Source: Nitrospira sp. MA-1 (GTDB taxonomy: Bacteria; Nitrospirota; Nitrospiria; Nitrospirales; UBA8639). Taken from it: 64,000 bases of DNA. The stretch spans positions 248,001 to 312,000 of the forward strand of contig JAQJDB010000006.1 in NCBI GenBank assembly GCA_032139905.1, in the 5' to 3' direction. Below, one piece after another: positions 1-64,000 of the stretch. The notes beneath the pieces were generated by a model. It did no database searches and had not been told where the DNA came from. It worked only from the letters and a program-made list of their open reading frames with translations. Positions within the stretch are counted from its first letter, which is position 1. The number at the start of each line of letters is the position of its first letter. A program made the translations under genes and the position numbers.

Positions 1-2
1 TT

Positions 3-140
3 ATTTCTCTAGCGTGCGGAGATTGCAAACGTCGAAATTATTCGACAATGAAAAATAAGAAAAACGATCCAGATCGGTTGGAAGTTAAAAAATATTGCCG
101 TTTTTGTCGAAAGCATAGCCCTCACAAAGAGGTGAAGTGA
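3..140 (+). CDS. rpmG: 50S ribosomal protein L33, 5' partial
   Basis: Structural protein of the large ribosomal subunit. The frame is open from the left edge and stops with TGA at 138-140, so the first few codons lie outside the window. The visible 45 residues contain two Cys pairs (CGDC and CRFC), the zinc-binding form of L33, followed by the basic tail [10 protein letters not shown] typical of the family. It lies just upstream of tRNA-Trp and secE, the usual order rpmG-trnW-secE-nusG. Identification is firm; only the start is missing. Confidence 0.93.
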
Positions 141-175
141 TTGCTGGTATGGGTCTTAGGTTGCGTTCAGGTTGG

Positions 176-251
176 AGGGGCATGGTGTCAACGGCTAGCA
201 CGTCGGTCTCCAAAACCGAAAGTCCGGGTTCGAATCCCTGTGCCCCTGCCA
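176..251 (+). tRNA. tRNA-Trp (anticodon CCA)
   Basis: A 76-nt cloverleaf. The acceptor arms AGGGGCA (176-182) and TGCCCCT (241-247) pair fully, followed by discriminator G and an encoded CCA at 249-251. The anticodon stem TCGGT/ACCGA closes the loop CTCCAAA, giving anticodon CCA for tryptophan. The T arm has GGTTCGAATCC. Placement between rpmG and secE is the common bacterial arrangement. Confidence 0.97.
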
Positions 252-328
252 TAATTGTCCGTGGATTTAATGTGCCTAATAAGAGACGTTTATTGTCGGG
301 GTTTCGAAAAAGACTGAGAGGGTAGGTC

Positions 329-523
329 GTGTTTAAGAAGGTATGGTTTTCCATTACAGAATTTATGTCTGACGTGCGTGGTGAACTTAAAAAAATTTCT
401 TATCCTACTAAGTCTGAAACGATTGGATCGACCACGGTGGTTCTGTTGTTTTGCGTTATTATGTCTCTTTACCTCTCTGTGGTGGATTCATTTCTCGTTT
501 GGTTAATTAGCCGGGTTATTTAG
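329..523 (+). CDS. secE: Preprotein translocase subunit SecE
   Basis: Small essential subunit of the SecYEG channel, bracing SecY in the inner membrane. The 64-residue product starts at GTG. It has the conserved amphipathic cytoplasmic segment DVRGELKKISYPTKSET (about residues 14-30), then one transmembrane helix (about 35-58). This is the short single-helix SecE of most bacteria. It is followed 24 bases later by nusG, as expected. Confidence 0.95.
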   Translation: MFKKVWFSITEFMSDVRGELKKISYPTKSETIGSTTVVLLFCVIMSLYLSVVDSFLVWLISRVI

Positions 524-547
524 TTTAGCATCTAAAGAAGGGAATTC

Positions 548-1084
548 ATGTCGAGTCATTGGTATGTCATTCACACCTATGCGGGATATGAGGGGCGAGT
601 TCGAGCTGGAATAGTCGAGCGGGCGAATCAATTGGGTATGGCGGATTCGGTGGCGCAAGTCCTTGTTCCTACGGAGGATGTAGTGGAATTTAAAGAAGGA
701 AAACGCCGGGCCTCCAAACGAAAATTCTTTCCCGGGTATGTTCTCCTTGAAGCGAACGGTCCGCTTGGGGATGAGGTTGTGGCTATGATTAAAGAGACCC
801 CCAAGGTGACCGGTTTTATTGGAGGGGGAGCCAGGCCAATCCCGCTTGATCCAGAGGAGGTGTCCACGCTTTTAAAGCAGTTGGAGTCTGGCGTGACGGC
901 TCCGAGGGAATTGGCGAATTTTTCAAAAGGGGACAATGTCAGAATTGTGGATGGCCCATTCTTGGGATTCAATGGATTAGTGGATGAGGTTGATCAGGAT
1001 CATGGTCGGGTAAAGGCGCTAGTCAGTATTTTTGGTCGATCAACCCCGGTGGAGTTGGCGTTTGCTCAAGTTGAGCGGGTTTAG
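548..1084 (+). CDS. nusG: Transcription termination/antitermination factor NusG
   Basis: Elongation factor that binds the RNA polymerase clamp and couples it to Rho or to ribosomal protein S10. The 178 residues comprise an N-terminal NGN domain (about 1-110, starting with [12 protein letters not shown]) and a C-terminal KOW domain (about 125-178, with [17 protein letters not shown]). Length matches the family. It sits in the standard secE-nusG-rplK order, 65 bases before rplK. Confidence 0.97.
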
Positions 1085-1149
1085 AAACAAGGGGAGTTTT
1101 CCTTTTTACTTTTAAGTATTACGCAAGTCGATGCAAGGTAGGTGAAGGC

Positions 1150-1575
1150 ATGGCCAAAGAAATAACTAGTCAAATTAAATTGCAGATTCCGGCTGGAAAA
1201 GCCAATCCTGCTCCTCCTGTTGGGCCATCTTTGGGGCAACATGGAGTAAACATTATGGAGTTTTGTAAACAGTTTAATGCTAGGACTCAGAAGCAGGAGG
1301 GAAGCATTATCCCTGTGGTCATTTCTGTTTATAAGGATAGAAGTTTTAGCTTCGTGACCAAGACTCCTCCGGCATCAGATTTACTGAAGAAGGCTGCCGG
1401 TATCATAAAGGGTTCAGGAATTCCGCATAAAAATAAAGTTGGGACAATCACTATGGCACAGCTAGAGGACATTGCTAAGTTGAAAGTAGAAGATTTAAAT
1501 GCCGGTGATATTCCAGCTGCGATGAATGTGATTGCAGGAACTGCGAGAAGTATGGGCATTACGGTTGAGGGGTAA
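1150..1575 (+). CDS. rplK: 50S ribosomal protein L11
   Basis: L11 binds the GTPase-associated region of 23S rRNA at the base of the L10-L12 stalk. The 141-residue product has the N-terminal motif [21 protein letters not shown] and the C-terminal rRNA-binding domain ending MGITVEG, normal for the family. It starts ATG GCC after AGGTGAAGGC. L1 (rplA) follows after 36 bases. Confidence 0.98.
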
Positions 1576-1611
1576 ATAATATTGTGAGGCTTTTAACAGA
1601 GGGTATGCGCC

Positions 1612-2304
1612 GTGGGAAAGAAATTTGAATCGGCTTTAGGGAAGGTAACAAAGGCCCTGTATTCGTTGGAGGAGGCGAGTGACCTGGTTAAGCAGGCTGC
1701 TTTTGCCAAATTTGATGAAACAGTAGAGCTGTCACTTTGCCTTGGGGTAGATCCCAAGCGCGCGGATCAGATGGTTCGCGGGACCACGGTCCTTCCTCAC
1801 GGAACGGGGAAAAAGGTCCGAATTTTAGTGATTGCAAAGGGAGAAAAAGAGCAGGAGGCCAGGGAAGCGGGGGCCGATTTTGTGGGGAGTGATGACCTTT
1901 TGCAGAAAATTCAAGATGGATGGCTTGATTTTGACTCCATGATTGCGACCCCGGACATGATGGGTGCTGTCGGAAGAATGGGGAAAGTTTTGGGCCCACG
2001 AGGGTTAATGCCAAATCCCAAAACTGGAACGGTGACCTTTGAAGTTGGGAAAGCCATTCAGGAGATCAGGAGGGGGCGTGTTGAGTATAAGGTGGATAAG
2101 GCCGGCAACATTCATGTTCCTGTTGGAAAAGTGTCTTTTCAGGGTCAACAAATTAGAGAAAATGCTCAGTCGGTTTTTGATTCCATCATGAAGGCTAAGC
2201 CCTCTTCCAGTAAAGGTAAGTATGTGAAAAGTGCGACATTATCCAGCACGATGGGACCAGGAATCCATCTTGACGGAGTCGCGATTGCAAAGCAGGTCAG
2301 TTGA
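1612..2304 (+). CDS. rplA: 50S ribosomal protein L1
   Basis: L1 forms the mobile stalk at the ribosomal E site, and in many bacteria represses its own rplK-rplA message. The 230-residue product starts at GTG and contains the family motif [20 protein letters not shown]. The length is normal. It lies between rplK and rplJ with short spacers, indicating one operon. No obvious L1-operator copy was identified by eye in the rplK leader. Confidence 0.97.
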
Positions 2305-2334
2305 AACTTTAATCTCAGCAGGTGAGTTCGAGGT

Positions 2335-3270
2335 ATGAAAAAAACTGATAAAAATGAAGCTGTGGCAGTCATGCATGAACAATTCGCCCGAGCGCGGATT
2401 GCCATTGTAACGGAATGCGCAGGTATGCCCGTGAATAAAATTAATGATTTGCGAAAACAACTTCGGCAGGCGAAGTCAAACTTTCAGGTGGTAAAGAATA
2501 CGCTTGCCGTAAGGGCTATTGGGGGAACAGGACTTCTGCCGTTACAACCCTTCTTTAGAGGGCAATCGGCATTGGTTATTGGATATGATGATCCGGTTTT
2601 GCCCGCAAAAGTTATACGTGACTTTATTAAAAGCGAAAAATGTGAGGAGAAATTGCTCCTCAAGGCAGCGATTTTAGACGGAGTCGAGCTGGATCCGGCT
2701 CGTATCTCGGCTGTGGCAGATTTGCCGTCAAAAACAGAATTGTTGTCGATGTTGTTGTCGGCCTTCCAAGGGCCAATTCGAGGTTTTGTCGGGGTATTAG
2801 GTCAAATTGTAAGAAGTATTGTTGCGGTATTAGCCGCAATACAAGAAAACAAAACTCAGAAAGGAGAAGGGGAGATGAGCGCAACGGAGACTAAGATGTC
2901 AAAAGAAGATTTCATTAAGGTTATAGAGGGCATGAGTGTCCTTGAATTGTCGGATCTTGTTAAGGGTCTGGAGGATCGGTTCGGTGTGACGGCAGCGGCG
3001 CCAGTTGGTGTGATGGCTGCTGCAGTTGGCGCAGCGGCTCCAGCCGCCGAAGAGCAGACGGAGTTTACAGTAGTCCTAGGTTCTGCTCCAGCGGATAAAA
3101 AGATTCAAGTCATCAAGGTGGTGCGAGAGATTACTGGGTTGGGCTTGAAGGAAGCTAAGGACCTCGTCGAAGCGGCCCCGAAGGCGGTGAAGGAGGGCGT
3201 GTCTAAAGAGGAGTCTGAGAATATTAAGAAAAAGCTTCAAGATGTTGGTGCAACTGTAGAAGTAAAGTAG
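2335..3270 (+). CDS. rplJ: 50S ribosomal protein L10 reading in frame into L7/L12
   Basis: L10 anchors L7/L12 dimers to the ribosomal stalk. Residues 1-175 are a complete L10, ending in the hydrophobic C-terminal helix that binds L12 N-termini. No stop codon follows. From codon 173 the frame reads N-K-T-Q-K-G-E-G-E and continues directly into the complete L7/L12, giving 311 residues. Codons from 2821 to the L12 ATG at 2875 contain no TAA, TAG or TGA. CAG at 2857-2859 is one transition away from TAG, exactly where L10 normally ends. Either a natural L10-L12 fusion is made alongside free L12 from internal initiation, or a stop codon was lost through mutation or a sequence error. Confidence 0.9.
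2875..3270 (+). CDS. rplL: 50S ribosomal protein L7/L12 (internal start within the L10 frame)
   Basis: L7/L12 is the multicopy stalk protein that recruits translational GTPases. The product is 131 residues: an N-terminal dimerisation domain ([20 protein letters not shown]), an Ala-rich hinge, and a C-terminal domain ending GATVEVK. The ATG at 2875 follows a very strong purine-rich Shine-Dalgarno stretch (AAAGGAGAAGGGGAG, 2860-2874), so independent initiation is expected and would supply the excess of L12 over L10. The coding region shares its frame with rplJ, with no stop between them. Confidence 0.93.
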
Positions 3271-3371
3271 TGGTAGTGTTTTCCTCATTTTGAGGACTCG
3301 GTGTGGAGACTTAGGAAGTTTCGAGGGCCAGCAGGAAGCTGAAGTGGCCGTTAATCCTTAAGGAGACAGGA

Positions 3372-6300
3372 ATGGGACAACCAGCCTTTGAGGGCAGTGT
3401 TCAGCGACATAGCTTTTCAAAAATTCGCTCACATATTGAAATTCCGGATTTGGTTGAAGTGCAGCGCCGATCCTATGAGGAATTTTTGCAAGCGGAAACA
3501 TTGCCGGATCGTCGTGAGGACAAGGGATTGCATGCAGCGTTTAAAAGTGTGTTTCCCATTATGGATTATAACAATTCGGCCATTTTAGAATTTTCCAGCT
3601 ATTCTTTGGGAACTCCAAAGTATGACACGAGGGAATGTATTGAGCAGGGAATGACCTTTGCCGCACCCTTAAAGCTTCGTGTGCGCCTGGTTGTTTTCGA
3701 TCAACAAGATAAAAGTGTGAAAAACAGGGTGTTGGATGTGAGGGAGCAGGAAGTCTATGTCGGGGAGCTTCCTTTGATGACCGATCGCGGCACATTTATG
3801 GTGAATGGCACGGAGAGGGTGGCAGTTAGTCAATTGCATCGATCTCCAGGTCCTTCATTCGGCCATGATAAGGGACGGACGCATTCAAGTGGCAAAGTCT
3901 TGTTTTCTGGTCGGATTATCCCTTATCGGGGATCGTGGCTTGATTTTGAATATGATGCCAAAGATATTTTGTATGTACGAATTGACCGCCGCAGGAAAAT
4001 GCCGGCGACAATTTTATTAAAGGGTTTTGGTTTTAGTACGGATGATCTTCTTAAGATGTATTATCCGGTAGAGGAGGTGCGCGTCGATAATGGTGCCTTG
4101 CTCCGCAAGCTTGATCCCGACATTCATGCAGGATTGAGATCTTCTTCGGACCTCTTCGAGAAGGGGTCCGGGGAACTATTAGTCAAAGAAGGTGCCAAGC
4201 TCAATAAGACGCTCATGGGGCGTATCCGATCGGCTGGAATAAAAGAAATTCCTATAAAGCAAGAAGATTTGGTTGGTCGAGCCGTCTTAACCGAACTGGT
4301 GGATCCTGGCACTCAGGAGGTAATTTTAGAAAAAAATCAACGACTCACGGCACCCGTGTTGGAGCGAATTCTGGAAAGCGGAGTTGAAGGATTTAAAGTT
4401 ATTTACCTGGATAGCCCTACCACCAGTCCTGTCATTCTGGATACCTTGGAGGCCGAGCGGACCAATTCAAAGGAAGAAGCCTGGGTTGAAATTTATAAAC
4501 GCCTTCGGCCTGGGGAGATGCCATCCATTGAGTCGGCAAAGTTATTGTTTGAAAATCTTTTTCTGAATCCCAAGCGTTATGACCTTTCCCCTGTTGGTCG
4601 TTTGAAAATGAACAAACGATTTAACCTTGATTTGTCAATGGAGCAAAGGACGCTATCCGCCCAAGATATTGTCGAGGTGGTGAGATGTTTAGTGGATCTG
4701 AAGGCCGGAAAGGGTGCAGTTGATGATATTGACCATCTAGGAAATCGGCGTGTTCGTTCGGTTGGTGAGTTGTTGGAAAATCAAATCCGTATTGGTCTGG
4801 CAAGAATGGAGCGAAGCATTAAAGAGCGAATGAATCTGTTGGATATGGAAACCGTGCTGCCTCATGACCTGATCAATGCCAAGCCTATAGTCGGTGCCAT
4901 TAAGGAATTCTTTGCCGGGAGTCAGTTGTCGCAGTTTATGGACCAAACTAACCCGTTGGCAGAGATCACTCATAAACGAAGACTGTCTGCTTTGGGGCCT
5001 GGTGGTTTGACAAGGGAGCGAGCAGGTTTTGAGGTGCGGGACGTTCATCCGTCTCATTATAGTCGTATTTGTCCTATTGAAACTCCAGAAGGACCGAATA
5101 TTGGGTTAATTACGTCATTAGCTACGTACGCTCGGATTAATGAGTTTGGATTTATTGAAGCTCCATTTCGGAAAGTTAAAAAAGGTCGGGTAACCGATGA
5201 CGTTGAATTCCTGTCGCCATTGGATGGGGATCAGGTTGTTATCGCTCAAGCCAATTCAGTGATGGATAAGGATGGGACGCTCACGTCTGAAACGATTACG
5301 GCCAGAGAAGCAGGGGAATTTGTGACCACGACCCCCGATAAGGTGGACTATCTCGATGTTTCTCCTAAGCAGGTGGTCAGTGTGGCGACTGCGTTAATTC
5401 CATTCCTTGAGCATGATGACGCCAACCGGGCGCTTATGGGTTCGAATATGCAACGCCAGGCAGTCCCCACAATTAAGAGTGAAGCACCTTTGGTCGGAAC
5501 GGGCATGGAAGCTGTCGTAGCAAGAGATTCTGGATATTTAGCTATTGCTCAACGAGATGGGATTGTAGAGTCGGTAGATGCGAGAAGAATTGTTGTAAGA
5601 ACCGGACTCAAGGAAAAGGATGACAAGAAAAAAGGTTCCCGTATTCTGGATACCTATGATTTGATTAAATTTCAACGGACGAACCAAAATACGTGTATCA
5701 CCCAAACCCCCATTGTTCGAATCGGGCAGCCGGTCAAGCAAGGTCAAGTGCTAGCAGATGGTCCAGCGATGGATCGCGGAGAATTGGCGTTGGGAAAAAA
5801 TGTGCTCGTCGCCTTTATGCCATGGGGTGGCTACAATTATGAGGATGCTATTCTTTTAAGTGAAAAAATGGTTAAAGAGGATGTGTTTACTTCTATCCAT
5901 ATCGAAGAGTTCGAAGTAGAGGCGCGTGATACGAAGTTAGGAAAAGAAGAAATCACTCGGGATATTCCTAATCTAGGGGAAGAGGCCCTTCGAAATTTGG
6001 ATGAAAGTGGAATCGTGCGAATAGGTGCAGAAGTCAAGCCTGGCGATATTCTTGTTGGGAAAGTCACGCCCAAAGGAGAGACGCAGTTGACCCCGGAGGA
6101 AAAATTGTTGCGTGCGATTTTCGGGGAAAAGGCCGGGGACGTGAAGGATACTTCGCTTCAGGTACCACCAGGCATTGAAGGTATTGTTGTGGACGTCAAA
6201 ATTTTCTCGCGAAAAGGCGTAGATAAAGATGAACGGTCTCGGACAATCGAGACGGACGATCGCGTCAAAGTTGAGCGGGACTATCAGGAAGAATTGCGAA

Positions 6301-7337
6301 TTATCGAAGAAGAGCGAAATCGTAAGATTCGAAAGCTTTTGCTTGGGCAATTTGTCGGTAGGGATTTAATGGATCCTGATAGTGGAGAAGTGATTCTAAA
6401 GAAAAAGGGGCGAATTACGGCTGAAGTCCTTCGTAAATTGTCTGATGATGATGCGCGTAGGGTGATACTAGCTGACGCGGAAGAACAGAAAAAACTTGAT
6501 GAAATTGAGCGGGAAGCCAAAGACCAAATAGAAATCTTGCAGACGCAATACGATGAAAAGGTTGGTCGTCTTCGACGTGGCGATGAATTGCCTCCCGGAG
6601 TCATTAAGCTTGTAAAGGTGTATTTAGCGATCAAGAGAAAAATTGCCGTTGGCGATAAAATGGCCGGTCGCCATGGAAATAAGGGCGTCGTTTCCAGAAT
6701 TATGGCGGAAGAAGATATGCCGTATCTCCCGGATGGAACCCCTGTTCAAATTGTCCTGAATCCGCTTGGTGTTCCTTCACGAATGAATGTAGGACAAATT
6801 CTTGAGACCCATTTGGGATGGGCGGCCAAGGCTTTAGGGATTCAGGTTGAGACCCCTGTTTTCGATGGGGCATCGGAAAGGGAGATCAAGGAGTTACTGA
6901 AAAAAGCAGAGCTCCCGGAATCAGGCCAATCGGTTGTGTATGATGGCCGGACAGGAGAGCCATTTAAAAGTCCTGTCACGGTAGGATACATGTATATGTT
7001 GAAACTCCACCATTTGGTGGACGATAAGATTCACGCTCGCTCAATAGGGCCGTATTCTTTGGTTACCCAGCAACCGCTTGGAGGAAAGGCTCAATTTGGT
7101 GGTCAACGCTTAGGAGAAATGGAGGTCTGGGCTCTTCAGGCGTATGGGGCCGCTTCCACCTTGCAGGAATTTTTGACGGTAAAATCGGATGACGTACCTG
7201 GACGGTCACGAATGTATGAAGCGATCGTGAAGGGAGAAAACTTCCTTGAGCCTGGTCTTCCGGAGTCCTTTAATGTGTTAGTAAAGGAGTTGCAGAGTTT
7301 GGGGTTGGATGTGGAGCTGATCAAATCTGCTGATTAG
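3372..7337 (+). CDS. rpoB: DNA-directed RNA polymerase subunit beta
   Basis: Catalytic-core subunit of RNA polymerase, 1321 residues and normal in length. The rifampicin-binding segment reads [22 protein letters not shown], then LSALGPGG. The residues that matter for sensitivity (Asp in MDQ, His in THK, Ser in RLSAL) are the wild-type ones. Further anchors are [26 protein letters not shown] and the C-terminal [19 protein letters not shown]. The 101-base spacer after rplL holds only a small hairpin (TCCTCA/TGAGGA near 3284-3298). A clear GGAGACAGG precedes the ATG. Confidence 0.98.
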
Positions 7338-7390
7338 ACGGGTAGTCTGATTCTGCAATCCCATCATTCAACATAATCGGAGGAACGAAC

Positions 7391-10300
7391 TTGGACAGTA
7401 TCTATTCGCTTTTTGAAAAACCTCGTGATGCAGTTTCGTTTGATGCCATGCGGATTCGTATCGCCTCGCCTGAGAAAATTCGCTCGTGGTCCTACGGTGA
7501 GGTAAAAAAGCCTGAGACAATCAACTATCGGTCCTTTAAGCCTGAGCGGGATGGGTTGTTTTGCGCAAAAATATTTGGACCAACAAAAGATTGGGAATGT
7601 AATTGCGGTAAATACAAGCGAATGAAGCATCGCGGTATTGTATGTGATAAATGCGGCGTGGAAGTCATTCAGTCAAAAGTTCGACGTGAGAGGATGGGCC
7701 ATATTGAATTGGCTGCTCCTGTAGCCCATATTTGGTTTCTCAAGGGTGTGCCAAGCCGAATTGGGATCCTTTTGGATATGAGTTTAAAGCAGCTGGAAAA
7801 GATTCTGTATTTTGAGGCCTATGTGGTCTTGGATCCTGGTAATACGAATTTGAAAGAACGGGAGCTCCTGACTGAGGAAAGATATCGGGAATGTGTTGAG
7901 GAGTATGGGGCCAATTCATTTAAAGTGGGTATTGGGGCTGAAGCTATTCGTGAATTATTGCGCAAAGTAGATATAAATGCTTTGTGGGATGAGCGCCATG
8001 TCAAGATTAAAAGTACGACATCCGCGGCTGTAGGAAAAAAACTGACGAAACGTTTGAAGGTCATTGAGGCATTTCATAAGTCTGGAAATAACCCGGAATG
8101 GATGATTATGGATGCCATTCCTGTGTTGCCGCCTGAGCTTCGCCCTTTGGTGCCCTTAGATGGTGGCCGGTTCGCAACGTCGGATCTTAATGACCTCTAC
8201 CGACGAGTGATAAACCGCAATAACCGTCTTAAGCGATTGGTGGAATTGAAGGCCCCTGGTGTCATTATCCGCAATGAGATGCGTATGCTTCAGGAGGCGG
8301 TCGACGCGTTGTTTGATAACGGCCGTCGGGGTCGGGTTATTCGTGGTGCCAATAAGCGTCCTTTGAAATCCTTGAGCGATATGCTTAAAGGAAAACAGGG
8401 TCGATTTAGGCAGAATCTCCTGGGGAAACGGGTGGATTACTCTGGACGCTCGGTGATTGTGGTTGGTCCTGAATTGCGGCTTAACCAATGCGGATTGCCT
8501 AAAAAGATGGCTCTAGAATTATTTAAGCCATTTATTTTTCATAAATTGGAAGAACGTGGTGCGGCGACCACAATCAAAAGTGCCAAGCGATTGGTTGAGA
8601 AGGAGCGTCCAGAAGTCTGGGATGTTCTTGATGAGGTAATTCGGGAGCACCCGGTCATGTTGAATCGTGCTCCAACGCTTCATCGACTAGGGATTCAAGC
8701 CTTTGACCCTATTTTGGTTGAAGGTAAGGCTATTCGTCTTCATCCGTTAGTCTGTGCGGCCTTTAATGCAGACTTTGACGGGGATCAAATGGCTGTCCAC
8801 GTTCCGCTTTCGGTGGAAGCCCAAATTGAAAGTCGGGTATTAATGATGGCTGCCAATAATGTTCTTTCACCTGCAAATGGCCGACCCTTGTCCATTCCAT
8901 CCCAGGACATGGTGTTAGGGTGCTATTGGCTGACGAAGGATCGTGATGGTGCCCGTGGCGAAGGGAAAATTTTTTCGTCGGCAGAAGAAGTTCGGATTGC
9001 CTATGATTCGCAGGAAGTAGAAGAGCAGGCGAGAGTGAAAGTGCGAATCGATGGAGATATGATCGATACCACGGTTGGGCGAGTAATTCTTTCGGAAGTG
9101 CTGCCAGCCAGTATGCCATTTTCACATGTGAATCAGCTTATGACAAAAAAAGAGCTGACGAAATTGGTTGATCGTGTTTATCGCAAAACCGGCTTACATG
9201 AAGTGGTCGTCATGCTTGATAAATTGAAGGATTTAGGATTCTCTTATGCCACAAAAGCTGGGGTTTCTATTTGTATAGACAATATGCATATTCCTTCTCG
9301 AAAAAAGGAATTGATCGAGCGGGCAAAGGGGGATGTTTATCAAGTTCATGAGCAATACAGTGAAGGCTTGATTACAAATGGGGAGCGCTACAATAAGGTT
9401 ATCGATATTTGGGCGCATGTTGGTGAAGAAGTCGCAATTGAAATGATGAAGGAAATTAAAGAGGGAGGCGGGCGAGGTGCAGCAGAAGGCCTTAATCCTA
9501 TTTATATGATGGCGGATTCAGGCGCCAGGGGAAGTTCGCAGCAAATTCGCCAATTGGGCGGAATGCGCGGTCTTATGGCCAAGCCTTCAGGGGAAATTAT
9601 TGAAACCCCTATTACCGCTAATTTCCGAGAGGGTCTCACTGTTCTGCAGTATTTTATTTCGACTCATGGGGCACGCAAAGGGTTGGCCGATACGGCACTC
9701 AAGACGGCAAATTCCGGATACCTCACTAGGCGCCTTGTCGACGCGGCTCAGGATGTGATTATCAGTGAGCCTGATTGTTTTACAACGGACGGAATCATTG
9801 TTTCGGCCTTGGTAGAGGGAGGAGAAGTGATTCAATCCCTGGATGAACGCATCCTTGGTCGGTTGACCGCTGAGGATCTGCTCGACCCTGTCACGCAGGA
9901 AGTCATTGTTAAGGCTCATGAAGAGTTAGAGGAAGAGCTTTGTAAGACCATTGTTGAAGCAGGCATCGATCACGTAAAAATTCGGTCGGTTCTCACGTGC
10001 CAATCCAGATGGGGAGTATGTGCCAAATGTTACGGTAGGGATTTGGCGCGCGGTCGGCTTGTAGAAATGGGTGAGCCTGTTGGGGTCATCGCCGCTCAAT
10101 CCATCGGAGAACCAGGTACTCAGTTGACGATGCGAACCTTCCATATTGGAGGCACGGCCAGTAAGGTTGTGGAGCAAACTGTTCTAGCATCGAAGCATGA
10201 CGGCACGATCAAATTTTTAAGCTTTGACGCAAAGAAAAATGCGGATTTTTACAATCCCAGCATGGCGGTGAAAACCCGACAAGGAGATTGGGTCGTCATG

Positions 10301-11545
10301 GTAAGAAATGGCAAGGTTGCGGTAATTGATGAAACTGGCCGTGAGCGTGAAAAATATCCTGTTGTGTATGGGGGTAAGATAAAGGTCCCTGATGGAGGAA
10401 AAGTCGAAATTGGGCAGAAGTTTGTGGAGTGGGATCCATATTCACTCACAATTCTGACTGAAGTGGGGGGAAGAGTGGCTTTCGGTGATATAGCCGAAGG
10501 AGTCACCATGAAAGAAGAAGTGGATGAGGTCACGGGTTTATCCCGTCGTGTGGTCATCGAGCAAGCGGGGACCAATTTGCGTCCACGCTTATCTGTTAAG
10601 GACGAATCAGGGAAGACCGCAAAACTTTCTTCCGGATCGCCTGCCCGATACCTCCTGCCGGTGGGAGCTCATATTTTTGTGGAAAAAGGCTCGTCTGTAT
10701 TTCCAGGTGATGTATTGGCAAAAATTCCAAGAGAAACCACTAAGACAAAAGATATTACCGGAGGGTTGCCCCGAGTTGCCGAATTGTTTGAAGCAAGAAA
10801 GCCCAAGGAGCATGCCGTAGTCACGGAAATTGATGGAGAGGTGTCTTTTGGTGGTTTTGTGAAAGGCCTGCGGAAGGTTGTTGTGGATAATAAGATTGGT
10901 GATGTAAAAGAATACTTTATTCCACGTGGTCGACACGTCAATGTCCATGAAGGGGATTGGGTAAGAGCTGGGGAGCCCTTAATGGATGGATCTGCTAATC
11001 CGCATGATATTCTAAGCGTCTTGGGACCAAGAGAATTGCAAAAGTATTTGGTTGATGAAGTGCAAGAGGTTTATCGCCTACAGGGAGTGGTGATTAATGA
11101 TAAGCACATTGAGGTCATCACCCGGCAAATGCTGAAAAAAGTGAGAATTGAAGATGCTGGCGATAGTTCCTTCTTGCCTGGCACTCAGGTCAATAAATCT
11201 GTTTTTGATGATGAGAATGAGAGGGTCCTTTCTGAGGGTGGACAGCCGGCATTAGGTAAGCCTGTCTTGTTGGGAATCACGAAAGCCTCTCTGAGTACTG
11301 ACAGCTTTATTTCTGGTGCCTCTTTCCAGGAAACAACAAGGGTTCTGACGGAGGCAGCTATTAATGGACGTACAGATGATTTGCGTGGGTTGAAGGAGAA
11401 TGTGATAGTGGGCAGGTTGATTCCGGCTGGAACGGGATGGGGGGCGTACCGCGAAACTTTTGTCCCCAAGCGAACGGAAGAGGTGGCGCTGTCATCAGAG
11501 GATCAACAAGGTTTAAATAAAGTTCATTCGTTAAATGATAAATGA
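7391..11545 (+). CDS. rpoC: DNA-directed RNA polymerase subunit beta'
   Basis: Largest polymerase subunit, 1384 residues. The start is TTG at 7391, supported by GGAGG at 7380-7384 and by the protein beginning [10 protein letters not shown]. Near the N-terminus is the zinc finger [19 protein letters not shown]. The catalytic Mg-binding motif NADFDGDQM starts at residue 459, with Asp 461, 463 and 465. A second Cys cluster ([13 protein letters not shown]) and the trigger-loop region follow. A promoter-bearing spacer separates it from rpsL. Confidence 0.98.
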
Positions 11546-11578
11546 ATTTAATTGTTTATTTTATGAGTAAAAATGATC

Positions 11579-11607
11579 TTGACATAATGAAAATGAATCT
11601 ATAAGAT
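11579..11607 (+). promoter_or_regulatory. Sigma70-type promoter for rpsL-rpsG-fusA-tuf, bracketed by an inverted repeat
   Basis: A perfect -35 TTGACA (11579-11584) is followed after 17 bases by -10 TAAGAT (11602-11607, 4 of 6 matches to TATAAT). An 8-bp inverted repeat, ATGATCTT at 11573-11580 and AAGATCAT at 11603-11610, overlaps the edges of both hexamers with its arms about 30 bp apart. This would suit a dimeric or looping repressor, but no regulator is known. The rpsL ATG is 67 bases further on. Confidence 0.65.
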
Positions 11608-11674
11608 CATCAGGTTCGCCTCAATGATTTTTGCAAGTTAAATTTCTCAAAATTAAGATGTAATTGGAATTAAG

Positions 11675-12046
11675 ATGCCAACAGTAAATCAATTGATAAG
11701 AGTCGGCCGTAAGGCAATTAAAATAAAAAGTAAGAGTTCGGCTTTAAATCAATGCCCTCAGAGAAGGGGTGTGTGCCTTCGTGTATATACTACCACGCCT
11801 AAGAAGCCAAACTCGGCATTAAGAAAGGTGGCGAGGGTTCGGTTAACGACTGGGCTTGAGGTGACGGCATATATACCTGGTATGGGGCATAATCTTCAGG
11901 AGCATTCTATCGTTTTGGTCAGGGGTGGTAGGGTGAAGGACCTTCCTGGTGTCAGATATCACATGATCCGTGGGGCGTTGGATGCCGTCGGGGTTGCTAA
12001 TCGGAAGCAGGGGCGATCAAAGTATGGAGCAAAGCGTCCCAAGTAG
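11675..12046 (+). CDS. rpsL: 30S ribosomal protein S12
   Basis: Decoding-centre protein of the small subunit, 123 residues. It contains [13 protein letters not shown] and [13 protein letters not shown]. The lysines whose substitution gives streptomycin resistance (equivalent to Lys43 and Lys88) are present, so the allele looks sensitive. It is the first gene of the str-type cluster and has its own promoter upstream. Confidence 0.98.
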
Positions 12047-12110
12047 TAGGCTTCGCGCTTTCACCTTCGCTTATTCAATTTAAAACTCGCTAATTTTTTT
12101 AGGGGAAAAA

Positions 12111-12581
12111 ATGCCACGTAGGCCACTCGTTCTTCGTCAAAAGGTAGTGCAGGATGCCAGGTATAAGGACCAGGTTGTTGGGAGGTTTTTAAATATTCTC
12201 CTTCAGGACGGAAAGAAGAGTACGGCTGAAAGAGTTTGTTATGGTGCCTTTGATATTGTCAGGGATAAGACGGGAGATGAGCCTCTTAAGGTATTCCATG
12301 CTGCCCTTGGGAATGTCAAGCCGATGGTTGAGGTGAAGTCGAGGCGGGTTGGTGGGGCATCTTATCAGGTGCCGGTTGAAATCCGTCCTGTGCGGCAGGT
12401 GGCGTTGGCTTTGAGGTGGATTAAGCAGAGTGCTCTGGCGAGAAGTGGCAAGAGTATGAGGGAAAAGTTAGCGGCAGAGCTCATGGATGCTGCGAATAAT
12501 AATGGTTCGGCGGTAAAGAAGCGGGATGAGACGCACCGGATGGCTGAGGCGAATAGAGCGTTTGCCCATTACCGGTGGTAG
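12111..12581 (+). CDS. rpsG: 30S ribosomal protein S7
   Basis: Primary binder of the 16S rRNA 3' major domain, 156 residues as in most bacteria. The product runs from PRRPLVLRQKVVQDARYKD to EANRAFAHYRW, with the conserved KSRRVGGASYQVPVEI loop. It follows rpsL by 64 bases and precedes fusA by 97. Confidence 0.98.
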   Translation: MPRRPLVLRQKVVQDARYKDQVVGRFLNILLQDGKKSTAERVCYGAFDIVRDKTGDEPLKVFHAALGNVKPMVEVKSRRVGGASYQVPVEIRPVRQVALALRWIKQSALARSGKSMREKLAAELMDAANNNGSAVKKRDETHRMAEANRAFAHYRW

Positions 12582-12678
12582 GTTTCATTCTTTGGTGTTT
12601 TCTTGGGTAGATGGTTTAATTCTCTGTTTAATCTTAATTGACTGAGCCCTTGGCGGCATTTTTTTGTGTGAGGGATTT

Positions 12679-14760
12679 GTGTCTGCAGATTTTATTTTAA
12701 GTCGAACTCGGAATATTGGGATTATGGCCCATATTGATGCCGGGAAGACTACGACAACGGAGCGGGTCCTCTATTACACCGGGGTTTCTCATAAAATTGG
12801 TGAGGTCCATGAGGGTGCGGCAACGATGGATTGGATGGAGCAGGAGCGGGAGAGGGGGATTACGATTACCTCTGCTGCCACCACCTGTTTCTGGAAAGAA
12901 AGTCGGATTAACATTATTGATACCCCTGGTCATGTGGATTTCACGATTGAGGTGGAGCGGTCGCTTCGGGTGCTCGATGGGGCTATAGCTGTTTTTGATT
13001 CGGTTCAGGGTGTGGAGCCGCAATCCGAGACCGTGTGGCGCCAGGCAGATAAATATCGCGTCCCACGAATTGTGTTTATGAATAAGATGGATCGAGTGGG
13101 GGCTGATTTTTTTGCAAGCGTAAAGTCTTTGGTTGACCGGCTTGGGGCCAAGCCTGTTCCTGTGCAATTGCCTTTGGGAAGTGAGGATGGATTGCGGGGG
13201 GTAATTGACCTTCTGGTTATGAAGGCGTTGGTTTTTGATGATGAGACTCTTGGGGCTGCCTATTCCGTTCAAGAAATTCCTGATGAATTTATGGGGGTGG
13301 CGAAAGAGTACCGCGAGAAATTATTGGATGCCGTTGTAGAGTTTGATGAAGTGGTGATGGAGCGGTATTTGGCTGGAGAGGTGCTTGGGGTAGATGAAGT
13401 TAAGCGGGTGATCCGGGCTGGGACGATAGGGTTGAAAATTAACCCGGTTTTTTGTGGGTCGGCATTTAAAAATAAAGGTGTTCAGCCGTTACTCGATGGT
13501 GTGGTGGATTATCTTCCTTCGCCGGTTGATCTTCCTCCGGTGGTGGGGATTGATCCTCATACTGAAGGGGAAATCACTAGGAAACCTCAAGATAGTGAGC
13601 CATTTGCTGCGTTGGCATTTAAGATAATGTCTGATCCTTTTTCCGGTCAATTGACGTATTTCAGGGTATATTCAGGGAAATTAACCGCTGGATCTTATGT
13701 TTATAACGTCGCAAAGGGGAAAAAGGAACGAGTAGGGCGATTGTTGAAAATGCATGCTAATAAGCGAGAAGAGATTGAGGAAGTCTCTGCTGGTGATATT
13801 GCTGCAGCTGTGGGACTCAAGGATACTCGAACGGGTGATACGCTTTGTGATGAGAAGCATCAGATATTGCTGGAAGTTATAAAATTTCCTGAGCCGGTTA
13901 TTTCATTGGCGGTTGAGCCAAAAACTAAGCAAGATATGGATAAATTGGGCTATTCTTTGGAAAAGCTTGCTCAGGAAGATCCTTCTTTTCAAGTTAAATC
14001 TGATGATGAGACGGGCCAAACAATCATTTCTGGAATGGGCGAATTGCATCTTGAGATCATTGTGGATCGGCTCCTTCGGGAATTTAAGGTGCAGGCGAAT
14101 GTAGGAAAGCCTCAGGTAGCTTATCGCGAAACTATTAAGGGAAGAGCTGAGGCTGAGGGGAAATATGTAAAGCAGACCGGTGGTCGTGGTCAGTATGGCC
14201 ATGTGTGGTTGAGGGTTGAGCCCGCTGAGTCTGGCGTAGGGTTGGAGTTCGTCAATAAAATTGTTGGAGGTACGGTTCCAAGGGAATATATCGCTCCGGT
14301 TGAAAAAGGGGTTCGTGAGCGTATGGAGAGTGGAATTCTTGCCGGGTACCCTCTTCGTGACCTTAAGGTAACTTTATTTGACGGGTCTTTTCATGAGGTG
14401 GATTCGAGTGAGATGGCTTTTAAGATTGCGGGGTCAATGGCGTTGGTGAGTGCTTGCCAGAAGGCCGATTTGGTTTTATTGGAACCGGTCATGAAGGTTG
14501 AGGTGCTTGTTCCTCAAGATTTTATGGGGGATGTGATAGGTGATTTAAATAGTCGGCGGGGAAAAATTCATGGGATGCGGGCAAGAGGGACCTCTCAAAT
14601 TGTCGATGCTGAGGTTCCTTTGAGTGAGATGTTTGGTTATTCCACAGATTTACGTTCAAAGACTCAGGGACGTGCGACGTATAGTATGGAATTTGAGTCT
14701 TATGAAGTGGTGCCAAAGCTCATGGCTCAACAAATCATAAAAAAGAATCAAGGGGAGTAG
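12679..14760 (+). CDS. fusA: Elongation factor G
   Basis: Translocase GTPase of protein synthesis, 693 residues from the GTG at 12679. That start gives [24 protein letters not shown], with about ten residues before the RNIG block as in the family, and GAGGGA lies just upstream. An in-frame TTG at 12664 would add five residues and lacks a ribosome site. G motifs [33 protein letters not shown] and NKMD are all canonical. Domain IV/V signatures ([30 protein letters not shown]) are intact. Confidence 0.97.
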
Positions 14761-14815
14761 TATCCTCGTAAATTTTCTAACTCGGTACGGTAAGGATTTC
14801 AAGAGGAGGTAGGGC

Positions 14816-16021
14816 ATGGCGAAGGCGAAGTTTGAGCGGAAGAAGCCGCATGTCAATGTGGGAACGATCGGGCATGTCGACCATGGCAAGACGACATTGA
14901 CCTCGGCCTTGACGAAGGTGATGGGCGATACGGGGAAGGCCAAATTTATTCCCTATGATGAGGTGGCCAAGGCGAGTGAGAGCCAGGGGCGACGGGATCC
15001 GACCAAAATTCTGACCATTGCCATCTCCCATGTGGAATATGAAACGGATAATCGGCATTATGCGCACGTCGACTGCCCGGGGCATGCGGATTATGTGAAG
15101 AATATGATTACGGGGGCGGCGCAGATGGACGGCGCGATTTTGGTGGTGAGTGCCGCTGATGGGCCGATGCCGCAAACGCGGGAGCATATTTTGTTGGCGC
15201 GGCAGGTCGGGGTGCCCTTTATTGTGGTCTTTTTGAATAAAGCGGACAAGGTTGAAGATAAAGAGTTGTTGGAGTTGGTGGAATTGGAAGTGCGGGAGTT
15301 GCTCACGAAGTATGGCTTCCCGGGCGATGATGTGCCGGTGGTCATTGGGTCCGCGATCAAGGCGATTGAGGGGGATCAGAGTGAAGTGGGGGTCCCGTCG
15401 ATTATGCGCTTATTGGAGGCCGTCGATAGCTATATCCCGACCCCGCAGCGGGCCATTGACAAGCCGTTTCTCATGCCGATTGAAGATGTCTTTACGATTA
15501 GCGGTCGGGGGACGGTGGTGACGGGCCGGGTGGAGCGCGGGGTGGTCAAGGTGGGGGATGAAATTGAGATTGTGGGGCTGAGGCCGACGCAGACGACGAT
15601 TGTCACGGGCGTGGAAATGTTCCGGAAGGTGTTGGATGAGGGGCAGGCGGGTGACAATATTGGGGCGCTGTTGCGGGGTACGAAGAAAGAGGATGTGGAG
15701 CGGGGTATGGTGTTAGCCAAGCCGAAGAGTATTACGCCGCATACGAAATTCAAAGCGGAAGTGTATATTTTGACGAAGGATGAGGGCGGGCGGCATACGC
15801 CGTTTTTTAATGGGTATCGTCCGCAGTTTTACTTCCGGACGACGGATGTCACGGGGGTGGTGCAATTAAACCCGGGGGTGGAGATGGTGATGCCGGGGGA
15901 TAATGTGTCGTTTGAGGGGGAATTGATCTCCCCGATTGCCATGGAGCAAGGGGTGCGATTTGCAGTGCGAGAAGGGGGCCGAACGGTGGGAGCCGGGGTG
16001 GTCACGGAAATCGTCGCGTAA
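14816..16021 (+). CDS. tuf: Elongation factor Tu with divergent switch I
   Basis: GTPase that delivers aminoacyl-tRNA to the ribosome, 401 residues. G1 ([11 protein letters not shown]), G3 ([22 protein letters not shown]) and G4 (NKAD) are canonical, and domains II and III are typical ([25 protein letters not shown]). The effector loop is unusual: where most EF-Tu have EEKARGITINTSHVEY, this one has [20 protein letters not shown]. It is about five residues longer than the E. coli loop, Gly of RGITI is lost and Asn-Thr is replaced by Ala-Ile, while the Mg-coordinating Thr is kept. The gene is preceded by AGGAGGTAGGGC. Its third codon positions are much richer in G and C than in neighbouring genes, which may reflect high expression, recombination with another tuf copy, or transfer. 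Confidence 0.97.
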
Positions 16022-16056
16022 GAACATACTGGTGTTAGTGGAAAGGGTAGGTTTTT

Positions 16057-16368
16057 GTGGATCGAGACCGCAGAATACGAATACGCTTAAAAGGTTTTGA
16101 CTATAGGGTGTTGGATCAATCTCTTCGTGAGATTGTTGATACTGTTCGTCGGAGCGGAGCCCGCATTGCCGGACCGGTGCCACTCCCTACGAGGATTGAG
16201 AAGTGGACGGTTCAGAGATCGACTCACGTTGATAAAAAGTCACGTGAGCAGTTTGAAATCCGAACTCATAAGCGGTTGCTGGACATTATGGAACCAACGC
16301 CTGAGACTATGGACGCTTTGATGAAGCTGAATCTGGCGGCCGGAGTAGATGTGGAAATTAAGCTTTAG
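16057..16368 (+). CDS. rpsJ: 30S ribosomal protein S10
   Basis: Small-subunit protein and NusG/NusE partner, 103 residues from GTG at 16057. It contains [14 protein letters not shown] and the family block [17 protein letters not shown]. It heads the S10 series, 35 bases after tuf. Confidence 0.97.
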
Positions 16369-16427
16369 TTTTTGTGGTCAAGGCTTTCCTTAGTTTCGGT
16401 AAACTTAATCTAGGTAATTATTGAATT

Positions 16428-17045
16428 ATGGTTAAAGGGTTGATAGGAAAAAAATTAGGAATGATTCAAGTGTTCGATGAGGAGCGGCGCCTTATCCCTG
16501 TGACGGTTATTGAAGCGGGTCCATGCGGAATTGTTCAGCTCAAAAAAAAGAGTACAGATGGCTATGAAGCCGTCCAAATAGGATTCGATGAGGTCCCGGA
16601 GCGGAAGCAATCAAAGGCCCAGTTGGGGCACCTGAAAAAAGCAGGAAATAAGGTTTGGCGTCATTTAAGGGAATTTGACTCTGCCGGGGATGCGGAGGTT
16701 GGCTCCATGGTTGACGTAAATTTATTTACCGAAGGTGAGCCAATTAATGTCCAGGGGATTTCTAAGGGAAAGGGTTTTCAGGGAGTTATTAAAAGGCATA
16801 ATTATGCTGGTGGTCCCGCGTCCCATGGTTCAATGTTCCATCGAGCCCCTGGGTCTATCGGATCAAGCTCCTTTCCTTCAAGGGTGTTAAAGAATAAAAA
16901 GCTACCTGGTCATATGGGTAATAAGCGGATAACGGTTAGAGGTTTGAAGGTTTTCGGAATAAAGTCAGAAGAAAATATCCTGTTAATTACCGGGTCTGTC
17001 CCTGGTCCGGTCGGAGGGGTAGTCATTGTAAGGAAGGTTGGCTAA
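16428..17045 (+). CDS. rplC: 50S ribosomal protein L3
   Basis: Early-assembly protein reaching towards the peptidyl-transferase centre, 205 residues. It has the family signatures GLIGKKLGMIQVF, SKGKGFQGVIKRH and GSIGSSSFPSRVLKNKKLPGHMG. Its stop overlaps the rplD start (TAATG), implying translational coupling. Confidence 0.97.
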   Translation: MVKGLIGKKLGMIQVFDEERRLIPVTVIEAGPCGIVQLKKKSTDGYEAVQIGFDEVPERKQSKAQLGHLKKAGNKVWRHLREFDSAGDAEVGSMVDVNLFTEGEPINVQGISKGKGFQGVIKRHNYAGGPASHGSMFHRAPGSIGSSSFPSRVLKNKKLPGHMGNKRITVRGLKVFGIKSEENILLITGSVPGPVGGVVIVRKVG

Positions 17046-17674
17046 TGCAGTCTATTGATGCTTTTCCCGTAATAGGCCAAGACGCTCGGCCTGTAGATAA
17101 AGTTGACTTAACTGATGGGGTTTTCAGTTCCACTGTCAATCCTTCGCTGGTTCATCGGGCTGTGGTGATGCAGCAATCAAGTAAAAGGCAGGGTACGGCT
17201 TCTACAATCGGGCGTGGCGAAGTAAGGGGTGGTGGTAAAAAACCTTGGAAGCAGAAACATACGGGGAGAGCAAGGTCTGGATCAAGTCGTTCTCCCATTT
17301 GGAGGGGTGGTGGGACCGTTTTTGGGCCGCAACCACGATCATATGCTTCCACGCTGCCAAAAAAAATGTATAGGGCGGCCCTGAAGGGGGCTCTTGCATC
17401 CAAGGTTGGAGATGGATTGATAGTTTTGGATGATCTAGCACTGCCAGAAATGAAAACACGTGAATTGGTTAAATTGTTATTAAATATTGGGGCAAGTGGA
17501 AAAGTCCTTTTAGTTATCCATGATGGTTTGGCCGATTTTTTTCGTCTTGGGAAAAATGTAAAAAATTTAAAGATCCTTCATGGCAAAGACCTTAATGTGT
17601 ATGACGTGCTTTGGTGTGAGAAAATGGTAGTAACCAGAGTAGAGCTAGAACGAATCCAGGAAATTTGGGTGTAA
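17045..17674 (+). CDS. rplD: 50S ribosomal protein L4
   Basis: Lines the polypeptide exit tunnel; in enterobacteria it also regulates the S10 operon. The 209-residue product carries the tunnel-loop block STIGRGEVRGGGKKPWKQKHTGRARSGSSR. The ATG overlaps the rplC stop. No L4-type attenuator hairpin was recognised upstream of rpsJ. Confidence 0.96.
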   Translation: MQSIDAFPVIGQDARPVDKVDLTDGVFSSTVNPSLVHRAVVMQQSSKRQGTASTIGRGEVRGGGKKPWKQKHTGRARSGSSRSPIWRGGGTVFGPQPRSYASTLPKKMYRAALKGALASKVGDGLIVLDDLALPEMKTRELVKLLLNIGASGKVLLVIHDGLADFFRLGKNVKNLKILHGKDLNVYDVLWCEKMVVTRVELERIQEIWV

Positions 17675-17675
17675 C

Positions 17676-17963
17676 GTGAATCCACATGATGTTTTGATAC
17701 GTCCATTGTTAACAGAAAAAATCACGGCAATACGCGAAATAAAAAACGCTATTGCATTCTCCGTGCATCGTCAGGCAACGCGAATTGATGTTCGTAGAGC
17801 CGTGGAGAAGGTTTTTAGCGTAAAGGTCGCTTCTGTGAATATGATGAATGTTAAGGGCAAAAAGAAGCGACAAGGTCGTTTTACTGGTAAAAGATCGGAT
17901 TGGAGAAAGGCCTTCATCACATTAAAAGAAGGTGAAAAAATAGAACTGTATGAAAGCGCCTAG
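17676..17963 (+). CDS. rplW: 50S ribosomal protein L23
   Basis: Exit-tunnel rim protein that docks SRP and trigger factor, 95 residues from GTG at 17676, one base after rplD. Sequence NPHDVLIRPLLTEKITAIRE is the family N-terminus, and the KGKKKRQGRFTGKRSDWRKA loop follows. Confidence 0.96.
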   Translation: MNPHDVLIRPLLTEKITAIREIKNAIAFSVHRQATRIDVRRAVEKVFSVKVASVNMMNVKGKKKRQGRFTGKRSDWRKAFITLKEGEKIELYESA

Positions 17964-18006
17964 TATGGTTTCTTTGTTTCATTTAATGAATGGTGAGAAT
18001 TAGGTT

Positions 18007-18846
18007 ATGCCAATAAAAGAATATAATCCAACATCACCTGGGCGAAGAGGAATGTCGGCAGTTACGGGTGAGGGGTTGTCGCGTAAAAGGCCTCTGAAAT
18101 CCTTGACCACCTCTAATTCTAAGTCTGGTGGAAGGAATAACGCTGGGAGGATTACATCCCGATTTAAGGGTGGTGGACATAAGCGGCTTTATCGGAAAAT
18201 TGATTTCAAACGTGACAAGTTTAAGGTTGTCGGTAAGGTTGCCGGTTTGGAGTATGACCCAAATCGTTCCGCTCGAATTGCACTGCTGTATTATGCAGAT
18301 GGAGAGAAGCGCTATATTCTGGCTCCTTTTGGTTTAAAGGTGGGTGATTCAGTCCAGTCCGGTAGTGGAGTTGACGTGAGGGTTGGGAATGCGATGCCAC
18401 TTATGGAAATGCCGCTTGGTATAGTGGTTCATAATGTTGAATTGAAGCCAGGGAAGGGTGCCCAGTTGGCTAGAAGTGCTGGGGCTTCTGCTCAGGTAAT
18501 GGGCCGTGATGAAGGTTACGTCCAGATTAGATTAACGTCTGGTGAAATGAGAAAGATACTCGGAACATGTATGGCAACTATTGGCCAGGTGGGAAATACG
18601 GACCATAACAACGTAACTATTGGCAAAGCCGGCAGGTCACGATGGTTGGGACGTAAGCCTCATCAGCGTGGGGTTGTGATGAATCCGGTTGACCATCCGC
18701 ATGGCGGTGGGGAGGGTAAGTCTGGTCAAGGTAATCCTCATCCCGTTTCACCGTGGGGGCAGCCTACCAAGGGTTTTAAGACTCGGAAGCCGCGAAATCA
18801 AAGCTCGCGTTTTATCATTGCAGGTAGAAAGAAAAAGTCCCGTTAA
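18007..18846 (+). CDS. rplB: 50S ribosomal protein L2
   Basis: Highly conserved protein near the peptidyl-transferase centre, 279 residues. The motif [15 protein letters not shown], containing the functionally important His, is intact. The N-terminal RNA-binding part has [22 protein letters not shown]. Spacing to rplW (43 bases) and rpsS (15 bases) is operonic. Confidence 0.98.
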
Positions 18847-18861
18847 TATAAGGGGGAATCG

Positions 18862-19149
18862 ATGCCAAGGTCAGTTCATAAAGGTCCATTTGTCGATGAC
18901 CATATTGCTAAAAAAGTAGAAAAGGCCAGGGAAGGGAGAGAGTCCAAGGTAATAAAAACTTGGTCTCGCCGTTCGACAATTATTCCGGATATGATCGGTT
19001 TGACTTTTGCGGTCCATAATGGGAAAAAATTTATTCCGGTTTTTATTACCGACAATATGGTTGGCCATAAATTGGGTGAATTCGCTCCAACAAGATTTTT
19101 TAAAGGACATGGGCATGCCAGGAGTGAGAAGGCAGTTGCGCTAAAGTAG
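18862..19149 (+). CDS. rpsS: 30S ribosomal protein S19
   Basis: Small-subunit head protein, 95 residues. [18 protein letters not shown] and the block [22 protein letters not shown] are diagnostic. It follows an AAGGGGGAATCG ribosome site. Confidence 0.97.
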
Positions 19150-19201
19150 GGAATTAACCGAATCCGAAGTCATGAAATACTTGAGAAGGTAGAATAAAGA
19201 T

Positions 19202-19540
19202 ATGACTGAAGCTAAAGCAATTCTTCGACATGTAAGACTGGCTCCACGTAAAGCAAGGTTAATGGTTGATTTGGTGAGGGGAAGGAATGCGGCGGAAGCA
19301 TTGGCCATATTGAAATATACGCCAAGGTCAGCTGCCAGGGTGGTTGAACAATTGCTCTTTTCTGCAGTTTCCAACGCTGGGCAGAAAGATTTAGGTGACC
19401 CGGAAAATCTTAAAATTTCGAGGGCTTATGTGGATGGTGCTCAAATTTACAAACGGTTTCGCCCGCGATCAATGGGAAGGGCTAACCCTATTCATAAGCG
19501 AACAAGTCATATAACGATCGTTGTATGTCCAGCTAATTGA
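19202..19540 (+). CDS. rplV: 50S ribosomal protein L22
   Basis: Forms part of the exit-tunnel constriction, 112 residues. RHVRLAPRKARLMVDLVRG and the beta-hairpin region RFRPRSMGRANPIHKRTSHITIVV are intact, with no duplication in the hairpin tip of the kind that gives macrolide resistance. Confidence 0.97.
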   Translation: MTEAKAILRHVRLAPRKARLMVDLVRGRNAAEALAILKYTPRSAARVVEQLLFSAVSNAGQKDLGDPENLKISRAYVDGAQIYKRFRPRSMGRANPIHKRTSHITIVVCPAN

Positions 19541-19589
19541 TAAAGTGCCTTTATATTCAAAACTTGGGAGTTAGGGGGAGACAGAATAC

Positions 19590-20255
19590 ATGGGTCAAAA
19601 GACGCACCCGTATGGATTCAGATTAGGTTATACCCGTACATGGCATTCGCGATGGTATGCAAAAAAGGACTATGCGAAGCTTCTTCACCAAGATTTGTCT
19701 ATAAGGGACGTGGTTAAAAAGCGATTGTATCATGCCGGCATATCAAGTGTAGAGATTGAACGGTCAGGTAACCAGCTGAAATTAATTATTCATACTGCCC
19801 GTCCTGGAATTATCATTGGGAGGAAGGGCGCTGAAGTTGATAAATTGAAGGCCACGCTTGAAAAAGAATATGGCAATGAAGTTTTCGTAAACGTGAAGGA
19901 AATTAAAAAGCCGGAATTGGATGCGCAGTTGGTTGCGGAAAATATTGCTACCCAATTGGAAAAGCGTGTCTCTTTTCGGCGTGCATTGAAGCGTAGTGTT
20001 GCATCTTCCCTTCGACTTGGGGCTTTGGGAATTAAAGTGTACTGTGCTGGACGCCTGGGTGGACATGAGATTGCCAGAACGGAATGGTATCGGGAGGGTC
20101 GAGTACCCCTTCATACTCTTAGGGCCGACGTGGAATATGGATTTGCAGAAGCAAAAACCGCAATGGGTCAAATAGGAGTTAAGGCTTGGATTTATAAAGG
20201 GGATGCTCAGATTCCTTCTTTGGAAAAATCCGAGCCTTCCTTGGGTTTTTTATAA
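19590..20255 (+). CDS. rpsC: 30S ribosomal protein S3
   Basis: mRNA-entry helicase protein of the small subunit, 221 residues. It has [12 protein letters not shown] at the N-terminus, the KH motif [15 protein letters not shown], and the C-terminal domain with GAIGIKV-like [15 protein letters not shown]. It overlaps no neighbour and lies in the usual place between rplV and rplP. Confidence 0.97.
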
Positions 20256-20292
20256 AAGATTAAAAGATTTAAGTGATTGGAGTAATTGAAAG

Positions 20293-20715
20293 ATGTTAGC
20301 TCCGAAAAGGGTAAAATTCAGAAAGGTTCAAAAAGGCCGAATGCGTGGGAAGGCCTACCGTGGGGGGGAAATCGCCTACGGGGTGTTTGGCCTTAAAGCC
20401 ATGGAGCCCGGAAGAATTACTGCCAGGCAAATCGAAGCAGCTCGTATTGCTATGACCAGACATGTAAAAAGGGGTGGAAGGATTTGGACCAGAATATTCC
20501 CTGATAAACCCATTACGAAGAAACCTGCGGAAGTTCGAATGGGAAAAGGAAAGGGTAACCCTGAGTATTGGGTTGCACCTATAAAGTCTGGAAGAATTTT
20601 GTTTGAAATGGATGATGTTTCCCAAATCGTTGCGGAAGAGGCTTTGCGTTTAGCAGGACATAAGTTACCTGTGGCAACAAAGTTTGTTATTCGTGGCGAA
20701 ATACCGGTTTTGTAG
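20293..20715 (+). CDS. rplP: 50S ribosomal protein L16
   Basis: Binds near the A-site tRNA elbow, 140 residues. Signatures are [20 protein letters not shown], the [28 protein letters not shown] block and the C-terminal KLPVATKFV. Confidence 0.97.
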
Positions 20716-20724
20716 GTATTGGAT

Positions 20725-20913
20725 ATGGAAATGGACGAAATAAAAAATTTAGAAAAAATTGAATTGCTTGAAAAAGTAAATAAATTGAAACAAGAATTGT
20801 TTCATTTTAGGAGTCAATTGGCATTGGGGCGAATGGAAAACCCCATGAGAATACGTGAGACAAGAAAAAATATCGCCAGGGTTCAAACGGTTCTTCGCCA
20901 AAAAGCTACCTAG
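20725..20913 (+). CDS. rpmC: 50S ribosomal protein L29
   Basis: Small two-helix protein at the exit tunnel, 62 residues from the ATG at 20725. TAGG eight bases upstream favours this start over an in-frame TTG at 20719. An ATG at 20731 is also possible. Family features are the [21 protein letters not shown] motif and a helical basic C-terminus. Confidence 0.93.
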
Positions 20914-20946
20914 TCAACCACGATTTTGAAGGAAAGTTGCTCCACT

Positions 20947-21213
20947 ATGACACAGACCAGGGCTATGCCTCGATCGCTTACGGGAAAAGTTGTCAGTAAT
21001 AAAATGCAAAAGACCGTAGTGGTTGAAGTTGTTCGCATTGAGCGCCATTCTTTGTATGGGAAAGTTATGAGAAAAAAAACCAAGATAAAAGCTCATGACG
21101 AAATAAACCAATGCCTAATAGGTGATCAGGTTAATATTGTTTATGCGCGCCCTTTAAGCAAGAGCAAGCACTGGCGTGTTGCAGAGGTCTTAACTAAGCG
21201 AGTGACCACCTAG
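20947..21213 (+). CDS. rpsQ: 30S ribosomal protein S17
   Basis: Primary 16S rRNA binder with an OB fold, 88 residues from ATG at 20947 (AAGGAAAG upstream). An in-frame TTG at 20926 would add seven residues but has no ribosome site. The motif LTGKVVSNKMQKTVVVEV and the YGKVMRKKTKIKAHDE strand are conserved. Confidence 0.95.
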   Translation: MTQTRAMPRSLTGKVVSNKMQKTVVVEVVRIERHSLYGKVMRKKTKIKAHDEINQCLIGDQVNIVYARPLSKSKHWRVAEVLTKRVTT

Positions 21214-21272
21214 GATTACAGAAGAAGGTGTCTTATATTTTCCCTTGAGTTTGTAAGAAATAGAGTTAATAA

Positions 21273-21641
21273 ATGATACAAAATTATACCTATCTTGATG
21301 TTGCTGATAATTCAGGCGCGAAAAATGTCATGTGCTTTCATGTATTGGGTGGTACAAAGCGTCGGTATGGATCTTTGGGTGACATTATTGTTGTGGCAGT
21401 GAAAGAGGCAATTCCAAAGGCATCCGTTAAAAAGGGTGACGTGATGAAGGCTGTGATTGTGCGAACAAAAAAAGGCCGACGTCGAGAGGATGGTTCACAC
21501 ATTAAATTTGACCGGAATGCTTGTGTCTTAGTAAACGCTCAGGGAGACCCGGTTGGAACTCGTATCTTTGGACCGGTTGCAAGAGAGTTAAGAAAGAAGA
21601 AATATATGAAAATCATATCTCTGGCCCCAGAAGTCATTTAG
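21273..21641 (+). CDS. rplN: 50S ribosomal protein L14
   Basis: Inter-subunit bridge protein, 122 residues. [19 protein letters not shown] and [13 protein letters not shown] are diagnostic. It is followed by rplX after ten bases. Confidence 0.97.
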
Positions 21642-21651
21642 GTAGGTTATT

Positions 21652-21984
21652 ATGTCTGAAAAATTTCGAATAAAAAAAGGCGATATGGTTATGGTTATCG
21701 CTGGCAAGGAGCGTGGGAAGACGGGTAAGGTCCTCCAGGTCCAAACAAAAGATGCCAGAGTCACAGTTGAAAAGCTCAACATATTAAAACGTCATACAAA
21801 GCCCAACGCAAAAAACAAACAGGGTGGAATTCTTGAAAGGGAAGGTTTTATAGCCATTTCAAACGTCATGGCTTTCTGTGAATCCGCTAAGAAACCTTCT
21901 AGGATTAAAATGAAAACTTTTGATGATGGACGAAAAGTGCGTGTTTACCAAAAAGATTCAAACGAAGTTTTGGAAAAAAGCTGA
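21652..21984 (+). CDS. rplX: 50S ribosomal protein L24
   Basis: Assembly-initiator protein, 110 residues, with a KOW motif near the N-terminus ([21 protein letters not shown]). Its stop codon overlaps the start of rplE (TGATG), suggesting coupled translation. Confidence 0.96.
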
Positions 21985-22610
21985 TGAAATCAAAATCGGT
22001 TACGAAACAAACAGCTAAAACAAAAGAAAAAGCTGTAGGTTCTTCTGCTATTAAACCGACGGATTATGTTCCTAGGATTAAGGCGATGTACCAAGAAAAA
22101 GTCATTCCGGCTATGATGAAGGAATTTGGCTATCAAAATCCCATGCAGGTCCCTCGGGTTGAGCGGATTGTCTTAAATATTGGAATGGGAGAAGCCGTTC
22201 AAAATGTAAAGTTGTTAGAAAGTGCTGCTGCAGAACTTGAGCAAATTTCAGGACAAAAGCCTGTCCTGACTCGTTCAAAGAAGGCCATAGCTGGATTTAA
22301 ATTGCGTGAAGGAATTCCGATCGGAACCAAGGTTACATTAAGGGGCGCAAGAATGCATGAGTTCTTGGACCGATTGGTATCCGTGGCTTTGCCGAGAATT
22401 CGGGATTTCCGTGGGATCTCACCAAAAGCTTTCGACGGACGAGGGAACTATACTCTGGGTTTAAAAGAACAGCTAGCATTTCCTGAAATTAAATATGACG
22501 ATGTTGCATCAATACATGGTATGGATATTACGTTTGTTACCACCGCTCAACGGAATGATGAAGCCAAATCTTTATTGACCCACTTGGGAATGCCTTTTAG
22601 AAAACCCTAG
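21984..22610 (+). CDS. rplE: 50S ribosomal protein L5 with Lys-rich N-terminal extension
   Basis: Central-protuberance protein that binds 5S rRNA. From the ATG overlapping the rplX stop the product is 208 residues, about 28 longer than usual. The extra N-terminus ([18 protein letters not shown] and on) is rich in Lys, Thr and Ser. The canonical L5 then begins at [22 protein letters not shown]. No start codon with a better ribosome site exists near the canonical beginning, so the extension is probably translated. Conserved blocks [13 protein letters not shown] and [14 protein letters not shown] are present. Confidence 0.95.
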
Positions 22611-22628
22611 AGAGGGAAAGGAGCGTAC

Positions 22629-22814
22629 GTGTCAAGGTTAGCATTAAAGAATAAGGCTAAGCGAAAGCCAAAATTCACAGTTCGCCACTATAATCGCTGC
22701 GCTCTTTGCGGCAGAGTGAGAGGTTTTTTGCGACGTTTCCTTATGTGTCGAATTTGTTTTCGTTTCCTTAGTTTGAAGGGTGATATCCCTGGTGTCACTA
22801 AATCTAGTTGGTAG
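22629..22814 (+). CDS. rpsN: 30S ribosomal protein S14, zinc type
   Basis: Short 61-residue S14 of the zinc-binding form, with Cys pairs CALC and CRIC and the C-terminal block [13 protein letters not shown]. Start is GTG at 22629 after AGAGGGAAAGGAG. Together with zinc-form L33, L36 and S4 it shows that the ribosome uses the zinc-containing isoforms. Confidence 0.96.
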
Positions 22815-22877
22815 ACTTCTTGTGGTAAACGGATTTTTTGGGTATTTGGCTAATCATTCAATACGAGGTTTTTTAGC

Positions 22878-23285
22878 ATGTCGATGACTGATCCTCTCGC
22901 AGATTTATTCGTGCGAATTCAAAATGCGGGACGCCGTGGACACGATTTGGTTAAAATCCCATCTTCTCGTGTTAAAAAAGATATACTAAGAATTTTCAAG
23001 GAAGAAGGATTTATTCGTGACTACAAGGCAGCTACGGGTGCTAATGGCCACCCGGTTATTGAAGTATCGCTTCGATATGCCCCTGGTAGACAAAAGAAGT
23101 CCTTCATAACTGGGATAAAAAGAATAAGTAAGCCTGGATGTAGAGTTTATGCTGGGAAAGAAGATCTGCCACGGGTAATGCGTGGATTGGGTTTGGCAAT
23201 CTTGACCACTGACCGTGGGTTATTAACGGACGAGCAATGCCGGAGTTCCCAGGTTGGCGGTGAAATTCTGTGCCATATTTGGTAA
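22878..23285 (+). CDS. rpsH: 30S ribosomal protein S8
   Basis: Central-domain rRNA binder and, in enterobacteria, regulator of the spc operon. It has 135 residues, starting MSMTDPLADLFVRIQNAGR and ending in the typical QVGGEILCHIW. Confidence 0.97.
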   Translation: MSMTDPLADLFVRIQNAGRRGHDLVKIPSSRVKKDILRIFKEEGFIRDYKAATGANGHPVIEVSLRYAPGRQKKSFITGIKRISKPGCRVYAGKEDLPRVMRGLGLAILTTDRGLLTDEQCRSSQVGGEILCHIW

Positions 23286-23330
23286 TTTTTGGATACTTAT
23301 TTACTTGGTTTTTTAATTAATAGGTAAATC

Positions 23331-23870
23331 ATGTCGAGGATTGGAAGAAAGCCGATATCAATTCCAAAGGGCGTGGAAGTGCGCGTCCTTGATGGAAACG
23401 TTTTGGTGAAGGGACCGCTCGGTGAGTTGCAATGGAACCTAAACCCAGGAATACAAATCAGTATCGAAAATGAGGAAGTTTCCTTAACCCGGAATAGCGA
23501 TTCGGCAAAACTCAAGGCCTTGCATGGACTAACAAGGGCTGAACTCGCAAATCAGGTAAAGGGGGTGAAGGAGGGTTTTCAGGAAAACCTAGAAGTGATG
23601 GGGGTTGGATACCGTGCCCAAATTCAAGGAAAAGAATTGAGCTTTTCCGTAGGATATGCTCATCCCGTATCAATGGGATTGCCAAAAGGGGTAGAGGCGT
23701 CTGTTGACAAACAAACTTCGATTTCTCTTAAGGGTATTGATAAACGAATGGTTAGCTTGGTTGCAGCTCAAATCAGAGGTATGAAGGTTCCTGATGTGTA
23801 CAAGCAAAAAGGTATAAAGTATGTTGGTGAAATACTTCGTAAAAAAGCTGGCAAAGCCGGTAAAAAGTAG
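23331..23870 (+). CDS. rplF: 50S ribosomal protein L6
   Basis: Two-domain protein near the GTPase-associated centre, 179 residues. It begins MSRIGRKPISIPKGVEV, and its C-terminal block is PDVYKQKGIKYVGEILRKKAGKAGKK. It precedes rplR by nine bases. Confidence 0.97.
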   Translation: MSRIGRKPISIPKGVEVRVLDGNVLVKGPLGELQWNLNPGIQISIENEEVSLTRNSDSAKLKALHGLTRAELANQVKGVKEGFQENLEVMGVGYRAQIQGKELSFSVGYAHPVSMGLPKGVEASVDKQTSISLKGIDKRMVSLVAAQIRGMKVPDVYKQKGIKYVGEILRKKAGKAGKK

Positions 23871-23879
23871 GTTGAACTT

Positions 23880-24245
23880 GTGAATATACTTGAAAAACAA
23901 AAAAGATTAAGTAAACGAAGTAGGCGCGTCCGTTTGCGCATCGTGGGCTTGTCTTCCCGCCCACGATTAAGTGTATTTAGAAGTAATTCTCATATCTATG
24001 CCCAGATCATTGATGATTCGGCTGGGCGCACTTTGGTTTCTGCGTCATCCTGCGACCCTGGTTTAAAAGACAAGATAAAATCTGGTGGGAATATTGAAGC
24101 GGCGAAAATGGTTGGACAAGCAATCGCTGAACGGGCAAAAGCCATACCAATTGAACTAGTCGTCTTTGATAGAGGTGGAAGATTGTATCATGGTCGGGTA
24201 AAGGCTTTGGCAGATGCCGCGCGTTCCGGAGGACTGAAATTCTAA
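23880..24245 (+). CDS. rplR: 50S ribosomal protein L18
   Basis: 5S rRNA-binding protein, 121 residues from a GTG start. Motifs [20 protein letters not shown] and [26 protein letters not shown] are diagnostic. Confidence 0.96.
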
Positions 24246-24289
24246 TCAGAACCAGCCTTAAATTTTGCTAAAGGGAAGGATTCACTTCT

Positions 24290-24784
24290 GTGAGGGTTAA
24301 TGTTGAAGAGCTCAATTTAAAAGATAAGCCGGTTGTAATTAACCGAGTGGCCAAGGTAGTGAAAGGTGGAAAACGCTTTTCATTTTCGGCCTTGGTGGTT
24401 GTGGGTGATGGTGATGGTTGGGTGGGTGTGGGAAAAGGTAAAGCGACTGAAGTTCCATCTGCTATAGCTAAAGCCGTGGCTCATGCAAAAAAAAATCTTA
24501 TCAGAATACCCCTTAAATCGAATACCATACCCCATGAGGTGCATGGATATTTTGGTGGGGAACACATTGTCTTAAAACCTGCCAAGCAGGGTACTGGGAT
24601 CATTGCAGGAGGAGCAGTTCGCTCATTGTTGGAAGTGGCTGGTGCTCAGAATATCGTTGCGAAAACCCTAGGTCGTGGGAATCCTTTTAACGCAGTGAGA
24701 GCAACCATTCAAGGGTTGAGTCAACTCCGTGATCCACATGAAGTAAGAGAGTTGCGTCGAACCGCTGTCGGGATGGAAGATTAA
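24290..24784 (+). CDS. rpsE: 30S ribosomal protein S5
   Basis: Fidelity protein of the small subunit, 164 residues from GTG at 24290. The dsRNA-binding-like N-terminal domain has [25 protein letters not shown], and the C-terminal domain [28 protein letters not shown]. Confidence 0.97.
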
Positions 24785-24821
24785 TAGATATCGAAATGAC
24801 CAGTCAGGAAACCAGGAAATC

Positions 24822-25010
24822 ATGGTGACACCAACCAATCTCTCAATTACATTAAAGCGAAGCACAATAGGCCATCCAGATAAGATGCGTGTGGTTTTAT
24901 TGGGGCTTGGACTTAGGAAAATTGGACAGACGGTTAGCCGTCCGGATACAGCCCAAGTACGGGGTTTAATTTATAAAGTCAGGCATCTTATTGAGGTTGC
25001 AGGTTCATGA
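24822..25010 (+). CDS. rpmD: 50S ribosomal protein L30
   Basis: Small large-subunit protein, 62 residues, with the IGHPDKMRVVLLGLGLRKIGQTV motif of the bacterial family. Its stop overlaps the rplO start by four bases (ATGA). Confidence 0.95.
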   Translation: MVTPTNLSITLKRSTIGHPDKMRVVLLGLGLRKIGQTVSRPDTAQVRGLIYKVRHLIEVAGS

Positions 25011-25456
25011 AGCTACACGATTTACATCCGTCTCCAGGATCAAAAACCAAGAGAAAACGCCTTGGCCGTGGGCCTGGTTCAGGTTTGGGAAAGACATCTG
25101 GAAAAGGGCATAAGGGGTTGTTGGCCCGTTCAGGTCGGGCTAATCAAGCTGGTTTCGAGGGAGGGCAAATGCCGCTTGCCCGAAGATTACCCAAACGTGG
25201 GTTTACAAACATTTTTCGGATTCAATATTCCGTAATAAATATTAAAGATTTGGTTGCTCAGGAAAAAACTACGAACTTTAACCCAACCGTATTTAATGAA
25301 ATTGGGTTAACTAAAGGCCGAAACCAACAAATTAAAATACTTGGATCTGGTGAAGTCGACCGTCCTATAGTTGTTGAAGCACATAAATTTAGTGATTCTG
25401 CCAAACAAAAAATTGAGAATGCCGGGGGGCAAGCAAAGGTGATTGGCCGTGCTTGA
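25007..25456 (+). CDS. rplO: 50S ribosomal protein L15
   Basis: Late-assembly large-subunit protein, 149 residues. It has the Gly-rich basic N-terminus RKRLGRGPGSGLGKTSGKGHKG and the GGQMPLARRLPKRGF block. It overlaps the 5' end of secY. Confidence 0.96.
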   Translation: MKLHDLHPSPGSKTKRKRLGRGPGSGLGKTSGKGHKGLLARSGRANQAGFEGGQMPLARRLPKRGFTNIFRIQYSVINIKDLVAQEKTTNFNPTVFNEIGLTKGRNQQIKILGSGEVDRPIVVEAHKFSDSAKQKIENAGGQAKVIGRA

Positions 25457-26762
25457 GCGGCTTGTCACGAGCATTCAAAATATTTTCAAAATTCCGGAGT
25501 TGCGTAGCCGGGTAATATTCACCTTGTCTATGCTTGCAGTATATCGAATCGGGGCTCATGTCCCCACACCCGGAATTAATAATGAAGAACTTTTCAAGTT
25601 TCTTACTGAACGAGGCGGAGCCCTCATGGGGTTCCTTGATATTTTTTCTGGAGGCGCATTATCGAGATTGACGATTTTCGCCTTGGGCATAATGCCCTAT
25701 ATTAGCGCCTCAATTATTTTACAGCTCCTTACGGTCGTTGTTCCGCATCTTTCGAAATTAGCAAAAGAAGGAGAACGAGGAAGAAAGACGATCATTCAGT
25801 ATACCAGGTATGGCACGATCCTTATTGCCCTAATTCAAGGATTTGGTATTGCTCTTGGCCTTGAAGGCATGAATGATGGGGCATTTGTTCTTGACCCTGG
25901 TTGGCCTTTTCGTTTGATGACAGTGATTACGTTGGTAGCCGGAACGGCCTTTCTTATGTGGTTAGGAGAACAGATTACCGAACGCGGGGTGGGAAACGGA
26001 ATTTCCCTTATAATTTTTTCAGGTATCGTTGCTAGTCTTCCAAGTGCGGTGGTTCAAACATTTGATCTATATCAGGTTGGTCAAATCAGCCTCCTCTTAC
26101 TGCTAATCCTTGGGGTCGTGATGTTGGCAGTAATGGGGGCTATAGTGTTTCTGGAAAGCGGACGAAGAAAAATTGCGGTTCAATATGCCAAGCGAATAGT
26201 CGGGAGACGGGTTTATGGTGGGCAAAACACTCATATACCTTTGAAAATAAATACGGCTGGTGTGATCCCGCCAATTTTTGCTTCATCAATAATCGCATTT
26301 CCAGCCACGATAGCAAGTTTCATACAGGTGCCGTGGGTTCAAAGTATCGGTGCGCAATTAGCCCCGGGTTCTTTGTTGTATACGATGCTATACGTTGGAA
26401 TGATTATCTTTTTCTGTTTTTTCTATACCGCTGTGGTTCTTAACCCTGTTGATATGGCAGACAACATGAAAAAATATGGGGGATTTATCCCTGGGGTAAG
26501 ACCTGGACAAAAAACTGCGGACTTTATTTATAAGGTACTGACAAGGATTACTTTTGCTGGAGCAATTTATTTAGCAATTGTATGCGTTATTCCGGAACTT
26601 TTGATTTACAGACTAAATATGCCATTCTACTTTGGGGGTACCTCACTTTTGATTGTCATTGGAGTGGGTTTGGATACCGCCCAACAAATTGAAAATCATA
26701 TGCTCATGCGGAATTATGAGGGCTTTCTTGGAAAAGGTTCCTTGAAGGGAAGAAGTGGTTAA
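25449..26762 (+). CDS. secY: Preprotein translocase subunit SecY
   Basis: Channel-forming subunit of the Sec translocon, about 437 residues with ten predicted transmembrane helices. The GTG at 25449 is preferred because AAGGTGA lies six bases before it; an in-frame TTG at 25443 would abut that site. Family blocks are VPTPGIN near the N-terminus, the plug region FLDIFSGGALSRLTIFALGIMPYISASI, and the cytoplasmic loop GGFIPGVRPG. The start overlaps the end of rplO. Confidence 0.96.
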   Translation: MLERLVTSIQNIFKIPELRSRVIFTLSMLAVYRIGAHVPTPGINNEELFKFLTERGGALMGFLDIFSGGALSRLTIFALGIMPYISASIILQLLTVVVPHLSKLAKEGERGRKTIIQYTRYGTILIALIQGFGIALGLEGMNDGAFVLDPGWPFRLMTVITLVAGTAFLMWLGEQITERGVGNGISLIIFSGIVASLPSAVVQTFDLYQVGQISLLLLLILGVVMLAVMGAIVFLESGRRKIAVQYAKRIVGRRVYGGQNTHIPLKINTAGVIPPIFASSIIAFPATIASFIQVPWVQSIGAQLAPGSLLYTMLYVGMIIFFCFFYTAVVLNPVDMADNMKKYGGFIPGVRPGQKTADFIYKVLTRITFAGAIYLAIVCVIPELLIYRLNMPFYFGGTSLLIVIGVGLDTAQQIENHMLMRNYEGFLGKGSLKGRSG

Positions 26763-26766
26763 TGGA

Positions 26767-27417
26767 ATGAGGGTGATATTTCTTGGTCCTCCAGGAGTTG
26801 GAAAAGGTACCCAAGCCGAATTTATTGCAAAAAAATTCGGGATTCAAAAACTTTCGACCGGAGATTTGCTTAGGGAAAGCGTTGATCGTGGTACAACGCT
26901 TGGAAAAGAAGCTAAGCATTTCATGGAACGTGGGGAATTAGTTCCCGATAATGTAGTAATTGGTTTGGTTGAAGAAAAATTGGCATCTTCAGAGTGCCGT
27001 GATGGTTTTCTGTTAGATGGATTTCCTCGAACGGTAGCCCAAGCAGATAAATTGTCAACGTTTTTGGGAGGGAATGGAGAGGCCATTGATCGTGTTGTAT
27101 ATTTTTCTCTTCCAGAATCTGACATAATCGAACGAATAAGTGGAAGAAGGAGTTGCCCAAAATGTAAGGCAGTATATCACCTCAAGTCCATACCACCAAA
27201 AAAAAATGGGGTATGCAATGAATGTGAAGTGCCACTTATCCAACGAAATGATGATAAACCGGAAACTATTCAATCCAGATTGGTTGTATATCAAAAGCAA
27301 ACAGAGCCCTTAATCCAATATTATAAGGACCGGGGAATTCTTTCAGAATTGGATGGGTCAGGGGTAGTTTCTACGGTTCAGGATAGATTGGTAGCTCTCC
27401 TTACCCAGTCAAGATAG
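26767..27417 (+). CDS. adk: Adenylate kinase, zinc-lid type
   Basis: Converts ATP plus AMP to two ADP. From ATG at 26767 the protein has 216 residues and begins MRVIFLGPPGVGKGTQAEF, with the P-loop GPPGVGKGT. The AMP site has STGDLLRE, and DGFPRTVAQA follows. The LID domain carries four Cys (CPKC and CNEC), the zinc-stabilised form. An upstream in-frame GTG at 26755 lies inside secY and is less likely. It sits between secY and map as in many genomes. Confidence 0.96.
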   Translation: MRVIFLGPPGVGKGTQAEFIAKKFGIQKLSTGDLLRESVDRGTTLGKEAKHFMERGELVPDNVVIGLVEEKLASSECRDGFLLDGFPRTVAQADKLSTFLGGNGEAIDRVVYFSLPESDIIERISGRRSCPKCKAVYHLKSIPPKKNGVCNECEVPLIQRNDDKPETIQSRLVVYQKQTEPLIQYYKDRGILSELDGSGVVSTVQDRLVALLTQSR

Positions 27418-27418
27418 A

Positions 27419-28165
27419 ATGATCATCATAAAAACGGCTGAGGAAATTGAACTCATTGCTCGTGCCGGGAAAATTGTAACTCATTGTCATCAATTGCTGG
27501 TAAATGCAGTGAGACCAGGTATAACTACCTTGGAATTAGATAGGCTTACAGAGGAATGTATTCTTGAAATGGGTGGAATTCCAGCTTTTAAAGGGTATAG
27601 AAATTTCCCCAATAGTCTTTGTGCATCTATTAACGAAGAAGTCGTTCATGGAATACCCTCAAGGCGTGAATTGAAAGAGGGAGATATCATCGGATTGGAT
27701 GTGGGGGCCATTGTTGAGGGGTTTTATGGAGATGGAGCTGTGACAGTTTCGGTTGGGGCCGTTCCTGAAAAAATTCAATTATTGATTGGAGTCACTCGAG
27801 AAGCCCTACTTAAAGGACTCGAAAAGGCTGTTGTGGGTAATCGTCTTTCAGATATTTCTTTTGCCATTCAAACACATGTAGAAAATCATGGGTATTCGGT
27901 TGTGCGTGATTTTGTGGGCCATGGTATTGGGCGCCAGTTGCACGAAGAGCCTCAGGTTCCAAATTATGGAAGACCAGGACAGGGACCGCGTTTAAAGCCT
28001 GGGATGGCTCTTGCCATAGAGCCAATGGTTAATCTGGGAGGATCGGCGGTCAAAGTCTTGAAAGATGGATGGACGGCAGTCACTTGCGATAATTCACTTT
28101 CTGCCCACTTTGAACACACAATCACAATTGAAGCGAATGGTGCGCCTCGCATTTTAACAGGTTAG
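27419..28165 (+). CDS. map: Methionine aminopeptidase, type I
   Basis: Removes N-terminal Met from nascent proteins. The 248 residues include the five metal ligands of the family: two Asp in GLDVGAIVEGFYGDGAVT, His in GHGIGRQLHEEP, Glu in AIEPMVNLG and Glu in FEHTITIE. It starts one base after the adk stop. Confidence 0.96.
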   Translation: MIIIKTAEEIELIARAGKIVTHCHQLLVNAVRPGITTLELDRLTEECILEMGGIPAFKGYRNFPNSLCASINEEVVHGIPSRRELKEGDIIGLDVGAIVEGFYGDGAVTVSVGAVPEKIQLLIGVTREALLKGLEKAVVGNRLSDISFAIQTHVENHGYSVVRDFVGHGIGRQLHEEPQVPNYGRPGQGPRLKPGMALAIEPMVNLGGSAVKVLKDGWTAVTCDNSLSAHFEHTITIEANGAPRILTG

Positions 28166-28195
28166 TCCTAGGTTGGAGGTCAGGTAAATTTCCTC

Positions 28196-28414
28196 ATGGG
28201 AAAAGAAGATATTATCGAGGTTCAAGGGGCAGTAACAGAAACTTTGCCGAATGCGATGTTTCGGGTTCAGTTAGAAAATGGACATAGGATATTAGCTCAT
28301 ATTTCTGGAAAGATGCGGATGCATTTTATTAGAATTTTGCCAGGAGATAAGGTGACAGTGGAATTATCTCCATATGACCTGACTCGTGGACGGATTACCT
28401 ATCGGTTTAAATAG
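28196..28414 (+). CDS. infA: Translation initiation factor IF-1
   Basis: Small OB-fold protein that occupies the ribosomal A site during initiation, 72 residues. [20 protein letters not shown] and the C-terminal [12 protein letters not shown] are typical. It lies between map and rpmJ. Confidence 0.97.
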
Positions 28415-28425
28415 AGGTTGTTATC

Positions 28426-28539
28426 GTGAAAGTTAAATCATCAGTAAAACCAATTTGTGTTAAATGTAAGGTCATTCGCCGCAAAGGGGTTGTAAGAGTT
28501 CTATGCACAAACCCCAAGCACAAGCAGCGACAGGGGTAG
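28426..28539 (+). CDS. rpmJ: 50S ribosomal protein L36
   Basis: 37-residue zinc-binding protein of the large subunit, starting at GTG. It contains the ligand set C-x2-C (CVKC), a third Cys (LC) and His (KHKQRQG), so it is the zinc form. It is short and lies in the expected slot 11 bases after infA and before rpsM. Confidence 0.95.
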
Positions 28540-28599
28540 GGTTCGTCAATGTTTTTGGTGGATAGATTAAGCCAATCCCTAGAGAGAGGAAAGTAAGAA

Positions 28600-28971
28600 A
28601 TGGCTCGTATCGCAGGCGTAGAATTGCCGGTAGGAAAACGGATCGATGTTGGATTAACCTATATTTTCGGAATTGGTCCTGCCAGTTCACGGGATATATT
28701 GCAAAAGACGGGTGTTTCTCCTGAAACGAGGGTGAAGGACCTAGAAGAAGATGAAGTGGTCCGTTTGAGGGAGACAATTGACAAGGATTACGACGTAGAG
28801 GGTGACCTTAGGAAAGAAATCACGATGAGTATTAAACGTTTGATGGATATCGGAACTTATCGTGGGTTACGACATCGGAAAGGTCTGCCGGTGAGAGGTC
28901 AGAGGACAAAAACAAATTCACGAACGAGAAAAGGGCGACGTGGGGCTATTGGGGGAAAAGTTAGGAAATGA
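28600..28971 (+). CDS. rpsM: 30S ribosomal protein S13
   Basis: Head protein contacting the P-site tRNA, 123 residues. [26 protein letters not shown] and the basic tail [18 protein letters not shown] are diagnostic. Confidence 0.97.
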
Positions 28972-28991
28972 GCTGCTGAAAGGGATCTTTC

Positions 28992-29375
28992 ATGAGTGTT
29001 AAAAAGGGAAAAAAGAAGGATAGAAAAGTTTTACAAGTCGGTATCGTGCATATCATGGCCTCATTTAATAATACCATCGTGACGATAACGGATATGACCG
29101 GTGGGGCTGTAACTTGGGCCAGTGCCGGTAGTCAAGGATTTAAGGGGTCGAGAAAGAGCACCCCATTTGCCGCTACGCGTGCAGGTGAAGTGGCCGCAAA
29201 AAAAGCAATGGAATTTGGCCTTCGACAAGTGGATGTCTATGTAAATGGCCCTGGGTCTGGACGAGAAGCTGCAGTGAGAGCCCTTCAATCCGCTGGTTTG
29301 CGAGTCAATCTTATTCGTGATGTAACGCCGATTCCCCATAATGGGTGTCGGCCTCCTAAGCGAAGGCGAGTGTAA
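28992..29375 (+). CDS. rpsK: 30S ribosomal protein S11
   Basis: Platform protein of the small subunit, 127 residues, with [24 protein letters not shown] and the C-terminal [19 protein letters not shown]. It is followed by rpsD. Confidence 0.97.
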
Positions 29376-29439
29376 TTTATCAGAGAGGTTTTTGTAGATT
29401 ATCGGTTTTTCGTGAACTGGAGATAGGGGGAGAAAGTCC

Positions 29440-30069
29440 ATGGCCAAATATACTGGTCCTGTATGTCGGTTATGTCGGCGTGAGGGAGTGAAGTTGTTTT
29501 TAAAAGGCACTAGGTGTATGACTGAAAAATGCGCAATTGAGCGTCGTAGTTATCCTCCTGGACAGCATGGGCAATCACGGCGAGGCCGTGCGACGGAATA
29601 TGGCACTCAGCTAAGGGAAAAACAAAAGCTTCGGCGTGTATATGGTATGCAGGAACGACAATTCCTGAATACCTACCATCGAGCCGTCAGACGTAAGGGG
29701 ATCACCGGCGAGCATTTGTTGAGCCTGCTAGAGCGAAGACTTGATAATGTTGTGTATCGCCTGGGATTTGCCTCATCACGTGGCCAAGCCAGACAGTTGG
29801 TGAATCACGGTCATGTGATGTTGAATGGCCGAAAAGTCACTATTGCTTCGGTAACCGTGAACGTCGGGGATATTATCGAAATCAGGGAGAAGAGCCGTCA
29901 GCTTGTTCCGGTCCAAGCCGCCCTGGAAATTACCAGTGGTCGGGGAGTTCCGAATTGGTTAGAGATGGAGCGGAATTTATTAAAGGGTACCGTCCAGGCC
30001 ATTCCCACTAAACAGGACATTGATGTTCTGGTCAATGAACAGATTGTAGTGGAGCTGTATTCACGGTAA
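29440..30069 (+). CDS. rpsD: 30S ribosomal protein S4, zinc type
   Basis: Primary assembly protein of the 16S 5' domain, 209 residues. The N-terminus carries four Cys in the zinc-binding arrangement (CRLC, then C and C within [14 protein letters not shown]). The S4 RNA-binding domain follows ([30 protein letters not shown]). Confidence 0.97.
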
Positions 30070-30151
30070 ATTTTCCTGCCGGAGATAGAGCGGATGTTGC
30101 GAATGGATCACATATATGGCCTTGGGACCAAGAAAGGGAGACGCGATCCTT

Positions 30152-31138
30152 ATGATAAATAGCATGAAGGATTTCCAAATACCCACGAAGTTGGAATTGG
30201 AAAAGGACACTGCTTCACCTACTTATGGCAAGTTTACGGCCGAACCATTTGAGCGAGGTTTTGGAACCACCATGGGGAATTCCCTTAGGCGGGTCTTGCT
30301 TTCTTCGCTTCCTGGAGCAGCTGTCACCTCTGTAAAGATTGAGGGAGTATATCATGAGTTTTCGACCATTCCCGGTGTGACCGAGGATGTTACGATTATC
30401 ATTTTGAATATTAAGGCGTTACGGTTGCGTTTGCATTCTGACAAGGCTAAGGCGATACGCCTGAAAAAGAAGGGGCCTGGGGAAGTGTTAGCCGCAGATT
30501 TATCTGTAGACCCGGACGTGGTAGTTTTGAACCCAGATTTTCATATTGCTACTTTGGATAAAGATGGGCTGTTGGATATTGAACTCATTGTGAAACCTGG
30601 ACGTGGGTATGTTCCTGCTGAACGGAATAAAGAAGAAGGGTTGCCAATAGGGGTCATCCCGGTAGACTCTGTTTTTTCTCCCATTAAACGGGTTAATTTC
30701 AGTGTGGAAAGTGCTCGGGTTGGTCGGATCACAGATTATGATAAACTCATTCTGGAAGTGTGGACGGACGGAAGCATAACTCCGCAGGAAGCTGTCACCT
30801 CAGCGGCAGGAATTCTTCGCAATCATCTTGATATTTGCCTGCCATCTGAAGAAAGGGGAGAGCCAGCTCAAGAAGAGGGTGGAGATGAGAGCAAGATGTT
30901 GATTAACCAACATCTATTTCGAAGTGTAAATGAATTAGAACTGTCGGTCCGCGCTGCAAATTGCCTGAAAAATGCTAACATTAAATCAATAGGTGATTTG
31001 GTTCATAAAAGCGAAAATGAAATGTTAAAGACTAAAAACTTTGGGAAAAAATCATTGAATGAAATTAAAGAGGTCTTAGCAGAAATGGGGTTGACCTTAG
31101 GAACCAAAGTGAGTGAAGTGACAGAATCCCAAACCTGA
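30152..31138 (+). CDS. rpoA: DNA-directed RNA polymerase subunit alpha
   Basis: Assembly platform of RNA polymerase. The preferred ATG at 30152 follows AAAGGGAG at 30132-30139 and gives 328 residues starting [15 protein letters not shown]; an in-frame ATG at 30116 would add twelve residues. The N-terminal domain has [20 protein letters not shown]. An acidic linker ([15 protein letters not shown]) leads to the C-terminal domain ([20 protein letters not shown]), which contacts UP elements and activators. Confidence 0.97.
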
Positions 31139-31161
31139 ACTTTTTTCAAAGGACGTGTATT

Positions 31162-31560
31162 GTGCGTCATAGAAAACGCGGTAGACAATTAGGACGAAAC
31201 AGTAAACATCGGTTGGCTTTATTTAGAAATTTGGTCACATCTCTCATGGAACATGAGCGAATTGAAACCACGGAGGCTAAAGCGAAAGAACTTCGTGGGA
31301 TCACCGATAGACTGATTACTCTTGGGAAGCAAGGAACTCTTCAAGCCAGAAGAGGGGCTTTGCGTGTGTTACGAACCAAACAAACGGTTCAAAAGCTTTT
31401 TGATGACGTTGCCAAGCGTTTTCCTGAGAGGAACGGTGGCTATACAAGGATTATTAAAACTCGTCAACGCCCAGGGGACGCAGCAAAACTGGTAGCTATT
31501 GAATTGGTTGAAAAAACGAATGAATCCGATAAGGAGATAGTTTCCTCAACCGCCAGTTAG
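31162..31560 (+). CDS. rplQ: 50S ribosomal protein L17
   Basis: Exit-tunnel region protein, 132 residues from GTG at 31162. [25 protein letters not shown] and [22 protein letters not shown] match the family. It is the last gene of the ribosomal block; a strong terminator follows about 90 bases later. Confidence 0.97.
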
Positions 31561-31648
31561 AAATGTATAGAGCGTAGTCTTTTAAATCTATCATTCTCAC
31601 TGCTCCTGTTCCTCCAGCATAGTTTCTTCTCCCCTCCTTCAATATGTC

Positions 31649-31702
31649 ACAGGGTTAAGGTCTTTTATTTACTTGACCTGGACCCTGTGCTATTCTTTTT
31701 TA
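31649..31702 (+). terminator. Intrinsic terminator after rplQ
   Basis: A long bipartite hairpin. CACAGGGT (31649-31656) pairs with ACCCTGTG (31683-31690), and AGGTC (31659-31663) with GACCT (31676-31680), separated by a two-base internal mismatch (TA opposite GG). The loop has 12 bases. The stem is followed by CTATTCTTTTTT (31691-31702). This closes the ribosomal/alpha transcript before lptC. Confidence 0.72.
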
Positions 31703-31747
31703 TGGGTTTTTTACCCTAAGGGTGGTCGTTCGACCGAGCAGGGATAA

Positions 31748-32326
31748 ATGCAATTTTATGGTACGAGAGCCGTTTTAACTCTGCTAGTTTTAGGTATGAC
31801 AATATTTATCGGAAGTCGTGTGATAAATCACATGCAAACACGAAGCCAAGACACAACTTTGGTAACATTAGAGGAACAGCAAGGAGCTGACGCGTGGATT
31901 CAGGGATTTAATTACCGCCAAACTCGATCCGGCTCCACAAAATGGGTTGTAAATGCTGATCAAGCCAAGGTCTTTGATAAAGAGCATGTAGCCAAGTTGG
32001 AAACGGTTCAAGTCCACCTTTTTGATGGAGAGTTTCAAAAGGAACAATTAAAAATTACCTCTGAAAAAGGCGTAATGAATACATCAAGCAATGACTTTGA
32101 GTTAATAAGCAAAAATGAAAAAACTGTTATGACTTTTGAGTCTGGTTATCAAGTGTTTTCAGATAAATTGACCTGGAACGAAGAAGCACGGCAGATACAC
32201 ACTCCGGATCAAGTGCTTATCAAAGGGGATGGCTTAACCATCACCGGAACAGGATTAGAAGGAGACGTGGATAAGCATGAGTTTCATTTGCTCAAAAATG
32301 TTCGTGCTGAGTTGGTGTCGCCATAA
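31748..32326 (+). CDS. lptC: LPS export periplasmic protein LptC
   Basis: Bitopic inner-membrane component of the Lpt bridge that hands lipopolysaccharide from LptBFG to LptA. The 192 residues have one N-terminal transmembrane helix (about 7-26) and a periplasmic beta-jellyroll with repeats such as ITSEKGVMNTSSNDFEL and DQVLIKGDGLTITGTGLEGD. GAGCAGGGATAA precedes the ATG. It is directly followed by lptA and then lptB, the usual cluster. A GGTCG-TT-CGACC palindrome lies 13 bases before the start. Confidence 0.88.
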   Translation: MQFYGTRAVLTLLVLGMTIFIGSRVINHMQTRSQDTTLVTLEEQQGADAWIQGFNYRQTRSGSTKWVVNADQAKVFDKEHVAKLETVQVHLFDGEFQKEQLKITSEKGVMNTSSNDFELISKNEKTVMTFESGYQVFSDKLTWNEEARQIHTPDQVLIKGDGLTITGTGLEGDVDKHEFHLLKNVRAELVSP

Positions 32327-32334
32327 GAGTTTCA

Positions 32335-32850
32335 ATGCCGATCTCATTCGGTTGGTTGATTTTTGCGATTATACTGGTCCACGTTCCCATTGTGGCAATG
32401 GGAGAAGAGCCAAAAGCCTCTACGGTCATTACTTCTAAGACGATGACGGCCAGTAGCGAAAAAAACGTCGCCATCTTTCAAGGAGCAGTCAAAATGGTTC
32501 AAGGCGAACTGGTGGTGCATTCTGATGTGATGATCGTGTATTTCAAAGAAAAAGCACCTTCAAATCCCTCTGCTGCAACAGATTCAGGAGCCAAATCAGA
32601 ATCTGGAAATGAAATTAATTATATTGAGGCGAAAGGGAATGTGAGAATTGAAAAAGGGGAAAGTCGAGCTACCAGTCAACATGCCTTGTATTACAAATCG
32701 GAAGAAAAGGTTATCTTGACCGGTTCTCCCGTAGCCTGGCAGACCGGAACAAGAATTAGCGGTCCCAAAATGACCATGTTTTTAAAAGAAAACCGGAGTA
32801 TGGTAGAAGGTGGAACCCGGGTAATAATTGATGGATCGGAGCAAAATTAG
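32335..32850 (+). CDS. lptA: LPS export periplasmic bridge protein LptA (OstA-like)
   Basis: Periplasmic protein whose stacked jellyrolls form the LPS conduit. The 171-residue product has a cleavable signal (about 1-22, ending VAMG-EE), then the OstA-like strands SKTMTASSEKNVAIFQGAVKM and YIEAKGNVRIEKGESRATSQHALYYKSEEKVILTG. It starts nine bases after lptC. A Ser/Ala-rich insertion at about residues 80-97 is unusual but harmless-looking. Confidence 0.87.
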   Translation: MPISFGWLIFAIILVHVPIVAMGEEPKASTVITSKTMTASSEKNVAIFQGAVKMVQGELVVHSDVMIVYFKEKAPSNPSAATDSGAKSESGNEINYIEAKGNVRIEKGESRATSQHALYYKSEEKVILTGSPVAWQTGTRISGPKMTMFLKENRSMVEGGTRVIIDGSEQN

Positions 32851-32941
32851 AATTTGCGGGCTTGTAATCCGACTGCCATGATTCTTGGTGTATTCATCGT
32901 GCTCCCATAAAACTGGATTTTTGATTGTGATTGACAAGGGC

Positions 32942-32967
32942 CGATCAACCCAATCATGGTTTGATCG
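32942..32967. repeat. Imperfect palindrome in the lptA-lptB spacer
   Basis: CGATCAA (32942-32948) and TTGATCG (32961-32967) are perfect 7-bp arms. CCA/TGG pairs inside and the loop is ATCA. A TTGACA hexamer lies just upstream at 32931, but no good -10 is visible at the right distance. It could be an RNA hairpin or a protein site in the otherwise unexplained 205-base gap between lptA and lptB. Confidence 0.4.
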
Positions 32968-33055
32968 TAGATTCTGTGACTTGAGTTTGAGGAATCTGCT
33001 CGGTTCAACGTTTTCTTGGAAATCGAGATCCGCATGATTGAATCAAGGAATGCAA

Positions 33056-33808
33056 ATGCTTGAAGCACGTGGGAAATCTCTTCATAGAATTTCTGCCAAG
33101 GATTTAAAGAAGAGCTATAAAGGTCGACAAGTCGTTAGGGGCGTCAGTTTGGAATTGTTGGGAGGAGAAGTTGTTGGGCTTCTCGGTCCTAATGGTGCTG
33201 GCAAGACGACGATTTTTGATATGGTTGTGGGGCTTTGTCAACCTGACCAAGGGAAAATATTTCTCAACAACGATGAGATTACTTTCCTGCCCATGTACAA
33301 GCGGGCAAGGCGGGGAATTGGATATTTGCCACAAGAAGCTTCAATTTTTCGAAGGCTTTCGGTTGAGGATAATGTATTGGCAGTCTTGGAAACATTGGAT
33401 CTCCCAGCGTCTGGCCGGAAAGCGAGATTAGATGAATTGTTAGAGGAGTTGGATCTGACTCGGCTTCGTAGACATGGCTCCTATACTCTCTCAGGTGGAG
33501 AGCGTCGACGTTTGGAAATTACGCGCGCATTAGCCACAAACCCAAAATTCTTACTCTTGGATGAGCCTTTTGCCGGAATTGATCCAATTGCGGTGGGGGA
33601 TATTCAAGATATATTAACCAGTTTAAAAAGAAAAAATATCGGCATCCTGATTACAGACCACAATGTCCAAGATACGCTTTCCATTACCGATCGAGCCTAT
33701 ATAATAAGCGAAGGAACGATTTTAGAAAGTGGTCCCCCTGATGTCATTGTGAATAGTCCAAAAGCCAGGGCTGTCTACCTGGGCGAACGCTTCAAAATGA
33801 TGCAATAA
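33056..33808 (+). CDS. lptB: LPS export ABC transporter ATPase LptB
   Basis: Cytoplasmic ATPase powering LPS extraction with LptF and LptG, which are not in this window. From ATG 33056, six bases after AAGGA, the protein has 250 residues. It shows Walker A GPNGAGKTT, the Q-loop YLPQEASIFRRLSVEDNVLA typical of LptB, signature LSGGERRRLEITRAL, Walker B FLLLDEPFAGIDP and the H-loop ITDHNV. An alternative ATG lies at 33050. rpoN follows 20 bases later, as in many proteobacteria. Confidence 0.93.
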   Translation: MLEARGKSLHRISAKDLKKSYKGRQVVRGVSLELLGGEVVGLLGPNGAGKTTIFDMVVGLCQPDQGKIFLNNDEITFLPMYKRARRGIGYLPQEASIFRRLSVEDNVLAVLETLDLPASGRKARLDELLEELDLTRLRRHGSYTLSGGERRRLEITRALATNPKFLLLDEPFAGIDPIAVGDIQDILTSLKRKNIGILITDHNVQDTLSITDRAYIISEGTILESGPPDVIVNSPKARAVYLGERFKMMQ

Positions 33809-33828
33809 AGAGGAAGTGGGTTTCTGCA

Positions 33829-35346
33829 ATGGATCTTCGGTTAGACCTTCGGTTATCTCAAAAGTTGGTGATGACTCCCCAACTGCAACAAGCAATTAAG
33901 TTGTTGCAACTCTCTCGTTTAGAACTTCAGCAAACGTTGGCTCAACACTTAGTAGAAAATCCCCTCTTAGAAGATTTGGCCCTGGAAGCCCAGGATGAAG
34001 AACCTTCAGTGGGGGAAGAGCCCGCAGGGGAGGTGAAAGGGCCTGACGCTGAAAGTGAGCCTTCAGGTGAGGTCGCGGAGGTTCAACCAACCATCAAAGA
34101 AGGCGAGCCGTTGTCCTCCGAGGAGTGGGACAATATTTTGGGGAACGATTGGAGGCCTGCTCAGCGGGATGAGGCCTACTCGGGGGATGAAGAATTTCCT
34201 TCATATGAACAAACTCTCACCAAACCGACCTCTCTTGAGGAGCACCTGGATTGGCAACTTCGTCTCTCATCTCTTGCAGGGGATGACCGAGATATTGGCA
34301 GAATGATCATAGGAAATTTGGATGAAGACGGGTATATGCGTGTCCCAATTCCCGAATTAGCTGAAGACGCCAAATGCTCTGTTGAACATGTTGAGGGAGT
34401 GCTCCGTCAGATTCAGCAGTTTGATCCTCCAGGTGTGGCGGCTCGGGATTTAGCAGAATGCTTATTGATCCAACTGGATCACCTACAACATGATGAGACT
34501 GAACTAACCTCTCATTTGCAAGCAGCGGTGCCCATGCATGTGGTGGCTGCTATCCTGAAAGATCATTTAGTCGATCTTCAGAAAAAACGGTATCAGTCTG
34601 TAGCCAAAACATTGAGCGTGACTCTGGATGAAGTCTATGAAGCTGTTCGGGTGATAGAGAGTCTGGAACCGAAGCCAGGTCGCCCCTATTTTTCGGATAG
34701 TAACTCAATTATTATTCCAGATGTCTACGTCGTGAAGTATGAAGGGGAGTGGGTCGTGCTGTTAAATGATGATGGCCTCCCTCGATTGAGAATCAGTCCG
34801 TATTATCGGCGACTCCTTTCCCACTCCGGCGAAGATGCTGGGAATACGAAAAACTATCTTGAAGAAAAATTGAAGGGCGCACAATGGATTATTCGGAGTA
34901 TTGATCAGAGGAACAAAACGATTGTGAAAGTCGTCAAAAGCCTGGTGAAGTTTCAAGAAGCTTTTTTGGAAAAGGGGATTCAGTATCTTCGGCCATTAGT
35001 CTTGAAGCAGGTGGCCGAAGATGTGGGTATGCATGAGTCAACAATTAGCCGGGTGACGACCAATAAGTATTTGCATTGCCCCCAGGGAATTCTTGAACTG
35101 AAATTCTTTTTTAATGCAGGGATTCAGCGGGCTGACAACCGTGGAGAGGATATGTCCTCTGTGACTGTTCGTGAGATGATTCGGGAGATGGTGGCACAAG
35201 AAGATGCAGCCAATCCGTTGAAAGATCAGGAGATCGTCTCCAGGCTCCGTCATAAAAATATTTTGATTGCCCGTCGAACTGTAGCGAAATATCGGGCTGA
35301 ATTACATATTTCTTCTGCTAGCCAACGAAAAAGAATTCCCACATAA
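33829..35346 (+). CDS. rpoN: RNA polymerase sigma-54 factor
   Basis: Alternative sigma factor for -24/-12 promoters that needs AAA+ activators. The 505 residues begin with the Gln/Leu-rich activator-interacting region I (LRLSQKLVMTPQLQQAIKLLQLSRLELQQ). An acidic region II spans about 45-115. The core-binding region follows, then the HTH, and the RpoN box IARRTVAKYR lies near the C-terminus. It is downstream of lptB and upstream of rapZ; the hpf and ptsN genes often found here are absent. Confidence 0.96.
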   Translation: MDLRLDLRLSQKLVMTPQLQQAIKLLQLSRLELQQTLAQHLVENPLLEDLALEAQDEEPSVGEEPAGEVKGPDAESEPSGEVAEVQPTIKEGEPLSSEEWDNILGNDWRPAQRDEAYSGDEEFPSYEQTLTKPTSLEEHLDWQLRLSSLAGDDRDIGRMIIGNLDEDGYMRVPIPELAEDAKCSVEHVEGVLRQIQQFDPPGVAARDLAECLLIQLDHLQHDETELTSHLQAAVPMHVVAAILKDHLVDLQKKRYQSVAKTLSVTLDEVYEAVRVIESLEPKPGRPYFSDSNSIIIPDVYVVKYEGEWVVLLNDDGLPRLRISPYYRRLLSHSGEDAGNTKNYLEEKLKGAQWIIRSIDQRNKTIVKVVKSLVKFQEAFLEKGIQYLRPLVLKQVAEDVGMHESTISRVTTNKYLHCPQGILELKFFFNAGIQRADNRGEDMSSVTVREMIREMVAQEDAANPLKDQEIVSRLRHKNILIARRTVAKYRAELHISSASQRKRIPT

Positions 35347-35478
35347 TTCTTAACAGCGGACTTCAGGCCCCAGACACAATAGTGAGTGTTGCAGAAAGCT
35401 GATCTCATTGAGTCTCAGGTTTCCGTTAGTCTGGTTGAAATGAGCCGGTCCATGCACGATGATTGTGGAAGCGAAACG

Positions 35479-36396
35479 ATGCCGAGTGAGTCACCTCAAG
35501 CTTCTCTGAAAAACGATCCGTTGCCACTTCAACTGATGATGGTGACGGGGACGTCGGGATCTGGCAAAACCCAAGCCTTGAAGTGCTTAGAGGATTTGGG
35601 CTTTTTCTGTGTGGATAATCTTCCACCGGCCTTATTTCAAAAATTCACTGAATTGTGTATTCAACCTGACAAAGATGTGAGGAAGGTTGCCCTGGGGATT
35701 GATATTCGTGAACGGGCTTTTTTTGAGGATCTATTGAGCAATCTCGAAGCTTTACAAAGTGATGGCTGTCACGTTGAGTTGCTTTTTTTAGAGGCACATG
35801 ATGATATTTTAGTCAGGCGTTTTTCTGAATCTCGGCGTCCGCATCCATTACTCCCCCATCGACCGATTATTGAGGGCATTCAACTAGAGCGTGAACGCTT
35901 ACAAAGTCTTCGGGCTAGAGCCCATCGCGTGCTGGATACGTCGGAGTTTTCCGTTCACGATCTCAAAGCCTGGATCATTAAACATTATCGAGAGAGGGGT
36001 GAAGGGCAAGTCCTGAAACTTAGTCTCATGAGTTTTGGCTATAAATTCGGAGTGCCCTTCGATGTGGATATGGTGTTTGATGTCCGTTTTCTTCGCAATC
36101 CTCATTTCGTGCCTGACCTTCAGCCTTTAACAGGGGAGCATGGCGATATTCAACGTTTTGTCCTAGACACGAGGGAGGCGAAAGTCTTTCTTGACCATTT
36201 AAAAGAATTGTTTGCTTTTTTGTTGCCAATGTTCGAAAGGGAACAACGAAGTTATGTTACCGTTGCTTTCGGGTGTACGGGTGGGAGACATCGATCGGTG
36301 GCGATGGTCCTGCGTATGAAAGAGATTTTGAATATTTTGGGCTATGACGTCACGATTCACCATCGAGAAATATCAAAAGAGGCGAATCCAGGCTAA
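35479..36396 (+). CDS. rapZ: RNase adapter / nucleotide-binding protein RapZ (YvcJ family)
   Basis: P-loop protein; in E. coli RapZ delivers the GlmZ small RNA to RNase E. Walker A is GTSGSGKT, and family blocks are CLEDLGFFCVDNLPPALF, FDVRFLRNPHF, and VAFGCTGGRHRSV near the C-terminus. The family core corresponds to a start near 35536 (286 residues). The ATG at 35479, preceded by GGAAG, gives 305. The frame stays open back to a GTG at 35386, so the exact start is uncertain. Confidence 0.88.
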   Translation: MPSESPQASLKNDPLPLQLMMVTGTSGSGKTQALKCLEDLGFFCVDNLPPALFQKFTELCIQPDKDVRKVALGIDIRERAFFEDLLSNLEALQSDGCHVELLFLEAHDDILVRRFSESRRPHPLLPHRPIIEGIQLERERLQSLRARAHRVLDTSEFSVHDLKAWIIKHYRERGEGQVLKLSLMSFGYKFGVPFDVDMVFDVRFLRNPHFVPDLQPLTGEHGDIQRFVLDTREAKVFLDHLKELFAFLLPMFEREQRSYVTVAFGCTGGRHRSVAMVLRMKEILNILGYDVTIHHREISKEANPG

Positions 36397-36739
36397 TTTC
36401 CCTTCGCCCTTGAGTAGCCTTTTCCTCAGAATTAGTTCCCACATTCCAGAAATTTCTGCTTTTAAAGCCCATTCTTTTTGTCATTGTCGCCGTCCTTTCT
36501 TTAAGCGACGGTTTTTGACCTCTCATTCAGCAAGCCTGGCATAATAGAGCCATTCCGAAGGGAAGGGGAAGGCGATTGGTAAACCAGGCAAACGAGGAGG
36601 TTGTCTCCAAGTGTTGGGACCAACCGAATCTAGGTAAAAACACGACATCATATTTGGGAATGGCAATTACAGAGATAATCCAGATACAACCTCAATTGAG
36701 GTAAAGGGACATTTGGCCATTATTGTTGGACTAAATAAG
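36397..36739 (+). other. 343-base spacer rapZ-pilM
   Basis: No gene is seen. It holds the weak terminator at 36490-36516 and a purine-rich stretch (36557-36572). Small self-complementary elements follow, GGAG/CTCC around 36597-36609 and GTTGG-GA-CCAAC around 36614-36625, which could be the leader of the pil transcript. No riboswitch consensus was recognised. Confidence 0.4.
36490..36516 (+). terminator. Weak intrinsic terminator after rapZ
   Basis: CCGTC (36490-36494) and GACGG (36507-36511) form a short stem with a 12-base loop, followed by TTTTT (36512-36516). The stem is short, so confidence is modest. Its position between rapZ and the pil genes is sensible. Confidence 0.4.
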
Positions 36740-37810
36740 ATGAATGCAATTTGGAAAGGCATAGCAGAAAGGGTCAGTGGATATTCGTGGAAAAGCCAGA
36801 ATGTTACAGGCGTGGATGTGGGGTCTCGATTGTTGAAGGCAGTGACCCTAAAACCGAGATATGGCAGTCCTTTCTTACAGGGTGTTGTGATTGAAGCCCT
36901 TACCTCTAGATCTACTCTCGATCCCCAATCGGATTTTGAGCAGGACCGACATCTCGTCCAAATTCTCCGAAAACAGTTATCCCCTTCTCCTCGTACTGTG
37001 GGCCTTACGGTTTCGAGTTCTCACGTGTTGTTGAAAAGACTGACGTTTCCCAATATGTCGGAAAATGATCTTCGAGAACACCTGGCTTTGGAGCTTGACC
37101 GGTATATTCCTCTTGATGTTCAAGGTGCCGTGTGGGACGTGTATCGGCACAACGTCACAGGACCCTTGGACAATGGAAAGGATCAAGCTCTTCTGGTTGT
37201 GGCAAAAAAAGAATTTATTGAGGAACGAATGCGACAATTTCAACAGCAAGGGATGAGTGTCGGTTTTGTCGATGTGGATGCTTTCTCACTCGTGAATATG
37301 GTTGTCTATAACTATGGCCAAGAAGGAACGTGGCTGATTGTTCATCTTGGACCAACCGGCATTCTTTCGGTGGTCATGGAAGAAGGTCATCCTATACATA
37401 TTCACCAAGTATCCTACGAGGCCGATTGGTATGGAGACCTGCTTGACGGGATGCAATCGGCTTCTGAAAGTTCTGGTAATGGCTATAAGATAGGAGCCTC
37501 GGAATCTTTACTTCTTGAGCAATTTTTTAAGGAGACCATCGAGCAGGTTATTCAAACTGCCAAGGATGTTTCGGAAATAACTGACGGGGGAGTCGTGAGG
37601 GGCGTATTCCTGTCAGGGGGGTATTCGGTCCTGGAAGGACTCCAATCAAGACTCGCTGATTCATTGGCTGTGTCCGTAATTCTGGTCAATCCCTTCAAAA
37701 AGATCGTGGTCCCTCAGGACATTCAACAGGATTGTCGATTTCAGAAAGCCTTGCCTTTATTTGGTGTTGCCGTTGGAGCGGCATTGCGTTGGCTCGACCC
37801 TCATGATTGA
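36740..37810 (+). CDS. pilM: Type IV pilus assembly protein PilM
   Basis: Cytoplasmic actin-like ATPase that binds the N-terminus of PilN and sets up the pilus alignment complex. From the ATG at 36740 the protein has 356 residues. It has the nucleotide-binding phosphate-1 loop VTGVDVGSRLLKAV near the N-terminus, the block LTFPNMSENDLREHLALELDRYIPLD typical of PilM, and the phosphate-2-like GVFLSGGYSVLEGL. A TTG at 36713 nearer an AAGGGA site could add nine residues. It overlaps pilN by eight bases. Confidence 0.85.
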   Translation: MNAIWKGIAERVSGYSWKSQNVTGVDVGSRLLKAVTLKPRYGSPFLQGVVIEALTSRSTLDPQSDFEQDRHLVQILRKQLSPSPRTVGLTVSSSHVLLKRLTFPNMSENDLREHLALELDRYIPLDVQGAVWDVYRHNVTGPLDNGKDQALLVVAKKEFIEERMRQFQQQGMSVGFVDVDAFSLVNMVVYNYGQEGTWLIVHLGPTGILSVVMEEGHPIHIHQVSYEADWYGDLLDGMQSASESSGNGYKIGASESLLLEQFFKETIEQVIQTAKDVSEITDGGVVRGVFLSGGYSVLEGLQSRLADSLAVSVILVNPFKKIVVPQDIQQDCRFQKALPLFGVAVGAALRWLDPHD

Positions 37811-38366
37811 AATTAATTTAGCACGCCAAATTCAGCGTCAAGTGAGTCCTCATAAGTCTTCCTGGCTGATTTGTATGTTGTTAGGTCTGGTGGTTTTCAT
37901 GGGTTTTGGGGGGGCGAGTTGGTGGTGGACGAAATCTTTGCAAGAACAGGTTGATGCCTTGCTTCAAGAAAAATCAGTCAAAATGCAGGCTTTAGTTCGG
38001 ATAAAGGAAAGACTTCAAAATGTGGAAAGTCGTAAGGAGCAAAAAGCGCTTCTTATGACTTCCGTTGGGCGGCTCAGTGACCAGGAGAAAGAAAAGGCTT
38101 GGCCGGTAGCTTTGCTGGATGGGGTTAGTCGAAATGTCGGAGATCTTGATATCTGGTTGGAGCGGGTACAACTGGAATCACGGATGGTGGAATTACACGG
38201 ACAATCGTTAGCACTGGAGGATATTGTGGAATTTATGGAGGCGTTAGAGAATGATCGGATCATCATGAGTTTGCCTGTAGTGGAAATTTTTGAGCGCCCA
38301 GAAGGAGAATCAGTGGCCTTTTCCTTTCTGATTCGTTTTGTATGGGATCATCAGGTAACCACATGA
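37803..38366 (+). CDS. pilN: Type IV pilus assembly protein PilN
   Basis: Bitopic inner-membrane protein linking PilM to PilO. The ATG at 37803 gives MIEINLARQIQRQ, matching the PilN N-terminal motif that docks into PilM. One transmembrane helix follows (about residues 22-42). A coiled coil (about 43-85) and a ferredoxin-like periplasmic domain make up the rest of the 187 residues. It overlaps both pilM and pilO by a few bases, so the genes are translationally coupled. Confidence 0.82.
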   Translation: MIEINLARQIQRQVSPHKSSWLICMLLGLVVFMGFGGASWWWTKSLQEQVDALLQEKSVKMQALVRIKERLQNVESRKEQKALLMTSVGRLSDQEKEKAWPVALLDGVSRNVGDLDIWLERVQLESRMVELHGQSLALEDIVEFMEALENDRIIMSLPVVEIFERPEGESVAFSFLIRFVWDHQVTT

Positions 38367-38956
38367 TGGCGCAGTGGAAGGCACTATCGATCTGGCATCG
38401 ATTCGGTTTTCTGGTGGGGGTGATGCTTGTCTGTCTGTTGGGTAACCACCTCTTTGTGTGGCAGCAAATGAGTCACTCGCTTGAGGAATTACAACAAGAA
38501 GTCGCTCACCTAGATCAGGAACGCCACGGGCTCCTCCAGAAAACAGACTCCTTGAAAGCCATCGAAAGAGAAATCAACGTCTTACGTGAAATTTTGTCCG
38601 CTCGAATTCAACAACTTCCTGAACATATTGAATCAAAAGTTTTTCGAAGGGATATCATGGAAATTGCGAAGCGAAAGGGTGTGACGGTTCGGGGGTGGAA
38701 GCCCGAAGGTCTTTGGACGGAACTTCAGGGTGCTGAAGCTTCGATTCGGATTGCCGTGAAAGTGGAAGGGGAATTCGAGGGAACAGTTCAATTTTTGGAT
38801 GACTTGCGTCAGCTTGCATGGGTCGAAAGTATTTCTTCCATTGTCATGGCCGGAAGGTCAGAAAACGAAAATTCATCTACCCTTATCACGAATCTGGTGA
38901 TGCACGGGTTAACCCCCTTAGGTATTGAACATGTTCAGCAACTGCTTAAAACATGA
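38363..38956 (+). CDS. pilO: Type IV pilus assembly protein PilO
   Basis: Inner-membrane partner of PilN, 197 residues from ATG at 38363, overlapping the pilN stop (ATGATG). One transmembrane helix lies at about residues 12-32. A coiled coil (SLEELQQEVAHLDQERHGLLQKTDSLKAI) follows, then a ferredoxin-like domain with the PilO pattern VKVEGEFEGTVQFLDDLRQLAWV. Identification rests on this architecture and on gene order. Confidence 0.8.
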   Translation: MMAQWKALSIWHRFGFLVGVMLVCLLGNHLFVWQQMSHSLEELQQEVAHLDQERHGLLQKTDSLKAIEREINVLREILSARIQQLPEHIESKVFRRDIMEIAKRKGVTVRGWKPEGLWTELQGAEASIRIAVKVEGEFEGTVQFLDDLRQLAWVESISSIVMAGRSENENSSTLITNLVMHGLTPLGIEHVQQLLKT

Positions 38957-38999
38957 TCGAGCCAATCAACTCCTGGCGGGAATGCGAGGGCACGGTGTC

Positions 39000-39548
39000 A
39001 TGTTCATGTGGGGTACGGTCTCAAGGATGGCGGTATACTGGAGATGGTGCGCGAGCTACTCTGTCTGTGTTTGGGGTGTGTTGATTTTTGTTGGGTTAAT
39101 GGGAGAGGCTGCCGGGAAAGGAGCCTCCCCATTGCCTTCTCATCCAAGCAGGTTAGCAAAAATGAGTGTAGATCAGGATAATGCCAGACACGCTGTCGTG
39201 AATCGTCGAGACCCTTTCAAACGCATATCGAAGCCCCTGCCAACGCCCAAGGTTTCGACCCAATCAGATACAGAACCGAAAGATGCTCCCCTCGCAGATA
39301 ATCCAGTCTGGAGACTTCTTGGTGTGATGCATGGCCAGGATGGCCACCAGGCGGTCATTCAGATATCTCCAACTGAGCGAGTTTTGGTACAACCGGGGGT
39401 TGAACTTGCTCGATCAGGATGGACGATTAAGACCATCAGTGAGAAGGAGGTGCTACTGGAGTACGTCTCTTCAGCCTCCTCGGTGAGGGGGGCTTCCCCG
39501 ACAAGAACCTTCATTCTTTCCTTCCCCACCATTCAAAAATCACCATGA
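39000..39548 (+). CDS. pilP: Type IV pilus assembly protein PilP-like
   Basis: Periplasmic protein that connects PilN/PilO to the outer-membrane secretin. From ATG 39000, nine bases after GAGGG, it has 182 residues. There is an N-terminal hydrophobic signal or anchor, a flexible Pro/Ser linker with the family motif RRDPF, then a small beta domain (WRLLGVMHGQDGHQAVIQ to GWTIKTISEKEVLLEY) resembling PilP/GspC. Upstream in-frame starts at 38925 and 38982 are possible. No pilQ secretin follows; aroC comes next. Confidence 0.7.
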   Translation: MFMWGTVSRMAVYWRWCASYSVCVWGVLIFVGLMGEAAGKGASPLPSHPSRLAKMSVDQDNARHAVVNRRDPFKRISKPLPTPKVSTQSDTEPKDAPLADNPVWRLLGVMHGQDGHQAVIQISPTERVLVQPGVELARSGWTIKTISEKEVLLEYVSSASSVRGASPTRTFILSFPTIQKSP

Positions 39549-39765
39549 ATATTTTTGTTGAGAAAGCCTGAAAAAACCTTCATAATCCATACTCTTGAAG
39601 TCTAGGGGATGATTCGTCAACCCATTTGCGCGCATCGAAAGGGGTTATTAGGCGTTCAACAATACCCGTCGCCTAAGTTCGCAGCTCCATACTTGATACG
39701 TTTGGGAATGGATAAGAGGAGACATGCCACCGGCATGAGTGTGTAATCCTGAAAAAAGGAATGAA

Positions 39766-40926
39766 ATGTTGAGATATTTAAATGCGGGGGAATCCCATGG
39801 GAGAGGTCTCATGGCGGTGGTGGAGGGAGTTCCGTCCGGTTTGCCGGTCGTGGCCGATGAAATTAATGCAGATTTGATCCGTCGGCAAGGCGGATATGGT
39901 CGTGGTGGCCGGATGCGCATTGAAAAAGACCGGATTGAATTTATTTGTGGGGTTCGAAAAGGGAAAACTTTGGGAAATCCCTTAGGTCTGTTGATCTGGA
40001 ATAAAGACTGGGAAAACTGGAAAGACATCATGGCGTCAGAACCTGGTCCACCCTCTACCGAACGCGTGGTGACTCGTCCACGACCGGGCCACGCAGATTT
40101 GGTTGGAGCCATCAAATATGGGCATCGGGATATCCGCAATGTGCTGGAAAAAGCCAGTGCCAGAGAAACAGCCATCAGAGTGGCTATTGGTGGAGTGGCG
40201 AAGGCGGTGCTCGCCCAGTTTGATATGCGGGTGGTCAGTTATACTATGGATATTGGAGGCATTGCGGCCCCCAGCCCGAATGACCCGTTGATGGCATATG
40301 AACATGCAGAACAATCTGATGTACGATGCCATGATCCGGAGACGGCAAAAAAAATGATTGAACAGATTCGGGCAGCCAAACATAAAGGGGACTCCTTGGG
40401 TGGAATTTTTGAAGTCGTAGTGACGAACGTTCCGATTGGGCTAGGGACTTATGCTCAATGGGATCGGCGACTGAGTGCTCGCTTGGCATTTGCTGCGATG
40501 AGTATTCAAGCTATGAAGGGGGTCGAAATTGGAATGGGTTTTGAGTCGGCCCGCCGTTTTGGCTCTGAAGTGCACGACGATATCTACTTTGATAAAGCCA
40601 CAGGACAATTTATCAGAAAGTCGAACAATGCTGGTGGGTTGGAAGGCGGTATTACTAATGGGCAACCGATTGTCCTGCGAGTGGCCATGAAACCCATTGC
40701 GACCCTTTACACTCCCAAAGACAGTGTGGATATTGAAACTAAAGAATCGTTTGAGGCCACCGTGGAGCGTTCGGATATTTGTACTGTACCGGCTGCCGGT
40801 GTTGTCGGAGAAGCGGTGATTGCATATGAAATGGCCAATGCCTTAATTGAAAAATTTGGTGGAGATACGTTGGATGAAATGAAAAAAAATTTTGAGGCTT
40901 ATCAAGAGTATGTCCGCACGTTTTAA
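39766..40926 (+). CDS. aroC: Chorismate synthase
   Basis: Last step of the shikimate pathway, EPSP to chorismate, needing reduced FMN. From ATG 39766, with AAAAAGGA five bases upstream, it has 386 residues. It begins LRYLNAGESHGRGLMAVVEGVPSG and contains RPRPGHADLVGAIKYGHRDIRNVLEKASARETA, the FMN and substrate blocks. The 217-base leader has two hairpins: TTAGGCG/CGCCTAA (39648-39676) and CATGCC-ACC-GGCATG (39723-39737). aroB follows after 79 bases. Confidence 0.96.
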   Translation: MLRYLNAGESHGRGLMAVVEGVPSGLPVVADEINADLIRRQGGYGRGGRMRIEKDRIEFICGVRKGKTLGNPLGLLIWNKDWENWKDIMASEPGPPSTERVVTRPRPGHADLVGAIKYGHRDIRNVLEKASARETAIRVAIGGVAKAVLAQFDMRVVSYTMDIGGIAAPSPNDPLMAYEHAEQSDVRCHDPETAKKMIEQIRAAKHKGDSLGGIFEVVVTNVPIGLGTYAQWDRRLSARLAFAAMSIQAMKGVEIGMGFESARRFGSEVHDDIYFDKATGQFIRKSNNAGGLEGGITNGQPIVLRVAMKPIATLYTPKDSVDIETKESFEATVERSDICTVPAAGVVGEAVIAYEMANALIEKFGGDTLDEMKKNFEAYQEYVRTF

Positions 40927-41005
40927 GTGCTTTGGCCTGAGCTCCTATCGTGGCAGATTTTTTTCGTTGCTTGTAATGAGACCGTTTTCTGGTGATTTCC
41001 GCTAG

Positions 41006-42175
41006 ATGAATATCTCTGAACTCTCGAAACACGTTCCGGTTTCTTTAGGAGACCGGAGCTACCACGTTCTTATCCAACCGCATATTCTGCCTCAGATTGG
41101 CCGTGTGCTTCAGGATGTTGGATTATCCGGTCAAGTTGCCATTGTGACCAATTCAATCGTCAATGAGCTCTACGGTCGAGTCGTTTTCCGGTCCTTGAAG
41201 CGGTGCGGGTTTTCTCCATTTTTTGTTGTGATTCCCGATGGAGAAAAAGCTAAATCTATGTATTGGCTGTCAAAAATACTGGATGAACTGGTCAGGCAAC
41301 GACTTGAGCGCCAGGAAGTGGTGTTGGCGTTAGGTGGGGGGGTCGTGGGAGATGTGGCTGGATTTGCGGCCTCTGTCTATCTGCGCGGTGTTCCCTTCGT
41401 CCAAGTCCCGACGACATTGGTGGCTCAGGTAGATTCGAGCGTGGGTGGAAAAACAGGGGTCAACCATCCAATAGGAAAAAATTTGGTCGGCGCATTTTAT
41501 CAGCCACGTGTCGTTGTCGTTGATCCGCAGGCGTTGCAATCTCTTCCGAAACGTGAATGGGTCGCAGGTTTAGCGGAGGTGATTAAGTATGGCATGATTG
41601 CCGATCCGAAATTTTTTGAATATTTAGAGCAAAACATAGATGGCTTACGAGAACAAGCAGAGGATGTGATCCCTACCGTCATTCGGCGGTGTTGTGAAAT
41701 TAAAGCCGAAGTTGTGGGTGGAGATGAACGGGAATCGGGGCGCCGCCGAATTTTGAATTATGGCCATACCGTAGGCCATGCACTGGAAACCTGGGGACGC
41801 TATAAAACATGGATTCATGGAGAGGCTGTGGGAATCGGCATGGTGCAGGAAGCCGCAATGGCGCAATTTTTAGGGATGTGTACTAATGAGCTTGTTGAGC
41901 GGCAACGTGATTTGATTCAGGATGTCGGGTTGCCCATTGCTATGCCTTCAATGACATTCATGGATCTCTGGGGGGCCATGCAACATGACAAAAAGGTGGT
42001 AAAGGGCCAAATCAATTGCGTGGTACCCACCTCAATTGGGAATGTCCAAGTTGTGCCCCTTGTTCGGCAACGTATTCGTCAATGGTTCACTGCCAGTCAG
42101 TCCTCCCGCGTGAAACGATTGAAGTCCGTTCCAGAGACATTGAGTCGTCCACGTCTATCCAGGAAACAAAAATAA
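41006..42175 (+). CDS. aroB: 3-dehydroquinate synthase
   Basis: Second shikimate step, DAHP to 3-dehydroquinate, using NAD+ and a divalent metal. The 389 residues include the NAD-binding LALGGGVVGDVAGFAASVYLRGV, the VPTTLVAQVDSSVGGKTGVNHP phosphate loop, and metal ligands in EVIKYGMI, LNYGHTVGHALE and WIHGEAVGIGM. A basic C-terminal tail of about 20 residues exceeds the usual end. It adjoins the pil genes as aroK-aroB does in pseudomonads, and ends one base before the next gene. Confidence 0.95.
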   Translation: MNISELSKHVPVSLGDRSYHVLIQPHILPQIGRVLQDVGLSGQVAIVTNSIVNELYGRVVFRSLKRCGFSPFFVVIPDGEKAKSMYWLSKILDELVRQRLERQEVVLALGGGVVGDVAGFAASVYLRGVPFVQVPTTLVAQVDSSVGGKTGVNHPIGKNLVGAFYQPRVVVVDPQALQSLPKREWVAGLAEVIKYGMIADPKFFEYLEQNIDGLREQAEDVIPTVIRRCCEIKAEVVGGDERESGRRRILNYGHTVGHALETWGRYKTWIHGEAVGIGMVQEAAMAQFLGMCTNELVERQRDLIQDVGLPIAMPSMTFMDLWGAMQHDKKVVKGQINCVVPTSIGNVQVVPLVRQRIRQWFTASQSSRVKRLKSVPETLSRPRLSRKQK

Positions 42176-42176
42176 C

Positions 42177-43430
42177 ATGGCTCATGTCCGTCCTTCGACC
42201 ATAGAAGACCTGAAGCACCTCGTTCGGGAACGGAGCCGTGAAGTGCAGATTCTTCACCGAATCAGCGAATCCATAAGTGGTTCTTTGGAGCTGGAAACAG
42301 TATTAAAGCAAATAGTGGAGGTGGTTGTTGAAGTGACGAAGGGGGATGCCTGTCTGTTGTATTTGATCTCTGAAACAACAGACGAACTTATTCTGCGTGC
42401 ATCAAAAAATCCTCATCCCCGGCTCATCGGGCGGATATCTATTGGTCTGGGTGAAGGGATTACCGGATGGGTGGCACGAGAAAAAGTTCCAGTGGTGATT
42501 TCCCGCAATGCAAGTGATGACGCCAGATTTAAGTTTTTTCATCGTCTGCCGGAAGATCGTTTTCAGGCGTTTGTGTCAGTTCCCATCACAAGTAAGGGGA
42601 GAATGATCGGAGTCATCAATGTTCAGCATAAGCGGCCGAAACGGTATGCCGAAGAAACGCTAGCCCTCTTACTGACCATTGCTAATCAAGTCGGCGGAGC
42701 CATTGCCAATGCCAGATTGTATGATGATATGCGGCAAAAAGCGCGCCGGCTTGAAACTCTTTCCCAAGTGTCGGAAACTGTGGCGTCTAATCGACTGATA
42801 GAGGATGTGCTGCAATTAATTGTGACTATGACCGCTCAGCTGATGAATTCAAAGATCTGCTCGATCATGCTGGTCGACCAGGCTTCTGGGGAACTTCGCA
42901 TTGCTGCCACTCAAAGTCTGAGCGATGCGTACCGGCGGAAGCCACCCTTGAAGGTTGGGCAGAGCATGAGTGGTCGGGCTGTGCAGGATCACCATCCGGT
43001 GTATGTCTCGGATGTAAAGGCGGAAGAGGGATATTTTTATCGGGATTTGGCGAAACAGGAAGGATTGCATTCTTTATTGTCCATCCCCATGCTCATGAAA
43101 GAAAATCCGATTGGGGTGATAAATGTATACACTTCCAGTTACCATGCGTTTTCAGATGAAGAAGTGATCACGCTTCAAGCCATTGCGAATCAATCCGCCG
43201 TCGCCATAGAGCACACTCGGCTTATGGAAAAATCGTTTGAGATGCAGGAGGCCCTGGAAGTGCGAAAATTGGTAGAGCGTGCTAAGGGATTTTTAATGGC
43301 GTCTAGGGGATTGTCAGAACCTGAAGCGTTTCGTCTTATGCAACGACAAAGCATGAATCTTCGAAAATCCATGAGAGAAATTGCAGATGCGATTATCCTC
43401 GCGGAGGAACTTCAACGGGCGACTCAGTAG
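42177..43430 (+). CDS. GAF-GAF-ANTAR transcription antitermination regulator
   Basis: Likely cytoplasmic RNA-binding antiterminator of 417 residues. A short coiled coil at the N-terminus is followed by GAF 1 (about 28-175, with GLGEGITGWVAREKVPVVI and FVSVPITSKGRMIGVINVQHK) and GAF 2 (about 195-350, with GQSMSGRAVQDHHPVYVSDVK and LSIPMLMKENPIGVINVYTS). The C-terminus is an ANTAR domain (about 352-412; RKLVERAKGFLMASRGLSEPEAFRLMQRQSM), a three-helix unit known to bind dual hexaloop RNA hairpins. GAF domains often bind small ligands or sense redox state; the ligand is unknown. It starts one base after aroB and lies immediately upstream of the nadE leader, which carries the expected ANTAR target. 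Confidence 0.92.
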   Translation: MAHVRPSTIEDLKHLVRERSREVQILHRISESISGSLELETVLKQIVEVVVEVTKGDACLLYLISETTDELILRASKNPHPRLIGRISIGLGEGITGWVAREKVPVVISRNASDDARFKFFHRLPEDRFQAFVSVPITSKGRMIGVINVQHKRPKRYAEETLALLLTIANQVGGAIANARLYDDMRQKARRLETLSQVSETVASNRLIEDVLQLIVTMTAQLMNSKICSIMLVDQASGELRIAATQSLSDAYRRKPPLKVGQSMSGRAVQDHHPVYVSDVKAEEGYFYRDLAKQEGLHSLLSIPMLMKENPIGVINVYTSSYHAFSDEEVITLQAIANQSAVAIEHTRLMEKSFEMQEALEVRKLVERAKGFLMASRGLSEPEAFRLMQRQSMNLRKSMREIADAIILAEELQRATQ

Positions 43431-43480
43431 GCATCCCTAGGACGATTCATCATGGACATAGGAATTTGAGGAAAGGTTTT

Positions 43481-43509
43481 TTGAACGGACTCTTCATCAC
43501 TTGTATAAT
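43481..43509 (+). promoter_or_regulatory. Sigma70 promoter for nadE-glnD
   Basis: -35 TTGAAC (43481-43486, 5 of 6), a 17-base spacer, and a perfect -10 TATAAT (43504-43509). The predicted start point is near 43516, so the transcript would begin almost exactly at the first leader hairpin. Confidence 0.85.
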
Positions 43510-43516
43510 ACGCTGA

Positions 43517-43570
43517 AGGGCGACAACGACGTCTTCCTGTATATGTTAGCTCAAAGGACAATGGCGTCCT
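43517..43570 (+). promoter_or_regulatory. Putative ANTAR-binding dual hexaloop RNA motif
   Basis: Hairpin P1 spans 43517-43538. AGGG and GAC pair with GTC and TCCT around one C/T mismatch, closing loop AACGAC. Hairpin P2 spans 43555-43570. AGGAC pairs with GTCCT, closing loop AATGGC. Both loops have six bases with A at position 1 and G at position 4, the published ANTAR signature. A 16-base linker separates them. The P2 3' strand (43566-43570) is also part of the terminator 5' strand, so P2 and the terminator cannot form together. Confidence 0.8.
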
Positions 43571-43601
43571 CGGTTCCGCTGGGACAGAGGACGTTTTTTT
43601 T
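43565..43601 (+). terminator. Leader intrinsic terminator upstream of nadE (attenuator)
   Basis: CGTCCTC (43565-43571) pairs with GAGGACG (43587-43593). Inside it GTTCC (43573-43577) pairs with GGGAC (43581-43585) around loop GCT, followed by eight T residues (43594-43601). It is a strong rho-independent terminator that ends three bases before the nadE ATG. It also contains the only Shine-Dalgarno-like GAGG, so it may block translation as well as transcription. Confidence 0.88.
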
Positions 43602-43604
43602 ATC

Positions 43605-45395
43605 ATGATGCTTCGATTAGCAATGGTGCAGATGAATGCGGTCGTTGGGGATCTAGAGGGGAACACGCGCACCATTTGCGGATGGATTCGCGAGGCCAAA
43701 AAAGCCAAAGCGGATGTGGTGGTCTTTCCGGAATTGGCGGTGTGTGGATATCCTCCAGAAGATCTTCTCCTCATGCCCCAGTTTCTATTTAATATAAGTC
43801 GGATGCGGGACCGTATTGCCAAGGTCACGAAGGGGATTATGGCCGTAGTGGGAAGCGTAATCGAATCTGATCGTCCTGCTCAACATTCCATCCTGGGCTC
43901 CGGGCTTGATCGAAGGAAGCCCTTAAATGCGGCGTGGGTTTTGGTCGATGGACAGGTGAAAAGATCATATGCCAAATCAAAGTTGCCCAATTATGGAGTG
44001 TTTGATGAAGAACGGTATTTTCAACCGGGACGAACCAGTCCGGTCTACTGCCTGGGCCCGTTACGTATCGGAATCAATATTTGTGAGGATATATGGTTTG
44101 CCAATGGTCCGGCCAGCCAGCAGGCAGCGTATGGCGGTGCTCAGCTTATCCTAAACATCAATGCTTCTCCTTATCACATTGGGAAAACCCAAAGTCGTGA
44201 ACACATGTTGGCGGTTCGGGCTAAGGCTAACAATGTAATGGTTAGTTATACCAATATGGTTGGAGGCCAGGATGAATTGGTCTTTGATGGGAATAGTCTC
44301 GTCATGGATTCCACCGGTCGAATACTTGCGCGGGCAAAAGCCTTTAAAGAAGATTTCTTGCTTACCGACCTCAATATTCCGTCAATACGAAAGGGGAAAT
44401 TCAAAAGGTCTGGAAAAGAACCTGAATTCGATGCCGATGAGGTTCGGATTCCGATGATTCGCATGGGATGGACACCAACGTGGCCGAAGTCTGGAGTTCC
44501 AAGTGTCATAAGGCTCACACCGGTAATCGGAGAGATGGAAGAAATCTACCGGGCACTCGTGCTGGGAGTGCAAGATTATGTGAGGAAGAATGCCTTCTCC
44601 AGGGTTCTTGTCGGTATCAGCGGAGGGATTGATTCGGCTTTGACCGCATTGATTGCCCGAGATGCTTTAGGCGCGTCCAATGTCATGGGTGTCATGATGC
44701 CATCCCCCTATACTTCTAAGGAAAGTCGTGAGGATGCTCGCCGGCTAGGGAAAAAATTAGGAATCGATATGCGGAGTCTTTCAATATCAGGCGTATTCAA
44801 GACTTTTCTTCGGGTGTTGGGCAAATCCTTTCACGGCTGTCAGGCTGATACGACAGAAGAAAATCTCCAAGCCCGCATCCGAGGAACCCTGCTGATGGCT
44901 CTTTCCAATAAGTTCGGATACTTAGTGCTGACGACGGGGAATAAAAGCGAAATGAGTGTGGGGTATGCCACACTGTATGGGGATATGGCTGGAGGGTTTG
45001 CCGTTATCAAAGACATTCCCAAAACAAAAGTGTATCAGCTTTCTCGATGGCGAAGCGAGTATAGGGGCTCTTGTTTTGATCGAGTGATTATTCCAGAAAG
45101 AATTCAGGTGCGCGCCCCTTCCGCTGAGTTGAGGCCTGATCAGACAGATCAGGATGCCCTCCCTCCCTATCCGGTGTTAGATGCCATTCTTCAAGCCTAT
45201 GTTGAGGACAATGAGTCAATGAGTAGGATTGTGAAGATGGGCTATGATTCTCATGTTGTCCGAACGGTAATGGGGATGGTAGATCGCAGCGAGTACAAGC
45301 GTCGACAAGCGCCAGTGGGCATTAAAATTACTTCGAGAGCGTTAGGAAAAGATCGGCGGATGCCGATTACGAACCGATATGTTTCGGGAGATTAA
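43605..45395 (+). CDS. nadE: Glutamine-dependent NAD+ synthetase
   Basis: Amidates nicotinate adenine dinucleotide to NAD+ using ammonia from glutamine. The 596 residues combine an N-terminal nitrilase-like glutaminase (about 1-270) with a C-terminal ATP-pyrophosphatase synthetase (about 315-590). The glutaminase Glu is in FPELAVCGYPPEDLL (Glu43), Lys in SKLPNYGVFDE and Cys in GINICEDIWF. The synthetase has the P-loop SGGIDSALTALIA and TTGNKSEMSVGYATLYGDMAGG. Tandem ATG codons at 43605 and 43608 follow the leader terminator directly. glnD follows after 27 bases, so the two genes are likely co-transcribed under the leader. Confidence 0.96.
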   Translation: MMLRLAMVQMNAVVGDLEGNTRTICGWIREAKKAKADVVVFPELAVCGYPPEDLLLMPQFLFNISRMRDRIAKVTKGIMAVVGSVIESDRPAQHSILGSGLDRRKPLNAAWVLVDGQVKRSYAKSKLPNYGVFDEERYFQPGRTSPVYCLGPLRIGINICEDIWFANGPASQQAAYGGAQLILNINASPYHIGKTQSREHMLAVRAKANNVMVSYTNMVGGQDELVFDGNSLVMDSTGRILARAKAFKEDFLLTDLNIPSIRKGKFKRSGKEPEFDADEVRIPMIRMGWTPTWPKSGVPSVIRLTPVIGEMEEIYRALVLGVQDYVRKNAFSRVLVGISGGIDSALTALIARDALGASNVMGVMMPSPYTSKESREDARRLGKKLGIDMRSLSISGVFKTFLRVLGKSFHGCQADTTEENLQARIRGTLLMALSNKFGYLVLTTGNKSEMSVGYATLYGDMAGGFAVIKDIPKTKVYQLSRWRSEYRGSCFDRVIIPERIQVRAPSAELRPDQTDQDALPPYPVLDAILQAYVEDNESMSRIVKMGYDSHVVRTVMGMVDRSEYKRRQAPVGIKITSRALGKDRRMPITNRYVSGD

Positions 45396-45422
45396 CCTGA
45401 ATGCCTGACATGATCAGCTTTA

Positions 45423-48143
45423 GTGGAGTTACCTTCTGTGAGTGAAGACCTTCCTTTGACCCCTCCCGGTTTAACGGAACACAAGGACTCCTATCTGGGG
45501 CTTCACCTTCTCCAGGAACAGCGGGAGTTTCTTCGGCAACGATTAATCGAAGGGGCGATGGGCAGTGAAATCACACAGGCTTTTTCAGATTTTATGGATG
45601 CCTTACTAATCACGCGGTTTCGTGAGGTCATTCAGCAAGGCAATGCCGGTGTACGCGCTGGCTGGCAGCAGTGTTGTTTAGTGGCCATGGGGGGGTATGG
45701 GCGGCGGGAGTTAGCTCCATATTCCGACATCGATGTCATGATTCTCACTCAGGGCAATCAAGGAGAAGTCGCTGAGGCGCTTTCAACCGGAGTTTTTCAC
45801 CGGCTTTGGGATCTTGGGTTTCAAGTTGGGCATAGTGTGCGGTCCCTCGCAGAATGCCTGACGATCGCAGAGGCCGACCTCGCTGCCTGTACCTCACTGA
45901 TGGAAGCACGATTTCTTATTGGCAGTGCTTCAGTGTTTCAGGAATTTCAACGAAAATTCGCACGTCGGATCATCAAGAAGCGAGCGCAACGGTTTGTTCT
46001 CGATAAAATCCAAGAGCGGGAGAGAGAATATGCCAAATTTGGTGAGACGGTATTTATGCTCGAGCCGAATATTAAAAAAAGTAAGGGGGGGCTACGTGAT
46101 CTGCATTTGTTGCAATGGATTGGCCAGGCTCGATATGGGGCGGGGACGATTCAAGAACTCTCGAATCGGGGAATAATTGCTATTCAGGATTATCAGGTTC
46201 TGCAGGATGCACAGGAATTTCTATGGCGAGTTCGGTGTTTTTTACATTTTGAAGCGGGACGGGCTCAAGATATCCTCACGTTTGACGATCAGGTTCGGCT
46301 CTCTGCACTTTGGGGATTTGTGGATCATCCTCATTTGCTGGCCGTTGAGCAATTTATGCAAGTGTATTTCCGTCATACGACCGGATTGTTTGACCGTGGG
46401 CGGCGGTTTCTTGATCAAGCCAGAAAGGGAACTTGGCTTGACCGGGTCCGGCGATGGTGCCCTTCCCCATTAATCGAAGGGCATTTCCGTATTCTAGAAA
46501 ATCGGTTGACAATTCAGACCGATAAATTACTTGAGGTGATGGAAAGCCCCATGTTGCTTCTTAAGTTATTTATGGTCTCTCATCGTCAGGCTGTCCCCAT
46601 CGATTCGTGCATTCTCAATGAATTGTCCCAGCACATGGGAACCCTACCCAATGAACAGTTTCATATCAAATCGGTGAGTGGACTTTTTCGACACATTTTG
46701 TCAACCCCTGGTCGGATAGCTCAAACTCTTGAGGCCATGCATCAGGCCGGTCTACTGGAAAAACTCGTGCCAGCTTTCTCCAGAGTACGTGGCCTCATGC
46801 AGTTCAATCAATATCATAAATACACGGTTGATGAGCACAGTCTGCTCGCAGTGAGGGAAGCGGAGCGCCTCCAGAATCATCAAGGAATAATAGGGGAAGT
46901 CTACCGGAACATCCCTGATAAAGACATCTTGCATTTGGCACTGTTGCTTCATGATTTAGGCAAAGGGCGTCCTGGGGATCATAGTGAAGTCGGCCAGGAG
47001 ATTGCCCACCTAACGGCTGATCGGTTGGATTTGTCTGAGAAGGAACGACAGGCTCTGGCATTCCTGGTTCGCCACCATTTGCAGATGTCTCATACGGCTT
47101 TTCGTCGAGACCTGAACGATCCGAAAACGATTGTCACATTCGCTCGAACTGTGAAAACCGTCGGGATCCTTCAGAAGCTCTTCATTCTGACGATTGCAGA
47201 TATATCAGCGGTGGGACCTGAGGTGATGACGAAATGGAAGGAGTCCCTGTTGGGTGAACTGTATTCCCTGACCTACGCAGAGCTCGCCGGGGACACAGGT
47301 CCATCTAATTCCGGTGATTGGAGTAAGAATATTTCGCCCGAAGCTCGAAATGAACTTATCGGGATTTTAAGGAATTATCGAGGCGAAGGACGTTATCCTG
47401 AATTCGACTGGACGGAACGGGTGAATGCCACACTTCAACAACTTCCCGGTCGGTATGTTCAATCGACACCGGTTGGCCAGATGGCTGCGTATCTTTTAGC
47501 CATTCAATCTCTGCCTGTAAAGTCGACCCAAGTGGAGGCAAGATTCAATCAAACGTTAGGGGTATCGGAGTACGTGCTGATCACGCGGGAACAGACCAAG
47601 CCGGGAATTTTCATGCAAGTGGCGGGAGTATTAGCCACCATGGGATTGCAGGTATTGGAAGCGCAAATTATGACACTCAAGGATGGCACGGTGTGGGATG
47701 TGTTTTCGGTCTACGATTCTGATTATGAAGGGCCGCCATCTGTCGGTCGCCTAGAGGAGGTGGCGAAGGAGATTCAACAGGTCGTGGAGGGAAGGCAATC
47801 AGTGCATCAATTGGTTGAACGACGACGGCGCATGGCCTTTGGCCGTCCCTTTCCAACTGGCCGGCATCCCACGGAAGTCCATATTGATCAGGGGGTATCC
47901 GATGCTTATACGGTGATTGACATCTTTGCCGATGACAAGCAAGGGCTACTCTTTGTGATCGCTAAAACGCTGGTTCAATTGGATCTCTCAATTCATATGG
48001 CGAGAATCGGGACTAGGTTAGATCAGGTGGCTGATGTCTTTTATGTAACCGACTCCCATGGAGAAAAAATTCTTTCCGTTGAAAACTGTGAGCAAATTCA
48101 ACATACTCTTCATGCCGCTGTTGATCAATTTCTGGATGAATAA
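45423..48143 (+). CDS. glnD: Bifunctional uridylyltransferase/uridylyl-removing enzyme GlnD
   Basis: Senses glutamine and modifies or demodifies PII signalling protein. The 906 residues start at GTG 45423. The nucleotidyltransferase domain has GGYGRRELAPYSDIDVM (from about residue 90). The middle region has the GlnD-specific MLEPNIKKSKGGLRDLH. The HD domain has LLHDLGKGRPGDHSEVGQEIA (about residue 508). Two C-terminal ACT domains follow (YVLITREQTKPGIFMQVAGVLA and YTVIDIFADDKQGLLFVIAKTL). All domains are intact. Its location behind nadE and an ANTAR-type leader is unusual and suggests joint nitrogen/NAD control. Confidence 0.96.
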   Translation: MELPSVSEDLPLTPPGLTEHKDSYLGLHLLQEQREFLRQRLIEGAMGSEITQAFSDFMDALLITRFREVIQQGNAGVRAGWQQCCLVAMGGYGRRELAPYSDIDVMILTQGNQGEVAEALSTGVFHRLWDLGFQVGHSVRSLAECLTIAEADLAACTSLMEARFLIGSASVFQEFQRKFARRIIKKRAQRFVLDKIQEREREYAKFGETVFMLEPNIKKSKGGLRDLHLLQWIGQARYGAGTIQELSNRGIIAIQDYQVLQDAQEFLWRVRCFLHFEAGRAQDILTFDDQVRLSALWGFVDHPHLLAVEQFMQVYFRHTTGLFDRGRRFLDQARKGTWLDRVRRWCPSPLIEGHFRILENRLTIQTDKLLEVMESPMLLLKLFMVSHRQAVPIDSCILNELSQHMGTLPNEQFHIKSVSGLFRHILSTPGRIAQTLEAMHQAGLLEKLVPAFSRVRGLMQFNQYHKYTVDEHSLLAVREAERLQNHQGIIGEVYRNIPDKDILHLALLLHDLGKGRPGDHSEVGQEIAHLTADRLDLSEKERQALAFLVRHHLQMSHTAFRRDLNDPKTIVTFARTVKTVGILQKLFILTIADISAVGPEVMTKWKESLLGELYSLTYAELAGDTGPSNSGDWSKNISPEARNELIGILRNYRGEGRYPEFDWTERVNATLQQLPGRYVQSTPVGQMAAYLLAIQSLPVKSTQVEARFNQTLGVSEYVLITREQTKPGIFMQVAGVLATMGLQVLEAQIMTLKDGTVWDVFSVYDSDYEGPPSVGRLEEVAKEIQQVVEGRQSVHQLVERRRRMAFGRPFPTGRHPTEVHIDQGVSDAYTVIDIFADDKQGLLFVIAKTLVQLDLSIHMARIGTRLDQVADVFYVTDSHGEKILSVENCEQIQHTLHAAVDQFLDE

Positions 48144-48205
48144 TGTAGGTGGTTCTTGCGTATCATGCACCATCTACCGGCACGGTGAGTGATGGAAGAG
48201 GGCAT

Positions 48206-48446
48206 TGGTGTAGACTCCGGCTTTTCAGCTAGAAACCAATTTTTGGCCATTAACCATTGCTGCATCTTCAGAAAATTTAAATTCACGGGAGAGGGTTTCG
48301 GAAATTCCCTTATTATTGTCAGGGTTGGATATTAATGCTTGGCGGCACTGCTTGACATCCTCCTCACATTTATCTAGTCGGGCATCAGATTTAGCCTAAT
48401 ATTGAGGTGTTCATCCAATGTTAAGGAAGGGAAATCCGGTAAACAT
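48206..48446 (-). pseudogene. Decayed small lipoprotein gene
   Basis: Reading leftwards from an ATG at 48446, conceptual translation gives MFTGFPFLNIG, a TGA (48413-48411) where a lipobox Cys is expected, TPQY, a TAG (48398-48396) where the relative has Trp, then AKSDARLDKCEEDVKQCRQAL. After a frameshift near 48280 the sequence continues QQWLMAKNWFLAEKPE. The intact protein encoded at 59203-59514 reads CSPELYWAKPDAG, FEQDLRSCREIL and AQCMNSKGWFLAQKP in the same order. The three lesions indicate a dead relative of that lipoprotein gene. Function of the family is unknown. Confidence 0.6.
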
Positions 48447-48736
48447 TCTCTCATGCCGGTAGAAGGGGGTTAAGGAAACCACTCTTGGTGATTAGCGGAA
48501 CAAACAGGTCTAATTGGGCATAGAGAAGCCGTCTCATCCAACAGGTCAGGGGCGTCAGGGAACGTAGCTTTAGTCCAAACCGGTTCTACCCTCCCATAGC
48601 GGTGGGCGATATGGGCAAATAACGGGAGGGGGCGTGTGTAGTTATTGCCCCCCTTCATGGTTACCAGGGTTCTGCCGTGACTTAATGATGTGGTGAACTT
48701 ACGGTATAGGATAAAGCATTTTTGTCCTAGATAGCA
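48447..48736. other. Spacer without a supported gene
   Basis: Open frames here lack ribosome sites and recognisable motifs. With the relic to its left, this stretch between glnD and the zinc-ribbon gene looks like degenerating sequence. Nothing else is seen. Confidence 0.35.
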
Positions 48737-48910
48737 TTAAAGTGTCTGGTGAACGAGGTGGGCATGCCGATGGCTTTTGATTTTTTTGGATTCCTTCATG
48801 GCGGCTAGTGCCTGGGATGTGATTGCAGATCCGCAATTCGTACAACACCAAAAGGCTCCGGTTGGTGCAAGTGTACTGTTCTGGCATTTTGGGCAGCGTT
48901 GAAATGGCAT
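48737..48910 (-). CDS. Small zinc-ribbon protein
   Basis: 57 residues from the ATG at 48910, seven bases after AAAGGA. Two Cys pairs (CPKC at residues 6-9 and CTNC at 23-26) spaced by 13 residues suggest a zinc ribbon. The tail is basic, with KKIKSHRHAH. Function is not recognised; such ribbons occur in stand-alone nucleic-acid or metal-handling proteins. A longer in-frame start at 48943 lacks a ribosome site. Confidence 0.6.
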   Translation of the reverse strand: MPFQRCPKCQNSTLAPTGAFWCCTNCGSAITSQALAAMKESKKIKSHRHAHLVHQTL

Positions 48911-48960
48911 GGTTGGTTCCTTTCTTAAGGCTAATTGTGTCAAAAAGCAGCATCAAAGTA

Positions 48961-49023
48961 AGTAGGGGACCCAGGAGTGCGAATGGGTCCCCTACTAGCT
49001 TGGAGAGGGGAAGAGTCCTCTCC
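48961..49023 (-). terminator. Tandem hairpins between the PIN/TRAM and zinc-ribbon genes
   Basis: AGTAGGGGACCCA (48961-48973) pairs perfectly with TGGGTCCCCTACT (48984-48996), a 13-bp stem. A second stem, GGAGAGG (49002-49008) with CCTCTCC (49017-49023), lies next to it. For leftward transcripts from the PIN/TRAM gene these would act as a terminator, although the following tract (TACTTTGATGCTGCTTTTTG) is only loosely T-rich. A processing or stabilising role is also possible. Confidence 0.5.
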
Positions 49024-49123
49024 GGGGTAGGCGGGCAGTTCGATGAGCGGAGATATCCGGATAAATGAATGTTGAGGACGTTTAACGACACCATGTTTGG
49101 GTGATTTGGTCATTTGTCCATCC

Positions 49124-50296
49124 TCATCCCTGGTCTTCCACGAGGCTACGAGAGTATTCCTGAGCGGCCTCTGAGCGATTGGGGAGCGGTTGAAGATTGA
49201 AAAGCATTGAAGAGGTGTTGGTTTGGGGAGTTGAGAAAATCATCCTTCCCGTGCTGGTTTGCATGAATCGGGTAACCACCACCTCAATGGCTTGACCGAC
49301 CAGAGTGGCACCGTGGTCAACGACGACCATCGTGCCATCATCTAGATGTGCAATCCCCTGCCCTTGCCCTTGCCCTTCCTTGTGAATGAAAACCCGAATC
49401 GTTTCCCCAGGCAATACCAAAGGCCGTAATTGATAGGTTAATTCGTTCACATTGAGGGAAGATACACCTTGAAGTAATGCGACTTTTGCCAGGTTCCAAT
49501 CGTTGGTCACGATCTTAGCTTCGCGATTTTTGGCTATGGCGATGAGTTGATGGTCAACTGCGGATATTTCGGGTTCCCAGTCCTCAATTATCACCACCTC
49601 CATGTTTGGCAACTGTTGGAGTTGAGATAAGATATCCAAGCCACGCTTCCCCTTAATTCGTTTAGAGGGGTGAGCGGAGTCGGCTAATGTTTGGAGTTCA
49701 TGAAGAATACTTTTGGGAACCAGGAAAGGACCTTCCAAAAACCCTGTGGTGCAGAGAGGAAGTATTCTGCCATCGATAATGGCGCTAGAATCCAGCAATT
49801 TTTGAACGGTGTTCGATGGGGTAAGTGAAGTGTGGGGAGAAGATATTTTTGGTTGTTCAGCGATAGGGGCCGGCACCAGTGTGTTGGAGATGTGAATACC
49901 GACAATCAACCCGATGTAGGGACAGAGAAGAAACAGAGGGAGTCCAATCCACGGGGTGAGGGAAGACATCTGGAGGAGACCTGATCCCATTCCCATGATC
50001 GATAAAAAACCGATTCCTGCCAGGGCGACAATAAGTCCTATGCTACCACCAATCAAGGTGGAGCGGCGGCATGACATGAGTTGTCGTTCTATCAATAGGC
50101 CTATGCAGCCGATTGCCAAGCCGGTGGCTCCCAACAGCACGATGTCTGGAAGGGCATCGGTCCATTGAGAAGGAGCATGTCCTAGGCCGGCATGCATTCC
50201 TACCATGAGACACAAAATGAGAAACAGCCATTGGTGAACGGAAAGAAAGGGCGTTTTTGAAACAACGGGTACTGTGGAGGCTGGTGCAATCATCAT
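49124..50296 (-). CDS. PIN/TRAM domain membrane protein (YacL-like)
   Basis: 390 residues. Four or so hydrophobic helices lie in residues 20-155 (for example WLFLILCLMVGMHAGLGHA). A PIN domain spans about 180-300 (KLLDSSAIIDGRILPLCTTGFL, VPKSILHELQTLAD, SAVDHQLIAIAKNREAKIVTNDWNLAKVA), with the acidic residues expected of a PIN nuclease: the Asp of LLDSS, Glu of LHELQ, and Asp residues of AVDHQ and TNDWN. A TRAM-like RNA-binding segment follows (PGETIRVFIHKEG, GIAHLDDGTMVVVDHG). The family is common in Gram-positive bacteria and cyanobacteria; its substrate is unknown. GQGQGQG, a short repeat, sits in the TRAM part. Confidence 0.85.
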   Translation of the reverse strand: MMIAPASTVPVVSKTPFLSVHQWLFLILCLMVGMHAGLGHAPSQWTDALPDIVLLGATGLAIGCIGLLIERQLMSCRRSTLIGGSIGLIVALAGIGFLSIMGMGSGLLQMSSLTPWIGLPLFLLCPYIGLIVGIHISNTLVPAPIAEQPKISSPHTSLTPSNTVQKLLDSSAIIDGRILPLCTTGFLEGPFLVPKSILHELQTLADSAHPSKRIKGKRGLDILSQLQQLPNMEVVIIEDWEPEISAVDHQLIAIAKNREAKIVTNDWNLAKVALLQGVSSLNVNELTYQLRPLVLPGETIRVFIHKEGQGQGQGIAHLDDGTMVVVDHGATLVGQAIEVVVTRFMQTSTGRMIFSTPQTNTSSMLFNLQPLPNRSEAAQEYSRSLVEDQG

Positions 50297-50347
50297 AGAG
50301 TATATCCTTCAAAGGTTACTGCTAATTCGATAAATGAGGGAGGAGAT

Positions 50348-50878
50348 TCATCCCGTTGGAGCCTCAAGTGGTAAACAATGCGCCGGGGAATGGTCGAAGG
50401 TGAGCCTGGACTTGAGAACAGGTTGAGCAGATCTCTGGCAGAAATCACTTTCTGCAACCTCAAGCACTGTGGTAATCCCTCGGAGGTTCAGATCATGGAA
50501 TAGACGAAATTGTAGGTAGCAACGATGGTCAAAAAATAATGTTTCGCATCGATGGGGTGGTAAAGAGTTGGTGAGGTGCAGGGAACGTTCCAAGCGCCTG
50601 AGAGGATCAGTCAATAACGGAAGACCAAAGTCCCGAGGAGGACGACACCAAGAATTCCCAAGTAAGGCTTTGTCAGATATTAAGGCCGCGAGCACGGCCC
50701 CACTTGCATGAAACCGGTCGGCTTGTTGTTCTAACAACCAGGCATCGGTTTCAGTAAAGGCGGGCAAGCAGCACAACACAAATTGGGATCCCTGAAATGC
50801 TGTTAAGGGAAGATACTGCAATCCTCCCTTTAACAGACAGGGGGTTTTCCACATTGGAGCACGTGTTCCGATCTTCAT
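50348..50878 (-). CDS. Peroxiredoxin-like protein lacking the usual catalytic Cys
   Basis: 176 residues from ATG 50878, seven bases after AAGGAGG. It shows a thioredoxin/peroxiredoxin-like layout: N-terminal IGTRAPMWKTPCLLKG, strand QFVLCCLPAFTETDAWLLEQQ, and FGLPLLTDPLRRLERSLHL, then LFFDHRCYLQFRLFHD. CC at 36-37 takes the place of the FFYP strand. At the position where peroxiredoxins and the relative at 54439-54975 have Cys, it has Thr44. The activity is therefore doubtful; a redox sensor or structural role is possible. A Fur-like site lies about 130 bases upstream. Confidence 0.6.
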   Translation of the reverse strand: MKIGTRAPMWKTPCLLKGGLQYLPLTAFQGSQFVLCCLPAFTETDAWLLEQQADRFHASGAVLAALISDKALLGNSWCRPPRDFGLPLLTDPLRRLERSLHLTNSLPPHRCETLFFDHRCYLQFRLFHDLNLRGITTVLEVAESDFCQRSAQPVLKSRLTFDHSPAHCLPLEAPTG

Positions 50879-51282
50879 GTTATTTCCTCCTTGGTATCCA
50901 GTGAAAAATATGCCGGGTTTGAGAAATTGATCCATGAATATGTTGTGTCTGAGCACTTACGGGCATCCTGGGTAGAGTCAGGTGGTCACTCTTATTTATA
51001 TGAATTTGAGATCCATTATCAATATCAAATTATGGTACATAAAACCACCAAGTATTGTCAATTTCAAGGATACTCATTTGGAAATGAATCATTTAATGTG
51101 GAAAACAGGCTGGTGAAAACAAGTGATCAGTGGGAAAAGACGGCTGCCGGGAGGTTACATCTTATTTATTTGAATTGAATGAAAGAATAATTGGATGAAT
51201 ATAAGGAATGGTGCCACTGGATGGACGCTGCTCTCTGGGTTGATTTTTAAATGGGATGTCCCCTGGCAGTCAGGTTTTTCAA
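50879..51282. other. AT-rich regulatory spacer
   Basis: No supported gene. A rightward open frame at 50891-51178 lacks a ribosome site and recognisable motifs. The region contains the Fur-like site at 51007 and probably the promoter of the leftward peroxiredoxin-like gene. Confidence 0.35.
51007..51021. promoter_or_regulatory. Fur-like operator
   Basis: TGAGATC-C-ATTATCA matches 11 of 14 positions of the 7-1-7 Fur element TGATAAT-N-ATTATCA. It is embedded in a longer inverted repeat, ATTTGAGAT with ATATCAAAT. It lies about 130 bases upstream of the leftward gene 50348-50878. Confidence 0.45.
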
Positions 51283-51609
51283 TCAAGTTGTAGTAGCTGC
51301 GTTCTGCTTCTCGTCAGTCATTCCGGTCTCCCCGTGTTTTTCATCTCGTTTTTTGATCAATTTAGAGGAGGGCAAAGGTTTGTCGGTCTTTTTCCTCCTT
51401 ATTCCTCCAATTCCACGATTTGGAGATTCAAAAAGCTGATTTCCTTGAGAGAGCTTTTCCTGTATTTCCTGAAATGGGATATGGTGCTGTGGCCTCCTAT
51501 GTGTGGGTTTAATTATCCTGGCGGTTTGCAAGTATCTGATCATCCACGTAATCCCCCCAATTAATGCACCGTTATGGGATGACCGCGGTGCCTGGAATGG
51601 CTGATTCAC
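51283..51609 (-). CDS. Hypothetical protein
   Basis: A 108-residue frame from GTG at 51609, five bases after AGAGAGG, which is the main support. One weakly hydrophobic segment (NGALIGGITWMIRYL) is followed by a long basic, Lys/Arg-rich tail. The opposite strand is also open, so coding is uncertain. No family is recognised. Confidence 0.4.
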   Translation of the reverse strand: MNQPFQAPRSSHNGALIGGITWMIRYLQTARIIKPTHRRPQHHIPFQEIQEKLSQGNQLFESPNRGIGGIRRKKTDKPLPSSKLIKKRDEKHGETGMTDEKQNAATTT

Positions 51610-51931
51610 TCATTCCTCTCTACCCACATTCGCGTCCATTAAACATTCACTCCATCTTGAAAATTGTGTGAAACTGAAGTTGAAAATGAGCATTTATTAA
51701 ATGCTCACCAAATGGTTTTATGAAAGAATCTGGCGAAAGGTATTGATGAGGAAGGGGCGGTAGAACGCCGCAGGGTTCTTCCTGCCTTATGGTTTACTCG
51801 TGGGCTGGTGCGGAAGTTATTTTGTTTGGTTAGTTCGTTCGGTAAAGAAGGACATTGATGTATGTGAAGAAAGAGAGCGAACTTTTTGCAACGTCACGAC
51901 GACCCAGGGCAATCCTCGGAAAAGAAATGGG
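51610..51931. other. Spacer
   Basis: Apart from the hairpin at 51688-51706, nothing supported is seen in these 322 bases. Confidence 0.35.
51688..51706 (-). terminator. Hairpin downstream of the 51932-52411 gene
   Basis: GAGCATTT (51688-51695) pairs with AAATGCTC (51699-51706) around a three-base loop. On the minus strand it is followed by ATTTTCAAC, a short T tract. It is a modest terminator candidate for the leftward transcript starting at 52560. Confidence 0.4.
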
Positions 51932-52411
51932 TCATGGCTTTTGATGTTGCCTGGGGACGGCAATGGGGCATGTTACATTGTTAGGTTGATGGGCTGTCTG
52001 GTTGAGGTGTTGGAATTCTTTCACGTCAGTGGGCCTCACATTTTGAGCCATCCACCTTCCTGTTTGTTTGGGATCATCCCCAACCAACACGGGAGTCTGC
52101 TGGGCAAAGTAGACGTACCGATCCTGGGCATACTCCACCATGAAGACCCATTGGTCATCCATACAGGCTTGATGTTCAATTTCTTTGATCGCTTGGGCCG
52201 ACCATCCGGACCACGTAATGGGGTGTAAAGTGAAATGGTCCGGGATGCCATCTCCCGTGCCGTCATAGGCCATGGAAATCAGGCCATTGGGCAGGGGCTC
52301 CCAGGCTATGGGATGATCCGGAGTTCCTGATTGAACACTGTGAACGATTTGGGCCTGGCCACCCAAATAGATCAGAATACTCACACAGACCTGCAGCCAA
52401 CGTTTTCCCAT
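51932..52411 (-). CDS. Hypothetical exported protein
   Basis: 159 residues from ATG 52411, preceded by AGGAAAGGATTGAAGA. An N-terminal signal peptide (about 1-24: KRWLQVCVSILIYLGGQAQIVHS) predicts export. The mature part contains YDGTGDGIPDHFTLHP, a calcium-binding-like DxTxDGxPD loop of the kind found in thrombospondin-type 3 or dockerin repeats. It also has aromatic clusters. It follows the 44-residue membrane protein by 14 bases, so the two likely form an operon. Function is unknown. Confidence 0.65.
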   Translation of the reverse strand: MGKRWLQVCVSILIYLGGQAQIVHSVQSGTPDHPIAWEPLPNGLISMAYDGTGDGIPDHFTLHPITWSGWSAQAIKEIEHQACMDDQWVFMVEYAQDRYVYFAQQTPVLVGDDPKQTGRWMAQNVRPTDVKEFQHLNQTAHQPNNVTCPIAVPRQHQKP

Positions 52412-52425
52412 TCTTCAATCCTTTC

Positions 52426-52560
52426 CTAATGGCCTATGGCCATCATGAATTCGGGCCATGCCCATAGACCAATGATACTGAGAAAAACGAGTCCTAGTGA
52501 TATCAACAAGCTGATGAACACGGGTTTTTCGCCTTCCACGATAAAAGAATGCCCGTTCAT
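52426..52560 (-). CDS. 44-residue single-pass membrane protein
   Basis: A short gene with a strong ribosome site (CAGGAGGATCTCCC-ATG, start 52560, TAG 52428-52426). The protein has a short charged N-terminus (NGHSFIVEGEKP), one hydrophobic helix of about 22 residues (VFISLLISLGLVFLSIIGLW) and a short C-terminus ending AWPEFMMAIGH. The start, spacing and helix make it convincing despite its size. It leads the exported-protein gene. Its size and shape resemble accessory subunits of membrane complexes, but no family is recognised. Confidence 0.62.
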   Translation of the reverse strand: MNGHSFIVEGEKPVFISLLISLGLVFLSIIGLWAWPEFMMAIGH

Positions 52561-52976
52561 GGGAGATCCTCCTGGAAATGGTTTTCTTGCTACAGGATGA
52601 GAGGGAGGCGATGAGTTTTCTTTAAGTGAAACTCACTCTCAATATCAATAAGGTAACACTCTTCTCGCTCCTCTTACCATGACCAATGTTTAGAAAATGC
52701 ATGTTTAAGAAAGGCATTTCCTTAACCGCGTGCTCAGTCATCTTCATAAAAATAGATGTATTGATGGAAGGTACTTAGCCAGATTAATTTACTTAAGAGA
52801 AAGAGAACTCAGGCCAACATCAATTTCTGATGTTCCGTAAGGGAAAATTTGGTCAATGGAAATAAGAATCTTATGAAGGCGGGCTGGGTTAAAGGGCATG
52901 GACTGAGGTTGAGTTTTTGTTTCATCGAAGTTGATTTTGAATCTCATTAATAGGTATTTATTCCTAGATATTTATA
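52561..52976. other. Divergent intergenic region
   Basis: Between the leftward 44-residue gene and rightward bfr. It holds an inverted repeat, TGAGTTT (52612-52618) and AAACTCA (52629-52635), and AT-rich sequence before the bfr promoter including TAGG-TATTTATT-CCTA. No gene is supported. Confidence 0.4.
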
Positions 52977-53006
52977 TTGACGTTGGTGGAAGATCCGACG
53001 GATAAT
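52977..53006 (+). promoter_or_regulatory. Sigma70-type promoter for bfr
   Basis: -35 TTGACG (52977-52982, 5 of 6), an 18-base spacer and -10 GATAAT (53001-53006, 5 of 6). The bfr ATG follows about 98 bases later, after AAAGGGAGGTGTGTA. Confidence 0.6.
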
Positions 53007-53103
53007 GTCTCACTCTGGCGGCTATCACATGGAGTGGCAGTGAGCCCTTTGAGGCCCCGCTTTTTTAATTCATTTCTATTTAATCACCAAAGGGAGGTGT
53101 GTA

Positions 53104-53580
53104 ATGAAAGCCAAAAAGGGGGTTGTGGAATTTTTGAATCAAATTTTAACCGAGGAATTGACGGTTATTAACCAATATTTTCTCCATGCCAAAATGTGTG
53201 ATAACTGGGGATATAACCGGTTGGAGCATAAAGTGAAAGAACGGAGTTTTAGCGAAATGAAAGACGCCGACAAAATTATTGAACATATTCTGTATCTTGA
53301 AGGCGTCCCCAACGTCCAGCGATTGGGAACGGTGAAAATCGGCGAGTCCGTGCCCGAACAACTGAAGTCGGATTTAGCGAAAGAAAAAAAGATGGTCACC
53401 CTCCTGACTGAGGCTATCCAACATTGTACAAAGGTTGGAGACTTCACGACGCGGCATCTGCTCGAAGATATGGTGGCAGATGAAGACGAACATATCGATT
53501 GGATTGAAACTCAGCAGGAAACAATCAAGCAGATTGGCCTGGAGAATTATTTGAGCGAGCAAATCAAGAATGAGGGGTAA
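53104..53580 (+). CDS. bfr: Bacterioferritin with Asp at ferroxidase position 54
   Basis: Iron-storage protein that forms a 24-subunit shell with haem between subunits. The 158 residues align without gaps to E. coli Bfr numbering in the first 100 positions. Ferroxidase ligands Glu18, Glu51, Glu94, Glu127 and His130 are present, as are Tyr25 and haem ligand Met52 (SEMKDAD). Residue 54, His in typical Bfr (EMKHAD), is Asp here, so one iron site has a carboxylate in place of imidazole. The protein may be a specialised subunit. The promoter is at 52977. The neighbouring genes carry Fur-like sites. Confidence 0.93.
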   Translation: MKAKKGVVEFLNQILTEELTVINQYFLHAKMCDNWGYNRLEHKVKERSFSEMKDADKIIEHILYLEGVPNVQRLGTVKIGESVPEQLKSDLAKEKKMVTLLTEAIQHCTKVGDFTTRHLLEDMVADEDEHIDWIETQQETIKQIGLENYLSEQIKNEG

Positions 53581-54189
53581 GACGTTAATTGTTTGGCGTC
53601 AGGCGAAAGAGGATGGTAGTTTTTAGTCCGTCCGCGAGCTTTCCAATATATCTGCATAAGGCGAAGTGCCTGTATTCAACAGGCGCCTCGCCCATCAGGG
53701 AGATGAACCGGCTTTTTGCTTGTCACATAAGTAAACTGTCATTTTAGTTTGAGAGTGATGTCCCGTTGCCTCCGAAGAGGAACCCTTCTCTCTCCCGCCG
53801 TTGTTCGTGGAAATCCGCTGTTATGATTTGTGTGAGCCTACACCTGTTCTTTTGTCACATGAAACGAGGATACATTTTTTTTCGTAATGCTCGGGGACGT
53901 TACAGAAGAGGACATAACGGCTTGAATCCAGGAGTACCTTATTATTCCTGCTGTTGCCAGGTGACAGTTCCTTTATTATCCTTCTCCTTCATCCGCGCAA
54001 GGTTGGCCGGATTCAGGGCAGTACGGAGGATCACCAATTCATGTGGCATCGTTTCGGATTTCACTGCTTAAATGGGGATCCGGCACGCTTTGCCCATGGT
54101 TTGAGATGTGCCTTTGATTTCGTCAACTCAGTTAAGAGGCATGACGGATGTTTTCCATGATCATACTTGATGGATGACGAACATTTTTT
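53581..54189. other. 609-base spacer with a long hairpin
   Basis: No convincing gene. A near-perfect 14-bp stem lies at 53660-53692: GGCGAAGTGCCTGT against ACAGGCGCCTCGCC, with one A/C mismatch, one G/T pair and loop ATTCA. No T tract follows on either strand, so it is not a classical terminator. It may be a repeat element or the 3' structure of the bfr message. Confidence 0.45.
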
Positions 54190-54396
54190 TCAATGGCAAT
54201 TGGAGATTGCTGCGTTAACAAGATCGGGTGCCCTTCGTAACCCAGCGGTGTTTGATACCTGAGCTGCCATTCTAGTCATTTGCATGGCATAGGCGAGGAA
54301 CTCTTCTTTTTCAAAATGAAGGGTGACTGACTTATAGGTGAGATGAATTCGACTGCAATCGCAGACATTCAATTTGAGTTGTTGACTTGGTGGCAT
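54190..54396 (-). CDS. Small Cys-containing hypothetical protein
   Basis: 68 residues from ATG 54396, with CAGGAG six bases upstream, which makes translation likely. Sequence features are an N-terminal beta-like segment QQLKLNVCDCSRIHLTYKSVTLHF with a CDC motif, then the amphipathic helix EKEEFLAYAMQMTRMAAQV. The C-terminal part may be disordered. No family is recognised with confidence. It is the last gene of the leftward AraC/peroxiredoxin-like group. Confidence 0.6.
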   Translation of the reverse strand: MPPSQQLKLNVCDCSRIHLTYKSVTLHFEKEEFLAYAMQMTRMAAQVSNTAGLRRAPDLVNAAISNCH

Positions 54397-54438
54397 AGGT
54401 GTCTCCTGAGTGGTATGAGGTTGATTTGTTAGTGAGTG

Positions 54439-54975
54439 TCAGCAGAGGCTTGGATTCAGGCCCTGTTCAGCAAATATGAAATTGTCGGTTGGAGGAAAGT
54501 CGATATGTTCTTGAGTGGCCTGAGGATGAAAAACTTGGCATTGCTTCAATATGCCCAAAAGGAGGGTCATGCAATGCCAGTTGAACGAATGAGTCAGTTT
54601 GTTTCTGACTACTCCCTCTGGATCGAAGATGAAGCTCTGGCATTGGTTTAAGTGAGCTTCACTCGATAAGCCCAAGGCTCGACCTATGCGTTGTGCGGAG
54701 TCAGTCAATAAAGGGATGGAAAGGATTTTGGCTTTGGGGAGGTGGGCAGCGAGAAACGGGTGAGCTGGGTGTTGGATACCCAAAAGGGCGGCGCCCTGTT
54801 TTTGAACGGCTCTGCGAAACTGATTGAGAAACACGGCATCACAAAATTCTAGGCGGGGCAGGCAACATAGCATGCCCCATTGTCCCTCCAGACTGGCTAG
54901 GTCCACATCGATCATATTCCCCTTCAGTAGTGCAGGAACTCGCATACGTGGAATAGTGGAATGTCCTATGGTCAT
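54439..54975 (-). CDS. Peroxiredoxin-like protein (Cys-containing relative)
   Basis: 178 residues from ATG 54975, seven bases after GGAGG. It is related to the protein at 50348-50878: both have LLKG near residue 17, the CCLP strand, IPLLTD/LPLLTD and FIFDPEG/LFFDHRC in the same order. Here Cys45 (LEFCDAVFL) sits at the peroxidatic position, though the usual P-x3-T/S-x2-C pattern is not conserved. It lies between an AraC-type regulator and a small Cys-containing protein, all leftward. A thiol-based peroxidase or sensor is inferred, not shown. Confidence 0.62.
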   Translation of the reverse strand: MTIGHSTIPRMRVPALLKGNMIDVDLASLEGQWGMLCCLPRLEFCDAVFLNQFRRAVQKQGAALLGIQHPAHPFLAAHLPKAKILSIPLLTDSAQRIGRALGLSSEAHLNQCQSFIFDPEGVVRNKLTHSFNWHCMTLLLGILKQCQVFHPQATQEHIDFPPTDNFIFAEQGLNPSLC

Positions 54976-55114
54976 GGGAATGGCCTCCATTGTGTTTGTG
55001 TGTGTCCTCCTACCGAAAAGATGGGTTGGCCGCCCGGGAGGAGGGAAAGGCGCCCAACCTTTTTGGGCAGGTACTGGGTAGCTCGCCCTGAAATATAGTT
55101 TGTATTGATGGTTT

Positions 55115-55789
55115 TTAATGTTCATTGGCATTTTGTGTGGGCTGGACTTCAGATACATCCTCAAACAGAGCCCGGAAACTTGAGGGAGAGCAACCTGCCG
55201 CATTCTTGAAAAAATGACTAAAGGCAAACTGGTCGCTAAACCCAAGGGCTGTCGCAATTTCCCTGAGGTTGGCATGCCCTTCCTGTAACAGAAATTTAGC
55301 TCGTTCTATTCGCAGTCTTTTGAGATGGAAACGGAATGATTCACCGATAACCGTGTGAAAGAGTTGCGAACAGTACTTTTCCGAATACCCCAAGAAGAGG
55401 GAAATGTCTTTGAGGGTAAGTCCCTGATGCAGATGTGAGATCATGAAGGTGTGAATCTGTTGAGCTGTTGAATGTGAAAATGCCCGGGTATCCTTTAACC
55501 CGGAGAGGAGGTCTTGAAGGATTTTGCAAATAAATGAAGATCGTTCTTCGACTGGATTTGTCCCGATTTTCACGTGAGTCCCTTCTCGCGCCAAACAGCG
55601 TAATTCCTCTATCAGCTTTTCCAGGTGATCTTGTGAATTTTGTTGTTCTCGTTGGCATTTCATGGTCTGGGCGCCCCGACCACATTGGACTTCAGTGCCT
55701 TGTATTGGAAGTTTGGCAATAGGCCTCCCACCGTGGCAGGTCCAATCAGATTGTTGAGGGTTAGTTGGTTTGGATATTGTCTTCTTCAT
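55115..55789 (-). CDS. AraC-family transcriptional regulator
   Basis: 224 residues. The C-terminal half (about 115-215) has two helix-turn-helix units of the AraC/XylS type: LTLKDISLFLGYSEKYCSQLFHTVIGESF and NLREIATALGFSDQFAFSHFFKNAAGCSPSSFR. The N-terminal 110 residues contain Cys and many charges but no cupin-like sensor pattern, so the input signal is unclear. A good Fur-like site lies about 90 bases upstream of the start, as for iron-responsive AraC regulators of siderophore systems. Likely targets are the two downstream leftward genes and perhaps other genes here. Confidence 0.85.
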   Translation of the reverse strand: MKKTISKPTNPQQSDWTCHGGRPIAKLPIQGTEVQCGRGAQTMKCQREQQNSQDHLEKLIEELRCLAREGTHVKIGTNPVEERSSFICKILQDLLSGLKDTRAFSHSTAQQIHTFMISHLHQGLTLKDISLFLGYSEKYCSQLFHTVIGESFRFHLKRLRIERAKFLLQEGHANLREIATALGFSDQFAFSHFFKNAAGCSPSSFRALFEDVSEVQPTQNANEH

Positions 55790-55877
55790 TATTTCCTATA
55801 ACGTCACTGGTCTGGAGAGGAATCTTAAGAGAATTTATATTGGGAATATCCGTCGTCTCTGTAATCGGTTATTTAAT

Positions 55878-55896
55878 GATAATGAAAATCATTTAT
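55878..55896. promoter_or_regulatory. Fur-like operator upstream of the AraC gene
   Basis: GATAATGAAAATCATTTAT agrees with the 19-bp Fur consensus GATAATGATAATCATTATC at 15 positions (12 of 14 in the 7-1-7 form). It lies in an AT-rich stretch about 90 bases before the leftward AraC start at 55789. Confidence 0.65.
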
Positions 55897-56289
55897 GTTT
55901 TCAATAATAGATAAAAATAAATATTTTGCCCATGTTCAAATAACAGAAAAACCATGTTTTTTGTCTATAACTGAAATTAAGCGATTCCCTTTCAGCCAGG
56001 AGGGTTTTATGTCGAGGCATCCCCAGTCAGCCTGAGCCATTGGCCTGGAAATAATTGGTGCTTTGACCGTGATTTACGAGGGTGAGACGGGTCCTCCTGG
56101 TGAGCCCATGATTTGGATAGACGGTTTGACTGGATGGACGGGGAGTCTATAAGGCTGATGACGTTGATAGAAAGAGAGAATCGGCAAGGATCATTGACTG
56201 GTAGTGGTCACAGGCAACACCTCGACCAAAACAACTTCCTTGAAAGTTCTCGAGAGAAAAAAGGGGATAAAAACAACCGGGAGGATCGA
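55897..56289. other. Spacer without a supported gene
   Basis: A rightward open frame at 56113-56343 has low-complexity, highly charged translation, no ribosome site and no family features. Nothing else is seen. Confidence 0.35.
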
Positions 56290-56554
56290 TCAGTGACCGT
56301 AAGCAGATATCATCGCACATGCCCGATGCGCACCTTCATCTAATCGTTGTACCCGTTGTACCACAAGGAATTCCTTTCCCGGATCTCTTAGCGCAATTCC
56401 TTCCATGAGCCTCACGCCGAGCCTAGGGCTCGACTTGGCCATGCTACTTTTGGGGCCATAGACAGCCGAGGAGGACATATAACAACTTTTCTGTCGGCAA
56501 CATCTCACGCTTCTGGTCAGGGGTGAAGCCCCTCAGAATCATCTTCTCTTCCAT
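56290..56554 (-). pseudogene. Possible frameshifted small gene
   Basis: From an ATG at 56554, preceded by GGAGGGAACGGC, the first frame reads MEEKMILRGFTPDQKREMLPTEKLL and stops after 36 codons. The next frame then stays open through MAKSSPRLGVRLMEGIAL and EFLVVQRVQRLDEGAHRACAM to a TGA at 56292-56290. The protein-like character on both sides suggests one gene broken by a frameshift, but no family is recognised and the case is weak. Confidence 0.3.
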
Positions 56555-56787
56555 GCCGTTCCCTCCTTCCGAGAACGACTCACTTTGTACGGCAAGTTGT
56601 CTCACTATAAAAATAGACCACTCCTAATGAGGAAAATCGGTTTGAATTGGATTGGGAAGTGCAACGAACCGGGATGAATCACCCTTCAAAGAAAGTTCCT
56701 CCCGTAGTATGACTTCAGGTGATTTCTCAAATTCGCTGCTTTCGGAATCGTGGGAGGGAAGGAACCATCTTGCAAGAAGAGGCATTC

Positions 56788-56825
56788 AAAAAAACAAGCC
56801 CACGGTGAATGACTCACCGTGGGCT
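56788..56825 (-). terminator. Intrinsic terminator after the cytochrome c peroxidase gene
   Basis: AGCCCACGGTGA (56797-56808) pairs with TCACCGTGGGCT (56814-56825), a perfect 12-bp stem with a five-base loop. On the minus strand it is followed by TG and seven T (56794-56788). It ends the leftward transcript from 58733. Confidence 0.82.
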
Positions 56826-56897
56826 AAAGGAAGTTCAGTTTCTTCCAGTTATTAGGATTACATGTGTAAGGTCTTGTCTCGACGATATTTTAGTCGT

Positions 56898-58733
56898 TTA
56901 TTCGTAGTCTTCGTTTAAAGATCGTAAAAAAGCCGTTAAGGCCGGGATGTCTTCTGGGAGTAAGACGATGTCTTTGAGCTGGGAAGCACCATTGCGAAGT
57001 TTTCCGTTTCGCGCTAATTCCGAGTTTGTCATATACCCTTGAATCACCCCTTCCAGCGTATCGGTAATACCGGTATGACTATATGGCGCCGAATGGCCCA
57101 AATCGCGAAGCCCGGGAGTTTTAAAAGTGGCAATCGCTTTAGGTAAGAGCCGTTCAGGTTGACAAGCCCGGAATCCACGAAATACGCCAAAGTGCTCATT
57201 CAATACGTCTTCGCAAAGGGTTTCCCAAATGGACAGCTGAGATCCAGGGAAATCGGGATTCCAGAAGATATTCCACACCCCGAGATCGGTCAATTGCGAG
57301 TTATCCGCTATGGGAATAGCCCGGAAAATTTCTTGGGCATGGGGATGGTGTGAGGTAGCCGGGAGGAATGCGTCCGGGTTGCTATTTCGTTCTTCCAGCC
57401 CGGGAATGACAAGGCCCGCAAAGGCACCAGGTCCATGAATCCGATCATACTCCAACTGAGCAATTCCAGTGTTGTGAAACCGGAAATCGGTGAAATTTGG
57501 TGGGGTATGACATGCAATGCAATTCCCAATTCCTCCCTGAGCCAAATCACTGGGCCGAACATGGCGGCCTCTATGGCGATGTTTACGCTGATCCTTTTCA
57601 GCGAAAAAGATTTTCAGCCCTGCTAATTCTTCAGGCCCAAAAGTGAACGGTTGGTCATGGAATTGAAACTTGCCATCTGCCGTATGGGGATTTTTCTCAA
57701 CGAAGTGCAGGGACGGGCTATCGGAAGAAGAATTTGCGGGCCATCGGGAATAATTTTGCGAATCGTATGATTCGAGAAATTGAATCTGTTGGAGCAACCG
57801 ACGAGTATATGACTGCGGAGACTCCCATTTATCCGGTCGGCGTGGCAACTCGTTAATTTCAAGAAAGACATCATAGGGAGAGAGTGTGTAGTTCCCTTCG
57901 TCATCCTGTGAAAACAAAAGTTGGTCTGCATAGGCGGAGATGAGTTGGGAGACTGCCTGCACGAGTTGCAGATCAGTGGCCGTAGAAACCTCGACACGAA
58001 AATTTTCAGGGATCAGAAATTCTTGAGGAATAGATGGATCGGTTCCAGCGAAGAGAACAGGGTAGGACAGTCCACCAAACTCCTGGGCCAGATTTCCCGT
58101 TCCGGAGTCCTCCCGAATGATTCGGGCAATATGTGAGATGGCGATTTCCTGTTCATCGGGAAGCCATCCAAAGTCGCGCCCGGTGAGTGTGCCTTTGACG
58201 TTTTCCAGCATCGTCGGGAATTCAGCATCGGCATGAATAAAAAATTTCGGTCGGGGAAGAGCCGCATTAACCATAGGGGGCGCGTTTCGAAGAGTGGTCT
58301 GTTTTCCGTCTTCACGGGCTGGAAGAGGGCTGCGACGCGCAAAATCCGAATAAGTATTCATCCCGTATTGTGGAACATCGACTTGTTCATCCACAAAATG
58401 GCAGCTTCGACAATTCCTGGATTGACCGGCAAACGGGCCAATGGCAAATTGATCGGGTGGGAGTTGCCAATTTGTCACTTTGTCTAGGGAGGGATCACCT
58501 TGGGGCAAGGGATCATTGACATCCCCTCCGTCATCTAAAAAAACTTTAAATATTTGAGCAAATCGTGTTTCCAGAAATAACCGTTCACCGTTGGTAACTT
58601 CCGGAGGATCAGCTTCTTCGGCTTCCTGAGCTAACACCAGAGGTGCATTAATGAAAAAGGATAGAGTTGATGTGAGTAAGGAAATACAAAAGACCTGCGC
58701 GCAAGAAAAAATAATAACTCTACAGACGTTCAT
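56898..58733 (-). CDS. Di-haem cytochrome c peroxidase-like protein
   Basis: 611 residues with a signal peptide (about 1-36, ending VLAQ). Two c-type haem sites are present: CRSCH at residues 108-112 and CIACH at 405-409, as in the CcpA/MauG superfamily. The first domain region has GDPSLDKVTNWQLPPDQF. The second has FRFHNTGIAQ, FKTPGLRDLGHSAPYSHTG and TLEGVIQGYM, the last resembling the C-terminal LTDVVKFYN-like motif of the family. It is longer than classical peroxidases (about 330), so substrate is uncertain; options are hydrogen peroxide reduction or oxidation of a partner protein. It is monocistronic, with a 16-bp palindrome upstream and a terminator downstream. Confidence 0.8.
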   Translation of the reverse strand: MNVCRVIIFSCAQVFCISLLTSTLSFFINAPLVLAQEAEEADPPEVTNGERLFLETRFAQIFKVFLDDGGDVNDPLPQGDPSLDKVTNWQLPPDQFAIGPFAGQSRNCRSCHFVDEQVDVPQYGMNTYSDFARRSPLPAREDGKQTTLRNAPPMVNAALPRPKFFIHADAEFPTMLENVKGTLTGRDFGWLPDEQEIAISHIARIIREDSGTGNLAQEFGGLSYPVLFAGTDPSIPQEFLIPENFRVEVSTATDLQLVQAVSQLISAYADQLLFSQDDEGNYTLSPYDVFLEINELPRRPDKWESPQSYTRRLLQQIQFLESYDSQNYSRWPANSSSDSPSLHFVEKNPHTADGKFQFHDQPFTFGPEELAGLKIFFAEKDQRKHRHRGRHVRPSDLAQGGIGNCIACHTPPNFTDFRFHNTGIAQLEYDRIHGPGAFAGLVIPGLEERNSNPDAFLPATSHHPHAQEIFRAIPIADNSQLTDLGVWNIFWNPDFPGSQLSIWETLCEDVLNEHFGVFRGFRACQPERLLPKAIATFKTPGLRDLGHSAPYSHTGITDTLEGVIQGYMTNSELARNGKLRNGASQLKDIVLLPEDIPALTAFLRSLNEDYE

Positions 58734-58749
58734 GGGGGCACCTCACTTT

Positions 58750-58765
58750 AAAATGAATTCATTTT
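58750..58765. promoter_or_regulatory. Perfect 16-bp palindrome upstream of the peroxidase gene
   Basis: AAAATGAATTCATTTT is a perfect inverted repeat ending 17 bases upstream of the leftward ATG at 58733. It shares AATGA...TCATT arms with Fur sites but has a two-base rather than three-base centre. An operator is likely; the regulator is unknown. Confidence 0.5.
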
Positions 58766-59202
58766 CGGAGAAATCCTCTTTGATTTCTCTCTTATGGATG
58801 AATGGTGAATGTAACCTCACACGTCATGTGTTGAGGAGAAGCAAGGGGAGGGCACAGGAGGAGACCAACCCCCTCGCGCACATGAGGATGAATGCACGAG
58901 TATTCATCCTCGGAATAAGTAAAGAATCAGAACATTTCACTCCTTCGCCACAAAAAAAGCCCATGAGCGTAGAATGGCAGCTCATGGGCTCTGGACTCTA
59001 AAAGTCTCTGGCCTTAAATCTGTGTTGAAACGTACCTAGTCGTCAGACTTTGGAATCATTAACGCGGTCTTTTGCGACCGCACTTCATTCATAAGTACAA
59101 AAACATCATGAAAAATCGAATGCCTGTTGGAAAATCCCCAGTCACCAAGTTAGGACAAACACGGGTGACATCTGGAACATAAGCCAGAAAAAATGGCAGA
59201 AT
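58766..59202. other. Spacer with terminator
   Basis: Holds the leftward terminator at 58952-58990. No gene is supported; a rightward open frame covering 58651-59001 reads through the peroxidase promoter and the terminator. Confidence 0.4.
58952..58990 (-). terminator. Intrinsic terminator for the leftward lipoprotein/flavin cluster
   Basis: AGCCCATGAGC (58958-58968) pairs with GCTCATGGGCT (58980-58990), a perfect 11-bp stem with an 11-base loop. On the minus strand seven T residues follow (58958-58952, the first pairing with the stem). It lies about 210 bases after the lipoprotein gene ending at 59203. Confidence 0.8.
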
Positions 59203-59514
59203 TTATGGCTTTTGAGCTAAAAACCAGCCCTTGCTGTTCATGCATTGTGCCAAGGCATCATCGGTTATTCCTTTGCTGAAGGGGTTCAATGAGGACTCGG
59301 AATGAACGTCATTGATCAGGATTTCCCGACATGAGCGCAGATCCTGTTCGAATTCACCCTCGCCTGCGTCTGGTTTTGCCCAATACAACTCCGGGGAGCA
59401 GGCAGAAAGAAATACAGAAAAGAGGCTGATGCCTATCCACGTTCCAGAGCTATGGTGAGGAAACCCTGACCAGGCTGATGCACGATGTGGACAAAGCGTC
59501 TGTTCCTTTCTCAT
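59203..59514 (-). CDS. Small lipoprotein
   Basis: 103 residues from ATG 59514; longer frames upstream lack support. A hydrophobic signal ends in the lipobox FLSAC, so the mature protein would start at Cys and be lipid-anchored. The mature part has three Cys including RSCREIL and AQCMNSKGWFL, the latter like the C-terminal CLxxKGW pattern of several small lipoproteins. An inactivated relative lies at 48206-48446. It is the last gene before the terminator at 58952. Function is unknown. Confidence 0.62.
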   Translation of the reverse strand: MRKEQTLCPHRASAWSGFPHHSSGTWIGISLFSVFLSACSPELYWAKPDAGEGEFEQDLRSCREILINDVHSESSLNPFSKGITDDALAQCMNSKGWFLAQKP

Positions 59515-59673
59515 GAAAATTTTTCCGGCTGGTTCGATTGAGTGCGAAGGTTTTTGTCGCGGTCCATTATAAAGTCCAGTAGCCTTTTCAAGCCGACTGG
59601 ATGGTTGAAGTGACCCGTGTCTAGGCATGGATCCAGGTAAAGCCTATTTTTCTAATTGGGAATAAAACATAAA

Positions 59674-60186
59674 TCAGTCATCCGACTCCGGCATCATAAA
59701 GGCGGATTTTTGCCACCACATTTCATACATGGGGATGAAGAACATGATGAGAAACCCAATAACCATCAGGACGTCTCCGGTCAGCATGGCAATGGTAAAG
59801 ATTGGGGAAACATAGGCAATCAGCCACGGTGAAACCAGATCCAGGGTGACCCCGACAAAGGCCATCCATGTCGTAACCACTTTTATGGTGGGGCTGACCA
59901 TCGTGAGATAGAGGACATGGACCAAAATCATGAATGTGACCGGCATGGTAAACAGATGAAAGTGGGTGGTCTCCGCCAGTTGGCCAAAGGGCATTGGTTC
60001 ACCAAAGGTCGCATCAGATCCTCGATAATGTTCGGCAAGGCCTTTAAGGCTTAACTCGGTCATGCTATGAGCCCAGAAGAAGGTGAAAATAAATCCTGCG
60101 AGCATGAGCAGGAGAAACCAGGTATAGACTAAGCGGATATGGCGGTCGGTATCACGAAGCCGGAAACGGGCATTAAAATTTCGCAT
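59674..60186 (-). CDS. Four-helix integral membrane protein
   Basis: 170 residues with four hydrophobic helices at about 20-42, 77-97, 103-128 and 132-155. His residues lie in or near helices (WAHSM, THFHLFTMP, LVHVLYL), a pattern compatible with haem b ligation, though this is not proved. It starts 18 bases after the FMN-binding protein gene, so the two probably function together, for example moving electrons from quinol across the membrane to periplasmic flavin. No family name is assigned. Confidence 0.7.
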   Translation of the reverse strand: MRNFNARFRLRDTDRHIRLVYTWFLLLMLAGFIFTFFWAHSMTELSLKGLAEHYRGSDATFGEPMPFGQLAETTHFHLFTMPVTFMILVHVLYLTMVSPTIKVVTTWMAFVGVTLDLVSPWLIAYVSPIFTIAMLTGDVLMVIGFLIMFFIPMYEMWWQKSAFMMPESDD

Positions 60187-60203
60187 TCCATTACTGCAGG
60201 AGG

Positions 60204-60890
60204 TTAGAACCCCAGCAGGGACTCCAAAAAACCTTTGTTCGTTTGACTGGCCGTATTGATGGGGGCTTGGCTCTTGGATTGTAAGTAGAGTTCATGGGCC
60301 AGGACGAGGGCGCGCTTAACGCCGGCACTCATGGATCGCACGGACATGGTGGCGCCGGAAATGTTGATGACATCCCGGTTGATCCGAATGGGGTCTTCAA
60401 TCGATTTTCCATGGTATTGGTAGTTGAAGCGTTTTTTTCTCACTTCGCTTCCCCGTGATTCCCGATATACCAATACTTCAACGTTGGTGACTTCCCCATC
60501 GGGGTCAACTCCAACCATATAGGTCATCGCCTTATGTTTGCCGATTGTATGTTGGATAAAGGCCCATCCATCGATTTCTCCATTTGTTTCTCCAATAAAG
60601 CAATCAAAATTCGATTCCGGAAATTGCCATCCGATTCGTTCTTCAATTTGGCGTTTTTGATCTACAGTGAGGGCGATGACCTCTAAACGGATGGTGTCGG
60701 AGTCAGGAAATGTCAATTTAGCGGCCTCTTCCGGAGACAGGTAGACGTCTTCCTGGACCATTTCCTGGGGCGTGAGGTATCGGTTCAAGTCCTGATCCCA
60801 GATTTGCTCGTCTTGGGCCTGGCCTCCCGAGGTCAGACCAAGAAAAAGGAGTGCGTTGAGAAAGAGGATAGTCAGGATTCGACGAAACAT
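60204..60890 (-). CDS. Periplasmic FMN-binding domain protein
   Basis: 228 residues with a signal peptide (about 1-25, ending GQAQ). The C-terminal FMN-binding domain contains the flavinylation motif NISGATMS, with Thr181 the expected attachment point for FMN added by ApbE. This motif occurs in RnfG, NqrC and related electron carriers. It overlaps the upstream lipoprotein gene by 19 bases and precedes the four-helix membrane protein. An extracytoplasmic electron-transfer role, perhaps ferric reduction given the Fur-like site, is inferred. Confidence 0.85.
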   Translation of the reverse strand: MFRRILTILFLNALLFLGLTSGGQAQDEQIWDQDLNRYLTPQEMVQEDVYLSPEEAAKLTFPDSDTIRLEVIALTVDQKRQIEERIGWQFPESNFDCFIGETNGEIDGWAFIQHTIGKHKAMTYMVGVDPDGEVTNVEVLVYRESRGSEVRKKRFNYQYHGKSIEDPIRINRDVINISGATMSVRSMSAGVKRALVLAHELYLQSKSQAPINTASQTNKGFLESLLGF

Positions 60891-61363
60891 CCTTCAGCCT
60901 CGAGTTTCTGGATTAAGTTGGTCATAATAAAATCCACGGCTTTTTGTGATGGCTCAACCGGATACCAATCATAAAGCCTGCTGCCACCACGGAATCCCCA
61001 ATGTTGCCGTCGTTCGGCAATTTGCAGTCGCACGGTATTGGATTCCAGAGGTTTCATCGTGAGGGTTAGTTGAGATCGTTCTTTGTCGCCCATGCCTTCC
61101 CGTTGAAAAAGGCCATACGCGGCGCCTTGCACATATTCCACCCTCCACCCGGTTTCAATTACTCCGTTGAACTTGTCTTTCTTCGTTACGGGATAGGCTT
61201 TGAGAGTTTCCAAGGTGGAATCCCATACGGAATCAATTGGACAGGCCATGTATCGATCGACAACCAAGTCTTGACCGGTAAGGAAGCTGCAGCCCAGAAA
61301 AAATGTTGTGCATGCCAAAATAGAGATTGCACGAAGCTGGGAAGCAAGAGATAGAGTCAACAT
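60872..61363 (-). CDS. Lipoprotein of unknown function
   Basis: 163 residues. The signal sequence ends in the lipobox FFLGC, predicting lipidation. The mature part resembles small periplasmic alpha/beta domains: PIDSVWDSTLETLKAYPV, IETGWRVEYVQG, then SQLTLTMKPLESNTVRLQIAERRQ, a DUF-like layout seen in envelope lipoproteins with BamC-like folds. It is the first gene of the leftward flavin cluster. It lies about 75 bases downstream of a Fur-like palindrome. Confidence 0.72.
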   Translation of the reverse strand: MLTLSLASQLRAISILACTTFFLGCSFLTGQDLVVDRYMACPIDSVWDSTLETLKAYPVTKKDKFNGVIETGWRVEYVQGAAYGLFQREGMGDKERSQLTLTMKPLESNTVRLQIAERRQHWGFRGGSRLYDWYPVEPSQKAVDFIMTNLIQKLEAEGCFVES

Positions 61364-61436
61364 AAATGAAAATTAAAAAAATAACGAGATTGATAAATTA
61401 AAAAACGAGAATGACTTTCGATTTATTTGAATTTGA

Positions 61437-61451
61437 TTCTCATTATGAGAA
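61437..61451. promoter_or_regulatory. Fur-like palindrome upstream of the flavin cluster
   Basis: TTCTCAT-T-ATGAGAA is a perfect 7-1-7 inverted repeat. On the minus strand the surrounding 19 bases (61447-61429) read CATAATGAGAATCAAATTC, matching the Fur consensus at 14 of 19 positions. A second GAGAATGA half-site lies at 61407-61414. It sits about 75 bases before the leftward start at 61363. Confidence 0.55.
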
Positions 61452-61556
61452 ATTGAAACCAGATTATACCAGTGGAATTTGAAGGGGGTCAATGTGGATG
61501 TTTATGCTGATTTTTCTTAGTATTTCCATAATATTCTGGTTTTTAGCAGATTTGTA

Positions 61557-61591
61557 GAGGCGGGGAAAAGGTTTAGGATCTTCCCCGCCTC
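61557..61591 (-). terminator. Hairpin downstream of the porin gene
   Basis: GAGGCGGGGAA (61557-61567) pairs with TTCCCCGCCTC (61581-61591), an 11-bp GC-rich stem with a 13-base loop, 14 bases after the porin stop. No T tract follows on the minus strand, so it may stabilise or only partly terminate the transcript. Confidence 0.5.
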
Positions 61592-61605
61592 TAATTCGAA
61601 AGATG

Positions 61606-62991
61606 TTAGAAATACGTCGCCCAGGATGCCACAAAGGCCGTGTCATGGATCCTATTACCTTTGTCATCCAGGCCTACAGGCGTGTACTGGAAGTCGGTTT
61701 TAAAGACGCTATCTTCCGTGGGACGGAAATTTAAGCCGAAGGTCCAACGTTGCCATTCCCCGGTTTTCCTGGCTCCACCATTTAAATCCTTTCCGAGTTC
61801 CGTTTCTTCCCACCTCACCACGGCGGTAAATGTGGAGACTTCCTTTTTGAAGAAGCTCGGGGCCATGTTGCTCAGCCATTCAGGAAGGAAATGGTAATTC
61901 CCTTGGATGTAATACCCTTGCATTTTCTCTGGGTTGCCGTTCTTCGTTCCGTCTTGATTTTTGTCGTTGTTTCCGATGTGAGACCAGGCACTTTCTCCGA
62001 TTAATTCAAATGGCCCGCGTTGGAATGTCCAATCCAATGCTACAATGGCCAAATTATCACCCTTCCGGGTGCCATAGTTCCCGTAAAATCCGGAACCACC
62101 GACTTCTACTCCTAAAACAGGACTGAAGGCTATACGCCCGGTTACGGATTTACCATTATTATTGTCAAACTCGGTACTGCTTGAGCGGGCGGAGCGGAGT
62201 CCGTTTGTTTGGTTGATATTGGACGTGTTGTTGGGATTGTCCTCGCCTCCAAAGGCGTTGGTGAAACCATTGAGTACATAGAACTCGTAATCCAGCTTTG
62301 AGAGAGCTGAGGGGTAGAATGTGCCGTAGGCTCCGACACCCGGTTGGTGAAGAGTTGATGGGAGGATCCGTTGGTCCACGATGGGGCGTTCGGTTAAGTC
62401 ACGAAGGGGGGCATCATGCAGGAGGTTGAATTTACCCATCGGTACAAGGATGATTCCTGCGCGAAGGTTGATGGGTTCCTGAATGAGATAATCGATCGTG
62501 GCGAATTCCACGGTCAGCTCGTTCCCATGCTCAAATTCAATTTCTGCTGCGATTTTGACCCGATCACTGACATCTGCATAAATAAAGGGTACTAAGTGGT
62601 GTTGGTCGAATTTACTGTTTCCTTGATTTTTTCGATTGAAGTATTCAATGTCCATGTATCCACCCACGATGGCTTTTGGGCTGGACACGAAAGGCCGGGC
62701 ATAGATCAATCCTCCTGATCCTTGCATGGCAGAATTGGGTTTTTGACTCTTACCAAAATAGGTTCCAAGGTCTCGAACGTTCCTGGCTGTAGGAGAGACC
62801 GGTTCGCCGTCCATCTGTGTTGCGCTTCCGCCTCCCCTCATAAGCTCTTGTACCCTTTGATCAACGGCTTTGTTGATCGCCTCTTGTTCCGCTGTCGTGA
62901 GTTCTTCGGCTCCGGCGATGTTTTGAAAACCATACTGTCCGAACATACATGTCAAGGCTACTAGAGCCCCCATGAGCAATCTTGACTTCAT
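61606..62991 (-). CDS. Outer-membrane porin
   Basis: 461 residues from ATG 62991, seven bases after GGAGG. A signal peptide (about 1-30) and a short helical segment (TTAEQEAINKAVDQRVQELM) lead into a beta-rich domain with alternating hydrophobic strands. The protein ends in Phe (SWATYF), the signature of outer-membrane barrels. Strand patterns such as AIVGGYMDIEYFN, VKIAAEIEFEHG and INLRAGIILVPMGKFNLLHDAP resemble the OprO/OprP-type porin superfamily. The solute is unknown. Fur-like sites on both sides suggest a link with iron. Confidence 0.82.
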   Translation of the reverse strand: MKSRLLMGALVALTCMFGQYGFQNIAGAEELTTAEQEAINKAVDQRVQELMRGGGSATQMDGEPVSPTARNVRDLGTYFGKSQKPNSAMQGSGGLIYARPFVSSPKAIVGGYMDIEYFNRKNQGNSKFDQHHLVPFIYADVSDRVKIAAEIEFEHGNELTVEFATIDYLIQEPINLRAGIILVPMGKFNLLHDAPLRDLTERPIVDQRILPSTLHQPGVGAYGTFYPSALSKLDYEFYVLNGFTNAFGGEDNPNNTSNINQTNGLRSARSSSTEFDNNNGKSVTGRIAFSPVLGVEVGGSGFYGNYGTRKGDNLAIVALDWTFQRGPFELIGESAWSHIGNNDKNQDGTKNGNPEKMQGYYIQGNYHFLPEWLSNMAPSFFKKEVSTFTAVVRWEETELGKDLNGGARKTGEWQRWTFGLNFRPTEDSVFKTDFQYTPVGLDDKGNRIHDTAFVASWATYF

Positions 62992-63106
62992 TGCATTTCC
63001 TCCAATCAAACGGATGGGGACTCAAAGGGTCCTCTGAGGTTATTGAGATAGTGTGGGACTCAAAGGCCCTCAGGTTAATAGAGAGGACAAGCGTCTCCCG
63101 GTTTCT

Positions 63107-63331
63107 TTATGAGGGAGTGCTGACAGGTGGTGAGGTCGCGCACAATTGGATGTCGATTTCGGAATCAGAGAGAGTAGAGAAAGGTATGAGAATAAGGCGT
63201 TTACAACGTTTGCATTTCAACTCAACCCCGGTAGATCCAATTTTTGCGACCAACTGACCACATTCACATCGAGCTTCAGAACATTCTTTTACGACCCCTT
63301 TGACCATGGTGTAATTTTGGCTCACCTCCAT
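63107..63331 (-). CDS. Com-like zinc-finger protein
   Basis: 74 residues from ATG 63331; an internal ATG gives 66. The core RCECGQLVAKIGSTGVELKC followed by KRCKRLILIPF matches the Com family pattern CxCGxLL...(I/V)E(I/V)KCxRCK. Phage Mu Com is a zinc-finger activator of mom translation that binds RNA; host-encoded Com-like proteins are widespread with unknown roles. No phage genes surround it. A Fur-like operator lies about 35 bases upstream, with a TTTAAACGTTTAAA palindrome (63346-63359) between. Confidence 0.7.
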   Translation of the reverse strand: MEVSQNYTMVKGVVKECSEARCECGQLVAKIGSTGVELKCKRCKRLILIPFSTLSDSEIDIQLCATSPPVSTPS

Positions 63332-63365
63332 GAATTTGATTAAAGTTTAAACGTTTAAATAATAT

Positions 63366-63380
63366 TGATAACTATTATTA
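63366..63380. promoter_or_regulatory. Fur-like operator upstream of the Com-like gene
   Basis: TGATAAC-T-ATTATTA matches 12 of 14 positions of the 7-1-7 Fur element. It lies about 35 bases before the leftward start at 63331, in AT-rich promoter-like sequence. Confidence 0.6.
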
Positions 63381-63748
63381 ATATCTGTAAAGCGGGAGCA
63401 GTAATATCTCACTCGCCACAATTTGTCAAGCCCCGTTTATTCAGGGTTCAGTAACAAATATGGCCTATAATGCTAAATACGGCATTTGTCCTCTCACCTC
63501 ACCCCGATGACTAGCGCCGGGCGCGGTAGGTATGGCGAACGGATACTCACCAAGAGGGTGAGGTGTTTCCCACCCCGTTCGTGCTAAGCCCGAACCGTTT
63601 GATAGGCTATATAACAGGCTTGGCGAAGGTCGAAGCGTGGGCGGGATTTCATCACATGAATTGCCATTATGAGGAAGGGGTGATGCGGGGATTGGACCAA
63701 AATGGTCGACCAATCAGCGGGTTCTTAAACCTAAGGGGAGGTGAGTCA
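63381..63748. other. Structured leader or repeat-like region
   Basis: No gene is supported; a leftward open frame at 63465-63713 has a Pro/Ser-rich, non-protein-like translation. CACCTCACCC (63495-63504) and GGGTGAGGTG (63556-63565) are perfect 10-bp arms enclosing 51 bases. ATTGG/CCAAT plus ACCA/TGGT form another hairpin at 63691-63714. These could belong to the leader of the lipoprotein gene at 63749. Confidence 0.4.
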
Positions 63749-64000
63749 TTGTTTCCCTGTTGCAATACATCTCGTCATCTTGTTTGGGGGTCGTTGAGAG
63801 TTCTTTTTTTTATTGCGATTTTGAGCATGTTCCTTTCAGGTTGTGTCACATTGGGAGCTCAGAATGTGACCGGTGAGCCACGAGACCAATCGCTGGTATT
63901 TGGGGGGATTAACATCGAAACCATAGGGCCGAATCCCCGGCAGTTTCCTGCTCGGTTGCGTTTTTTTGATGTGATCCATGTCTCAACGCAGGAGCGAACT
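63749..64000 (+). CDS. Lipoprotein, 3' partial
   Basis: A frame open to the right edge. The likely start is TTG at 63749 behind AAGGGGAGGTGAG. The first 32 residues form a lipoprotein signal, with the hydrophobic core LRVLFFIAILSMF and lipobox LSGC. The mature part (VTLGAQNVTGEPRDQSL and on) is hydrophilic. The remainder lies outside the window, so the function cannot be named. Confidence 0.6.
   Translation, partial: MFPCCNTSRHLVWGSLRVLFFIAILSMFLSGCVTLGAQNVTGEPRDQSLVFGGINIETIGPNPRQFPARLRFFDVIHVSTQERT

Follow-up and report, generated by a model that had tools for sequence, protein, structure and literature searches.

A predicted ANTAR-type antitermination leader upstream of nadE-glnD in Nitrospira sp. 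MA-1 and its relationship to other nitrogen operons of the Nitrospirales

In soils, waters, and treatment plants, nitrite oxidation is driven by bacteria of the Nitrospira group, yet little is known of how they regulate their own supply of nitrogen. In Nitrospira sp. MA-1 the genes for NAD+ synthetase (nadE) and GlnD are preceded by a short leader containing two hairpins and a terminator, and a gene coding for an ANTAR-domain protein lies just upstream. What is this leader for, and is nadE-glnD the only operon with such a device? An initial annotation, made from the sequence alone, inferred that the ANTAR protein controls both genes by antitermination. Here, we examine the locus in a 64,000-nucleotide stretch of DNA (the window), together with the rest of the genome and its relatives. 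It is very probable that the leader serves nadE-glnD as an ANTAR-type antitermination switch and that the same protein controls two other operons. The features of the locus are as follows.

42177-43430, + strand: gene for a 417 aa GAF-GAF-ANTAR protein, a likely RNA-binding antiterminator (Pfam GAF twice and PF03861; orthologues across the order)
43481-43509, + strand: sigma-70-type promoter, TTGAAC-17-TATAAT (shuffle test; similar -35/-10 spacing in relatives)
43517-43538, + strand: P1, putative recruitment hairpin with hexaloop AACGAC (A1, G4) and a closing C-G pair (covariation in 31 nadE and 40 non-nadE leaders)
43539-43554, + strand: P1-P2 linker of 16 nt (from the sequence)
43555-43570, + strand: P2, putative antiterminator hairpin AGGAC[AATGGC]GTCCT (A1, G4) (core paired in 29/29 rows; -5.6 kcal/mol)
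43565-43601, + strand: intrinsic terminator with eight T, mutually exclusive with P2 (-17.8 kcal/mol; base of the stem paired in 29/29 rows)
43605-45395, + strand: nadE, glutamine-dependent NAD+ synthetase, predicted controlled gene (NF010588, TIGR00552)
45423-48143, + strand: glnD, [protein-PII] uridylyltransferase, predicted controlled gene (TIGR01693; nadE-glnD synteny in relatives)

The promoter, the two hexaloops, and the terminator had all been reported in the initial annotation, and each is present where it was placed. The promoter has a -35 box at 43481-43486 and a -10 box at 43504-43509, separated by 17 nt, and matches at 10 of 12 positions, with 0.5 sites this good expected in shuffled sequence. 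The P1 and P2 loops occupy positions 43525-43530 and 43560-43565, respectively. None of 200 shuffles equalled the stability of the terminator stem (43565-43593), which is followed by the T run at 43594-43601. The annotated overlap is also borne out: the P2 3′ arm (43566-43570) lies inside the terminator 5′ arm (43565-43571), and none of the 29 aligned rows has lost this arrangement. P1 is imperfect in the window, with three base pairs (GAC/GUC), a C-U mismatch, and then four base pairs, and is not cleanly chosen in the minimum-energy fold of the leader, as the energy model favors another fold; support for its reality thus comes from relatives. No Rfam family matches the window leader at the gathering threshold.

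Pfam confirms the domain composition given to the upstream gene, the ANTAR domain scoring 73.7 bits against a cut-off of 27.3, and this is the only ANTAR domain in the 4.76-Mb genome. The gene stops at 43430, leaving 50 bases up to the -35 box, and the gap from nadE to glnD is 27 nt. On the other side (41006-42177 of the window), aroB ends one base ahead of the ANTAR start codon, and the arrangement aroC-aroB-ANTAR is retained across much of the taxonomic order, such that shikimate genes and the regulator may share a transcript. In one relative (L028, genome G103), the ANTAR gene is separated from the nadE leader by tandem repeats of ~93 bp (AGGCGACCTGTTATCATC...).

Two covariance models were used, R1, whose training set included 29 nadE leaders, and R2, trained solely on genera other than that of the window. 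R2 identifies the exact leader site in the window at 60 bits (E=2.3e-14; runner-up 7 bits), which excludes a chance origin of the leader. Over the whole genome R2 gives three matches (60, 47.7, and 37.8 bits; the fourth scores 14.1), and R1 recovers the identical three sites.

Comparison of relatives shows the loops to be strongly conserved. The G at loop position 4 is invariant in 36/36 aligned leaders, in P1 and P2 alike, and position 1 is A in 35/36 for P1 and 30/36 for P2, with all exceptions being G. The C-G pair closing the loop is also invariant (31/31 and 40/40 for P1, 29/29 for P2). Two points speak against the ANTAR reading: in some f2/f3 relatives with G at P2 loop position 1, pairing of G1 with C6 could reduce the loop to a tetraloop, and in genus g2 P2 is kept and P1 is not clear. 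P1 covaries in the 31 nadE leaders, with 26 double-changed cells versus 11.3 after shuffling (none of 500 shuffles as high), and all slid registers score far below the true one. For 40 leaders mostly of other genes the values are 94 versus 35.7 cells and a score of 0.765 versus 0.252 (0/500), although this count is biased towards structure because the leaders were found with a model of that structure. The P2 core and the terminator 5′ arm share bases, and both foldings are kept in 29/29 rows of alignment A2; the P2 stem alone is nearly invariant and thus gives no covariation signal.

The spacing of P1 and P2 is variable, ranging from 12 to ~38 nt in relatives. This also speaks against the ANTAR reading, as in eutP an additional 20 nt between P1 and P2 abolished antitermination (PMC8934654). 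All seven linkers of at least 30 nt (L081, L087, L091, L105, L122, L127, and L129) fold at -9 kcal/mol or better, but a compensating hairpin in these long linkers was dropped as a candidate because most of them hardly outdo dinucleotide-shuffled sequence.

In another interpretation, the element is real and ANTAR-bound but acts mainly on translation, with opening of the terminator also exposing a GAGG in the 3′ arm that serves as ribosome-binding site for nadE. In the window's genus this GAGG is indeed 10-14 nt ahead of the start of nadE, and Ramesh et al. describe ANTAR sites near ribosome-binding sites (PMC3369931), but in many relatives the terminator is ~20-180 nt upstream of nadE, too far away to mask the start, and a run of 7-9 T is what a terminator would have. 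We consider a mainly translational role improbable.

An orthologue of the ANTAR protein is present in ~110 of 147 genomes of the order, being missing from most of genus g12 and from g13, and none of the 37 genomes lacking the orthologue has an ANTAR domain of any sort. The covariance search proposed in the initial annotation shows the motif to be conserved before nadE: it is present in ~89 of ~105 ANTAR-positive genomes with a readable nadE, versus none of 27 loci read in ANTAR-less relatives, where the best score is 8.2 bits. Detection is circular for the 29 nadE leaders that trained R1, and each of these was also read by eye. Loss of the loop positions or of the P2-terminator overlap in close relatives keeping the ANTAR gene had been named as grounds for rejection; most lineages retain both features, but a minority have lost the nadE element. 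The ~16 ANTAR-positive genomes without it belong mainly to g19 and g2, with some in g12, and several genomes lacking the nadE element retain a copy before porin-amtB.

A phylum-wide scan of 246 genomes gives an R1 match (E<=0.01) in 66, and an ANTAR domain is encoded in 99. Seven R1-positive genomes have no ANTAR domain, of which six are near noise and one (G090) looks real. This genome has a single strong orphan copy behind ureD (L195:4578-4672, - strand, 61 bits), perhaps a relic of recent ANTAR loss. G146 also has a weak element match despite the absence of ANTAR. In other parts of the phylum, several genomes without ANTAR (G235, G237, G245, G279, G309, and G313) have matches with E of ~1e-3, which were treated as noise. 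No element was found near the ANTAR genes of six genomes of the same class outside the order (L297-L302), and the regulon is thus documented for the order only.

These distributions bear on a simpler interpretation, in which the terminator merely closes an aroB-ANTAR operon, the hairpins regulate nothing, and nadE expression depends on a different promoter or on read-through. The terminator is indeed directly 3′ of the ANTAR gene, with aroB-ANTAR upstream on the same strand. However, the element stays with nadE where the ANTAR gene is distant (by ~19 kb in G122 and ~18 kb in G051, as well as in others), it also heads several other operons, P1 covaries, and the nadE loci of ANTAR-less relatives have no element, leaving little room for a plain operon end. 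Least credible is that the leader is used by an RNA-binding protein other than the neighboring ANTAR protein, a possibility that draws on the absence of direct binding evidence and is countered by the single ANTAR domain in the genome and by the joint presence or absence of element and ANTAR gene across the order, with the G090 orphan as the clear exception and the G146 match as a weak one.

The reading of the leader as an ANTAR-type switch extends to the other two matches in the genome. The second (L178) lies before genes for a formate/nitrite-family transporter and a nitrite/sulfite-type reductase, termed nirA, and the third (L198) before porin-amtB-glnK-amtB-glnA. Targets in relatives include nadE, porin-amtB, a transporter with cyanase and nirA, a urea ABC transporter, and an NrtA/SsuA-like ABC transporter of uncertain substrate. 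Several f3 genomes have one element-headed cluster, nadE-amtB-glnK-glnD-glnA; in the window genome this f3-type set is split in two, with one copy of the element for each part, which would explain why nadE adjoins glnD. Because the element precedes genes for ammonium, nitrite, and urea uptake and almost never occurs without the ANTAR gene, it looks, as far as sequence comparison can tell, like one shared nitrogen-assimilation switch with nadE-glnD as one target among several. The inference that the ANTAR protein controls nadE and glnD by antitermination thus has comparative support, but was drawn too narrowly, as these genes are only part of a larger nitrogen regulon.

The cultured N. moscoviensis also has the ANTAR orthologue, with the element before nadE (64 bits), two elements in tandem before an NrtA-like gene, and a weak copy before amtB (22 bits). 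Most of its nitrogen genes are clustered in one region, and with nitrite as sole nitrogen source the clustered nitrogen genes are strongly expressed, except for the urea genes and one amtB (PMC6606698). These transcriptomes fit release of termination when ammonium is absent, but do not prove it.

A mechanism can be proposed from the observed anatomy, the P2/terminator exclusivity evident in the sequence, the covariation, the co-occurrence, and the identity of the regulon genes. Transcription would start just upstream of P1, and by default the nascent RNA would fold the strong terminator and stop ahead of nadE-glnD; termination is the expected default since P2 is the weaker structure (-5.6 versus -17.8 kcal/mol), and read-through requires that P2 be stabilized. 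When the GAF-GAF-ANTAR protein is active, presumably under nitrogen shortage, a dimer would bind the P1 hexaloop first and P2 second. The bound P2 stem would then be held, and because its 3′ arm is also the terminator 5′ arm, polymerase would read through into nadE and glnD. The copies of the element at porin-amtB-glnK-amtB-glnA and nitrite-transporter-nirA are predicted to place both operons under the same protein. RNA binding, the direction of control, and the order of binding are inferred from EutV and NasR, with no binding, transcript, or mutant data. In EutV, one hexaloop is bound at a time, with P1 recruiting and P2 antiterminating (PMC8934654).

EutV contacts RNA through K143, K147, R168, M172, N173, R175, and R177 (PMC8934654), and the window protein has K, R, Q, M, N, R, and S at these positions, assuming a numbering offset of 2. 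Arg168 and Arg177 are therefore unconserved, which counts against ANTAR antitermination, and Rv1626 likewise has Q and T at these two positions. The first GAF domain is nearest to that of PtsP (NCBIfam PRK11061, E=9e-40; PDB 3ci6, E=5e-24). The PtsP GAF domain is reported to bind glutamine in Sinorhizobium, and inhibition by glutamine is also described for E. coli and Caulobacter (PMC4848567), making glutamine a reasonable, though untested, guess for a signal that may be sensed through the first GAF domain. It is possible, but rather doubtful, that in most Nitrospirales, one large genus excepted, this single protein is the chief regulator responding to nitrogen status, that it senses glutamine directly through the PtsP-like GAF domain, and that it acts purely by antitermination on genes for ammonium, nitrite, and urea use and NAD+ synthesis.

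The closest mechanistic parallel is the EutV/eutP system of Enterococcus faecalis (PMC3369931, PMC8934654), which shares the paired A1/G4 hexaloop hairpins, the mutual exclusion of P2 and an intrinsic terminator, and several controlled leaders per genome. However, EutV is a phosphorylated response regulator with ethanolamine targets, whereas the window protein is a one-component GAF-GAF protein with a predicted nitrogen-assimilation regulon. NasR/nasF of Klebsiella oxytoca (PMC7496416) shares a one-component ANTAR regulator, nitrogen assimilation, the A1/G4 loop, and the C-G closing pair, which was found by SELEX for NasR loops (PMC7496416). NasR differs in sensing nitrate through a NIT domain and in having one known operon, as compared with two GAF domains and at least three predicted operons, including nadE-glnD. 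NasR and PAL are the only characterized one-component ANTAR proteins named in PMC7496416, and a GAF-GAF input thus has no described example there; nor did we find a characterized GAF-ANTAR protein in the literature.

Ramesh et al. (2012) predicted regulons in Desulfotomaculum acetoxidans and Pelobacter that likewise include P-II, ammonium, urea, and nitrite transporters, nitrite reductase, and glutamine-related genes (PMC3369931). The mechanism and the nitrogen theme are therefore already known, but nadE-glnD appears to be a new ANTAR target: the main text of that paper names neither nadE nor glnD nor Nitrospira (supplementary tables not covered), and literature searches on ANTAR with Nitrospira, NAD synthetase, or glnD gave nothing relevant. 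A tie between NAD+ synthetase and the P-II nitrogen signal is shared with Azospirillum (PMC7196632), and nadE is often clustered with P-II genes; in Azospirillum, NadE activity is controlled through protein-protein interaction (PMC7196632), whereas control at the window locus is inferred to be transcriptional. NAD+ synthetase and GlnD would thus join the ANTAR targets, with transcription linking the supply of NAD+ to nitrogen status, and the GAF-ANTAR class would gain a concrete regulon. For the Nitrospira group, a regulator can now be named, its RNA element defined, and the predicted targets listed, including those in the cultured N. moscoviensis.

The element also varies in architecture. In the nitrite-transporter/nirA leader of the window genome (L178:1428-1519) the P2 loop has seven bases, AATGATC, and the corresponding leader in G043, G067, and G048 also has a seven-base P2 loop. 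In family f2 (L132-L139), ~200 nt before nadE, there is a tandem pair of terminators together with three hairpins bearing hexaloops – TAGCAC[RNNGNN]GTGCTA, GAC[GAYGGC]GTC, and GGAC[NNTGNC]GTCC – constituting a doubled attenuator. Tandem elements lie before NrtA-like ABC transporter or transporter-cyanase-nirA genes at L179, L180, L183, L184, L185, L189, and L306/L307, and two tandem copies precede an uncharacterized lipoprotein gene of ~306 aa in g15 genomes (L182:7589-7772 and L166:1409-1589).
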